Shown here: positions 1 through 34,242 of the stretch, piece after piece
Layout: each line of letters begins with the position of its first letter
Position numbering within the stretch: position 1 is the first letter of the stretch
Assembly: GCA_001804415.1 (NCBI GenBank)
Contig: MHGA01000008.1
Span: 2,891 to 37,132 of the forward strand
Reading direction: 5' to 3'
DNA: 34,242 nt
From: Candidatus Aquivivens invisus
GTDB taxonomy: Bacteria > Omnitrophota > Gorgyraeia > Aquiviventales > Aquiviventaceae
The notes under the pieces: model-generated
Seen by the model: only the letters and a program-made list of their open reading frames with translations
The model's database searches: none
Told to the model about the DNA's origin: nothing
Program-made: the position numbers and the translations under genes

Positions 1-23
1 ACATCCTGCGGATATGCCTGTCG

Positions 24-40
24 ATTCGCCTTTGGCGAAT
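24..40 (+). other. Small hairpin before gcvT
   Basis: A perfect 7-base-pair stem (24-30 with 34-40) with a TTT loop lies just ahead of the gcvT ribosome binding site (GGAGGTG, 43-49). No T tract follows, so it is not a standard terminator. It may be the end of an element that starts before the window. The 54 bases before gcvT are too few to judge whether a glycine riboswitch is present. Confidence 0.4.
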
Positions 41-54
41 GCGGAGGTGGGGGG

Positions 55-1179
55 ATGACGATGAACAAGACGGCACTGCACGGCTTCCATCGGGCCCTCA
101 ACGCCAAGATGACGGACTTCCATGGCTGGGAGATGCCGCTCTACTACACCAGCATCCTCGAAGAGCATCAGGCCGTGCGAACCGGCGCCGGGATGTTCGA
201 TATCTCCCACATGGGACAGGTGCGGGTCAGCGGGCCGGGAGCCCTGGAGACCCTGAATGAGCTCGCGGTGAGCGACGTGAGCAATGTCGGCGCGGGGCGG
301 GCCTGCTACACCATGTTCCTGAACGAGCAGGGCGGCATTTTGGATGACGTCATCATCTATCGCCTCGACCGTCAGGACTGCCTCGTCATTGTCAATTGCG
401 CCAGGCGCGCCGGCGACGTCGAGTGGATGCAGACGCATCGGCGCGGGGCCGTGGAGGTGCGCGACATCAGCGCCGGGCGATCGATTGTGGCCGTGCAGGG
501 CCCGCGATCCGGCTCCCTGCTTGAAGAGATCCTGGGCGTGAGGGTGAGTGGCTTGGGGCGATTTGACGTGGTCGCGGTTCCTGCGCTCGGGACCCAGGCC
601 TGGGCGGCGCGGACCGGCTACACCGGCAGCGACGGGTTCGAATTGTTCTTGCCGGACCTGGACGCCCAGCGCGTCTGGACACAGGCGCTCGAACGGGGAC
701 GGTCGCAGGACGTCGTGCCGGCCGGCTTGGGTGCCCGCGATACCTTGCGATTGGAGGCCGGCCTTCGGCTGTATGGCACGGACATGGATACGACCACCAC
801 GCCCTATGACGCGGACCTCGGCTGGACCGTCGCCATCAACAAGCCGTCCTTCATCGGCAAGGAGGCCCTCCTGCGGCAGTCCGCCCAGGGCCTCAGCCGC
901 CGATTGGTCGGCTTTGAGCTCGCCGACGGGCCTGTGCCACGGCATGGGTTCGCCTTACTGGTTGACGGCCGTCAGGTCGGCCGCGTGACCAGCGGAACCT
1001 TCAGTCCTGTGCTCAACAAATCGATCGGGATGGGCTACGTGGAGCCGTCCCTCGCGCGGCCCTCCACCACGCTGCAGCTCATCGTCCGCGGCAAGACCTA
1101 TCCGGTCGCCGTGGTGAAACTGCCGTTCTGGAAAGGGACGTCAGGTGCGCCGGCTGCGGTCGCACAAGGAAAGGGGTAG
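55..1179 (+). CDS. gcvT: Glycine cleavage system T protein (aminomethyltransferase)
   Basis: GcvT takes the aminomethyl group from lipoylated H protein, transfers the one-carbon unit to tetrahydrofolate as 5,10-methylene-THF, and releases ammonia. It acts in the cytoplasm. The 374-residue length is normal for the family. The N-terminal half carries the typical 'HGWEMPLYY', 'GAGMFDISHMG' and 'NEQGGILDDVI' blocks, and the C-terminal half has 'GLGARDTLRLEAGL' and 'DLGWTVAINK'. A strong GGAGGTG lies 5 bases ahead of ATG 55; an in-frame ATG at 61 is a possible alternative. It is followed 2 bases later by gcvH and then gcvPA and gcvPB, so one transcript encodes T, H and both P subunits. The L protein (dihydrolipoyl dehydrogenase) is not in the window. 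Confidence 0.95.
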   Translation: MTMNKTALHGFHRALNAKMTDFHGWEMPLYYTSILEEHQAVRTGAGMFDISHMGQVRVSGPGALETLNELAVSDVSNVGAGRACYTMFLNEQGGILDDVIIYRLDRQDCLVIVNCARRAGDVEWMQTHRRGAVEVRDISAGRSIVAVQGPRSGSLLEEILGVRVSGLGRFDVVAVPALGTQAWAARTGYTGSDGFELFLPDLDAQRVWTQALERGRSQDVVPAGLGARDTLRLEAGLRLYGTDMDTTTTPYDADLGWTVAINKPSFIGKEALLRQSAQGLSRRLVGFELADGPVPRHGFALLVDGRQVGRVTSGTFSPVLNKSIGMGYVEPSLARPSTTLQLIVRGKTYPVAVVKLPFWKGTSGAPAAVAQGKG

Positions 1180-1181
1180 CC

Positions 1182-1574
1182 ATGCAGATCCCGCCTGCAC
1201 TGCGATATACCAAGACGCACGAGTGGATTTTCCCGGATGAGCACGAGGCGATGGTCGGCATCACCGCGCATGCGCAGGAGGAGCTGCGCGACGTGGTCTA
1301 CGTGGAGCTCCCGCCGCTGGGCAAGCAGGTCAACCAGGGCGAGCCGGTTGCGGTCGTGGAGTCCGTCAAGGCGGCGTTTGATATTTACGCGCCGGTGTCG
1401 GGGACGATCGTGAAAACGAACGCCGCCGTCACCCAGTCGCCTCAGGTGGTCAACAAGGATTGTTACGGAGAAGGATGGTTGTTCGCCATCCAGCCGAGCC
1501 GTCCGAGCGAAGTGAATACGCTCATGACCGCCGACGCCTACACGAAGCTCATCACCTCAGAACAGCCCTCATGA
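1182..1574 (+). CDS. gcvH: Glycine cleavage system H protein (lipoyl carrier)
   Basis: GcvH is the swinging-arm carrier that shuttles the aminomethyl intermediate between P, T and L proteins on a lipoyl-lysine. The 130-residue protein opens with the family signature 'YTKTHEWI' and contains 'VESVKAAFDIYAPVSG', placing the lipoylated lysine at residue 63. It ends with the usual 'GEGWLFAIQPS' block. It starts 2 bases after gcvT, so translation is probably coupled. The likely lipoylating enzyme is encoded at 4504-5154 in the same cluster. A heptamer array follows its stop and separates it from gcvPA. Confidence 0.95.
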   Translation: MQIPPALRYTKTHEWIFPDEHEAMVGITAHAQEELRDVVYVELPPLGKQVNQGEPVAVVESVKAAFDIYAPVSGTIVKTNAAVTQSPQVVNKDCYGEGWLFAIQPSRPSEVNTLMTADAYTKLITSEQPS

Positions 1575-1593
1575 GCGCCGGTCGCCGATCGCT

Positions 1594-1649
1594 ACTTGTC
1601 ACCTGTCGCTTGTCACTTGTCACTTGTCGCTTGTCGCTTGGTGCTTGCT
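1594..1649 (+). repeat. Eight-unit heptamer array between gcvH and gcvPA
   Basis: Eight uninterrupted 7-base units of the type (a/g)cttgtc run in phase across the gap. Units 1, 4 and 5 are acttgtc, units 3 and 6 are gcttgtc, and the last two drift to gcttggt and gcttgct. The array fills the gap just before the gcvPA start and leaves no clear Shine-Dalgarno sequence there. It belongs to the dispersed 7/8-base array family seen across the window. Confidence 0.9.
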
Positions 1650-1655
1650 GATCCC

Positions 1656-2996
1656 ATGGACTACACGCCGCATACCGACGCCGACATCCAGGACATGCTG
1701 CAGACGATCGGGGTGGGATCGCCTGAGGACCTGCTGGCCGAGATCCCTCAGGAGGTTCGCTGCCGGTCGTTGAACGTGCCGGCGGGGCTCTCTGAGACGG
1801 AAGTCCTGACGCTGTGCGAGCAGCTCGCCGCGTCAAACCGCTCGATGCACGAGTTCGCCTCGTTCCTGGGATTCGGCGCTGCTCATCATGCGATCCCGAC
1901 CATCGTCGACGCGCTCTCCGCCAGGGGCGAGTGGTTGACGCCCTACACCCCGTACCAGGCCGAAGCCAGCCAGGGCACGCTGCAAATGATCTATGAGTTC
2001 CAGACGATGATCTGCGAGCTCATGGGGATGGAGGTGGCCAACGCCTCCCTGTATGACGGCGCCTCGGCCTTGGCCGAAGCGGCCACGCTTGCGCTGCGAG
2101 TGACCGGCCGCCGACGCCTGCTGATCGGGGAGACCGTGCATCCGCACTACCGGCAGGTCGTCTCAACGTACGTCAGCGGCTTTCCCTGCGTCGTGCAGGA
2201 GCTTCCCGCCGCAAGCGGCGTGGCGGATCTCGAGGCGTTGTCGGCGGCGCTGAACGACGACGTCGCCGCCGTGATCCTGCAGCAGCCCAATGTGTTCGGC
2301 TGCCTGGAGCCGATGGAGCAGGCGGTTGCGGCGGCTCACCAGGTCGGGGCGCTGGGCGTGGCGAGCGTCTCTCCCATCAGCCTGGGACTTCTTCAGCCGC
2401 CGGGGGCGTATGGGGCTGACATCGCGACGGCCGAGGGGCGTAGCTTGGGCAGCCCGGTGGCGTATGGCGGGCCGGGCTTAGGGCTGCTGACCACCACCCA
2501 GGCGTTGCTTCGCAAAATCCCCGGGCGCATCGCCGGCTGCACGGTGGATCAATCCGGCCGGCGGAGTTTCACCCTGACCCTCCAAACACGGGAGCAGCAT
2601 ATCCGGCGGGAGAAAGCCACCTCGAACGTCTGCACGAACGAAGGATGGTTGTGCCTTCGGGCGACGATCTTCTTGAGTTTCCTGGGTCCTGAGGGCTTCC
2701 GCGAATTGGCGCAGCTGAACGCCCAGAAGGCGCACGAGCTCCACAGCCGCCTTGTGGAGCTCGGATTTATGAAACCGCTCTTTGATCAGCCGTTCTTTCA
2801 CGAATTCGCCATGCGCTGCCTGAACGATCACACGGTCGAGGAGATCAACCGGAAGCTGCTCAGGCAGGGGCTGATCGGCGGGTTGCCGATCGGTCGCTGG
2901 TACCCGCACCACCCGGACGCGTCGTTGTGGTGCGCGACCGAGACCATTGCGCAGACGGACATCGATCGTCTGATTGACGCGCTGAAACGCCTATGA
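1656..2996 (+). CDS. gcvPA: Glycine dehydrogenase (decarboxylating), subunit 1
   Basis: This is the N-terminal-half subunit of the two-gene form of P protein. Together with GcvPB it decarboxylates glycine on PLP and loads the aminomethyl group onto GcvH. With ATG 1656 it is 446 residues, normal for GcvPA, opening 'MDYTPHTDADIQDML' and carrying 'EFASFLGFGAAHH', 'TPYTPYQAEASQG' and 'YDGASALAEAA'. The frame stays open 60 bases further upstream to 1596, but those 20 codons come from the heptamer array and do not resemble the family, so the later ATG was chosen. Its stop overlaps gcvPB by an ATGA junction. Confidence 0.94.
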   Translation: MDYTPHTDADIQDMLQTIGVGSPEDLLAEIPQEVRCRSLNVPAGLSETEVLTLCEQLAASNRSMHEFASFLGFGAAHHAIPTIVDALSARGEWLTPYTPYQAEASQGTLQMIYEFQTMICELMGMEVANASLYDGASALAEAATLALRVTGRRRLLIGETVHPHYRQVVSTYVSGFPCVVQELPAASGVADLEALSAALNDDVAAVILQQPNVFGCLEPMEQAVAAAHQVGALGVASVSPISLGLLQPPGAYGADIATAEGRSLGSPVAYGGPGLGLLTTTQALLRKIPGRIAGCTVDQSGRRSFTLTLQTREQHIRREKATSNVCTNEGWLCLRATIFLSFLGPEGFRELAQLNAQKAHELHSRLVELGFMKPLFDQPFFHEFAMRCLNDHTVEEINRKLLRQGLIGGLPIGRWYPHHPDASLWCATETIAQTDIDRLIDALKRL

Positions 2997-4465
2997 GCGA
3001 GCTGATCTTTGAGAAATCGGTGCCGGGACGGCGGGGCTACCGCTTGCCGGCGCATGACGGCCCCCAGCGTCCGCTGCGCGACCTGCTGCCAGCGGAGCAC
3101 CTGCGCCGGCAGCCGCCCCGATTGCCGGAGGCCTCTGAACTGGACGTGGTGCGGCATTACACCCGGTTGTCGCAACGCAATTTTTCGGTCGATACCCACT
3201 TCTACCCGTTGGGCTCCTGCACCATGAAATACAACCCCAAGCTCAATGACCGGATCGCCTCGTGGTCGCGGTTCGCCGACATGCACCCTCTGCACCCGGC
3301 CTCGTGCGCCCAGGGGTTGCTGCGCCTCCTCTATGAGCTGGAGCAGCTGTTGTGCGAGATCACCGGGATGCATGCCTTCACCTTGCAGCCGGCGGCCGGC
3401 GCGCAAGGGGAGCTGACCGGATTGAAAATGGTCCGCGCCTACCATCGCGCCAAACGGCAAGACCGCTCCACGATCCTCATTCCCGATTCCGCCCATGGGA
3501 CGAATCCCGCCTCGGCGTCGCTGTCCGGGTTTCAGGTGATGGAGCTGAAGTCCAACGCGCACGGCCTCATCGATCTGGCGGAGCTTCGAGGCCGCCTCTC
3601 GAATGACGTGGCGGCGCTGATGCTGACCAATCCGAATACGCTGGGCTTGTTTGAGCGGGATATCTTGGCCATCACCGCGCTCTGCCATGAGCACGGGGCG
3701 TTGGTGTACATGGACGGGGCGAACATGAATGCGCTCTTAGGTCTCGCCAAGCCCGGCGACATGGGCGTGGATCTGTTGCAACTCAACCTCCACAAGACGT
3801 TCTCGACACCTCACGGGGGCGGCGGGCCCGGGGCGGGCCCGGTCGGGGTGAGCCGGTCGCTCGAGCCGTTTCTGCCGGTTCCGCGCGTTCGCAAAACCGG
3901 CAAGCGGTTTGTCTGGGATGAGCGTGGCAGGCGGTCCATCGGGCGGGTGCATGCGTTCTACGGCAACGTCGGCGTGCTGGTGCGGGCGTACATCTATATC
4001 CGCACGTTGGGCCGGGAGGGGTTGGAGCGTACCGGCCGCGCGGCCATCCTCAACGCCAATTACCTCAAGGCGAGGCTGGCGGATGTGTTCCCGGTGCCGT
4101 TTGCGGGGCGATGCCTGCATGAGTTTGTGGTGAGCCTCACACCGCTGAAAGCCTGCGGGGTGACCGCGTGGGACGTGGCCAAGCGTCTGCTCGATTACGG
4201 GTTCTATGCGCCGACCGTCTACTTTCCCCTCGTCGTGGACGAGGCGTTCATGATCGAGCCGACCGAAACCGAGTCCCGCGAGACCCTCGAGGCGTTTGCG
4301 AATGCGCTGCGCGGAATCGCGCAGGAGGCCCGCACCAACCCAGAACTCCTCCGGCGCGCTCCGCATCAGCTGCCGGTGAATCGTGTGGATGACGTAAAGG
4401 CGGCTCGCGAGCCGAACGTGCGATGGACACCATCACAGGTGCCGGTCTCCAACACGAGCGGCTAA
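2993..4465 (+). CDS. gcvPB: Glycine dehydrogenase (decarboxylating), subunit 2
   Basis: This is the PLP-binding subunit of split P protein, the partner of GcvPA. The 490-residue protein contains 'YPLGSCTMKYNPK', 'LQPAAGAQGELTG', 'DSAHGTNPASA' and the PLP lysine in 'LNLHKTFSTPHGGGGPG' (Lys268). It overlaps gcvPA by 4 bases (ATGA), which implies translational coupling and matched subunit amounts. The C-terminus ends right where an octamer array begins. The next reading frame is the lipoate/octanoate transferase. Confidence 0.95.
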   Translation: MSELIFEKSVPGRRGYRLPAHDGPQRPLRDLLPAEHLRRQPPRLPEASELDVVRHYTRLSQRNFSVDTHFYPLGSCTMKYNPKLNDRIASWSRFADMHPLHPASCAQGLLRLLYELEQLLCEITGMHAFTLQPAAGAQGELTGLKMVRAYHRAKRQDRSTILIPDSAHGTNPASASLSGFQVMELKSNAHGLIDLAELRGRLSNDVAALMLTNPNTLGLFERDILAITALCHEHGALVYMDGANMNALLGLAKPGDMGVDLLQLNLHKTFSTPHGGGGPGAGPVGVSRSLEPFLPVPRVRKTGKRFVWDERGRRSIGRVHAFYGNVGVLVRAYIYIRTLGREGLERTGRAAILNANYLKARLADVFPVPFAGRCLHEFVVSLTPLKACGVTAWDVAKRLLDYGFYAPTVYFPLVVDEAFMIEPTETESRETLEAFANALRGIAQEARTNPELLRRAPHQLPVNRVDDVKAAREPNVRWTPSQVPVSNTSG

Positions 4466-4466
4466 G

Positions 4467-4506
4467 CAGCCCAGTGGCCGAGCGGCCCAGCGGCCCAGCG
4501 GCCATG
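4467..4506 (+). repeat. Five-unit octamer array at the lipM/lplA start
   Basis: Five 8-base units in phase: cagcccag, tggccgag, cggcccag, cggcccag, cggccatg. The last unit contains the probable ATG start codon of the downstream ligase gene (4504-4506), so the array has become part of its translation start region. Confidence 0.85.
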
Positions 4507-5154
4507 CGGGTGATCGTGCACGATGAGCCCACGGCGGCCGGGCACATGGCGTATGATGAGCGCTTGGCGGATGAAGGGATTCCAACGCTGCGGTTGTTTC
4601 GCTGGAATCGGCCGGCCCTGTCGTTCGGCTATCGCCAGCGGCCGCCCGCGTGGATCGCTGGAAGCGGACCGGCGGCTGCCGGCGTCGACTGTGTTGAACG
4701 GCCCACCGGCGGCGGGGTCGCGGTGCATGGCAGCGACCTGTCGTGCTCAGTGGTGAGAGCCCGCCGAGCCGGCGCGAGGCTTCGGGACGTCATGGCCGCG
4801 CTGTGCGAAGGGATGGCTCGAGCCTGCCGTGCCGTCGACGTGGCGGTGGCGTGGAACGTGGACGTGGAAGCCGCCACGCCGATCGCCTACTGCCTGACGC
4901 AGACCAGTCCGTACGCCCTGACCGTCGGTCGCCGCAAGCTGTGCGGGTTCGCGGTTCGGGCGTACGGCGCGAGCTGGCTGATTCAAGGCTCGCTGCTGGT
5001 GCGCGCGATTCCTGAGGCGATCCAACGGCTGATGCCACCGTCTGTGCGGCACGCGTATGATGCGCGGGCCATCTGCTTGGAGGAGGCCGCTGGCATGGGG
5101 CTGAACGATGCGGCCGTGATCGACGGGGTGCTGCATGCGATGCGAGACGTGTAA
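4504..5154 (+). CDS. Lipoate-protein ligase A / LipM-type octanoyltransferase
   Basis: This protein of the BPL/LplA fold probably attaches lipoate or octanoate to Lys63 of GcvH encoded upstream. With ATG 4504 it has 216 residues. 'ERPTGGGVAVHGSDLSCSVV' matches the ligase/transferase core, and 'GRRKLCGFAVR' holds the conserved lysine (Lys145). Cys130 in 'AYCLTQTS' sits where LipM octanoyltransferases have their catalytic cysteine, so LipM-like octanoyl transfer is as likely as ATP-dependent lipoate ligation. The frame is open 27 codons further upstream, overlapping gcvPB, but that extension is array-derived. The protein is shorter than full LplA and lacks its accessory C-terminal domain. Confidence 0.8.
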   Translation: MRVIVHDEPTAAGHMAYDERLADEGIPTLRLFRWNRPALSFGYRQRPPAWIAGSGPAAAGVDCVERPTGGGVAVHGSDLSCSVVRARRAGARLRDVMAALCEGMARACRAVDVAVAWNVDVEAATPIAYCLTQTSPYALTVGRRKLCGFAVRAYGASWLIQGSLLVRAIPEAIQRLMPPSVRHAYDARAICLEEAAGMGLNDAAVIDGVLHAMRDV

Positions 5155-5173
5155 GCAGGAGTCACCCGTCATC

Positions 5174-5305
5174 ATGCGGGTGGTCGTCGCGAGGGATTAC
5201 AACCGGGCGCTCGCGCGGGCCGTCTACAATTGCCCGGCGTGCTTTGACAAGAAAGAGCAAGTTCGCAGTTCGAAGAGGGAAGTTCGAAGCAGACCCACCA
5301 AGTGA
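5174..5305 (+). CDS. Possible small ORF, 43 codons, unknown
   Basis: A short frame opens at ATG 5174 and encodes 'MRVVVARDYNRALARAVYN' followed by a CPACF motif, then runs into the heptamer array, which supplies the last third up to the TGA at 5303-5305. No family is recognised. No good Shine-Dalgarno sequence is visible. It may be a remnant of a gene cut by the array, a small peptide, or chance. Confidence 0.2.
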   Translation: MRVVVARDYNRALARAVYNCPACFDKKEQVRSSKREVRSRPTK

Positions 5306-5347
5306 GCTGACCCTTCGAACTTCGAACTATGAACTTTGAACTACACA
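5260..5347 (+). repeat. Inverted pair of five-unit heptamer arrays
   Basis: The left arm has five in-phase heptamers (5260-5294; agttcgc, agttcga, agaggga, agttcga, agcagac). An 18-base spacer follows, then a right arm of five heptamers (5313-5347; cttcgaa, cttcgaa, ctatgaa, ctttgaa, ctacaca). The left consensus agttcga is complementary to the right, so the transcript can fold into a long imperfect hairpin. It ends just before the Shine-Dalgarno sequence (AAGGAG, 5350 region) of the next gene. Confidence 0.9.
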
Positions 5348-5363
5348 GAAGGAGACGCAGCCT

Positions 5364-6332
5364 ATGATCACAACGGTGGTGGGAAGTTTTCCGAAGGTGG
5401 CGGAGGCGGGTTTCGGGACGACGATCATCTCCGCGATTAGCCGATGGCAGCGCAAGGAGCTGCCGGATGCAGGGCTTGAGCGGGTGTTCCAGGACATCAC
5501 CAAAGCGGTCATGGCCGAGTACGAAAAAGCGGGTCTTGATCTGCTGGCCGACGCGCAGATTCGATGGGAGGATCTGGTGACACCGCTGGCCAAGCAGCTC
5601 GACGGGTTTGAGATCAACGGACTGGAACGGTGGTGTGACAACAACGTGTACTATCGCCGGCCGATTCTGCGCAAGGCGCCGGCTCGCCGAGGGCCGATCC
5701 TCGCGGAGGAGTACCGTGCGGCCAAGGCCTGCACGAGCAAGCCGATGAAGGCAGTCCTGCCCGGCCCCTACACGTTCGTGCAAATGTGTGAGGACCGCTA
5801 CTACAAGAACCCCGCGCGGTTCATGCGCAAGATCGCGGAGCTGCTGCGTGACGAAGCGGCGGCGTTGGTTGAGGCCGGCGCGCCGCTCGTCCAATTTGAT
5901 GAGCCGGCATTGGGATTTGGCAAGCCGCCCCTCAAGGGGGTGCTCGAGGCGCTGGCGATTGCCACGAAGGGCCTCAAGGTTCCCACGGCCCTCTACCTCT
6001 ATTTCGGCCATCTCAACGGGTTGCTTTCGCCGCTGCAGAAGGCGCCGGTTGATCTGATTGGAGTGGATGTGGTGTCCGACCCGAAAGCGATGGGGGCGGT
6101 CACCAAGACGCGGTGGACGAAGCAGCTCGCCCTGGGCTGCGTGGACGCTCGGAACACCAAGTTAGAGTCGGTGACCGAGCTGCACGCCTTGTTTGATGTG
6201 GTGACCAAGCGCGTGCCGTCGGATCGGCTGTCCGTCAACCCGAGCTGCGGGCTGGAGTTCTTGCCCTACGAGCAGGCCGTGCAGAAGGTGAATCGACTCG
6301 TCGAAGCCGTTCAGACCTACAAACGGGGTTAG
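5364..6332 (+). CDS. MetE-like single-barrel protein lacking most zinc ligands
   Basis: This 322-residue protein is the size of one MetE barrel and belongs to the cobalamin-independent methionine synthase fold. It opens 'MITTVVGSFPK', has 'LPGPYTFVQM' and 'VQFDEPALGFG', and ends with 'VNPSCGLEFLPYEQA' (Cys295). Where MetE has its zinc-binding His-x-Cys, this protein reads 'TALYLYFGH' (208-216), without either ligand, and the zinc glutamate region reads 'IGVDVV'. Only the last cysteine remains. The block 'GCVDARNTKLES' resembles the N-terminal barrel of full MetE ('VDGRN'). A good AAGGAG precedes ATG 5364. The next gene encodes a second barrel with an intact zinc site, so the two may work as a pair. 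Methionine synthase activity of this subunit alone is doubtful. Confidence 0.8.
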   Translation: MITTVVGSFPKVAEAGFGTTIISAISRWQRKELPDAGLERVFQDITKAVMAEYEKAGLDLLADAQIRWEDLVTPLAKQLDGFEINGLERWCDNNVYYRRPILRKAPARRGPILAEEYRAAKACTSKPMKAVLPGPYTFVQMCEDRYYKNPARFMRKIAELLRDEAAALVEAGAPLVQFDEPALGFGKPPLKGVLEALAIATKGLKVPTALYLYFGHLNGLLSPLQKAPVDLIGVDVVSDPKAMGAVTKTRWTKQLALGCVDARNTKLESVTELHALFDVVTKRVPSDRLSVNPSCGLEFLPYEQAVQKVNRLVEAVQTYKRG

Positions 6333-6414
6333 CGAGTTAGCGAGTTGGCGAGTTGGCGCGTTAGCGCGTTGAACGCGCAAACGCGCAAACCGGCTAACCC
6401 GCAAACGCGCAAAC
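6328..6414 (+). repeat. Inverted pair of five-unit octamer arrays
   Basis: Five octamers gttagcga, gttagcga, gttggcga, gttggcgc, gttagcgc (6328-6367), then a 7-base spacer gttgaac, then five octamers gcgcaaac, gcgcaaac, cggctaac, ccgcaaac, gcgcaaac (6375-6414). The right arm is the near complement of the left. The stop codon of the upstream gene (TAG, 6330-6332) is made by the first unit, and the array ends just before the AGAGGAG of the next gene. Confidence 0.92.
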
Positions 6415-6428
6415 CAGAGGAGCCAAGC

Positions 6429-7391
6429 ATGTTGCTGACGACGTCAGTGGGGAGCTTGCCGAAACCTGACTACCTGGTGAAAGCCAGGAGTCAAGCCCGC
6501 AAGGGCGGGGTGGACCCGGCCGAGTTAAAACGCTTGGAAGAGCAATCGACGCGGGATTGGGTGGCGCGTCAGGAGGAGCTGGGCCTCGATATCCTCGTCG
6601 ACGGCGAGCAGTATCGGGGAGACATGGTCGCCTATTTCGCGGAGCAGCTTGACGGCTTCAAGCCGAGCCGCCTGGTGCGCTCCTACGGCAACCGCTACTA
6701 CCGCAAGCCGATCATCGTCAGCAAAATTCGAAGACGCCAACCCATCACGGTGGACTGGTGGCGGTTCGCGCAGGCGCTGACCACTCGGCCCGTCAAAGGG
6801 ATGCTCACCGGCCCCTACACCATCATGGACTGGTCGTTCAACGAGTACTATCCTTCTCGTCGGGCCACGGCGCTCGCCGTCGCCGAGATCATCCACGGGG
6901 AAGCGAGGGACCTGGAGCGCGCCGGCGCGCAGTACATCCAGATCGATGAACCGGCGATCTCCACGCGTCTGGATGAGATTGAGTTGGCCATTGAGGCGCT
7001 TGGGGTGGTGACCAAAGGGCTGCGCGCGAAGACCATCACGCACATCTGCTACGGAAATTTCCAGGCCCTCTCGCCCAAGCTGAACGCCCTACCGGTGGAT
7101 CAGATTGATCTGGAGTTTGCGAACCGGAAATTCGAGCTGCTGGAGGCCTTCAAGCATCTGCGCTTGCGCAAGGAGGTGGGGCTCGGGGTGGTGGACGTGC
7201 ACAGCCATCGCATCGAATCGCGCGAGGAGGTCGTGGCGAATTTGAAGAAAGCCCTGAAGGTGTTCAAGCCGGAGCAGATCTACGTCGACCCCGATTGCGG
7301 CCTGAAGACCCGCACGCCGGAGGAGGCGCTCGGCAAGCTGCGCGCCGTCGTCGAGGCGACGCGCGCCGTGCGGGAAGAGCTTTTAAACTGA
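6429..7391 (+). CDS. Core-MetE-type methionine synthase (zinc barrel)
   Basis: This is a 320-residue single-barrel homologue of the catalytic C-terminal half of MetE. The zinc ligands are all visible: His205 and Cys207 in 'THICYGNF', Glu229 in 'DLEFANR', and Cys290 in 'VDPDCGLKTR'. 'VQIDEPAIS'-like and 'VVDVHSHRIES' blocks match the C-terminal MetE barrel. It should methylate homocysteine to methionine. Known core-MetE proteins take methyl groups from corrinoid carriers rather than folate, and which donor is used here cannot be read from sequence. ATG 6429 was chosen because AGAGGAG lies 6 bases upstream; the frame is open 28 codons earlier, but those are octamer repeats. It sits in tandem with the zinc-site-deficient paralogue. 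Confidence 0.85.
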   Translation: MLLTTSVGSLPKPDYLVKARSQARKGGVDPAELKRLEEQSTRDWVARQEELGLDILVDGEQYRGDMVAYFAEQLDGFKPSRLVRSYGNRYYRKPIIVSKIRRRQPITVDWWRFAQALTTRPVKGMLTGPYTIMDWSFNEYYPSRRATALAVAEIIHGEARDLERAGAQYIQIDEPAISTRLDEIELAIEALGVVTKGLRAKTITHICYGNFQALSPKLNALPVDQIDLEFANRKFELLEAFKHLRLRKEVGLGVVDVHSHRIESREEVVANLKKALKVFKPEQIYVDPDCGLKTRTPEEALGKLRAVVEATRAVREELLN

Positions 7392-7393
7392 GC

Positions 7394-7449
7394 AAGCACC
7401 AATAATCAAGCACCAAGCACTAAGCACTAAGCGACAAGGGACAAGTGGT
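7394..7449 (+). repeat. Eight-unit heptamer array before panB
   Basis: Eight in-phase heptamers start 2 bases after the stop codon of the MetE-like gene: aagcacc, aataatc, aagcacc, aagcact, aagcact, aagcgac, aagggac, aagtggt. There is no complementary arm. It occupies most of the 69-base gap, and panB has no clear Shine-Dalgarno sequence after it. Confidence 0.88.
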
Positions 7450-7460
7450 GCCCAACTTAA

Positions 7461-8324
7461 ATGCCAAAAGTTACCGTCGAGGAACTCCAGAGGCGAAAAC
7501 CGCAAGGCGGGAAGATCACGATGCTGACCGCCTACGATTATCCCCTGGGCAAACTCGTGGATGAAGCCGGCGTGGACATCGTGCTGGTCGGCGACTCGCT
7601 GGGGATGGTCGTGCTGGGCTACGAGACGACTACGCCGGTCACCATGGAGGAGATGATCCATCATGCGAAAGCCGCCCGGCGAGGGGTCGCCAACGCCCTG
7701 CTCATCGGCGACATGCCGTTTCTCTCATTCCGCGGCTCGCTTGACGAGGCGCTGACGAACGCGAGGCGGTTCATCCAAGAAGCCGGCTGCGACGGTGTCA
7801 AGGTGGAGTGGAAGACCGGCATTGAACACACCGCCAACGCGATCATCGACGCGGGGATCCCCGTGATGGGCCATGTGGGGTTGACCCCCCAGACGGCGGC
7901 GAGTGAAGGAGGGTTTGGGATGCGGGGCAAGGACGCGGCGGCGGCCTCGCGCATCGTCGCCCAGGCCCTTGCGCTGGAAGGGGCCGGGTGCTTTGCGATG
8001 GTCGTGGAATGCGTGCCCGATCTGGTGGCGCAGGAGATCACCCGTCGGCTTCGCATCCCGACCATCGGCATCGGCTCAGGGCCATGGTGCGACGGCCAGG
8101 TGCTGGTGACGTATGATCTGATCGGCTTGTTCGAGCGATTCACGCCGCGCTTCGTGAAACGGTATGCCGAGACGGCCGCGATCATCCGGCGCGCCGCGGC
8201 CTCCTACGTGCAAGACGTCAAAGCCGGAACATTCCCCGGCCCTGAACACACGGTTGCCATGCCGCCTCAAGAAGCCGCCAAGTTCAAACTGAATCCACAA
8301 TCCAAAATTCACCTGATGCAATGA
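7461..8324 (+). CDS. panB: 3-methyl-2-oxobutanoate hydroxymethyltransferase
   Basis: PanB adds a hydroxymethyl group from 5,10-methylene-THF to 2-oxoisovalerate to make ketopantoate, the first committed step of pantothenate and CoA synthesis. The 287-residue decamer-type enzyme has 'TAYDYPLGKLVDEAGVD', metal ligands Asp45 ('VGDSLGM') and Asp84 ('IGDMPF'), Glu116 ('VKVEW'), and the catalytic base Glu183 in 'VVECVP'. 'GIGSGPWCDGQVLV' is also typical. Its cofactor links it to the glycine cleavage genes upstream. It overlaps the next gene by ATGA. Confidence 0.95.
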   Translation: MPKVTVEELQRRKPQGGKITMLTAYDYPLGKLVDEAGVDIVLVGDSLGMVVLGYETTTPVTMEEMIHHAKAARRGVANALLIGDMPFLSFRGSLDEALTNARRFIQEAGCDGVKVEWKTGIEHTANAIIDAGIPVMGHVGLTPQTAASEGGFGMRGKDAAAASRIVAQALALEGAGCFAMVVECVPDLVAQEITRRLRIPTIGIGSGPWCDGQVLVTYDLIGLFERFTPRFVKRYAETAAIIRRAAASYVQDVKAGTFPGPEHTVAMPPQEAAKFKLNPQSKIHLMQ

Positions 8325-8965
8325 ATCAGAGAGCGTACTACCCGCTGTTTGCCGACTTGACTGGTCGGCGCTGCGTCGTGATCGGCGGCGGGGTGGTCGC
8401 CCAGCGCAAGGTGACGGCGTTGCTGCGGTGCCGGGCGCACGTGATGGTCGTGAGTCCGGAGGCGACGGCGCGACTGGCGAGGTACGCCCGGGCAGGGGAG
8501 ATCGTGCATCATGCTCGACGCTTCCGTCCGGCCGATCTGCGAGGCGCGTGGCTGGTGTACGCGGCCACCGATGACCCGCAGACCAACGGGCTGGTCTTCC
8601 GCACCGCAACACGCCGACGCATCTTCACGAACGTGGTGGATCAACCGCAGCGGTGTTCCTTTATCGCGCCGGCGATCGCCAGGCGAGGCGAGGTGGTCAT
8701 CGCCGTCAGCACCGGCGGGAGAAGCCCGACGCTGGCCAAAACGTTGCGACGCGAGGTGCAACGACTCATCGGTGGCGACTACGCGGCGATGCTACGGCTG
8801 CTGGGAAGCCTTCGGGCCGTGGCCAAGCGTCGCTTGCCCCTCTACGATGATCGCAAGCGCTACTTCGCCCGTCTCGTCCAGGGTCGTGTGTTTGATTTGG
8901 TTCGACGGGGCCGCCGAGGGGCGGCGCGCCGGGAAGCCCTCAGGATGTTGGAAAATGGTCGATGA
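8321..8965 (+). CDS. Precorrin-2 dehydrogenase / sirohydrochlorin ferrochelatase (Met8/CysG N-terminal type)
   Basis: This protein oxidises precorrin-2 to sirohydrochlorin with NAD+ and may also insert iron to make sirohaem. The 214 residues open 'YYPLFADLTGRRCVVIGGG', with the Rossmann motif 'GGGVVAQRK' near residues 22-30, then 'VYAATDDPQTN', 'TNVVDQPQRCSFIAPA' and 'STGGRSPTLAK', all hallmarks of the family. It overlaps panB upstream and hemC downstream by ATGA junctions. In many genomes hemA sits between a Met8-type gene and hemC; here hemC follows directly. Its substrate precursor comes from the CobA domain encoded at 10012-11598. Confidence 0.88.
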   Translation: MNQRAYYPLFADLTGRRCVVIGGGVVAQRKVTALLRCRAHVMVVSPEATARLARYARAGEIVHHARRFRPADLRGAWLVYAATDDPQTNGLVFRTATRRRIFTNVVDQPQRCSFIAPAIARRGEVVIAVSTGGRSPTLAKTLRREVQRLIGGDYAAMLRLLGSLRAVAKRRLPLYDDRKRYFARLVQGRVFDLVRRGRRGAARREALRMLENGR

Positions 8966-9872
8966 ACCACATCGTCGGCGCTCGCGGAAGTTCCTTAAGC
9001 CGCTGCCAGGCCCAGATGATTCTCACGCGGTTGGAAGAGCAGTGCCCCTCGCGCCGCTTCGTCTTCAAGGCGATTGCCTCCGCCGGCGACCGGCAGCCGG
9101 ATGTTCGACTGGTCGCCCTGGGCGAGGAAGGCATCTTTGTGAAAGAGTTGGAAGCCGCGCTCTCCGGCGGCGAAATCGACTGCGCGGTGCACAGCCTGAA
9201 GGATCTGCCGCTGGCCACACCGGAGGGGCTGGCGATCGCGGCGATCACCGAGCGGGATGATGCGCACGATGCGTTCATCAGCCGCTCCGGCCGGTCCTTT
9301 GAGGAGCTGCCAGCCGGCTCGCGGATCGGCACGTCAAGCCCGAGACGGATCAGCCAACTTCGCCGCCGGCGCAAGGACGTGGAGTGTGTCGAGATCCGCG
9401 GCAACGTCGACACGCGCCTGAGGAAGTTGCAGGAGGGGCAGTACGACGCGATCGTGCTGGCCGCCTGCGGACTGATCCGGCTGGGCCTTGAGGACCGCAT
9501 CACGGAGTTGCTGCCCTTTGAGATGATGTTGCCTGAGCCGGGCCAGGGGTGCCTGGCCGTTGAGGCGCGCAGCGGCGATTCGCGCATGATTGAGATGTTG
9601 CGCGGCCTGGATCATGCGCCGTCCCGCGCCTGCGTCGAGGCCGAACGCGCGTTGCTCGCAGCCCTCGGCGGCGGCTGCCGCGTGCCGATTGCGGCGCATG
9701 CCTCCCGCCAAGAAGGGGGGCTGACGTTAGAAGGCACGGTCGTGTCTGCCGACGGACGCGAGGCGGTCCGCGACCGGATAAGCGGTGTGATCACAGAACC
9801 TGTGGCACTCGGGGAGCGCCTTGCCAAGCGACTGATTGAGCAAGGCGCCCCTCAGCTCTTAGAAAAGGCACT

Positions 9873-9882
<10 letters not shown>
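8962..9882 (+). CDS. hemC: Porphobilinogen deaminase (hydroxymethylbilane synthase)
   Basis: HemC joins four porphobilinogens into hydroxymethylbilane on a covalently bound dipyrromethane cofactor. In this 306-residue protein the cofactor cysteine is Cys239 in 'ALGGGCRVPIA' and the catalytic aspartate is Asp81 in 'HSLKDLP'. 'GTSSPRR', 'EIRGNVDTRLRKL' and 'PEPGQGCLAVEAR' are also present. The start overlaps the Met8-type gene (ATGA). Its TAG stop at 9880-9882 lies inside the downstream tRNA-Arg, where it forms positions 8-10 of the tRNA. RNase P cleavage at the tRNA 5' end would therefore remove the stop codon from the hemC message. Confidence 0.95.
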
Positions 9883-9949
<67 letters not shown>

Positions 9950-9954
9950 ATTCA

Positions 9955-9994
9955 GTGGCCGAGTGGCCAGGTGGCTTAGTGGCTAAGTGGAGTT
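9955..9994 (+). repeat. Five-unit octamer array after tRNA-Arg
   Basis: Five in-phase octamers start 5 bases after the encoded CCA: gtggccga, gtggccag, gtggctta, gtggctaa, gtggagtt. The frame of the next gene is open through the array, but the encoded peptide does not look like CobA. Confidence 0.85.
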
Positions 9995-10011
9995 TGGTTA
10001 ATCTGAGCGGC

Positions 10012-11598
10012 ATGCAATCCAAAATCCAAAATCCAAAATCTAAAATTGGAGTTGTCTATCTCGTTGGCGCTGGTCCGGGGGATCCCGGCTTGATCACCGT
10101 CAAAGGCCTGCAGGCGCTCCAGCAGGCCGATGTGGTGATCTACGACCATTTGGTGTCTGAGCGGCTGCTGGATCACTGCAAGCCCGCCGCGAAGATCATC
10201 TATGCCGGCAAGGAGCGCCATCGGCACACGAAAACCCAAGCCGAGATCGAGCGGTTGCTCATCCGCTTTGCGAAATCCGGCAAGACCGTCGTGCGGCTCA
10301 AGGGCGGCGACCCGGTGCTCTTTGGTCGAGGAGGCGAAGAGGCCTTGGCGCTCGCCAAGGCGCATCTGCCCTTTGACATCATCCCCGGCGTCACCAGCGC
10401 GATTGCCGTGCCGGCCTATGCCGGCATTCCGGTGACGCATCGGGTGATGGCGTCCTCGGTGGCCCTGGTCACCGGCCATGAAGACGCGTCGAAATCTGAG
10501 GCGAGCCTCAACTGGGCGCAGCTCGCCACGGCGACGGACACGCTGGTGCTGCTGATGGGGGTGGCGACGTTGCGGGAAACCGTCGAACGACTCATTCGGC
10601 ACGGTCGAGCCAAGACCACCCCCTGCGCGGTCATCGAATGGGGCACATTGCCTTGGCAACGGACGGTCACGGGGACGCTGGCGACCATCGTCCGACGATG
10701 CGTCGCGGCTGACATGCGTCCGCCCGCGGTGATCGTCGTGGGCGAGGTGGTTCGGCTGCGGAGGCGGCTGTCGTGGTTTGAGCGAAAGCCGCTGTTCGGA
10801 CAGCGGGTTGTGGTCACGCGACCAGCCGATCGGGTGGACCAGCTCGCCAATCTCTTGGAGGCCCTCGGAGCTGAGGTGATTGCCTTGCCGGCGATCGCAT
10901 TGGCCCCGGTTGCGTCCAACGGGTTGTTTCGTCGCGCCCTCCAGGATCTCGAGACCTTCGACTGGGTGTTCTTTACCAGTCCTGAGGGGATCCGGTGGTT
11001 CAGACGATTGTTAGCCGGAGAACGTCAAGATCTTCGGATTCTCCGTGGGCGGCACATCGCGGCCATTGGGCCGAAGACCGCGGCCTCCATTGAGCAGCAG
11101 GGGATTCACGTCGACTTCCAGCCGAAGACGTTCAGTCAGGAGGGGCTGCTGGAGGGGTTGAAGCGGCGGCGGCTTGCGGGTCGTCGCGCGTTGATCCTCA
11201 GCGCCAAAGGCGCTCGAGACGTGCTGGAACAAGGGCTCAAGGCGTATGGCGTGGACGTTCGGAAGGTCCCGCTGTATCAGACGGTCATCCCTCCTCGATT
11301 GGTCGAGCGGGTGAAGCGTGTCTTTGAAGAACCAACTGACTGGGTCACCGTGACCTCCGCGAGTTGCGCGGATCATCTGGTGGCTGCCTTGACGGCGGCA
11401 GGACTGAAGCGACTGATCGGCAGGATTCGGTGGGCCTCGATTGGACCGGTGACCTCGCTTGCCGTGCGGCGGTTGGGCGGGCGGGTGGCGGTGGAAGCGC
11501 GTCGCGCCACCATCGAAGGGTTGGTAGACGCCTTAGTAAAGGGAGGGAAACGCCGTGGCATATCCCGTGCATCGGTTGCGCCGGCTTCGGCAATCTGA
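10012..11598 (+). CDS. cobA-hemD: Fused uroporphyrinogen-III C-methyltransferase and uroporphyrinogen-III synthase
   Basis: This is a two-domain protein of about 528 residues. The N-terminal part, roughly residues 14-260, is the SAM-dependent methyltransferase that makes precorrin-2: 'YLVGAGPGDPGLITVKG', 'VVRLKGGDPVLFGRGGEEA', 'PGVTSAIAVPAYAGIPVTHR' and 'TLVLLMG'. The C-terminal part, roughly 265-515, is HemD, which closes and flips hydroxymethylbilane to uroporphyrinogen III: 'VVVTRPADRVDQL', 'WVFFTSPEGIRWF', 'AIGPKTAASI', 'VTVTSASCADHL'. Such fusions are known in several phyla. The start is uncertain: ATG 10012 adds about 12 residues from a heptamer array, and upstream ATG/GTG codons lie in another array. 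HemC product and the Met8-type enzyme are encoded next door. It overlaps hemB by 44 bases. Confidence 0.9.
   Translation: MQSKIQNPKSKIGVVYLVGAGPGDPGLITVKGLQALQQADVVIYDHLVSERLLDHCKPAAKIIYAGKERHRHTKTQAEIERLLIRFAKSGKTVVRLKGGDPVLFGRGGEEALALAKAHLPFDIIPGVTSAIAVPAYAGIPVTHRVMASSVALVTGHEDASKSEASLNWAQLATATDTLVLLMGVATLRETVERLIRHGRAKTTPCAVIEWGTLPWQRTVTGTLATIVRRCVAADMRPPAVIVVGEVVRLRRRLSWFERKPLFGQRVVVTRPADRVDQLANLLEALGAEVIALPAIALAPVASNGLFRRALQDLETFDWVFFTSPEGIRWFRRLLAGERQDLRILRGRHIAAIGPKTAASIEQQGIHVDFQPKTFSQEGLLEGLKRRRLAGRRALILSAKGARDVLEQGLKAYGVDVRKVPLYQTVIPPRLVERVKRVFEEPTDWVTVTSASCADHLVAALTAAGLKRLIGRIRWASIGPVTSLAVRRLGGRVAVEARRATIEGLVDALVKGGKRRGISRASVAPASAI
10016..10050 (+). repeat. Five-unit heptamer array at the cobA-hemD start
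   Basis: Five in-phase heptamers: aatccaa, aatccaa, aatccaa, aatctaa, aattgga. The array begins 1 base after the presumed ATG (10012-10014) and encodes the first dozen residues of the protein. The final unit is close to the reverse complement of the first. Confidence 0.88.
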
Positions 11599-12613
11599 AT
11601 CGTTGCGGCGGCTGATTCGCGAGACGCGCGTATCCGTGGACCAGTTGGTGATGCCGCTCTTTGTCCGCCCGGGGGCCAATATTCGGATGGCGATTCCGTC
11701 CATGCCCGGGCAGTTCCAGTTGTCCATCGACCAGCTCGTCCGCGAATGCCAGGAGCTCCGCGACCTGCGGATCCCAGCGGTGTTGCTCTTCGGGATTCCT
11801 CAGAGCAAGGACGAGCGCGCCGGCGGCGCGTACACAAAAGACGGCATCGTTCAACGGGCGGTTCAGGCGATTAAAACGCAGGTGCCGGGGCTCTCGGTCA
11901 TCACCGATGTGTGCCTGTGCGCGTATATGAGTCATGGGCATTGCGGCGTCATACAAAGGGAGAAGGGGGAAGGGAGAAGGGGGAAGGGCAAAGCGACATC
12001 CCGTGCCCCTCGCCCCTCGCCCCTCGCCCCTGAGCAGGGGGTTGTCATCGATCATGACGCGACGCTGGAGTTGCTGGCGAAAACGGCGGTGTCGCATGCG
12101 CGCTCCGGCGCCGATCTCGTCGCGCCCTCCGACATGATGGACGGCCGCGTGCGCGCGATTCGTCAGGCGCTGGATGCGGCAGGCTTGACCGGCACCCCGA
12201 TCATGTCGTATGCGGCCAAGTACGCCTCGTCGTTGTACGGGCCGTTCCGCGAGGCGGTCGACTCGACGCCGGCGTTTGGCGACCGAAAATCCTATCAGAT
12301 GGACCCGGCCAATGTCGAGGAGGCGCTGCGCGAGGTCGCTGCGGATCTCGAGGAGGGCGCGGATATCGTCATCATCAAGCCGGCGCTGGCGTATCTGGAT
12401 GTGATCGTCCGCGTCAAACAACGCTTCGGCCAGCCGGTGGCGGCGTTCAACGTCAGCGGCGAGTACGCGATGGTCAAGGCGGCCGCCGCGAGAGGCTGGC
12501 TGATGGAACGCGCCACGTGGTTCGAGATGCTGCTGGCGATGCGGCGCGCCGGCGCCGATCTCCTCATCACGTACTGGGCCAAGGACGCCGCCAAGCTCCT
12601 CCGTGAGAGATGA
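11555..12613 (+). CDS. hemB: Delta-aminolevulinic acid dehydratase with in-frame repeat insertion
   Basis: HemB condenses two 5-aminolevulinates to porphobilinogen. GTG 11555 is preceded by AAAGGGAGGG and gives 352 residues. Zinc-type cysteines are Cys120 and Cys122 in 'DVCLCAYMSHGHCG' plus Cys130, and the Schiff-base lysines are Lys222 ('SYAAKYAS') and Lys275 ('IIKPALAYLD'). Between 'HGHCGV' and 'DHDATLELL' the protein carries about 27 extra residues, rich in R, K, G, P, made by a heptamer array (11956-12033). In E. coli HemB this link is only about 8 residues. The rest of the sequence looks intact, so the enzyme may tolerate the loop. It overlaps cobA-hemD by 44 bases and hemL by ATGA. Confidence 0.93.
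   Translation: MAYPVHRLRRLRQSESLRRLIRETRVSVDQLVMPLFVRPGANIRMAIPSMPGQFQLSIDQLVRECQELRDLRIPAVLLFGIPQSKDERAGGAYTKDGIVQRAVQAIKTQVPGLSVITDVCLCAYMSHGHCGVIQREKGEGRRGKGKATSRAPRPSPLAPEQGVVIDHDATLELLAKTAVSHARSGADLVAPSDMMDGRVRAIRQALDAAGLTGTPIMSYAAKYASSLYGPFREAVDSTPAFGDRKSYQMDPANVEEALREVAADLEEGADIVIIKPALAYLDVIVRVKQRFGQPVAAFNVSGEYAMVKAAAARGWLMERATWFEMLLAMRRAGADLLITYWAKDAAKLLRER
11956..12033 (+). repeat. Heptamer array pair inserted in frame within hemB
   Basis: The left arm has five heptamers aagggag, aaggggg, aagggag, aaggggg, aagggca (11956-11990) plus a degenerate aagcgac. After a short spacer come four heptamers cccctcg, cccctcg, cccctcg, cccctga (12006-12033). The arms are imperfectly complementary (purine-rich against pyrimidine-rich). 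Frame is kept across the element and no stop codon is introduced. Confidence 0.9.
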
Positions 12614-13950
12614 CACCTCGAAGTGCGGAATGCGGAGTGCGGAGTGCGTCCGCCAAGAAGTGTGGCGGACGCATTCCAAATTCCAAATTCCGAATTGAAC
12701 GGTACCTGGTTGGGGGCGTGAACAGCCCGGTGCGGGCGTTTCGACGAGTGGGGGCTGATCCCGTCGTCTTGCGAAGCGGCCGCGGGGCGTGGGTGACCGA
12801 TGCGCGGGGGCGGCGCTTCCTCGATTGCATCATGGGCTGGGGCTCGCTGATCCTCGGGCACAACCATCCTCCCGTGCTGCGCGCGATTCAGCGCCAGTTA
12901 TCCCGGGGGACCGTGCTCGGGTTGACGACCGCGCGTGAAAGGCAACTCGCTGAAACCCTCTGTGACGCCATGCCCTCAATCGAGCGAGTGCGGTTCACGC
13001 CCTCCGGGACGGAGGCCTGCATGGTGGCCGTCCGGCTGGCGCGCGCGTGGACCACGCGCACGAAGGTGCTCACCTTCGAGGGCTGTTACCACGGGCACAG
13101 CGACGGCCTGTTGGTCAAACGCGGATCGGGGTTGGCCACCGTAGGGTTGTCGAGCAGCGCCGGGGTGCCGTCCAGCGTGGCCCACGAGACGATCGTGGTG
13201 CCGTACAACGATCCAGCCGCCCTTGAGGATGCCGTGACACGATTCCAGGAGGACATCGCGTGCGCGATCGTTGAGCCCGTGGCCGCCAACATGGGAGTGG
13301 TCGTGCCTGATCGCGTCTGGCTCAAGCGGCTGCGAGCGCTTGCGACCGCCCACGGCATCGTGCTGATCTTTGACGAAACCGTCACCGGCTTCCGGCTTCG
13401 CTACGGAGGCATCCAGGAGACGGTTGGCGTGAAGCCGGATCTGACGACGCTCGGCAAGATCATCGGGGGCGGCTTGCCCATCGGGGCGGTTGGGGGGCGG
13501 GCCGATCTCATGGAGCAGTTGGCTCCGAACGGCCCGGTGTATCATGCCGGGACGTTTGCAGGACACCCCCTCGCGATGGCGGCCGGCGTGGCGACCTTAG
13601 GCGTGCTTCGCCGGCAGGCTCCGTACGAGCGGCTTGAGGCGCTGGGAGGCCGCCTGGCCGCCGGCTTGCGCGATGCGGCGAAGCAGGCGCGCTCGGCGCT
13701 GCAGGTGAATCAGATCGGGTCCATGCTGACGCTGTTCTTCAGCGAATGTCCCGTGCGTCGGTTCGCCGACGCCCAGGCAGCCGACACGCAACGTTTCGCC
13801 GCGTTGGCGAACGCGCTTCGGAGGCGAGGCGTGCTGATTCCTCCTTCACCGTTCGAGGCCTGGTTCCTCTCCGCGAGGCACACCGCCGCCCACGTGGATC
13901 GGATCACGGCCATGGCACAGCACGAGCTGCGAGGGCTCCAGGCCGCATGA
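12610..13950 (+). CDS. hemL: Glutamate-1-semialdehyde 2,1-aminomutase
   Basis: HemL converts glutamate-1-semialdehyde to 5-aminolevulinate with PLP, the last step of the C5 route. The 446-residue frame has 'VGGVNSPVRAF', 'GHNHPPVL', 'PSGTEACMVAVRLARA', 'FEGCYHGHSDGLLV', 'FDETVTGFR' and the PLP lysine Lys283 in 'TLGKIIGGGLPIGAVGG'. The start ATG overlaps the hemB stop (ATGA). The first 33 or so residues before 'VGGVNSP' come from heptamer units and a hairpin, and the usual 'LFxxAxxxxPGG' N-terminal block is missing. It is followed by menG/ubiE with another ATGA overlap. HemA, which makes its substrate, is not encoded in the window. Confidence 0.94.
   Translation: MTPRSAECGVRSASAKKCGGRIPNSKFRIERYLVGGVNSPVRAFRRVGADPVVLRSGRGAWVTDARGRRFLDCIMGWGSLILGHNHPPVLRAIQRQLSRGTVLGLTTARERQLAETLCDAMPSIERVRFTPSGTEACMVAVRLARAWTTRTKVLTFEGCYHGHSDGLLVKRGSGLATVGLSSSAGVPSSVAHETIVVPYNDPAALEDAVTRFQEDIACAIVEPVAANMGVVVPDRVWLKRLRALATAHGIVLIFDETVTGFRLRYGGIQETVGVKPDLTTLGKIIGGGLPIGAVGGRADLMEQLAPNGPVYHAGTFAGHPLAMAAGVATLGVLRRQAPYERLEALGGRLAAGLRDAAKQARSALQVNQIGSMLTLFFSECPVRRFADAQAADTQRFAALANALRRRGVLIPPSPFEAWFLSARHTAAHVDRITAMAQHELRGLQAA
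12624..12700 (+). repeat. Heptamer arrays flanking a hairpin in the hemL N-terminus
   Basis: Heptamers tgcggaa, tgcggag, tgcggag, tgcgtcc (12624-12651) lead into a perfect 9-base-pair hairpin (12646-12654 with 12664-12672). Heptamers attccaa, attccaa, attccga, attgaac follow (12673-12700). The whole element is translated as the N-terminus of HemL. Confidence 0.88.
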
Positions 13951-14699
13951 TCGCCGCTGAGTTGGCCGCACCCGCTGAGAAACGGCAGTTCGTCCACCGG
14001 CTGTTTACGACGATCGCGCCGCGATACGACTGGTTTAACCGGCTGGCGAGTTTGGGGCTTGACCAGCGATGGCGGCGGCGGGCGGTGAAGGCCAGTGGCT
14101 TGACGCCAGGGATGCGCGTGTTGGATGTCTGCACGGGGACCGGGGACCTGGCGCTGCGCTGCGCGCGAGAGCTCAACGGACACGGGCTCATGGTCGGGGC
14201 GGATTTTAACGAAGCGATGCTACGGGGCGCTCGAGCCAAACGATCGATCCGCGTCCATGCCGCTGGGGGCGGGGTTCGCTGGGTGTGCGCGGATGCGCAG
14301 GCGCTGCCGTTCCGGTCGGGAAGTTTCGATCGGGTGCTGATCGGGTTTTCGACGAGAAATCTCAGCGACCTGCAGGCCGGGTTGCAGGAAATGATCCGCC
14401 TGCTCACATCCGGCGGCCGGCTCGTCATCCTGGAAACCGGCTTTCCATCGAATCCCATCGTGCGGGCCGGCTATTGGGTCTTCTTGATGACACTGGCTCG
14501 CGCCATCGGAGGGCTCTTGACAGGACGCCTCTGGCCGTTTACCTATTTCGCGCAATCGGTTAGAGGTTTCTTAAGCCCGCCGCAGGTGGTGTCGCTGCTG
14601 GCGTCATGCGGGACGAAGGCTCGATATCTGGCTCTGTCCTGGGGGCTGGCGAGCCTCTACATCGCAGACAAGCACTCAGCACTCAGCACTCAGCACTAA
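13947..14699 (+). CDS. Demethylmenaquinone / 2-polyprenylbenzoquinol methyltransferase (MenG/UbiE)
   Basis: This SAM-dependent C-methyltransferase of quinone synthesis has 250 residues from ATG 13947, which overlaps the hemL stop (ATGA). Family blocks are 'VHRLFTTIAPRYDWFNRL', 'SLGLDQRWRR', the SAM loop 'LDVCTGTGDLAL' (59-70), 'DAQALPF' and 'DRVLIGFSTRNL'. The frame is open 67 codons further upstream inside hemL, but that extension is a shadow. Its last residues are encoded by a heptamer array that also supplies the TAA stop. Whether the product is menaquinone or ubiquinone cannot be decided here. It is next to a polyprenyl diphosphate synthase that would make the side chain. Confidence 0.87.
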   Translation: MIAAELAAPAEKRQFVHRLFTTIAPRYDWFNRLASLGLDQRWRRRAVKASGLTPGMRVLDVCTGTGDLALRCARELNGHGLMVGADFNEAMLRGARAKRSIRVHAAGGGVRWVCADAQALPFRSGSFDRVLIGFSTRNLSDLQAGLQEMIRLLTSGGRLVILETGFPSNPIVRAGYWVFLMTLARAIGGLLTGRLWPFTYFAQSVRGFLSPPQVVSLLASCGTKARYLALSWGLASLYIADKHSALSTQH

Positions 14700-14705
14700 G
14701 CAAAT
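14671..14705 (+). repeat. Five-unit heptamer array at the menG/ubiE 3' end
   Basis: Five in-phase units agcactc, agcactc, agcactc, agcacta, agcaaat. The array encodes the last residues of the methyltransferase and its stop codon (14697-14699), and ends 5 bases before the start of the polyprenyl synthase gene. Confidence 0.9.
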
Positions 14706-14709
14706 ACCA

Positions 14710-15681
14710 ATGGAGCTTAAGACGATTTTGCGGCCGATTGACCAGCGCCTGGCGCAGGTGACGGATCGGGTGGTGGAGTCTCTGCAGCATCCGATGGCCA
14801 GGATGTGTGTCTACCTGATTACGGCCGGCGGCAAGCGCCTCCGACCTGCGCTGACCTTGTTGGCCGGACAGAGCGGCGATTTTCGGGCCAACCGGGAGGC
14901 CCTCGTCGACCTGGCGGCCGCGATTGAGCTCGTCCATACCGCGACCCTCATCCACGACGACATCGTGGACGGCTCGCTCGTGCGGCGCAAACGGCCGACG
15001 GTTCATGAGCGCTTCGGCACCGAGCGGGCCGTGCTCATGGGGGATTATTTGTATGCCGTGGCGTTCTCGGTGCTCTCAAGGCTCAAGGAGCCCTACGTGA
15101 CCTCGTACATGGCCCAGATTTGCCAGCAGCTTTCTCGGGGGGAAATCTTGGAGGTGGAGACGCGATACCGCTTCGGGGTCACTGAGGCGCGGTACCTGCA
15201 GGTCGTTCGGGAGAAGACCGCCTCGCTGATAGCGGCCTGCTGTCATCTCGGTGCGTATGTGGCCGGAGCGCCCCAGGACGCCGTCGACCGGCTGACGCGC
15301 TTTGGATGGAACCTGGGCATGGCGTTTCAAATCATGGATGACTGCCTGGATCTGATCGGCGATGAACGCGTGGCGGGCAAGACGCTGCGGTCGGATTTGG
15401 AGAAGGGGTCGCTGTCGCTGCCGATCATTTATCTGGCGCGCCGGTTATCCGCCACCGAGCGCCGTCGCCTGTTCGCCCCGTTGCGCCGGCGTCGAGCGAC
15501 GCAGGCGTTTGCACGGTCCGTGGCGAGCGCGGCGAACCGCTCAGGCGCGATCGAACAGGCCAAGGCGAGGGCGGAGCAGTTCATCCGGGACGCGATGGAC
15601 GTCTTGGCGCCGCGCAACGGGATCGCGTTGGTCGAGACGTACCGCCACCTGGCGCGGTACGCGATCGAACGGAGGAGCTGA
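14710..15681 (+). CDS. Long-chain polyprenyl diphosphate synthase
   Basis: This trans-isoprenyl diphosphate synthase (323 residues) elongates allylic diphosphates with isopentenyl diphosphate, most likely for the quinone tail. 'GGKRLRPALTLLAG' comes first, then the first aspartate-rich motif 'HDDIVDGSLVRRKRPT', and the second in 'MAFQIMDDCLDLIGD'. Chain length cannot be set from the sequence, although small residues ahead of the first Asp motif and the quinone methyltransferase next door fit an octaprenyl/heptaprenyl type (IspB/HepT). Its stop shares a base with the tatA start. Confidence 0.88.
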   Translation: MELKTILRPIDQRLAQVTDRVVESLQHPMARMCVYLITAGGKRLRPALTLLAGQSGDFRANREALVDLAAAIELVHTATLIHDDIVDGSLVRRKRPTVHERFGTERAVLMGDYLYAVAFSVLSRLKEPYVTSYMAQICQQLSRGEILEVETRYRFGVTEARYLQVVREKTASLIAACCHLGAYVAGAPQDAVDRLTRFGWNLGMAFQIMDDCLDLIGDERVAGKTLRSDLEKGSLSLPIIYLARRLSATERRRLFAPLRRRRATQAFARSVASAANRSGAIEQAKARAEQFIRDAMDVLAPRNGIALVETYRHLARYAIERRS

Positions 15682-15839
15682 TGGGACGCATGGGGATCGG
15701 GGAGTTGCTCGTCATCCTGGCGATCGTCCTGCTGATCGTGGGGGCACGGCGTCTGCCGGAGTTGGCGCGCGCGTTGGGGCAGTCGGTGCGGGAGTTTCAG
15801 AACGCCTTGAAAGGAAACAAGAAAAACGATGGATCGTGA
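15681..15839 (+). CDS. tatA: Short TatA-type twin-arginine translocase subunit
   Basis: This 52-residue protein has the TatA layout: a short N-terminus, a transmembrane helix 'GIGELLVILAIVLLIVG' (5-21), the hinge and amphipathic helix 'RRLPELARALGQSVREFQNA', and a lysine-rich end. TatA oligomers form the pore for folded Tat substrates in the inner membrane. GGAGG lies 5 bases before ATG 15681; ATG 15690 is an alternative. It overlaps the polyprenyl synthase stop by one base and the Rieske gene by 11 bases. The Rieske protein has a Tat-type signal anchor, so the translocase subunit and a substrate are made together. Confidence 0.9.
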   Translation: MGRMGIGELLVILAIVLLIVGARRLPELARALGQSVREFQNALKGNKKNDGS

Positions 15840-16383
15840 TCTTGCCGCTTCATCCCTGCCTGTCCCGTGCGCGGGACGGCAGACAGGGACGTGGGCCTGG
15901 TTGGAAGAGCGGTTCAGCCGGCGCGATGCGCTCCTCAAAATTGGCTGGGCGTTCTTCTACGTGTTTCTCGGGGGCTGGCTCTTGTCCAACCTGCGCTACC
16001 TCTTCCCGAATGTCCTCTACGAGCCGAGCCTCATCTTCAAGGCCGGCAAGCCGGAGGACTATCCCTTAGGGGTCAGCGAGAAATGGAAAAAGGCGCAGCG
16101 GGCCTGGATCGTGCGCACCCCGGAAGGGTTCTACTGCTTGTGGGCGCGATGCACCCACCTGGGCTGCACCCCCAATTGGTTTGAGGCGGAAGGGCGGTTT
16201 AAGTGCCCGTGCCACGGCTCGAACTTCAGCGTGCAGGGCGACGTGCTGGCCGGCCCGGCCCCCAAGCCGCTGTGGCGCTGCCGCATGGCACTCGCCGCTG
16301 ACGGGCAGATCGTCGTCGACAAAGGACGGCTGGAAAATCGGCCGGACCGACGCGACCAAGGCGACTTCTTGCTGCACGCATGA
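15829..16383 (+). CDS. Rieske iron-sulfur protein of a cytochrome bc-type complex
   Basis: This Rieske [2Fe-2S] subunit accepts electrons from quinol at the periplasmic side. The cluster motifs 'CTHLGC' (108-113) and 'CPCHGS' (126-131) give ligands Cys108, His110, Cys126, His129 and the disulfide pair Cys113/Cys128. Residues 30-53 are a Tat-like signal anchor: 'SRRDALLK' followed by a hydrophobic segment. The cytoplasmic tail before it (about residues 9-22) is encoded by a palindrome (15856-15882), not by typical family sequence. ATG 15829 lies inside the tatA 3' end. It overlaps cytochrome b by ATGA. Confidence 0.92.
15856..15882 (+). repeat. Palindrome inside the Rieske N-terminal tail
   Basis: CTGCC (15856-15860), one bulged T, then GTCCCG (15862-15867), loop TGCG, CGGGAC (15872-15877) and GGCAG (15878-15882) form an 11-base-pair stem with one bulge. 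It is translated in frame. The look is that of a REP-like element rather than protein-selected sequence. Confidence 0.75.
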
Positions 16384-18170
16384 CACAAGACCTGAAAAAG
16401 ACGAAGATCTGGAAATCGATCTTCCGTCACGACTTCAGCGACACCCCCCGCACCAGGCTCCAGCGGGTCTTCGGCAACGTCTTCCTCCACCTGCATCCGG
16501 TGCGGGTGCCGAAGGACGCCATCCGGATCGTGTACACGTGGGGGCTGGGGGGCCTGTCGTTTTACCTCTTTCTCGTGCTGTCGGTCACCGGCATCCTGTT
16601 GATGTTCTATTACCGCCCCACCACGATCCACGCGTATCAGGACATCAAAGATCTGGCCTTCGTGGTGACCCTGGGGGGATGGCTGCGCAACATGCACCGG
16701 TGGGCCGCCCACCTCATGGTGGTCATCGTGATCCTCCATATGGTGCGGGTCTTTCTCACGGGCGCCTACAAACCTCCGCGGGAATACAACTGGGTCGTGG
16801 GGGTGATCCTGCTCGTCATGACGCTCTTCCTGAGCTACACCGGCTATCTGCTGCCGTGGGATCAGCTGGCCCTGTGGGCCGTGACGGTTGGCGCACAGAT
16901 GGCGGCCAACAGCCCCATGGTGGGGAGCGAGGGACCGTTCCAGCTGCCCTTTATCACGCCCGGCAACGACGCGAAGTTTTTCCTCGTTGGGGGCACCATC
17001 ATCAGCGACAACGCCCTCCTGCGCTTCTACGTGCTGCACTGCGTGGCGGTGCCGTTTCTCTTCCTGATCTTTCTGTCCGTGCACCTGTGGCGGGTTCGCA
17101 AGGACACCTTCTCGCGGCAGACCGGCGAGAAGGTGGACGTGTGGCCGCACCTGGTGTCGCGGGAGCTGCTGGCCGCGCTCTTGGCGACGGTGGTGCTCTT
17201 CGTCTGGTCCCTGGTCGTTCAGGCGCCGCTGGAAGGGCAGGCGAATCCCAACGTGACCCCGAATCCGTCGAAGGCGCCGTGGTATTTCTTGGGACTCCAG
17301 GAGCTGCTGGTGTATTTCGATCCGTGGATCGCCGGGGTGGTGCTGCCGACCGTGATCATCGTGGGACTGATGGCCATCCCGTATCTCGATCTCAACCCCA
17401 AGGGGGTGGGCGTCTACCCCCGGATGGAGCGCAGGAAGCTTGGGCCCCTTCCGATCTGGTATCCGGCCGAACGTCCGTTTGCCGTGACGGTCTTCCTGTT
17501 CGGGATCCTGCTGTGGTTCGCGCTGATCTTCATCGGCTATTACTGCCGGGGGCCCAACTGGGAGTGGTACTGGCCTGGGGCATCGTGGTCGCATCGGCAC
17601 CTCTCGAAGCTGACGCTCAAGAACCTGCCCAATCTGTGGGGGGGCCTCCTCCTGGCGGGGTATGCCCTGCAAGGGGTGCCGATGCCCAAGAGGGCCAAGG
17701 ACCGGATCGCCGGGCGCCTTGGCCCGCGCGCGCCGGAGGCGCTGTCCGGGGCGCTGCACATCGGGTCCGGGTTGCTGATGTCTGCGGCCCTCTTCATCCC
17801 GCTGTTGACCGCGCCGGATCCGGATGACCCGCTGCGCAGCCATCACGCGACGTTGTTCGCGGCGCTTGGGAGGGCGACCAACGCCCCGCTGGTTTCGGCC
17901 TGTTACCGGCTCGTGGAGCGCGTCGGCCCCGCGATGGGCTTCACGCTCATCGGGTTGCTGGCGGCGACGATGGGGGCGATGCTGGGGTGGCTGAGCGCGC
18001 GGTGCGCTGCGCTGAAGGACCGCCTCTACGACGACCTCGGAAGCGTGAAGTATGCGATCGTGATCGCCCTACTCCTGATGATGCTCGGCGTCCTGGGAAA
18101 AATCGCGCTGCGGCTGCTGTGTGGGATCAAATACGTTATCAGTCTCCCAGCATTTAATTTCAATATTTAA
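16380..18170 (+). CDS. Long cytochrome b (b6/subunit IV type) with C-terminal membrane extension
   Basis: This 596-residue membrane subunit of a quinol:cytochrome c reductase-like complex includes a b6-like part (about 45-245). Haem ligands are His106 and His120 ('MHRWAAH', 'VILHMVRV') and His220 and His235; the 14-residue gap between the last two is the b6 type. The subunit IV-like part has '[13 protein letters not shown]' at the quinol-oxidation site in place of PEWY. The cysteine that binds haem cn in b6f is absent. About 200 further residues add some four or five more transmembrane segments. It overlaps the Rieske gene by ATGA and is followed by the pentahaem cytochrome. The last 20 codons are AT-rich relative to the rest. 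Confidence 0.9.
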
Positions 18171-18191
18171 CGTGAACCCATTCACCTTGCC

Positions 18192-19418
18192 ATGAAACGT
18201 GTGGCGTTTGTCGCGCTGTCGGCGTGGCTCGTGGTGTTGTTCCTGATTGCCGTCGGCCTCGACGCCACGCAGGAATGGACGGTGTACCAGCGACGCTTCG
18301 TGAAATCCCTGAACCGGGATGAGCGACGCGGTCTGCCCGGCGGGATCCAGCAGATCCAGGTCAAACCGCTCGGCCGGGTCGATCGGTGCACCACCTGCCA
18401 CGTGGCGATCGACAAGCCGCAGCTCGCGCTTGCCGAGCAGCCGTTTACGGCGCATCCCGGGGACTACCTGACGTGGCATCCCCCCGAGCAGTTTGGCTGC
18501 ACGGTCTGTCACGGGGGGCAGGGATTGGCGACGCAGGTGCGCCCCGCCCACGGCGAGATCACGCATTGGGAGCAGCCGCTCTTGAGGGGTCCGCTGATCC
18601 AGGCCTCGTGCCTGAAGTGCCACGGCAATCTCGAGGAGATCAACGCGCACGTGCCGCTGTTGCGCCAAGGCATCCAGCTCTACGATCGGCTGGGGTGCGC
18701 CGGCTGTCACACCGTGCACGGATTCGGGCAGACCGTGTCGATCGACCTCTCGGACATGGGGGACAAGCCCTGGCAGTTGCTGGACTTCACCTTCGTGGAG
18801 GGCGACCACACACTCGCGCAGTGGATCGATGAGCACTTCCGGGAGCCTCGGCGGGTGACGCCGGGCTACCGGATGACCGAATTGCCGCCGGGCGAGGAGG
18901 AAATTTATCCGACCTTCATGCCGAATTTCGGGCTGACGGATGACCAGGCGAGGGCGCTCACCGTGTATATGCTGAGCCTGACGGCCGAATCATTGCCCGC
19001 GAAATACACGATCCCTCAGACGCCCAGGGTCCAGCCGGCGGGGTATGCGACGGCGGTTGAGCGTGGCCGTGCGGTCTTTCAGAAGTACGGGTGCGCCGGC
19101 TGCCACGGCGAGGGCGGCTTGGGAGGGCGCAAGAACTGGAATGCGCAGCTCGGCGAAGAAGAGCCATCGCTGGTCTACGTGAAGATGACGTATGATCGCG
19201 ACAACCTCAAGCAGCTGATTCGCGACGGGCGCCAACCGGTGCCCCGCCGAGACCCGGCCAGGCCCCGCGCCCCGTCCTACATGCCGGCATGGAAGGACCG
19301 CCTTTCCGAGACCGAGCTTGACGATCTGGTGGAATATCTCTTGTCGCTCTATGAGAGCCAAGTGCCTCAGCCAGCGCCGGTCAGCGAGCCGGCTGAAGCC
19401 GCCCCGACCGAAGGGTAA
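18192..19418 (+). CDS. Membrane-anchored pentahaem cytochrome c
   Basis: This 408-residue periplasmic electron carrier has five CxxCH motifs at residues 66-70 (CTTCH), 103-107 (CTVCH), 140-144 (CLKCH), 169-173 (CAGCH) and 301-305 (CAGCH). Residues 4-23 form an uncleaved-looking membrane anchor or signal peptide. The first four motifs make a multihaem N-terminal part, and the last lies in a class-I-like domain with 'SYMPAWKDRLSETELDDLVEYL'. It directly follows Rieske and cytochrome b, so it is the likely cytochrome c subunit of the same complex and takes the place of cytochrome c1 or f. The gap upstream has no clear Shine-Dalgarno sequence. Confidence 0.9.
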   Translation: MKRVAFVALSAWLVVLFLIAVGLDATQEWTVYQRRFVKSLNRDERRGLPGGIQQIQVKPLGRVDRCTTCHVAIDKPQLALAEQPFTAHPGDYLTWHPPEQFGCTVCHGGQGLATQVRPAHGEITHWEQPLLRGPLIQASCLKCHGNLEEINAHVPLLRQGIQLYDRLGCAGCHTVHGFGQTVSIDLSDMGDKPWQLLDFTFVEGDHTLAQWIDEHFREPRRVTPGYRMTELPPGEEEIYPTFMPNFGLTDDQARALTVYMLSLTAESLPAKYTIPQTPRVQPAGYATAVERGRAVFQKYGCAGCHGEGGLGGRKNWNAQLGEEEPSLVYVKMTYDRDNLKQLIRDGRQPVPRRDPARPRAPSYMPAWKDRLSETELDDLVEYLLSLYESQVPQPAPVSEPAEAAPTEG

Positions 19419-19421
19419 TCA

Positions 19422-20594
19422 ATGAGACCTCGTGGTTCGACTCACCCTACGGGCTTGCTCACCACGACCCTGAGCGAGCATCCTCCGGCTTTGCTCAGGA
19501 CTGCGCAACGCGAGTCGAAGGGTCGAGTCCTGGTCGCGATGAGCGGTGGGGTGGATAGCTCTGTCGCCGCCGCGCTCCTGCAACGCCAAGGGTATGAGGT
19601 GCTGGGGGTCACCTTGCAGTTGTGGGGCAAGGACGTGTGCGTCTCGAGCAGCACGCGGCTGTGCTGTTCGGTGCGCGATGCGCTGGATGCCAAAGCGGTG
19701 GCGAATCGCTTAGGGATTCCGCATGAGACGCTGGAGCTGGTGGAGACGTTCCGCGAGCGGGTCATCAACTATTTTGTCGAGGGGTACGCCAAGGGGTTGA
19801 CGCCCAATCCCTGCATCGCCTGCAACGACCACATCAAGTTCGGCGCGCTGTCGGAAAAAGCCGATGCCCTCGGCGCCGAGGCGATCGCCACCGGCCACTA
19901 TGCGCGCCTTGCGCGCGACTCCGCGAGTCATCGATGGCGATTGCGGCGGTCGGTGGATCGCTCCAAGGACCAATCCTACGTCCTGTTCAACCTCCGGCAG
20001 GACCAGTTGGCGCGGGCGCAGTTTCCGCTGGGCGAGCTGACCAAGCCGGAGGTTCGGGCGCTGGCCCGCGAGCTGGGATTGGAGACAGCGGAGAAACCGG
20101 ACAGCCAGGATATTTGTTTCGTGCGCGATGGCAACAAAGACGCGTTCCTTCACCGCGAGCTGCAGCCCAGTGAGGCACCCGGGCCGATTCTCGATACCGA
20201 CGGCCGCGTGCGTGGCACCCACCACGGCCTGCTGGGCTATACCATCGGCCAGCGGGAGGGGCTGGGTATTGCGTGCGGGACGCCGATGTATGTGGTGGCG
20301 ATCGATCGAGAGCGCAACCGCTTGGTGATCGGGATGCGCGAGGCGTTGCTCGCCCGCCGGTGCCGCGTGGAGCGGGCGAACTGGGTCTCGATTGATGCGC
20401 CGCAGGAGGCGGTGCGCGCCGAGGTCAAAATCCGCTCTCGGCATCAAGCGGCTGCCGCGACCCTCACCCCTGACGGCCCCGGGGTTGTGGCCATCGAGTT
20501 CGATGAGCCGCAGTCGGCCATCACCCCAGGGCAGGCGGCGGTGTTCTACCAGGATGATTGGGTGCTGGGGGGCGGATGGATTGCGAAGGCATGA
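19422..20594 (+). CDS. mnmA: tRNA-specific 2-thiouridylase
   Basis: MnmA puts sulfur on U34 of tRNA-Lys, Glu and Gln. The 390-residue frame has the PP-loop 'AMSGGVDSSVAA' (39-50), the catalytic cysteine Cys131 in 'NPCIACND', and the second cysteine Cys232 in 'DSQDICFV'. 'TGHYAR', 'KDQSYVLF' and 'GYTIGQREGLG' are typical. The 30 residues before 'GRVLVAM' are unlike the family and come from a nested palindrome (19431-19519), yet no other good start lies between, so ATG 19422 is kept with doubt. It ends by ATGA overlap with larE, another PP-loop enzyme. Confidence 0.93.
   Translation: MRPRGSTHPTGLLTTTLSEHPPALLRTAQRESKGRVLVAMSGGVDSSVAAALLQRQGYEVLGVTLQLWGKDVCVSSSTRLCCSVRDALDAKAVANRLGIPHETLELVETFRERVINYFVEGYAKGLTPNPCIACNDHIKFGALSEKADALGAEAIATGHYARLARDSASHRWRLRRSVDRSKDQSYVLFNLRQDQLARAQFPLGELTKPEVRALARELGLETAEKPDSQDICFVRDGNKDAFLHRELQPSEAPGPILDTDGRVRGTHHGLLGYTIGQREGLGIACGTPMYVVAIDRERNRLVIGMREALLARRCRVERANWVSIDAPQEAVRAEVKIRSRHQAAAATLTPDGPGVVAIEFDEPQSAITPGQAAVFYQDDWVLGGGWIAKA
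19431..19519 (+). repeat. Nested palindrome at the mnmA 5' end
   Basis: An outer perfect 8-base-pair inverted repeat, TTCGACTC (19436-19443) with GAGTCGAA (19512-19519), encloses CCTGAGC (19469-19475) with GCTCAGG (19493-19499), and CGTGGT (19431-19436) pairs with ACCACG (19461-19466). It is translated as the N-terminal 30 or so residues of MnmA. The layout, an outer stem with inner hairpins, resembles the element in pdxJ. Confidence 0.7.
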
Positions 20595-21484
20595 GCAATC
20601 AGCAATCAGCAATCAGCAATCAGCCGGAGCTCGAAGAGAAATGCGAGCGGGTGAAGGGCATCCTGCGCGGATGCGGGCGGGTGATGGTGGCGTTCTCGGG
20701 AGGGGTGGATTCCACGTTGCTCGCCGCCCTCGCGCGCACGGTGCTGGGAAAGCCCCGGGTGATTGCCGTGACGGCGGATTCCGCCTCGCTCGCCCGCGCC
20801 GACTTGGATGAGGCGTGCCGCGTGGCGCAGCAGTTGGATCTGGAGCATCTGGTGATTCAGACCGATGAGGTGAGCCAGGCCGCGTATCGGCTGAATACGC
20901 CGAGGCGCTGCGCTCTGTGCAAGCACACGCTGTTTGAGGCGCTTTGGCGCGAGGCCGCGGCGCGGCAGATCCCCGTCATGCTCTACGGCGCCATCGGCGA
21001 TGATGCGCGCGCGGATCGTCCGGGCCAGGAGGCGGCCGAGGCGTGCGGCGTGCGCGCGCCCTTGCAGGAAGCCGGACTGGAGAAGCGAGAGGTCCGTGAG
21101 CTGGCACGGCGGCTGGGCGTGCCGAACTGGAACCGGCCGCAGAACGCGTGTCTCGCCTCTCGCATCCCGCATGGGTTGGAGGTGACGGAAGAGAAGCTGG
21201 CGCAGGTCGAGTCGGCGGAAGCGGTGCTCAGAGGATTGGGATTTGGCCAGGTCAGGGTGCGCCATGCGGGAACCCATGCCCGTATTGAAGTGGGCCGCGA
21301 TGAGGTGGCGCGCTTTGATGACGCAGCGCTTCGTTGGCGCGTGATGGAACGTTATCGACAGCTCGGATTCCTGTCGGTGGGTGTGGCCCGTGAGGGCTAC
21401 CGGCCCGGCGGCGCCAACGATCCCTCCGTGGCGGAACAATTGTTGAGCGACAAGCGACAAGTGACAAGCGACAAGTTTGCGTAG
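20591..21484 (+). CDS. larE: LarE-type ATP-dependent sulfur transferase
   Basis: LarE adenylates and sulfurises a pyridinium biscarboxylate nucleotide during nickel-pincer cofactor synthesis. The 297-residue protein (ATG 20591) has PP-loop 'FSGGVDSTLLAAL' and the family block 'NACLASRIPHG' with Cys187. It also has Cys107 and Cys110 in 'CALCKHTLF', a CxxC found in the [4Fe-4S]-dependent LarE subgroup and absent from the sacrificial Lactobacillus type. LarB, LarC and LarA are not in the window, so a different sulfur-transfer role is possible. The N-terminal residues after Met come from a heptamer array and the C-terminal ones from another. It overlaps mnmA by ATGA. Confidence 0.85.
   Translation: MSNQQSAISNQPELEEKCERVKGILRGCGRVMVAFSGGVDSTLLAALARTVLGKPRVIAVTADSASLARADLDEACRVAQQLDLEHLVIQTDEVSQAAYRLNTPRRCALCKHTLFEALWREAAARQIPVMLYGAIGDDARADRPGQEAAEACGVRAPLQEAGLEKREVRELARRLGVPNWNRPQNACLASRIPHGLEVTEEKLAQVESAEAVLRGLGFGQVRVRHAGTHARIEVGRDEVARFDDAALRWRVMERYRQLGFLSVGVAREGYRPGGANDPSVAEQLLSDKRQVTSDKFA
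20594..20628 (+). repeat. Five-unit heptamer array at the larE start
   Basis: Four identical in-phase heptamers agcaatc and a fifth, agccgga, follow directly after the ATG of larE and encode its first dozen residues. Confidence 0.9.
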
Positions 21485-21519
21485 CTTGTACCTGTCACCT
21501 GTTACTTGTCACATGTGAC
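21447..21519 (+). repeat. Inverted pair of heptamer arrays at the larE end
   Basis: Four heptamers gcgacaa, gcgacaa, gtgacaa, gcgacaa (21447-21474), a 10-base spacer holding the larE stop (21482-21484), then five heptamers cttgtac, ctgtcac, ctgttac, ttgtcac, atgtgac (21485-21519). The arms are complementary and could form a hairpin, but there is no T tract. tRNA-Met follows 7 bases later. Confidence 0.9.
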
Positions 21520-21526
21520 TGTATAT

Positions 21527-21599
21527 GGCGGCGTAGCTCAGTTGGCAGAGCAGCGGACTCATAAGCCGCGGGTCACTGGTTCGAGCCCAGTCGCCGCCA
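21527..21599 (+). tRNA. tRNA-Met (anticodon CAT; elongator type or tRNA-Ile2)
   Basis: Acceptor stem GGCGGCG/CGCCGCC, D arm, T arm ACTGG/CCAGT and anticodon loop CTCATAA are clear. The anticodon stem GCGGA/GCCGC has one A-G mismatch next to the loop. Initiator features (C1-A72 mismatch, three GC pairs on the anticodon stem) are not all present, so elongator Met or lysidine-modified Ile2 is likely. CCA is not encoded in full. Confidence 0.93.
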
Positions 21600-21621
21600 C
21601 CTCATCTTATCACCATTCTCC

Positions 21622-22287
21622 ATGACCTCCTCATCCCGCAAGCAGCTCATCATCTACGATCTGGACGGGACCCTCGTGGACACCGCCCAGGACATCGCGG
21701 AGTCAACCAACCACATGCTCAAGACGCTGACGGGCAGGGAACTGCCCGCCGAGGAGATCCGGCGGTTCGTGGGGCAAGGTCTCCACGACCTGGTTCGGCG
21801 GGCCCTGAACACCGCCGATGAGGCGTTGGTTGACCGGGGCACGCGGTTGTTCGGCGAGCACTATGCTCAGCATTTGCTCGATCACAGCCGTCTCTATCCG
21901 TTCGCGCGCGAGACCTTGCACTATTTCAAGGACCGCATCCAAGCGGTGATCACCAATAAACCCGATCCCTTTGTCAGGCCGCTCCTCCGCGGGCTTGGCG
22001 TGGAACGGTATTTCGCCCATGTAATCGCTCCCGGTGGGGGGTACCCTAAGAAACCCGATCCAACCGCCTTGAAGGCGCTGATCGCATGCGCGCGCCTGCG
22101 TCCCGTCGACGCGCTCCTGGTGGGTGACAGCCTGATCGATGTCGAAACCGGCCGCAATGCCAAGGTGCTCACCGTCATCCTGACTCACGGGTTTCAAGAG
22201 CCTCAGGCGTTAAGGGCGGCGGCACCCGATGCCCTCGCGGCGGACCTCTCGGAATTTTTGACCATGGCCACGCAGCAGGGATGGTAA
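21622..22287 (+). CDS. HAD-superfamily phosphatase, phosphoglycolate phosphatase-like
   Basis: This 221-residue haloacid dehalogenase-type hydrolase has motif I 'IYDLDGTLVD' (nucleophile Asp13, acid/base Asp15), motif II 'VITNK', motif III lysine in 'PKKPDP', and motif IV 'LLVGDSLIDVETGRNA'. The cap domain of about 70 residues after motif I is the Gph type. Substrate is likely a small sugar phosphate or phosphoglycolate, but HAD substrates cannot be told from sequence alone. It starts 22 bases after tRNA-Met. Confidence 0.85.
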   Translation: MTSSSRKQLIIYDLDGTLVDTAQDIAESTNHMLKTLTGRELPAEEIRRFVGQGLHDLVRRALNTADEALVDRGTRLFGEHYAQHLLDHSRLYPFARETLHYFKDRIQAVITNKPDPFVRPLLRGLGVERYFAHVIAPGGGYPKKPDPTALKALIACARLRPVDALLVGDSLIDVETGRNAKVLTVILTHGFQEPQALRAAAPDALAADLSEFLTMATQQGW

Positions 22288-22296
22288 ACTACATCA

Positions 22297-22317
22297 GTGA
22301 CTAGTGACTAGTGAAAA
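22297..22317 (+). repeat. Three-unit heptamer array
   Basis: Three in-phase heptamers gtgacta, gtgacta, gtgaaaa lie between the HAD phosphatase and the LOG-family gene. This is the shortest array seen; it belongs to the same style of element. Confidence 0.65.
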
Positions 22318-22330
22318 GCTAGACGAGAAG

Positions 22331-23383
22331 ATGAGCCCAGCAAGCCAGGTGTTTAGTCGGTATGCCTCCGGCAATCCCTCGGTGGATGCCTCCATCACGG
22401 AGATGCTGCGCCAGGTGGGGGATGGGTTCGACCGGCGGTTGCTGGCCGAGATGATGTCTGCGGTGTATCGGCTTGGTCAGGACCACGCCTCGACCGGGGA
22501 CCTAAAAATCCTCAACACCGCCCTGAAAGAACTGCGGTATGCCTTCAAGGTGTTCCGGCCCTACCGGCATGTGCGGAAAGTCGCGACGTTCGGGTCGTCC
22601 CGCGTGACCCGCCGGCATCCCGCTTACGCCCAGGCCAGCGAATTCGGGCGGCGCATGGCGAAGGCGGGGTGGATGGTGATCACCGGGGCGGCAAGCGGCA
22701 TCATGAAAGCCGGCCATGAAGGGGCCGGCCGAACCGCCAGCTTCGGGTTGAATATCCGGCTGCCCTTTGAGCAGGAAGCCAATCCGGTCATCGCCAGGGA
22801 TCAGAAGCTGATCAACTGCAAGTATTTCTTCACCCGCAAGTTGCTCTTCTTGAAAGAATCCCACGCCACCGCGTTATTTCCGGGCGGGTTCGGAACGCTG
22901 GATGAGGGCTTCGAGTCCTTGACGCTGGTGCAGACCGGCAAATCCGACCCGCGGCCGATCGTGTTCGTCGAATCGCCCGGCACACCTTTTTGGGAGCCCC
23001 TGCTACGGTTCTTCGACGACCAGCTCGTCCGCGAAGGGATGGTGTCCGCGAGCGAGCGCGCCATCTACGACGTGGCGCGTGATGCGCGCGAGGCGGCGGA
23101 GATCATCCTGCGGTTCTACGCGGTCTACCATTCGCTGCGCTACGTGGATGACCAGCTCGTCCTGCGCATCCGCCGCCGCCTGCCCTCCAGGGCCGTCTCG
23201 CAACTCAACCGGGAGTTTCGTGATCTGCTTGCGGACGGTGTCTTCCGGCAAGGCGGCGCGCTTTCCGAAGAAGCCGACGAGCCTGAGCTGCGCCACCTGC
23301 CGAGGCTGATCTTCCCGTTCAACCGTCGAGACTACGGTAGGCTGCTTGCCCTCATCCGCCTCATCAACCGGGCGCGGGGTTGA
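22331..23383 (+). CDS. LOG-family (lysine decarboxylase-like fold) nucleotide hydrolase
   Basis: This Rossmann-fold protein carries the LOG signature 'FPGGFGTLDEGFESLTLVQTGK' in two pieces: PGGFGTLDE and the following helix. 'ATFGSSRVTRRHPAY' and 'GWMVITGAASGIMKAGHEGA' precede it. LOG proteins split cytokinin-type or other nucleoside 5'-monophosphates into base and ribose phosphate. At about 350 residues this one is longer than the common 180-220, with extra N-terminal (about 80) and C-terminal (about 80) parts. ATG 22331 was chosen over ATG 22304, which lies in a heptamer array. The -35 box of the hpf promoter overlaps its stop codon. Confidence 0.8.
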   Translation: MSPASQVFSRYASGNPSVDASITEMLRQVGDGFDRRLLAEMMSAVYRLGQDHASTGDLKILNTALKELRYAFKVFRPYRHVRKVATFGSSRVTRRHPAYAQASEFGRRMAKAGWMVITGAASGIMKAGHEGAGRTASFGLNIRLPFEQEANPVIARDQKLINCKYFFTRKLLFLKESHATALFPGGFGTLDEGFESLTLVQTGKSDPRPIVFVESPGTPFWEPLLRFFDDQLVREGMVSASERAIYDVARDAREAAEIILRFYAVYHSLRYVDDQLVLRIRRRLPSRAVSQLNREFRDLLADGVFRQGGALSEEADEPELRHLPRLIFPFNRRDYGRLLALIRLINRARG

Positions 23384-23409
23384 CGTCTCCGCAAACCGTC
23401 AGGCATACT
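23380..23409 (+). promoter_or_regulatory. Candidate sigma-70 promoter for hpf
   Basis: TTGACG (23380-23385) and CATACT (23404-23409) with an 18-base spacer. The expected start near 23416 would leave a leader of about 11 bases that holds GGAGAG ahead of hpf. A separate promoter suits a stress-controlled ribosome hibernation gene. Confidence 0.45.
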
Positions 23410-23426
23410 ACGACGCAGGAGAGATC

Positions 23427-23795
23427 ATGAAGCGATTCATCGAACTGAAGCACATCGGCCCCAAAGGCCATGTGCGCCGGCTCATCGAGGCTCTCTGTGA
23501 TCGTCTCGAAGACAAGCTGGCGCATTTCGAAGCTGACGCGGTGTCGGTGCATGCCGTCTTTGAAGAGAACGGCACCCACAAGCTCGCGCGGACCTCGGTG
23601 ACCTGCCACGTGCCCCGCCATGTCATCGCCGCCCACGACGAAGGCCGCGAGGGCGGGACGACCATCCGACGGGCGTTTGAGGAGGTGGAGCGCCAGCTTG
23701 AGAAGTGCAACGCGATCGTCCGCGGTGAACGCCTTCGCCGTCGCTCCAAGCGGCGCAAAGCCTCCCTGCGCGCCTTGGCCGCACGCCTCTCCTAA
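23427..23795 (+). CDS. Ribosome hibernation promoting factor / RaiA-like protein
   Basis: This 122-residue protein of the S30AE/HPF family binds the 30S decoding channel and stalls idle ribosomes. The start ATG 23427 follows GGAGAG by a few bases; the frame is open 27 codons upstream but without family similarity. The distinctive blocks 'VFEENGTHKLAR', 'HVIAAHDEGREGGTTI' and 'RRAFEEVERQLEKCNAIVRG' are seen, followed by a basic tail 'RLRRRSKRRK'. It lacks the long C-terminal dimerisation domain, so it is the short type. It is monocistronic-looking, with its own promoter and a second promoter just after it. Confidence 0.85.
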   Translation: MKRFIELKHIGPKGHVRRLIEALCDRLEDKLAHFEADAVSVHAVFEENGTHKLARTSVTCHVPRHVIAAHDEGREGGTTIRRAFEEVERQLEKCNAIVRGERLRRRSKRRKASLRALAARLS

Positions 23796-23813
23796 AAGAA
23801 TCCGTGCCGTGCC

Positions 23814-23843
23814 TTGACGCGGCCGCAAGGGATCAGGTATGGT
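23814..23843 (+). promoter_or_regulatory. Candidate sigma-70 promoter for structured leader/ncRNA
   Basis: TTGACG (23814-23819) and TATGGT (23838-23843) with an 18-base spacer, 18 bases after the hpf stop. No coding gene starts until 24166, so it would drive about 300 bases of structured RNA first. Confidence 0.5.
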
Positions 23844-23849
23844 TTAAAT

Positions 23850-24146
23850 CAACGTAAGCGTACCGAACGGTTGTTCGTCTTTTTGACATTCTCGAGAAAG
23901 GCAAATCCGCCGCGAGGCGGAGACGCCCTGCATGCTTTGCGGAGCAAAGCAAGCTTGCGGGGCCCCACAGGACTGTTTCGCGAAGCGAAACATGTGGGGC
24001 AAAGCCACAAGCGCTTCGAAGCCCCGCCATAAAAATGGCGGGGCGAAGAAGGCGGTTGAGCTGCCGAAAGAATGCACGACGCAATTCATCATTCGGATTT
24101 CGTCACACGGCACCTCCGCGCACAGCGGGGGTGCCGATTGTTTTTG
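23850..24146 (+). ncRNA. Candidate structured RNA or long leader of stacked hairpins
   Basis: No convincing reading frame exists here, but the stretch is packed with perfect stems. These are CCGCC-GCGA-GGCGG (23907-23920, a GNRA loop), a 7-pair hairpin at 23934-23950, an 8-pair outer stem (23962-23969 with 23993-24000) enclosing an 8-pair hairpin (23974-23992), and a 10-pair hairpin with AAAA loop (24021-24044). A promoter-like pair lies at its 5' end and a terminator-like hairpin at its 3' end. It could be a regulatory RNA or an attenuating leader for the two genes at 24166-24866. No known RNA family is recognised. Confidence 0.5.
24108..24146 (+). terminator. Intrinsic terminator or attenuator
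   Basis: CGGCACC (24108-24114) pairs with GGTGCCG (24130-24136). An inner CCGC/GCGG (24116-24119 with 24125-24128) completes the stem, and a T-rich run TTGTTTTT (24138-24145) follows. It ends 20 bases before the next start codon. Confidence 0.65.
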
Positions 24147-24165
24147 CCGTGCCGGAGGCTGAGCC

Positions 24166-24540
24166 ATGGATGAGTCCCGGTGGATGCTCTTCTGCCTGGC
24201 GGTTCTGGCGCTGTGCGGCGTGGTGGTGACGGGTCTGGCGCTGTCGCTGATGGGGGAGGTTCGTCGGACCTTAGGGTGCTGGCAGGCCATGGCGACCGAG
24301 TGTCAGGCGACGGCGAAAGACGCGCGGCGAATGCTGCATCGCGTCCACCGTCTGCTGACCGCCGGGGATCACATCGTCGCGCAGGTGGAGGAGACGGTGC
24401 ACCGTGTCTGTGTGGCCGCAGAGGATGTGACCGGCCGCGTGCTCGGCGTGAGGGATCGACTTCAGGCGTTTGTCACTCGTCTTCGCGGAAATCACCGGAC
24501 GGGAGCGGGTTCTCGTCCAACCAACAGGAGGGCAGGATGA
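24166..24540 (+). CDS. Small single-pass membrane protein, DUF948-like
   Basis: This 124-residue protein has one N-terminal transmembrane helix (about residues 7-29, 'LFCLAVLALCGVVVTGLALS'), then a long helical region with regular hydrophobic spacing and a basic, flexible tail. This layout matches DUF948-type proteins, which often stand next to YtxH-type genes, as here. GGAGG (24153-24157) precedes the start. It overlaps the YtxH-like gene by ATGA. Function unknown, probably membrane- or stress-linked. Confidence 0.7.
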   Translation: MDESRWMLFCLAVLALCGVVVTGLALSLMGEVRRTLGCWQAMATECQATAKDARRMLHRVHRLLTAGDHIVAQVEETVHRVCVAAEDVTGRVLGVRDRLQAFVTRLRGNHRTGAGSRPTNRRAG

Positions 24541-24866
24541 AAGAGGGTAAGCCGATCGAGGTTCGTCGGGGCAGCGGGCGGGGCCGCGTCCTCGGGGCGT
24601 TTGTCATCGGAGCCACGGCGGGGAGCGCGCTGGCCTTATTGTTTGCTCCGGCTTCGGGTCGGGTGACCCGCAAGCGGATTGGGTTGAAGCTCCGCGCAAT
24701 CCAACGGGACACGGTGCGCCACCTGGGGCAGACGACGCGGCTGCTGGCGAGGAAGGCTGATACCCTGCGCGAGGCCGCCACGAAGAAACTCTCCAACGCC
24801 CGCGAGTGGGTCGTGGAGCATGTGGCGAACGGCCATCCGCGACGGCCGGTCCATCATCACGCGTAA
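24537..24866 (+). CDS. YtxH-like small membrane protein
   Basis: This 109-residue protein has a basic N-terminus, the YtxH-type segment 'GAFVIGATAGSALALLFAP' followed by 'ASGRVTRKRI', and a basic helical C-terminal half ending in a histidine-rich tail. YtxH/GvpP-type proteins are general-stress or envelope proteins of unclear function. The start overlaps the upstream gene by ATGA. A strong terminator follows 31 bases after the stop. Confidence 0.75.
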   Translation: MKEGKPIEVRRGSGRGRVLGAFVIGATAGSALALLFAPASGRVTRKRIGLKLRAIQRDTVRHLGQTTRLLARKADTLREAATKKLSNAREWVVEHVANGHPRRPVHHHA

Positions 24867-24897
24867 GTGCATCACGCGACCGGGTTCTTCAGCAGAG

Positions 24898-24953
24898 ACG
24901 GCAGCCCCCGCTGATTGGCGTCGCAAATCAGAGACGCGGGGGCTGCCGTTTTG
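24898..24953 (+). terminator. Strong intrinsic terminator
   Basis: A perfect 14-base-pair stem (24898-24911 with 24936-24949) with a 24-base loop that holds its own short TGATT/AATCA pairing. A short T run (TTTTG) begins at the 3' foot. It closes the YtxH operon. Confidence 0.8.
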
Positions 24954-24962
24954 CTGTATTTG

Positions 24963-24971
24963 TGCTATGAT
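24963..24971 (+). promoter_or_regulatory. Extended -10 promoter element for the HEAT-repeat gene
   Basis: TG-C-TATGAT (24963-24971) is a good extended -10 just after the terminator, with no clear -35. Transcription would start near 24978, about 4 bases before ATG 24982, giving an almost leaderless message. Confidence 0.45.
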
Positions 24972-24981
24972 CGTGCCCACG

Positions 24982-25557
24982 ATGCGTGCGCGACAAGTTT
25001 CTGTTGTGGTCCTGGGTCTCCTGAGCGCGTGGGTGTCCATTGACGGTGCGGCGCAAGAGGCGCCGGCGGAGATCAGCGTGGACGCCCAGCGACTGCTTGA
25101 GCACATTGACACGGGCGACCCGTCTCTTCGTCGGCGGGCGTTTCTCCAGTTGGAAGCGTTACGGGAGCCGGCCACCGCCTCGGTCATCCGCCGCTATCTG
25201 GCGGATCGGCGCGTCGAGCTGCGAATCCTGAGCGTGCGGGCCCTGGCGGCCATCGAGGGGGTCAAGGCGGTTCCTGAATTGCTCGAACGCGTGCAGCGCG
25301 ATCGCAGTCCCGCGGTCCGTCTCCACGCCATTCTGGCCCTTGAGCCGTTTGTGGCGCAGGAGGCCTCGACCGTTCCGGTGCTCATCAAGGCGTTGCGGGA
25401 TCGCCAGCCAGATGTGCGCATCGCGGCCATCGATGTGGTCAGCCGTATTGACCACTCCGAAGCGAGGGACGCGCTGAAGGTCCGGTGGGAACGCGAGCGT
25501 CATCGGGACGTACGTCGGGTGTTGGAATCCGCCATGCAACGGATCGGCGAACCCTAA
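24982..25557 (+). CDS. Exported HEAT-repeat protein
   Basis: This 191-residue protein has an N-terminal signal peptide (basic start, hydrophobic 'VSVVVLGLLSAWVS', likely cleavage after 'GAA'), followed by about four HEAT/PBS-lyase-type repeats ('RRRAFLQLEAL', 'ELRILSVRALAAI', 'AVRLHAILALEPF', 'DVRIAAIDVVSRI'). Such helical solenoids act as binding platforms. The partner is unknown. ATG 24982 is preferred over ATG 24967, which overlaps the -10 element. No Shine-Dalgarno sequence is seen. Confidence 0.75.
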   Translation: MRARQVSVVVLGLLSAWVSIDGAAQEAPAEISVDAQRLLEHIDTGDPSLRRRAFLQLEALREPATASVIRRYLADRRVELRILSVRALAAIEGVKAVPELLERVQRDRSPAVRLHAILALEPFVAQEASTVPVLIKALRDRQPDVRIAAIDVVSRIDHSEARDALKVRWERERHRDVRRVLESAMQRIGEP

Positions 25558-25560
25558 CGT

Positions 25561-25646
25561 GTGTAATGTTAAAAGTGTAATGTGTAATGTAAAAACACGA
25601 CTCGCGCTTTCCATTACACGTTACACATCGCACATTACACAAACCT
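25561..25646 (+). repeat. Inverted pair of five-unit heptamer arrays before tilS
   Basis: Five heptamers gtgtaat, gttaaaa, gtgtaat, gtgtaat, gtaaaaa (25561-25595), a 16-base spacer, then five heptamers cattaca, cgttaca, catcgca, cattaca, caaacct (25612-25646). The arms are complementary. The element fills the whole gap between the HEAT gene stop and the tilS start, and is much more AT-rich than its surroundings. Confidence 0.92.
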
Positions 25647-25648
25647 GA

Positions 25649-26722
25649 ATGAAGAAGGAAGAACTTGTGGAACGCCTTCGCGCCGTCCTCGTTGAGGCGC
25701 ATCTCGTCTCGCGGGGAGACCGGGTGCTTGTCGGCGTCTCCGGGGGGTCGGATTCAGTGGCGTTGCTCCATCTCTTGGCGGCGCTGCGATCACGGCTTGG
25801 GATCGACCTTATCGTCGGCCACGTCGACCATCAACTGCGGGTCGATTCGGCCCACGATGCCGCCGGGGTCGCGGCGTTGGCCGCGACGCTCGGCGTGCCA
25901 TTGGAGTGCATCACCCGCGATGTCAGGCGGGAGAGCACAGGACGAGGTTGGTCTCTGGAAGATGCCGCGCGCCGCGTGCGCTACGATGCGCTGCGCGACA
26001 TCGCCAGGCGCCGGGGCGCTGGCCGCTTGGCCCTCGCGCATACGGCGGATGACCAGGCGGAAACCGTGCTGATGCGGCTGATCCGCGGCGCGGGACTGAC
26101 CGGCTTGACGGGCATCCCGACGGCGCGGCCGCTCGATGAGGTGACGATCATTCGGCCGCTCCTCGGGTTCTGGCGATCAGAGCTCCTCGCCTATCTGGAG
26201 CGCCATCAGCTGACGTATCGCGAGGACCCCACCAACCGCGACCCGGCCTTTTTGCGCAACCGGATTCGCCTGCAGTTGCTGCCGCTGTTGGAGCGCGAGT
26301 ACAACCCGCACATCAAAGCGCTGTGCTGCCAACTGGCTGAGCAGTGCCAGGTGGATCGAGCCTACCTGCAGGGTGCTGCAACCCGCTATTGGAAACGGCT
26401 GGTGAAGCGCCAAGGCCACACGCTGCTGATTCGGCGGGACGGCCTGGCGCGTCAGCCGGAGGCGATCAAGCGAATGCTCGTGCGTCTGGCCATTCAGCAG
26501 CTGCAAGGCGATCTGAACGGCTTTGAGTTTCGGCACTGGCGCCAGATCCAACGGCTGGCCGTCGACCAGCCGGTGGGGGCGGTGGTGGACCTGCCTGGCG
26601 CGCTCCAGCTTCAGCGGACGCGGGAGCACGTCGTGGTGCGCCTGAAAGCTGATGCGTCGACGCCATTGCCCCTGTCGAGAAATCACGATATACTACCCGC
26701 TCGCCACAAGGAACCCACATGA
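25649..26722 (+). CDS. tilS: tRNA(Ile)-lysidine synthase
   Basis: TilS attaches lysine to C34 of tRNA-Ile2 so that CAU reads AUA. The 357-residue protein has the PP-loop '[15 protein letters not shown]' (29-43), 'VGHVDHQLR', '[19 protein letters not shown]' and '[17 protein letters not shown]'. A C-terminal domain is partly present; the protein is shorter than E. coli TilS. It begins 2 bases after the repeat pair and overlaps ftsH by ATGA. The hpt gene that often stands between tilS and ftsH is missing. Confidence 0.93.
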
Positions 26723-28593
26723 CGACGCTTCCTCGACCGCAACGTCCGCGCCTCATGGTGTTGTTGCTGGTCAGCCTCGGGCTGGTCGCCCTGCTGCGCA
26801 CGCTGTCCTACTATGCCGATCAGTGGCACCGGCGGCTGACCTACAGCGAGTTCTATGCCATGGTGGAATCGAATCAGACCACCAAGCAGATCGCCGAAGC
26901 CCGGCTCGTGGAGGATCGGATTCTCGGACAGCTGAGCGATGGCCGCAGCTTCTACGTCTATGTGCCGCGCCCCGACGAGCGGTTATTGCAGCTCTTGCGC
27001 ACCCAGCTGCCGGTGTTCGACGTCCAGCCCTCGCAGACCCCGCTCATGGCGATGATCGGGGCGCTCTTTTGGCCGATCCTGTTTCTGGGGATGATGTGGT
27101 TCCTGATGCGCTCGGCCCAGGGGGGCGGTCGTCTGCTGAGCTTTGGGAAGAGCCGCGCTCGGCTCGTCGTCCCGGAGTCGCAGGCGCGGGTCACCTTTGA
27201 TGACGTCGCCGGCATCGAAGAAGCCAAAGAGGAGCTGCAGGAGATCATCGAATTCCTGAAAGACCCCAAACGCTTTCAGCGATTGGGCGGCAAGATTCCC
27301 AAAGGCGTCCTGCTCATCGGGCTCCCCGGCACCGGGAAAACCCTCCTGGCCAAGGCGGTGGCGGGAGAAGCCAGTGTCCCATTCTATAGCATCAGCGGTT
27401 CGGATTTTGTCGAGATGTTCGTCGGGGTGGGGGCCTCGCGGGTCCGTGATCTCTTTGAGCAGGCCCGGCGGGCGGCGAAGCAAATCGGTCGTGGGGCCAT
27501 CATCTTCATCGATGAGATCGACGCGGTGGGGCGCCAGCGGTTTGCCGGCATCGGCGGGGGGCATGACGAGCGCGAGCAAACGCTCAACGCGCTGCTGGTG
27601 GAGATGGACGGCTTCGATACGCAAGAGGGCATCATTTTAATGGCTGCGACGAACCGACCCGACGTCTTGGACCCGGCCCTGCTGCGTCCGGGGCGGTTTG
27701 ACCGGCAGGTGGTGCTCAGCCCGCCGGATCTCAACGGCCGGGAAGCCATCCTGAAGGTGCATGTCCGCAAGATCAAACTCAGCAAAGAAGTCGATCTGAA
27801 GGTGACCGCGCGCCAGACGCCCGGCTTCTCCGGTGCCGATCTGGCGAACCTCGCCAACGAGGCAGCCCTGCTCGCGGCGCGCCGCAGCAAGGACGGCGTC
27901 GGCATGGAGGAACTCGAGGCGGCCATCGAACGGGTCATCGCCGGGCCGGAGCGGAAGGGCCGCATCATCAATGAGCGCGAGAAGCGGGTGACGGCGTACC
28001 ACGAATCCGGACATGCCTTGCTGGCGCTGTTGACCCCGCTGGCCGATCCGCTGCACAAAGTGTCCATTATTCCGCGCGGGGCGCAGGCCCTCGGGTATAC
28101 GATGCAGCTGCCGATCGAGGATCGTTACACGGTGAGCCGCCCGGAATTGGTGGCCCGGATGACCGTGATGATGGGCGGGCGCGCGGCCGAGGAGCTGGTC
28201 TTTAGCGAGGTCACCACGGGCGCGCAGAACGATCTCGAGCATGCCACGGATATCGCGCGCCGGATGGTGTGTGAATTCGGGATGAGCGAACGGCTTGGCA
28301 ATCTCACCTATGGCAAGCGGGACCGGCAGATGTTTCTCGGCCGCGATCTCTTCGAAGAGCGCAACTACAGCGAGCAGACCGCGGTGCTGATTGATGAGGA
28401 AATCCGCCGCATCCTTGACGGCTGTTACGCGCAGGCCACGCAGCAGCTGCGCACGCACCGCGAACAGCTTGAGCGATTGGCGAGCCGCTTGTTGGAAAAA
28501 GAGGTCCTCGATGGCGAAGAGGTCAAGCGCCTCGTGGGACTCGCAGCCGCGGCGCCAGCGCCTTCCAGCAACGACCACTCGGCTTCGGCGTAA
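26719..28593 (+). CDS. ftsH: ATP-dependent zinc metalloprotease FtsH
   Basis: FtsH is an inner-membrane AAA+ protease for membrane and regulatory proteins. The 624-residue protein has two transmembrane segments (about 11-30 and 110-130) around a periplasmic domain, Walker A 'GLPGTGKT' (201-208), Walker B '[14 protein letters not shown]', the pore motif '[14 protein letters not shown]', SRH 'RPGRFDRQ', and the zinc site HESGH (428-432) with the third ligand in '[16 protein letters not shown]'. Overlaps tilS by ATGA and is followed 8 bases later by folP, the common tilS-ftsH-folP order. Confidence 0.97.
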
Positions 28594-28601
28594 TTCTCTG
28601 C

Positions 28602-29477
28602 ATGAGTGGCCCCGCATCCCCTGGCCGTCCTCGGGTGATGGGAATCGTCAATGTGACGCCGGACTCCTTTAGCGATGGCGGACGCTGCCTCAACCCTGAC
28701 GCAGCGCTTCGACAGGCGGAAGGGATGGTCCGCGATGGGGCGCAGGTCATCGACGTGGGAGGCGAGTCCACGCGGCCGGGAGCCGTGCCTGTGTCGGAGG
28801 ATGAGGAGCTGCGTCGGGTGATCCCGGTCATTCGGCGCTTGGCCAAGCGCCTGCGCGTGACGATCTCCATTGATACCTCCAAGGCGGAGGTGGCACGATG
28901 CGCCCTCGCAGAGGGTGCGTCGCTGGTGAATGATGTGAGCGCGTTGCGGGGCGACCCCGGCATGGCCGAGATGATCGCCCGTGCGGGCGTGCCGGCGATC
29001 CTGATGCATCGGCGCGGCACCCCGCAAACCATGCAGCGCGCTCCGCGCTATCATGACGTGGTGCAAGAGGTGAAGGCGTTTTTGCAGGAGGCGAGTCAAC
29101 GAGCCCAGGCGGTAGGGATCGTCCGTGACCGGATCCTGATTGACCCGGGCTTGGGATTCGGCAAGACCGCGTGGCATAATCTGGAGCTCTTGCGCCACCT
29201 GGATACCTTCAGCGCGCTCGGCTATCCGGTGGTCCTCGGTCCATCCCGCAAGTCGTTCATCGGAGGCACCCTCCAGCTTCCGGTCGAAGAACGGGTGGAG
29301 GGCACCCTGGCGTGTGTGGCCTATGGCCTGCTGCACGGCGTGGCGATGGTGCGGGTGCACGACGTCAGGCCAACCGTCCGATTCATCACGATGTGGAAGA
29401 CAATCGCGCATGCGGCTCGGCGTCAACATCGATCACGTGGCCACGGTCAGACAAGCCCGCGCAGGCGCCGCGCCTGA
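28602..29477 (+). CDS. folP: Dihydropteroate synthase
   Basis: FolP joins p-aminobenzoate to the pterin diphosphate in folate synthesis. The 291-residue protein has 'VMGIVNVTPDSFSDGG', 'QVIDVGGESTRPGA', 'SIDTSKAEVA', 'LVNDVSAL', 'DPGLGFGKT' and 'GPSRKSFIGG'. The family normally ends near 'VRVHDVRPTVRFI'; here the frame goes on for about 25 basic residues that overlap pdxJ by 68 bases. Folate made here would serve the GcvT and PanB reactions encoded upstream. No clear Shine-Dalgarno sequence; close spacing to ftsH suggests coupling. Confidence 0.94.
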   Translation: MSGPASPGRPRVMGIVNVTPDSFSDGGRCLNPDAALRQAEGMVRDGAQVIDVGGESTRPGAVPVSEDEELRRVIPVIRRLAKRLRVTISIDTSKAEVARCALAEGASLVNDVSALRGDPGMAEMIARAGVPAILMHRRGTPQTMQRAPRYHDVVQEVKAFLQEASQRAQAVGIVRDRILIDPGLGFGKTAWHNLELLRHLDTFSALGYPVVLGPSRKSFIGGTLQLPVEERVEGTLACVAYGLLHGVAMVRVHDVRPTVRFITMWKTIAHAARRQHRSRGHGQTSPRRRRA

Positions 29478-30216
29478 TCCCCTCGAGGCGGCCCATGCCT
29501 GCGAGGGCGCCGGGGCGGACTCGATTGTCTGCCATCTGCGGGAAGATCGGCGCCACATCCAAGATCGCGACGTGGCGCGATTGATCGCCGCACTGCACAT
29601 TCCGCTGAATCTCGAGATGGCGATGGCCTCCGACATCATCGGCGTGGCGCTGCGGCTTCGTCCTCATCAGGTCACGCTGGTGCCTGAACGCCGGCGCGAG
29701 CTGACGACGGAAGGCGGGTTGGATGTCGTGAGGTTGCGGGGACAACTCCAACGACTGATCCCTCGTTTCGCGCACGCCGGCATCCAGGTGAGTCTCTTCG
29801 TGGACCCCACGACGGCGCAGCTGGCGGCCAGCGCGCAGGTGGGTGCCCGCCTCATCGAGTTGCATACCGGCCGGTACGCCTCGGCGAAGAGTGGCTCCGC
29901 GCAAGCCCGCGAGCTGGAAGCCCTTCGCCGGGCCGCCCGGCAGGCGCGGCATGCCGGATTGACCGTCGCGGCCGGCCACGGGCTGGACTATCGCAACACG
30001 CCTGCGATTGCGGCGATTCCCGAGATTGAAGAAGTCAACATCGGATTTTCGATGGTCGCCAGAGCGCTGTCTGTCGGCATGGCCGAAGCGGTCCGCGAGA
30101 TGAAGGCGCTCTTGTCCCCCCACCTGTCTGGCCCGCTGCAGGCGGGCCCCACACCGCGCGCTGACAAAGCCATGGGCTGTCTAGGACAGCCCAAGGACAG
30201 GTGGGGGGACGCATGA
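29410..30216 (+). CDS. pdxJ: Pyridoxine 5'-phosphate synthase
   Basis: PdxJ condenses 1-deoxyxylulose 5-phosphate and 3-amino-2-oxopropyl phosphate to pyridoxine phosphate. The 268-residue frame opens 'MRLGVNIDHVATVRQAR' and holds 'ICHLREDRRHI'-like, 'NLEMA', 'VTLVPERR', 'SLFVDP', 'IELHTGRYA', 'VAAGHGLDY' and 'EEVNIGFSMVARA' blocks. The last 35 residues are encoded by a nested palindrome (30114-30210) and are unlike the family. It overlaps folP by 68 bases and acpS by ATGA. PLP made here serves GcvP and HemL. Confidence 0.93.
   Translation: MRLGVNIDHVATVRQARAGAAPDPLEAAHACEGAGADSIVCHLREDRRHIQDRDVARLIAALHIPLNLEMAMASDIIGVALRLRPHQVTLVPERRRELTTEGGLDVVRLRGQLQRLIPRFAHAGIQVSLFVDPTTAQLAASAQVGARLIELHTGRYASAKSGSAQARELEALRRAARQARHAGLTVAAGHGLDYRNTPAIAAIPEIEEVNIGFSMVARALSVGMAEAVREMKALLSPHLSGPLQAGPTPRADKAMGCLGQPKDRWGDA
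30114..30210 (+). repeat. Nested palindrome at the pdxJ/acpS junction
   Basis: A perfect 15-base-pair outer inverted repeat (30114-30128 with 30196-30210) encloses two perfect hairpins. The first has 7 pairs (30130-30136 with 30142-30148) and the second 8 pairs with a TAG loop (30174-30181 with 30185-30192). The right outer arm contains AGGTGGGG, the apparent Shine-Dalgarno sequence of acpS (start 30213). The element is translated as the PdxJ tail. Confidence 0.92.
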
Positions 30217-30611
30217 GCCCATCGTCTCCTCGGCGCCGGCTGCGCACCGCATCCGTGGCCTGCGGGATCGACGTCCTGCGGGTGAGTCGGTTCCATCAGG
30301 CGGTCAAGCGGGGCGGTGAGGCGTTCCTGCGCCGGGTCTTCACGGATTCGGAGCGTCGCTACGCCGCGCGGCATCAGAACGGCCTCCTGCGTCTTGCGGC
30401 GCGATTCGCCGCGAAGGAGGCGGTCGTCAAAGCCATGTCCCAGGTCGATCCCGCGCATGCGGTGATGATGCGCCAGGTGGAGATTGTCAATGACCGGCTT
30501 GGGCGACCGACCGTCACCCTGCATGAGTGGCCCCGCAAGCTGCCGCGCATTGAGGTGAGCCTCTCGCACGAAGATCAGGTTGTCGTCGCCTGCGCCATCG
30601 CCTTCCGATGA
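30213..30611 (+). CDS. acpS: Holo-[acyl-carrier-protein] synthase
   Basis: AcpS moves the phosphopantetheine arm of CoA onto a serine of acyl carrier protein. The 132-residue protein has 'CGIDVLRVSRF' with Asp20, 'VFTDSERRYA', and 'RFAAKEAVVKA' with Glu69, the magnesium-binding set. 'IEVSLSHEDQVVVACAIA' ends the domain. ATG 30213 overlaps the pdxJ stop; GTG 30201 is an alternative. The Shine-Dalgarno sequence lies in the right arm of the palindrome, so access to it may depend on ribosomes reading pdxJ. Overlaps nnrD by ATGA. Confidence 0.9.
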   Translation: MSPSSPRRRLRTASVACGIDVLRVSRFHQAVKRGGEAFLRRVFTDSERRYAARHQNGLLRLAARFAAKEAVVKAMSQVDPAHAVMMRQVEIVNDRLGRPTVTLHEWPRKLPRIEVSLSHEDQVVVACAIAFR

Positions 30612-31471
30612 TCCCCCACGGTCTGTTGAAACCGCGCGCTCCTGACATCCACAAAGGCGATCTGGGCCACGTGTTGGTGGTGGCGGGCTCGGCGGGGTTG
30701 ACCGGAGCTGCGGCCTTGTGCAGCCTCGGCGCGCTTCGCGCCGGCGCAGGGCTGGTCACGCTCGGGATTCCCAAGAGCCTTCAAGACGTCATGGCCGCCA
30801 AGCTCACGGAGGTCATGACCGTCCCACTGCCTGAAACGCCGCCGCGCAGCCTGAGCCTCAAGGCCTTGCCGGAGCTGCTCAGTCTGATCGAGCGTATCAC
30901 CGTCGTGGCGATGGGCCCCGGGTTGTCCCAGCACAGCGAGACGAAGGAAGTCGTGCGGCGGCTGCTGCCTCGGCTCACCAAACCGACCGTCGTGGACGCC
31001 GACGGCCTGAATGCCCTGGCTGAGGATCTCAACGTCCTGAAACGGTTGACGTTGCCGGTGATCCTCACGCCGCATCCAGGCGAGATGGGCCGACTCGCCC
31101 GACTGTCCGCCGCCGATGTGCAGCGCGACCGCGAGCGCATCACCAAGGAGTTTGCCAAAACCTACGGAGTGGTCGTCGTGTTGAAAGGCCACCGCAGCCT
31201 TGTGGCGAATGTTGACGGCGAGCTCTACGGCAACGACACGGGCAATCCGGGCATGGCCACCGGCGGGATGGGCGATGTGTTGACCGGGATGATCGCCGGC
31301 TTGCTGGGGCAGGGGGTGTCGCTCTTTAACGCCGCGAGGCTCGGGGTCTACCTGCACGGGTTGGCGGGTGATCTGGCTGCGGAGGAGATCGGCGAAGTCG
31401 GCTTGATCGCGTCAGACGTGCTCGATAGAATACCCGAAGCCCTCGAGCAGTATCAGGGTTTGCCGACGTAG
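30608..31471 (+). CDS. nnrD: ADP-dependent NAD(P)H-hydrate dehydratase
   Basis: NnrD repairs hydrated NAD(P)H with ADP as co-substrate. The 287-residue protein holds 'HKGDLGHVLVVAGSAGLTGAA', 'GALRAGAGLVTLG', 'MGPGLS', 'VVDADGLNAL', 'LTPHPGEMGRL' and 'GNPGMATGGMGDVLTG'. The N-terminal epimerase domain (NnrE) of the common fused form is missing here. Its TAG stop (31469-31471) lies inside tRNA-Thr and forms positions 8-10 of the tRNA, the same arrangement as hemC and tRNA-Arg. Confidence 0.92.
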   Translation: MIPHGLLKPRAPDIHKGDLGHVLVVAGSAGLTGAAALCSLGALRAGAGLVTLGIPKSLQDVMAAKLTEVMTVPLPETPPRSLSLKALPELLSLIERITVVAMGPGLSQHSETKEVVRRLLPRLTKPTVVDADGLNALAEDLNVLKRLTLPVILTPHPGEMGRLARLSAADVQRDRERITKEFAKTYGVVVVLKGHRSLVANVDGELYGNDTGNPGMATGGMGDVLTGMIAGLLGQGVSLFNAARLGVYLHGLAGDLAAEEIGEVGLIASDVLDRIPEALEQYQGLPT

Positions 31472-31533
31472 CTCAGTGGCAGAGCAGCTGTTTTGTAAAC
31501 AGCGGGCCGGGGGTTCAAATCCCTCCGTCGGCT
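31462..31533 (+). tRNA. tRNA-Thr (anticodon TGT)
   Basis: Acceptor GCCGACG/CGTCGGC, D arm, anticodon stem GCTGT/ACAGC with loop TTTGTAA, and T arm GGGGG/CCCTC (one G-T pair). Anticodon TGT reads ACA. The discriminator is T and CCA is not encoded. The first 10 bases overlap the nnrD end. It is the first tRNA of the Thr-Tyr-Gly-Thr-tuf series. Confidence 0.95.
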
Positions 31534-31553
31534 TTTGAGAATCAGGAATTGAT

Positions 31554-32411
31554 ATGAGAGCCAAGCCCGAAGCTCAACAGGCTGCGCAGGAACTGAGAAA
31601 GCAGGGGCTGTCATACCGCGAGATCATGCAACAAATTCCAGTCTCGAAAGGCAGCGTGAGCCTGTGGTGTCGGGATGTTGCCCTGACCGAAGCTCAAGCA
31701 GAACATCTGAGGCAGCGAAAAATTGAAGCTGGGCGGTGGGGAAGACAACTGCTTATGCAGCTTCGGTCCTCCGGCGTTTTGCCTAGACGACGTCAATTCC
31801 GTGTTTCTAATGGACAAGAGGTCTCACAAATCCGTGTGCTCTACGAAGGGGAACGGCTCAGCGTGCGTGAAGTGGCAGCGCGATTGGGTCTCAGCTTTTG
31901 GCGGGTCTACCACATCATGCAGGAGCACGGGATTTCGCGCCGACGAGGCAGTGAGCAAAACTACGCGACCTATAAGACGAAGCCGCAGTTTCTGGTCAAG
32001 TCGCCGCTCACGCCAGCCGAGGAGCAGTTGCGTGTGGCTGGAACCATGCTCTATTGGGCCGAAGGGAGAAAGACCGGCTGCCTTGTCGAGTTTTCGAATA
32101 GCGAGCCACGGCTTATTGCGTTGTTCCTAACTTTTCTGAGACGAGTCTGTGGGATAGCGGAATCGCGCCTGCGCATCCATGTGTATGCGTATGTCGACCA
32201 GGACATCAATCAGCTCAAAAACTTCTGGTCACAGATAACGGGAGTTCCGCTCGAACAGTTTACAAAGCCATTTGTTCGCCAGCTTACTCCCAACGTAAGC
32301 CGACGGAAGATGCGATGGGGGCTTGTCAACGTTAGATACAGTGACACACGATTGTTACGCCTGATTCTTCAGTGGGGCGAAGAATTTGCACAGTCTTGGG
32401 CAGGTGCCTGA
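31554..32411 (+). CDS. Helix-turn-helix protein with LAGLIDADG-like C-terminal domain
   Basis: This 285-residue protein of uncertain function has two predicted helix-turn-helix segments ('GLSYREIMQQIPVSKGSVSL', 18-37, and 'LSVREVAARLGLSFWRVYHI', 102-121). A domain at about 158-275 contains 'AGTMLYWAEGRKTG', 'VEFSNSEPRLIALF' and 'LRIHVYAY', recalling the LAGLIDADG homing endonuclease fold, with Glu170 in the place of the acidic residue. It could be a homing-type endonuclease, a domesticated regulator, or a transposon-borne DNA-binding protein. Base use is less GC-rich than the operon upstream. AGGAA precedes ATG 31554. Its TGA stop (32409-32411) lies in the D stem of tRNA-Tyr, a 14-base overlap. 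Confidence 0.65.
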   Translation: MRAKPEAQQAAQELRKQGLSYREIMQQIPVSKGSVSLWCRDVALTEAQAEHLRQRKIEAGRWGRQLLMQLRSSGVLPRRRQFRVSNGQEVSQIRVLYEGERLSVREVAARLGLSFWRVYHIMQEHGISRRRGSEQNYATYKTKPQFLVKSPLTPAEEQLRVAGTMLYWAEGRKTGCLVEFSNSEPRLIALFLTFLRRVCGIAESRLRIHVYAYVDQDINQLKNFWSQITGVPLEQFTKPFVRQLTPNVSRRKMRWGLVNVRYSDTRLLRLILQWGEEFAQSWAGA

Positions 32412-32484
32412 GTGGCCAAAAGGATCGGTCTGTAAAACCGACGCGCCTAGCGCTACGGAGGTTCGAACCCTCCCCTGCCCACCA
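32398..32484 (+). tRNA. tRNA-Tyr (anticodon GTA)
   Basis: A class II tRNA with acceptor GGGCAGG/CCTGCCC, anticodon stem TCGGT/ACCGA with loop CTGTAAA, a long variable arm, T arm GGAGG/CCTCC and encoded CCA (32482-32484). The first 14 bases overlap the end of the helix-turn-helix gene. Confidence 0.96.
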
Positions 32485-32581
32485 CTTATTCGCTGCAGAC
32501 GAAAAAGTGGTAGAGCATTCGAATTGGAGATGAGAAGTTAGAACAAAGCCTGATCCTCTCCTTCAAAGACAACCTTACATC

Positions 32582-33127
32582 ATGCAAGAATCCGCAAACC
32601 GAGCCAGTCGAAGCAAAAAGATTCCATGGGTGAAAATTATCGGTTGCGTAGGTTCTCTTGCAGCCGTGATGGTTGTGTTGCCTACCTTCAGATCCTGCCA
32701 GATAGGCGAGCGATCACTCGAGCAGTCTAGAAGGAACCCTGAGGAAGCTCATCTGACAGAACAAGAGCCGAGAGTATCAATAGCACTGGCTGTTTCCCCG
32801 AGGGAGATTCTTGACGACATCATGTCCCGTCCTTCTTTGCAGCGACCAGGTGCAATCCAAAACTACATAGGAAATCACGTAGACTGGCTCCTAGAATTTT
32901 CAGGTGCCACAAAGAAGGACGGGCAGGTGAGAGTAACCCTAAGAACTTCTTACGGCAGCGGCCGTCCCGTCTTCCCAGTGATGGTATCTGGAGAAGTCAA
33001 CCTTTCAGACTACCCTTGGCTCAAGATTACGCAAGATGGCAGCGAGGTACGGATACGAGGGACGATAAGCGACATTAGCATGTTTACCATTGACCTGGAC
33101 GACATTGTGTTAGAACTTAAGGAGTAG
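32582..33127 (+). CDS. Hypothetical membrane-anchored protein with possible OB-like domain
   Basis: This 181-residue protein is not recognised by family. A basic N-terminus is followed by a transmembrane segment at about 17-37 ('WVKIIGCVGSLAAVMVVLP'), a polar linker, then a globular part. 'IQNYIGNHVDWLLEF' and the ending 'VRIRGTISDISMFTIDLDDI' look like an OB-type strand pattern as in tRNA_anti-like domains, but this is weak. Base use is clearly less GC-rich than the window average, which fits a recent arrival. It lies alone between tRNA-Tyr and tRNA-Gly. The 97 bases before it show nothing else. Confidence 0.6.
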   Translation: MQESANRASRSKKIPWVKIIGCVGSLAAVMVVLPTFRSCQIGERSLEQSRRNPEEAHLTEQEPRVSIALAVSPREILDDIMSRPSLQRPGAIQNYIGNHVDWLLEFSGATKKDGQVRVTLRTSYGSGRPVFPVMVSGEVNLSDYPWLKITQDGSEVRIRGTISDISMFTIDLDDIVLELKE

Positions 33128-33148
33128 CTGCTGGCATAAACTTGTTTC

Positions 33149-33219
33149 GCGGGTATAGCACAGTGGCAGTGCACCAGCTTCCCAAGCTGGCCACGCGGGT
33201 TCGATTCCCGCTACCCGCT
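33149..33219 (+). tRNA. tRNA-Gly (anticodon CCC)
   Basis: Acceptor GCGGGTA/TACCCGC, anticodon stem CCAGC/GCTGG with loop TTCCCAA, T arm GCGGG/CCCGC, and discriminator T as usual for tRNA-Gly. Anticodon CCC reads GGG. In the classical Thr-Tyr-Gly-Thr-tuf cluster this position is usually UCC. The 3' end is copied twice just downstream (33233-33246 inverted, 33358-33376 direct). Confidence 0.95.
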
Positions 33220-33376
33220 CGGTTCTCTGCAAGTAGCGGGAATCGAGGGGAGCCCCGCCTTCAGTTTATTCACGAGCCGCGACGAACAGGAGCGGCGACT
33301 TCCGATGGGCGGGGCGGATGGCCGACCCGGAGCGAGCCGAAGGCGAGCGGAGGGCGCCGATTCCCGCTACCCGCTC
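33202..33376 (+). repeat. tRNA-Gly tail duplications framing a palindromic element
   Basis: Nineteen bases from the tRNA-Gly 3' end (33202-33220) recur exactly at 33358-33376 as a direct repeat. Bases 33233-33246 are the reverse complement of 33201-33214. The segment 33233-33370 therefore has 13-base inverted ends, and inside it GCCCCGCC (33252-33259) pairs with GGCGGGGC (33308-33315) and GCCGC (33276-33280) with GCGGC (33292-33296). It looks like an att-type duplication or a small mobile palindrome at a tRNA 3' end. No integrase is present between the copies. Confidence 0.85.
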
Positions 33377-33419
33377 AGCCACTACACGCCTACAAAGTCC
33401 AACAAACACTATCTCCTGC

Positions 33420-33447
33420 TTGACAAATCATGATTTCTTGCTATACT
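33420..33447 (+). promoter_or_regulatory. Strong sigma-70 promoter
   Basis: TTGACA (33420-33425) and TATACT (33442-33447) with a 16-base spacer, and TGC just ahead of the -10. This is the best consensus promoter in the window. It lies about 100 bases before the small helix-turn-helix gene, and could also feed tRNA-Thr(GGT) and tuf. Confidence 0.75.
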
Positions 33448-33554
33448 TAACAGTTCTATCCCTACCGACTGTTATTCGTCACGCCTTCATGGAATACCAT
33501 CATAGGGTCTTGTCTCTGCGAGACGTGATGGGTGAGAGAAAGGAGTGAGGTGCG

Positions 33555-33752
33555 GTGCGCAAGGTGATGACGGTCGATGACGTCGCGCACTATCTTGGCG
33601 TCGTGCCAGGCACCATCTACCGGAAGGCGCGGCGGGGAGAGATTCCTGCGGTCAAGATGGGGAAGATCTGGCGATTTCCCCGTGAGGCGCTGGACCGGTG
33701 GCTGAACGATACCGCGATGAACGCGGTGAAAAAGCTTGACAGATTCTCCTGA
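33555..33752 (+). CDS. Excisionase-family helix-turn-helix protein
   Basis: This 65-residue DNA-binding protein of the HTH_17/MerR-like excisionase type carries 'MTVDDVAHYLGVVPGTIYRK' and 'GEIPAVKMGKIWRFPREAL', the winged-helix core with the DRWL-type ending. It starts with GTG 33555 after GAGG (33547-33550). Such proteins act as excisionases or small regulators; no integrase is near. The 3' end overlaps an inverted repeat (33737-33759), with related TGTGACAG sites downstream, so it may bind close to its own gene. Confidence 0.85.
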   Translation: MRKVMTVDDVAHYLGVVPGTIYRKARRGEIPAVKMGKIWRFPREALDRWLNDTAMNAVKKLDRFS

Positions 33753-33759
33753 TCTGTCA
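33737..33759. promoter_or_regulatory. Inverted repeat and TGTGACAG motif cluster
   Basis: TGACAGAT (33737-33744) and ATCTGTCA (33752-33759) form a perfect 8-base inverted repeat with a 7-base gap across the stop of the helix-turn-helix gene. CTGTCACA (33754-33761), TGTGACAG (33780-33787) and TGTGACAG (33908-33915) repeat the core. This may be an operator region ahead of tRNA-Thr and tuf. Apart from these sites, 33753-34039 shows only a weak hairpin (GCTCAG/CTGAGC near 34010-34026). Confidence 0.4.
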
Positions 33760-34039
33760 CAATCAAGTTTTCTGTGCCTTGTGACAGCAATTGACGTGAA
33801 CGAGCGTGAGCGTGTCTCCGAATTATCCGCACAGCGTGTTGCGTCCGGTGCTCTGCTAGCCTTCCTTCAGTGAGCCTATGGCCGCAACGTTCCCTGGCAA
33901 GCACGACTGTGACAGCTCCACATCGAGGTATCTGTCTACCCATATCGCTCAGGTTCCATCCCCGTGCGTGGGCGATGGGCGCGCCGATGCTGGTGCGTCG
34001 ACTGGGGCTCAGCATCCAGCACTGAGCGTTGTCGAATGT

Positions 34040-34112
34040 GCTGGAGTAGCTCAGTCGGTAGAGCACGTCCTTGGTAAGGACGGGGTCACGGGTTCGATTC
34101 CCGTCTCCAGCT
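34040..34112 (+). tRNA. tRNA-Thr (anticodon GGT)
   Basis: Acceptor GCTGGAG/CTCCAGC, D arm, anticodon stem CGTCC/GGACG with loop TTGGTAA, and T arm ACGGG/CCCGT. Anticodon GGT reads ACC/ACT. Discriminator T, CCA not encoded. It directly precedes tuf, as in the classical cluster. Confidence 0.96.
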
Positions 34113-34173
34113 CCGTTGAACACCTGCATGAGTTGCGTTGGGTGAGCAGTTCGGTCAACGCGGAGGTGACTTG

Positions 34174-34242
34174 ATGGCCACGAAGGCGAAATTCGCCCGC
34201 ACCAAGCCGCACGTCAACATCGGCACCATCGGGCACGTCGAC
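34174..34242 (+). CDS. tuf: Elongation factor Tu (5' end only)
   Basis: The first 23 codons encode '[20 protein letters not shown]' and then HVD, the invariant start of EF-Tu running into the G1 loop GHVDHGKT. GGAGGTGA (34162-34169) lies 4 bases before ATG. The gene runs off the window. Its position after the Thr-Tyr-Gly-Thr tRNAs is the classical tufB context. Confidence 0.97.

Follow-up and report, generated by a model that had tools for sequence, protein, structure and literature searches.

The window, a stretch of 34,242 nucleotides from Candidatus Aquivivens invisus (contig MHGA01000008.1), carries a c-di-GMP-I (GEMM-I) riboswitch between a promoter-like site and an intrinsic terminator, followed by a gene for a small membrane protein and a gene of the YtxH family (Table 1).

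Table 1. Features of the riboswitch unit and of the genes behind it (window positions; residue numbers as in Vc2)
Feature	Position	Strand	Evidence and remarks
Promoter-like -35/-10, TTGACG, N18, TATGGT	23814-23843	+	consensus scan
c-di-GMP-I (GEMM-I) riboswitch	23887-24074	+	between promoter-like site and terminator
Aptamer P1, 5' strand, CATTCT	23887-23892	+	pairs with AGAATG (24069-24074); P1 sequence common to seven orthologous loci
G20-G21-C22	23900-23902	+	RF03167 alignment; unchanged in all 43 doublet aptamers
P2 helix with GNRA tetraloop GCGA	23906-23921	+	RF03167 alignment; 6/6 pairs covary in 43 sequences
GACG, holding C44 and G45 (G45 = 23925)	23922-23925	+	insertion point directly 3'
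Hairpin A, 15 bp, 3'-side bulge AGCT	23926-23962 (G000:C8:26816-26852)	+	folding; hit of R2, the model of the dispersed hairpin
Hairpin B, 15 bp, 5'-side bulge GGAC, inverted relative of A	23963-23999 (G000:C8:26853-26889)	+	folding; R2
C46-A47-A48-A49 and GCCAC (J2/3), where the aptamer resumes	24000-24008	+	C46 at 24000, A47 at 24001; CAAAGCCAC retained; C46, A47 and A48 invariant in 43
P3 region with extra hairpin 24021-24044	24009-24062	+	most diverged aptamer part in alignment with orthologs
GCCGAAAGAATG, J3/1 and P1 3' strand	24063-24074	+	same or close variants in orthologs
Intrinsic terminator, 12 bp and T-rich tail	24108-24145 (stem 24108-24136)	+	scan; stem -26.0 kcal/mol
Downstream gene 1, small membrane protein, DUF948-like (below cut-off)	24166-24540	+	PF06103, E = 0.087
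Downstream gene 2, YtxH family protein	24537-24866	+	PF12732, E = 8.9e-12

Layout of the unit upstream of the YtxH gene

The promoter-like site, the train of strong hairpins and the terminator that the initial annotation had placed within 23814-24146 were all recovered, by scanning and by folding against shuffled sequences. The folding energy of 23850-24146 is -143.3 kcal/mol (z = -7.3), a value equalled by none of 200 shuffles, and the stems present are the GNRA-capped P2, hairpin A, the nested hairpin B, the hairpin in the P3 region and the terminator. The region had also been described as lacking a reading frame, and indeed only mechanical ORFs extend over it; from one related locus to the next the hairpins are entirely different, and this speaks against coding. 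The stems are not, however, all of different sequence as had been thought, since A and B represent one palindrome in two nearly identical, mutually inverted copies, B matching the reverse complement of A over 37 columns without a gap.

The unit has counterparts in relatives. The ortholog in G011 carries TTGACG-N18-TAGACT at the position equivalent to the promoter, its counterpart of downstream gene 1 matches PF06103 with E = 0.0032, and several orthologs also have a terminator-like hairpin 3' of the aptamer. In related genera the riboswitch is kept before YtxH, with a terminator preceding the gene in most cases, in agreement with the earlier proposal of an attenuating leader of the DUF948/YtxH genes. 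The suggested association with the hibernation gene hpf was not upheld: hpf is a separate, different upstream neighbor, and it is not adjacent in G011, where the gene preceding the riboswitch-YtxH unit is an unrelated one. A leader of hpf is thereby ruled out.

A c-di-GMP-I aptamer interrupted between G45 and C46

In a sensitive scan, the best and only meaningful Rfam match was RF03167 (c-di-GMP-I-GGC, E = 7.6e-5), with both ends of the model matched and a long insert between them, around which the match splits exactly. The default scan of the window at gathering thresholds returned tRNAs only, with no match at the riboswitch. The window copy scores 28.3 bits against a gathering threshold of 59 for RF03167 and 29.9 against 35 for RF01051, and it falls under both cut-offs because two hairpins sit between G45 and C46; insert-free relatives, including the G011 ortholog, exceed the cut-off. 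RF01051 has 14 matches at E<=10 in the window genome, including the weak one here; two of the 14 reach or exceed the cut-off. Across the 27 genomes of the window's family, its matches at E<=0.1 number 345.

The GNRA-capped P2 together with G20, C22, C44, G45, A47 and A48 is present within 23900-24002, the closing helix P1 is formed by CATTCT/AGAATG, and the 3' GCC of the C92 region is found in GCCGAA at 24063. In c-di-GMP-I riboswitches, C22-G45 is a P2 pair, A47 stacks with both ligand guanines, and the ligand is recognised by G20, C92, A47 and A48 (PMC3764141). As to P3 with its tetraloop receptor and bulged G83, this region is enlarged in the window copy and aligns poorly with the orthologs; with the additional hairpin in its P3, this copy could be a decaying riboswitch. 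At the level of sequence, these comparisons establish the identity of the window copy as a c-di-GMP-I riboswitch and the site of its insert. Six GGDEF domains are encoded by the window genome, which makes c-di-GMP a plausible ligand, and the window copy would be expected to bind it.

Hairpins A and B lie end to end between G45 and C46, adjoining the pocket residue A47, with zero unpaired bases between them or at their borders. With the G21-C46 pair taken from the structure line of RF03167, the predicted topology is a perfect four-way junction of G21-C46 (P1-proximal), P2, A and B, and the three-dimensional fold of the junction is an inference. The free minimum-energy fold (-137.7) is without P1, and forcing P1 and the junction costs 11 kcal/mol in a calculation that holds neither tertiary contacts nor ligand. 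A kissing interaction between the bulges of A and B fits copies C1 (AGCC/GGTT) and C4 (AGCT/GGCT), not the window copy or C27, and was dropped.

The window copy thus resembles other c-di-GMP-I members (GEMM-I; RF01051, RF03167) in GGCAAA, P2 with its GNRA loop, GACG, CAAAGCCAC and P1, as well as in its place before an envelope gene with a terminator downstream, and differs from them in the zero-linker hairpin pair at G45/C46, the sub-threshold Rfam score and the enlarged, diverged P3. The earlier idea of an undescribed structured RNA therefore fails for the core, which is of a known class, and holds for the two-hairpin four-way-junction form, which appears undescribed. In the open-access literature searched, there was no description of such a c-di-GMP riboswitch, nor of riboswitches in Omnitrophota. 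The Mn2+ yybP-ykoY riboswitch is likewise built on a four-way junction as an architectural element (PMC6754395); there the junction is intrinsic to the class, whereas in the present case it is an addition, the Vc2 reference of the class consisting of P1, P2 and P3.

Distribution and covariation of the two-hairpin insert

Orthologous riboswitches were recognised by P1 (TTGACATTCTCGA...GCCGAAAGAATG or close variants) and by their place before the YtxH gene. The riboswitch stands there without an insert in at least five genomes (G011, G018, G023, G021 and G002, the last plain and with a partly different P1), whereas G007, G006 and G025 have a pair of hairpins there whose sequences are unrelated; the doublets of G006 and G025 are one nucleotide out of register, and in both a further hairpin pair lies upstream of GGC. 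In a relative with nearly the same P2 (L073, G019), the empty site reads GACGCAAAGCC. Orthologous YtxH loci carry either zero or two hairpins, and the doublet is, to judge from these orthologs, labile in the window's family.

R1, a covariance model built for the doublet, was searched in the window's family and in a 293-genome sample of the class, and matched in the family and in many other families of the class; in all 13 non-family loci read, GACG (or GGCG) and CAAA enclose two hairpins. As R1 itself models two hairpins, patterns fixing only the aptamer flanks were used next. Among 80 loci listed from a pattern search of 84,980 GTDB species genomes, at least 31 have an intact P2 and a true insert, and 29 of these 31 fold as exactly two hairpins (28 from Omnitrophota and one from Elusimicrobia, among the matches listed); the remaining two, one of Oscillospiraceae and one of Chloroflexi, seem to have matched by chance. 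Most of the listed matches from other phyla are c-di-GMP-I aptamers, either plain or in tandem, or else lack P2 and match by chance. Tandem, closely spaced c-di-GMP-I aptamers were seen in Acetothermia/Bipolaricaulota records (L236, L245, L247, L248, L267, L281 and L301).

A second pattern, restricted to inserts of 14-44 nt, the range expected for single hairpins, gave nine matches in 384 class genomes, and all nine proved by inspection to be doublets, some of the short ones having minimal arms (e.g. UCCGAAAGGA and GCACGAAAGUGC). A single-hairpin insert was found neither among the listed matches from the 84,980 genomes nor among these nine. To judge from these loci, the two-hairpin form is a recurring c-di-GMP-I architecture in the uncultured phylum Omnitrophota.

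Inserts pooled from all sources, loci drawn with the doublet model R1 included, fold as two hairpins in 59 of 59 cases, with a mean energy z of -5.1, and in 44 of the 59 the two hairpins span the whole insert, leaving no exterior base unpaired. After dinucleotide shuffling, 41% of the inserts gave two hairpins, 51% one, and 0.5% two without an unpaired base. In all 43 trimmed doublet aptamers, G20, G21, C22, C44, G45, C46, A47 and A48 are invariant. Covariation, an early proposal for checking the structure, is present in these 43 sequences: two-sided changes occur in nine of the ten basal pairs (A 5/5, B 4/5), with consensus UCCCG/CGGGA for A and CCCCG/CGGGG for B and with compensatory changes, and the covariation score is 0.754 as compared with 0.190 for shuffled and at most 0.161 for slid partners, it being understood that palindrome symmetry can persist through DNA-level correction without RNA selection. 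In the same alignment 97.5% of cells are paired, a percentage partly built in, as each sequence was folded to place the borders of its hairpins. Both the doublet rule and the covariation are shown by these sequence comparisons.

The dispersed palindrome and the competing explanations

The A and B arms are, within the window genome, copies of a dispersed palindrome. R2, which models the single hairpin and was trained on c-di-GMP-I, cobalamin and intron copies, matched 25 distinct places in this genome at E<=0.01 and had matches in 15 of the 27 family genomes. The earlier suspicion of scattered REP copies is correct in that hairpin copies occur genome-wide, but more than half of the places found (14 of 25) lie inside structured RNAs: c-di-GMP-I (nine), RNase P RNA (two), and a cobalamin riboswitch, a Moco riboswitch and a group I intron (one each). 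The RNase P and Moco copies are independent finds; the c-di-GMP-I, cobalamin and intron copies are not, because R2 was trained on them. In the RNase P RNA of the window genome (G000:C44:16778-16992; L176, L193), the RF00010 match extends over 463 nt and holds two copies. The intron (L095 6397-6679, G000:C12) has tRNA-like sequence on both sides and palindrome copies at 6489-6535 and 6671-6707, and one peripheral copy each lies in the cobalamin (L097 17497-17644, G000:C14) and Moco (G000:C22:37796, L190) riboswitches. Hairpins are nested in hairpins in some c-di-GMP-I copies (C1, C4), and hairpin pairs occur at other aptamer positions, namely J1/2 just before GGC and the P2 5' strand at C44 (G000:C16:19181-19330, two copies in G000:C19, G000:C44:38487, G006:C12 and G025:C12).

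REP/BIME sequences are dispersed bacterial palindromes, short, imperfect and bulged, arranged in inverted pairs and present in many copies per genome. The A/B unit shares all of these properties; unlike them, it is concentrated within structured RNAs, and the window genome (93% complete) has no match to the Y1 (RAYT-type) transposase domain PF01797, on which ground RAYT-driven mobility in this genome was rejected. PF01797 matches were obtained in 19 of the 27 family genomes. The hairpins themselves may be mobile. Mitochondrial double-hairpin elements also consist of hairpins scattered through the genome in a doublet format, whereas the window doublet is bacterial, occupies one defined aptamer site and has covarying basal pairs. 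Such double-hairpin or hairpin-forming elements of mitochondrial genomes are named, for example, in PMC4478555 and PMC2800124.

In six relatives, long open frames with a divergent Y1 (IS200-like, PF01797) domain are preceded, at a distance of a few hundred bases and in the same direction, by c-di-GMP-I riboswitches (G020:C13:42436-43157, G007:C4:37985-38733, G013:C42:11249-12073, G026:C108:7317-8076, G010:C7:1423-2179 and G005:C37:19618-20299). Control of transposase-like proteins by c-di-GMP is possible there.

We consider it likely that the window copy is a transcription-attenuating c-di-GMP-I riboswitch of the DUF948-like/YtxH envelope operon, in which a linker-free A/B insert creates a four-way junction and the sequence of the ligand pocket is intact. 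Hairpins A and B would have been inserted between the pairs C22-G45 and G21-C46, leaving that sequence untouched. Most likely, c-di-GMP closes the aptamer, with P1 formed and 24063-24066 sequestered, and this closure would decide whether the terminator forms at 24108; the arms would, in the reading we prefer, be a rigid add-on stabilising or spacing the junction. UGCCG (24062-24066) can pair with the terminator 5' arm CGGCA (24108-24112) in a duplex of -14.5 kcal/mol. The two segments are a possible antiterminator, and sequestration of the 3' segment by the ligand would allow the terminator to form, so that the switching direction is probably OFF. In other copies (e.g. C27) the terminator overlaps the aptamer 3' end, which would make them ON switches, and the direction may therefore differ between copies. 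The window copy would in any case be expected to act by attenuation.

The doublet might instead have no role, being a pair of selfish palindromes, REP/BIME-like or double-hairpin-like, at a fixed site that is simply a tolerated insertion point. This notion draws on the dispersal of the unit over 25 places and 15 of 27 family genomes, its copies in RNase P, intron, cobalamin and Moco RNAs, the alternation of orthologs between an empty site and a hairpin pair unrelated in sequence, the inverted relationship of A and B, and the doublets elsewhere in the window-genome GEMM copies C16, C19 and C44. However, at least ten families show the same site and two-hairpin form, with hairpins whose sequences have no relation to the palindrome, A and B have a basal-pair consensus with compensatory changes, and no single-hairpin insert appeared among the listed pattern matches; we therefore regard it as a serious but rather doubtful alternative. 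REP insertion in its pure form is insufficient, given the unrelated hairpin pairs at this site in other families.

That the bulged arms form a second sensing or protein-binding domain, binding another ligand or a protein and gating the aptamer as in a composite riboswitch, seems improbable to us: the insertion point adjoins A47, which stacks with the ligand guanines (PMC3764141), and A and B have asymmetric bulges of similar sequence, but the arm interiors are unconserved between families, and the minimal arms leave little space for a binding site. Hardly credible is a new structured RNA unlike known riboswitches, for example a small RNA between promoter and terminator; it would fit the lack of a match at gathering threshold in the default scan, but is contradicted by the RF03167 and RF01051 matches, the empty-site orthologs and the invariant aptamer residues, and a novel RNA class is ruled out by the RF03167 match and those orthologs.

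Returning to the attenuating riboswitch, we tentatively propose, at a little below even confidence, a wider picture in which Omnitrophota possess a distinct four-way-junction c-di-GMP-I form and, in some genomes, a mobile double-hairpin element preferring structured RNAs such as riboswitches, RNase P RNA and group I introns, the junction being a site at which whole doublets are gained, exchanged or lost with the aptamer unbroken. This would show how large structural modules can be added to a compact aptamer next to the ligand pocket, at a single exact base-pair step, with the binding residues kept, and apparently by hairpin pairs only. As the window copy is missed by Rfam thresholds and similar copies score low, the extent of c-di-GMP regulation in Omnitrophota is probably underestimated. 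That one palindrome is concentrated in several structured RNAs unrelated to one another suggests hairpin insertion as a growth route for bacterial RNAs, and the genomes of Omnitrophota make RNA growth by this route testable.
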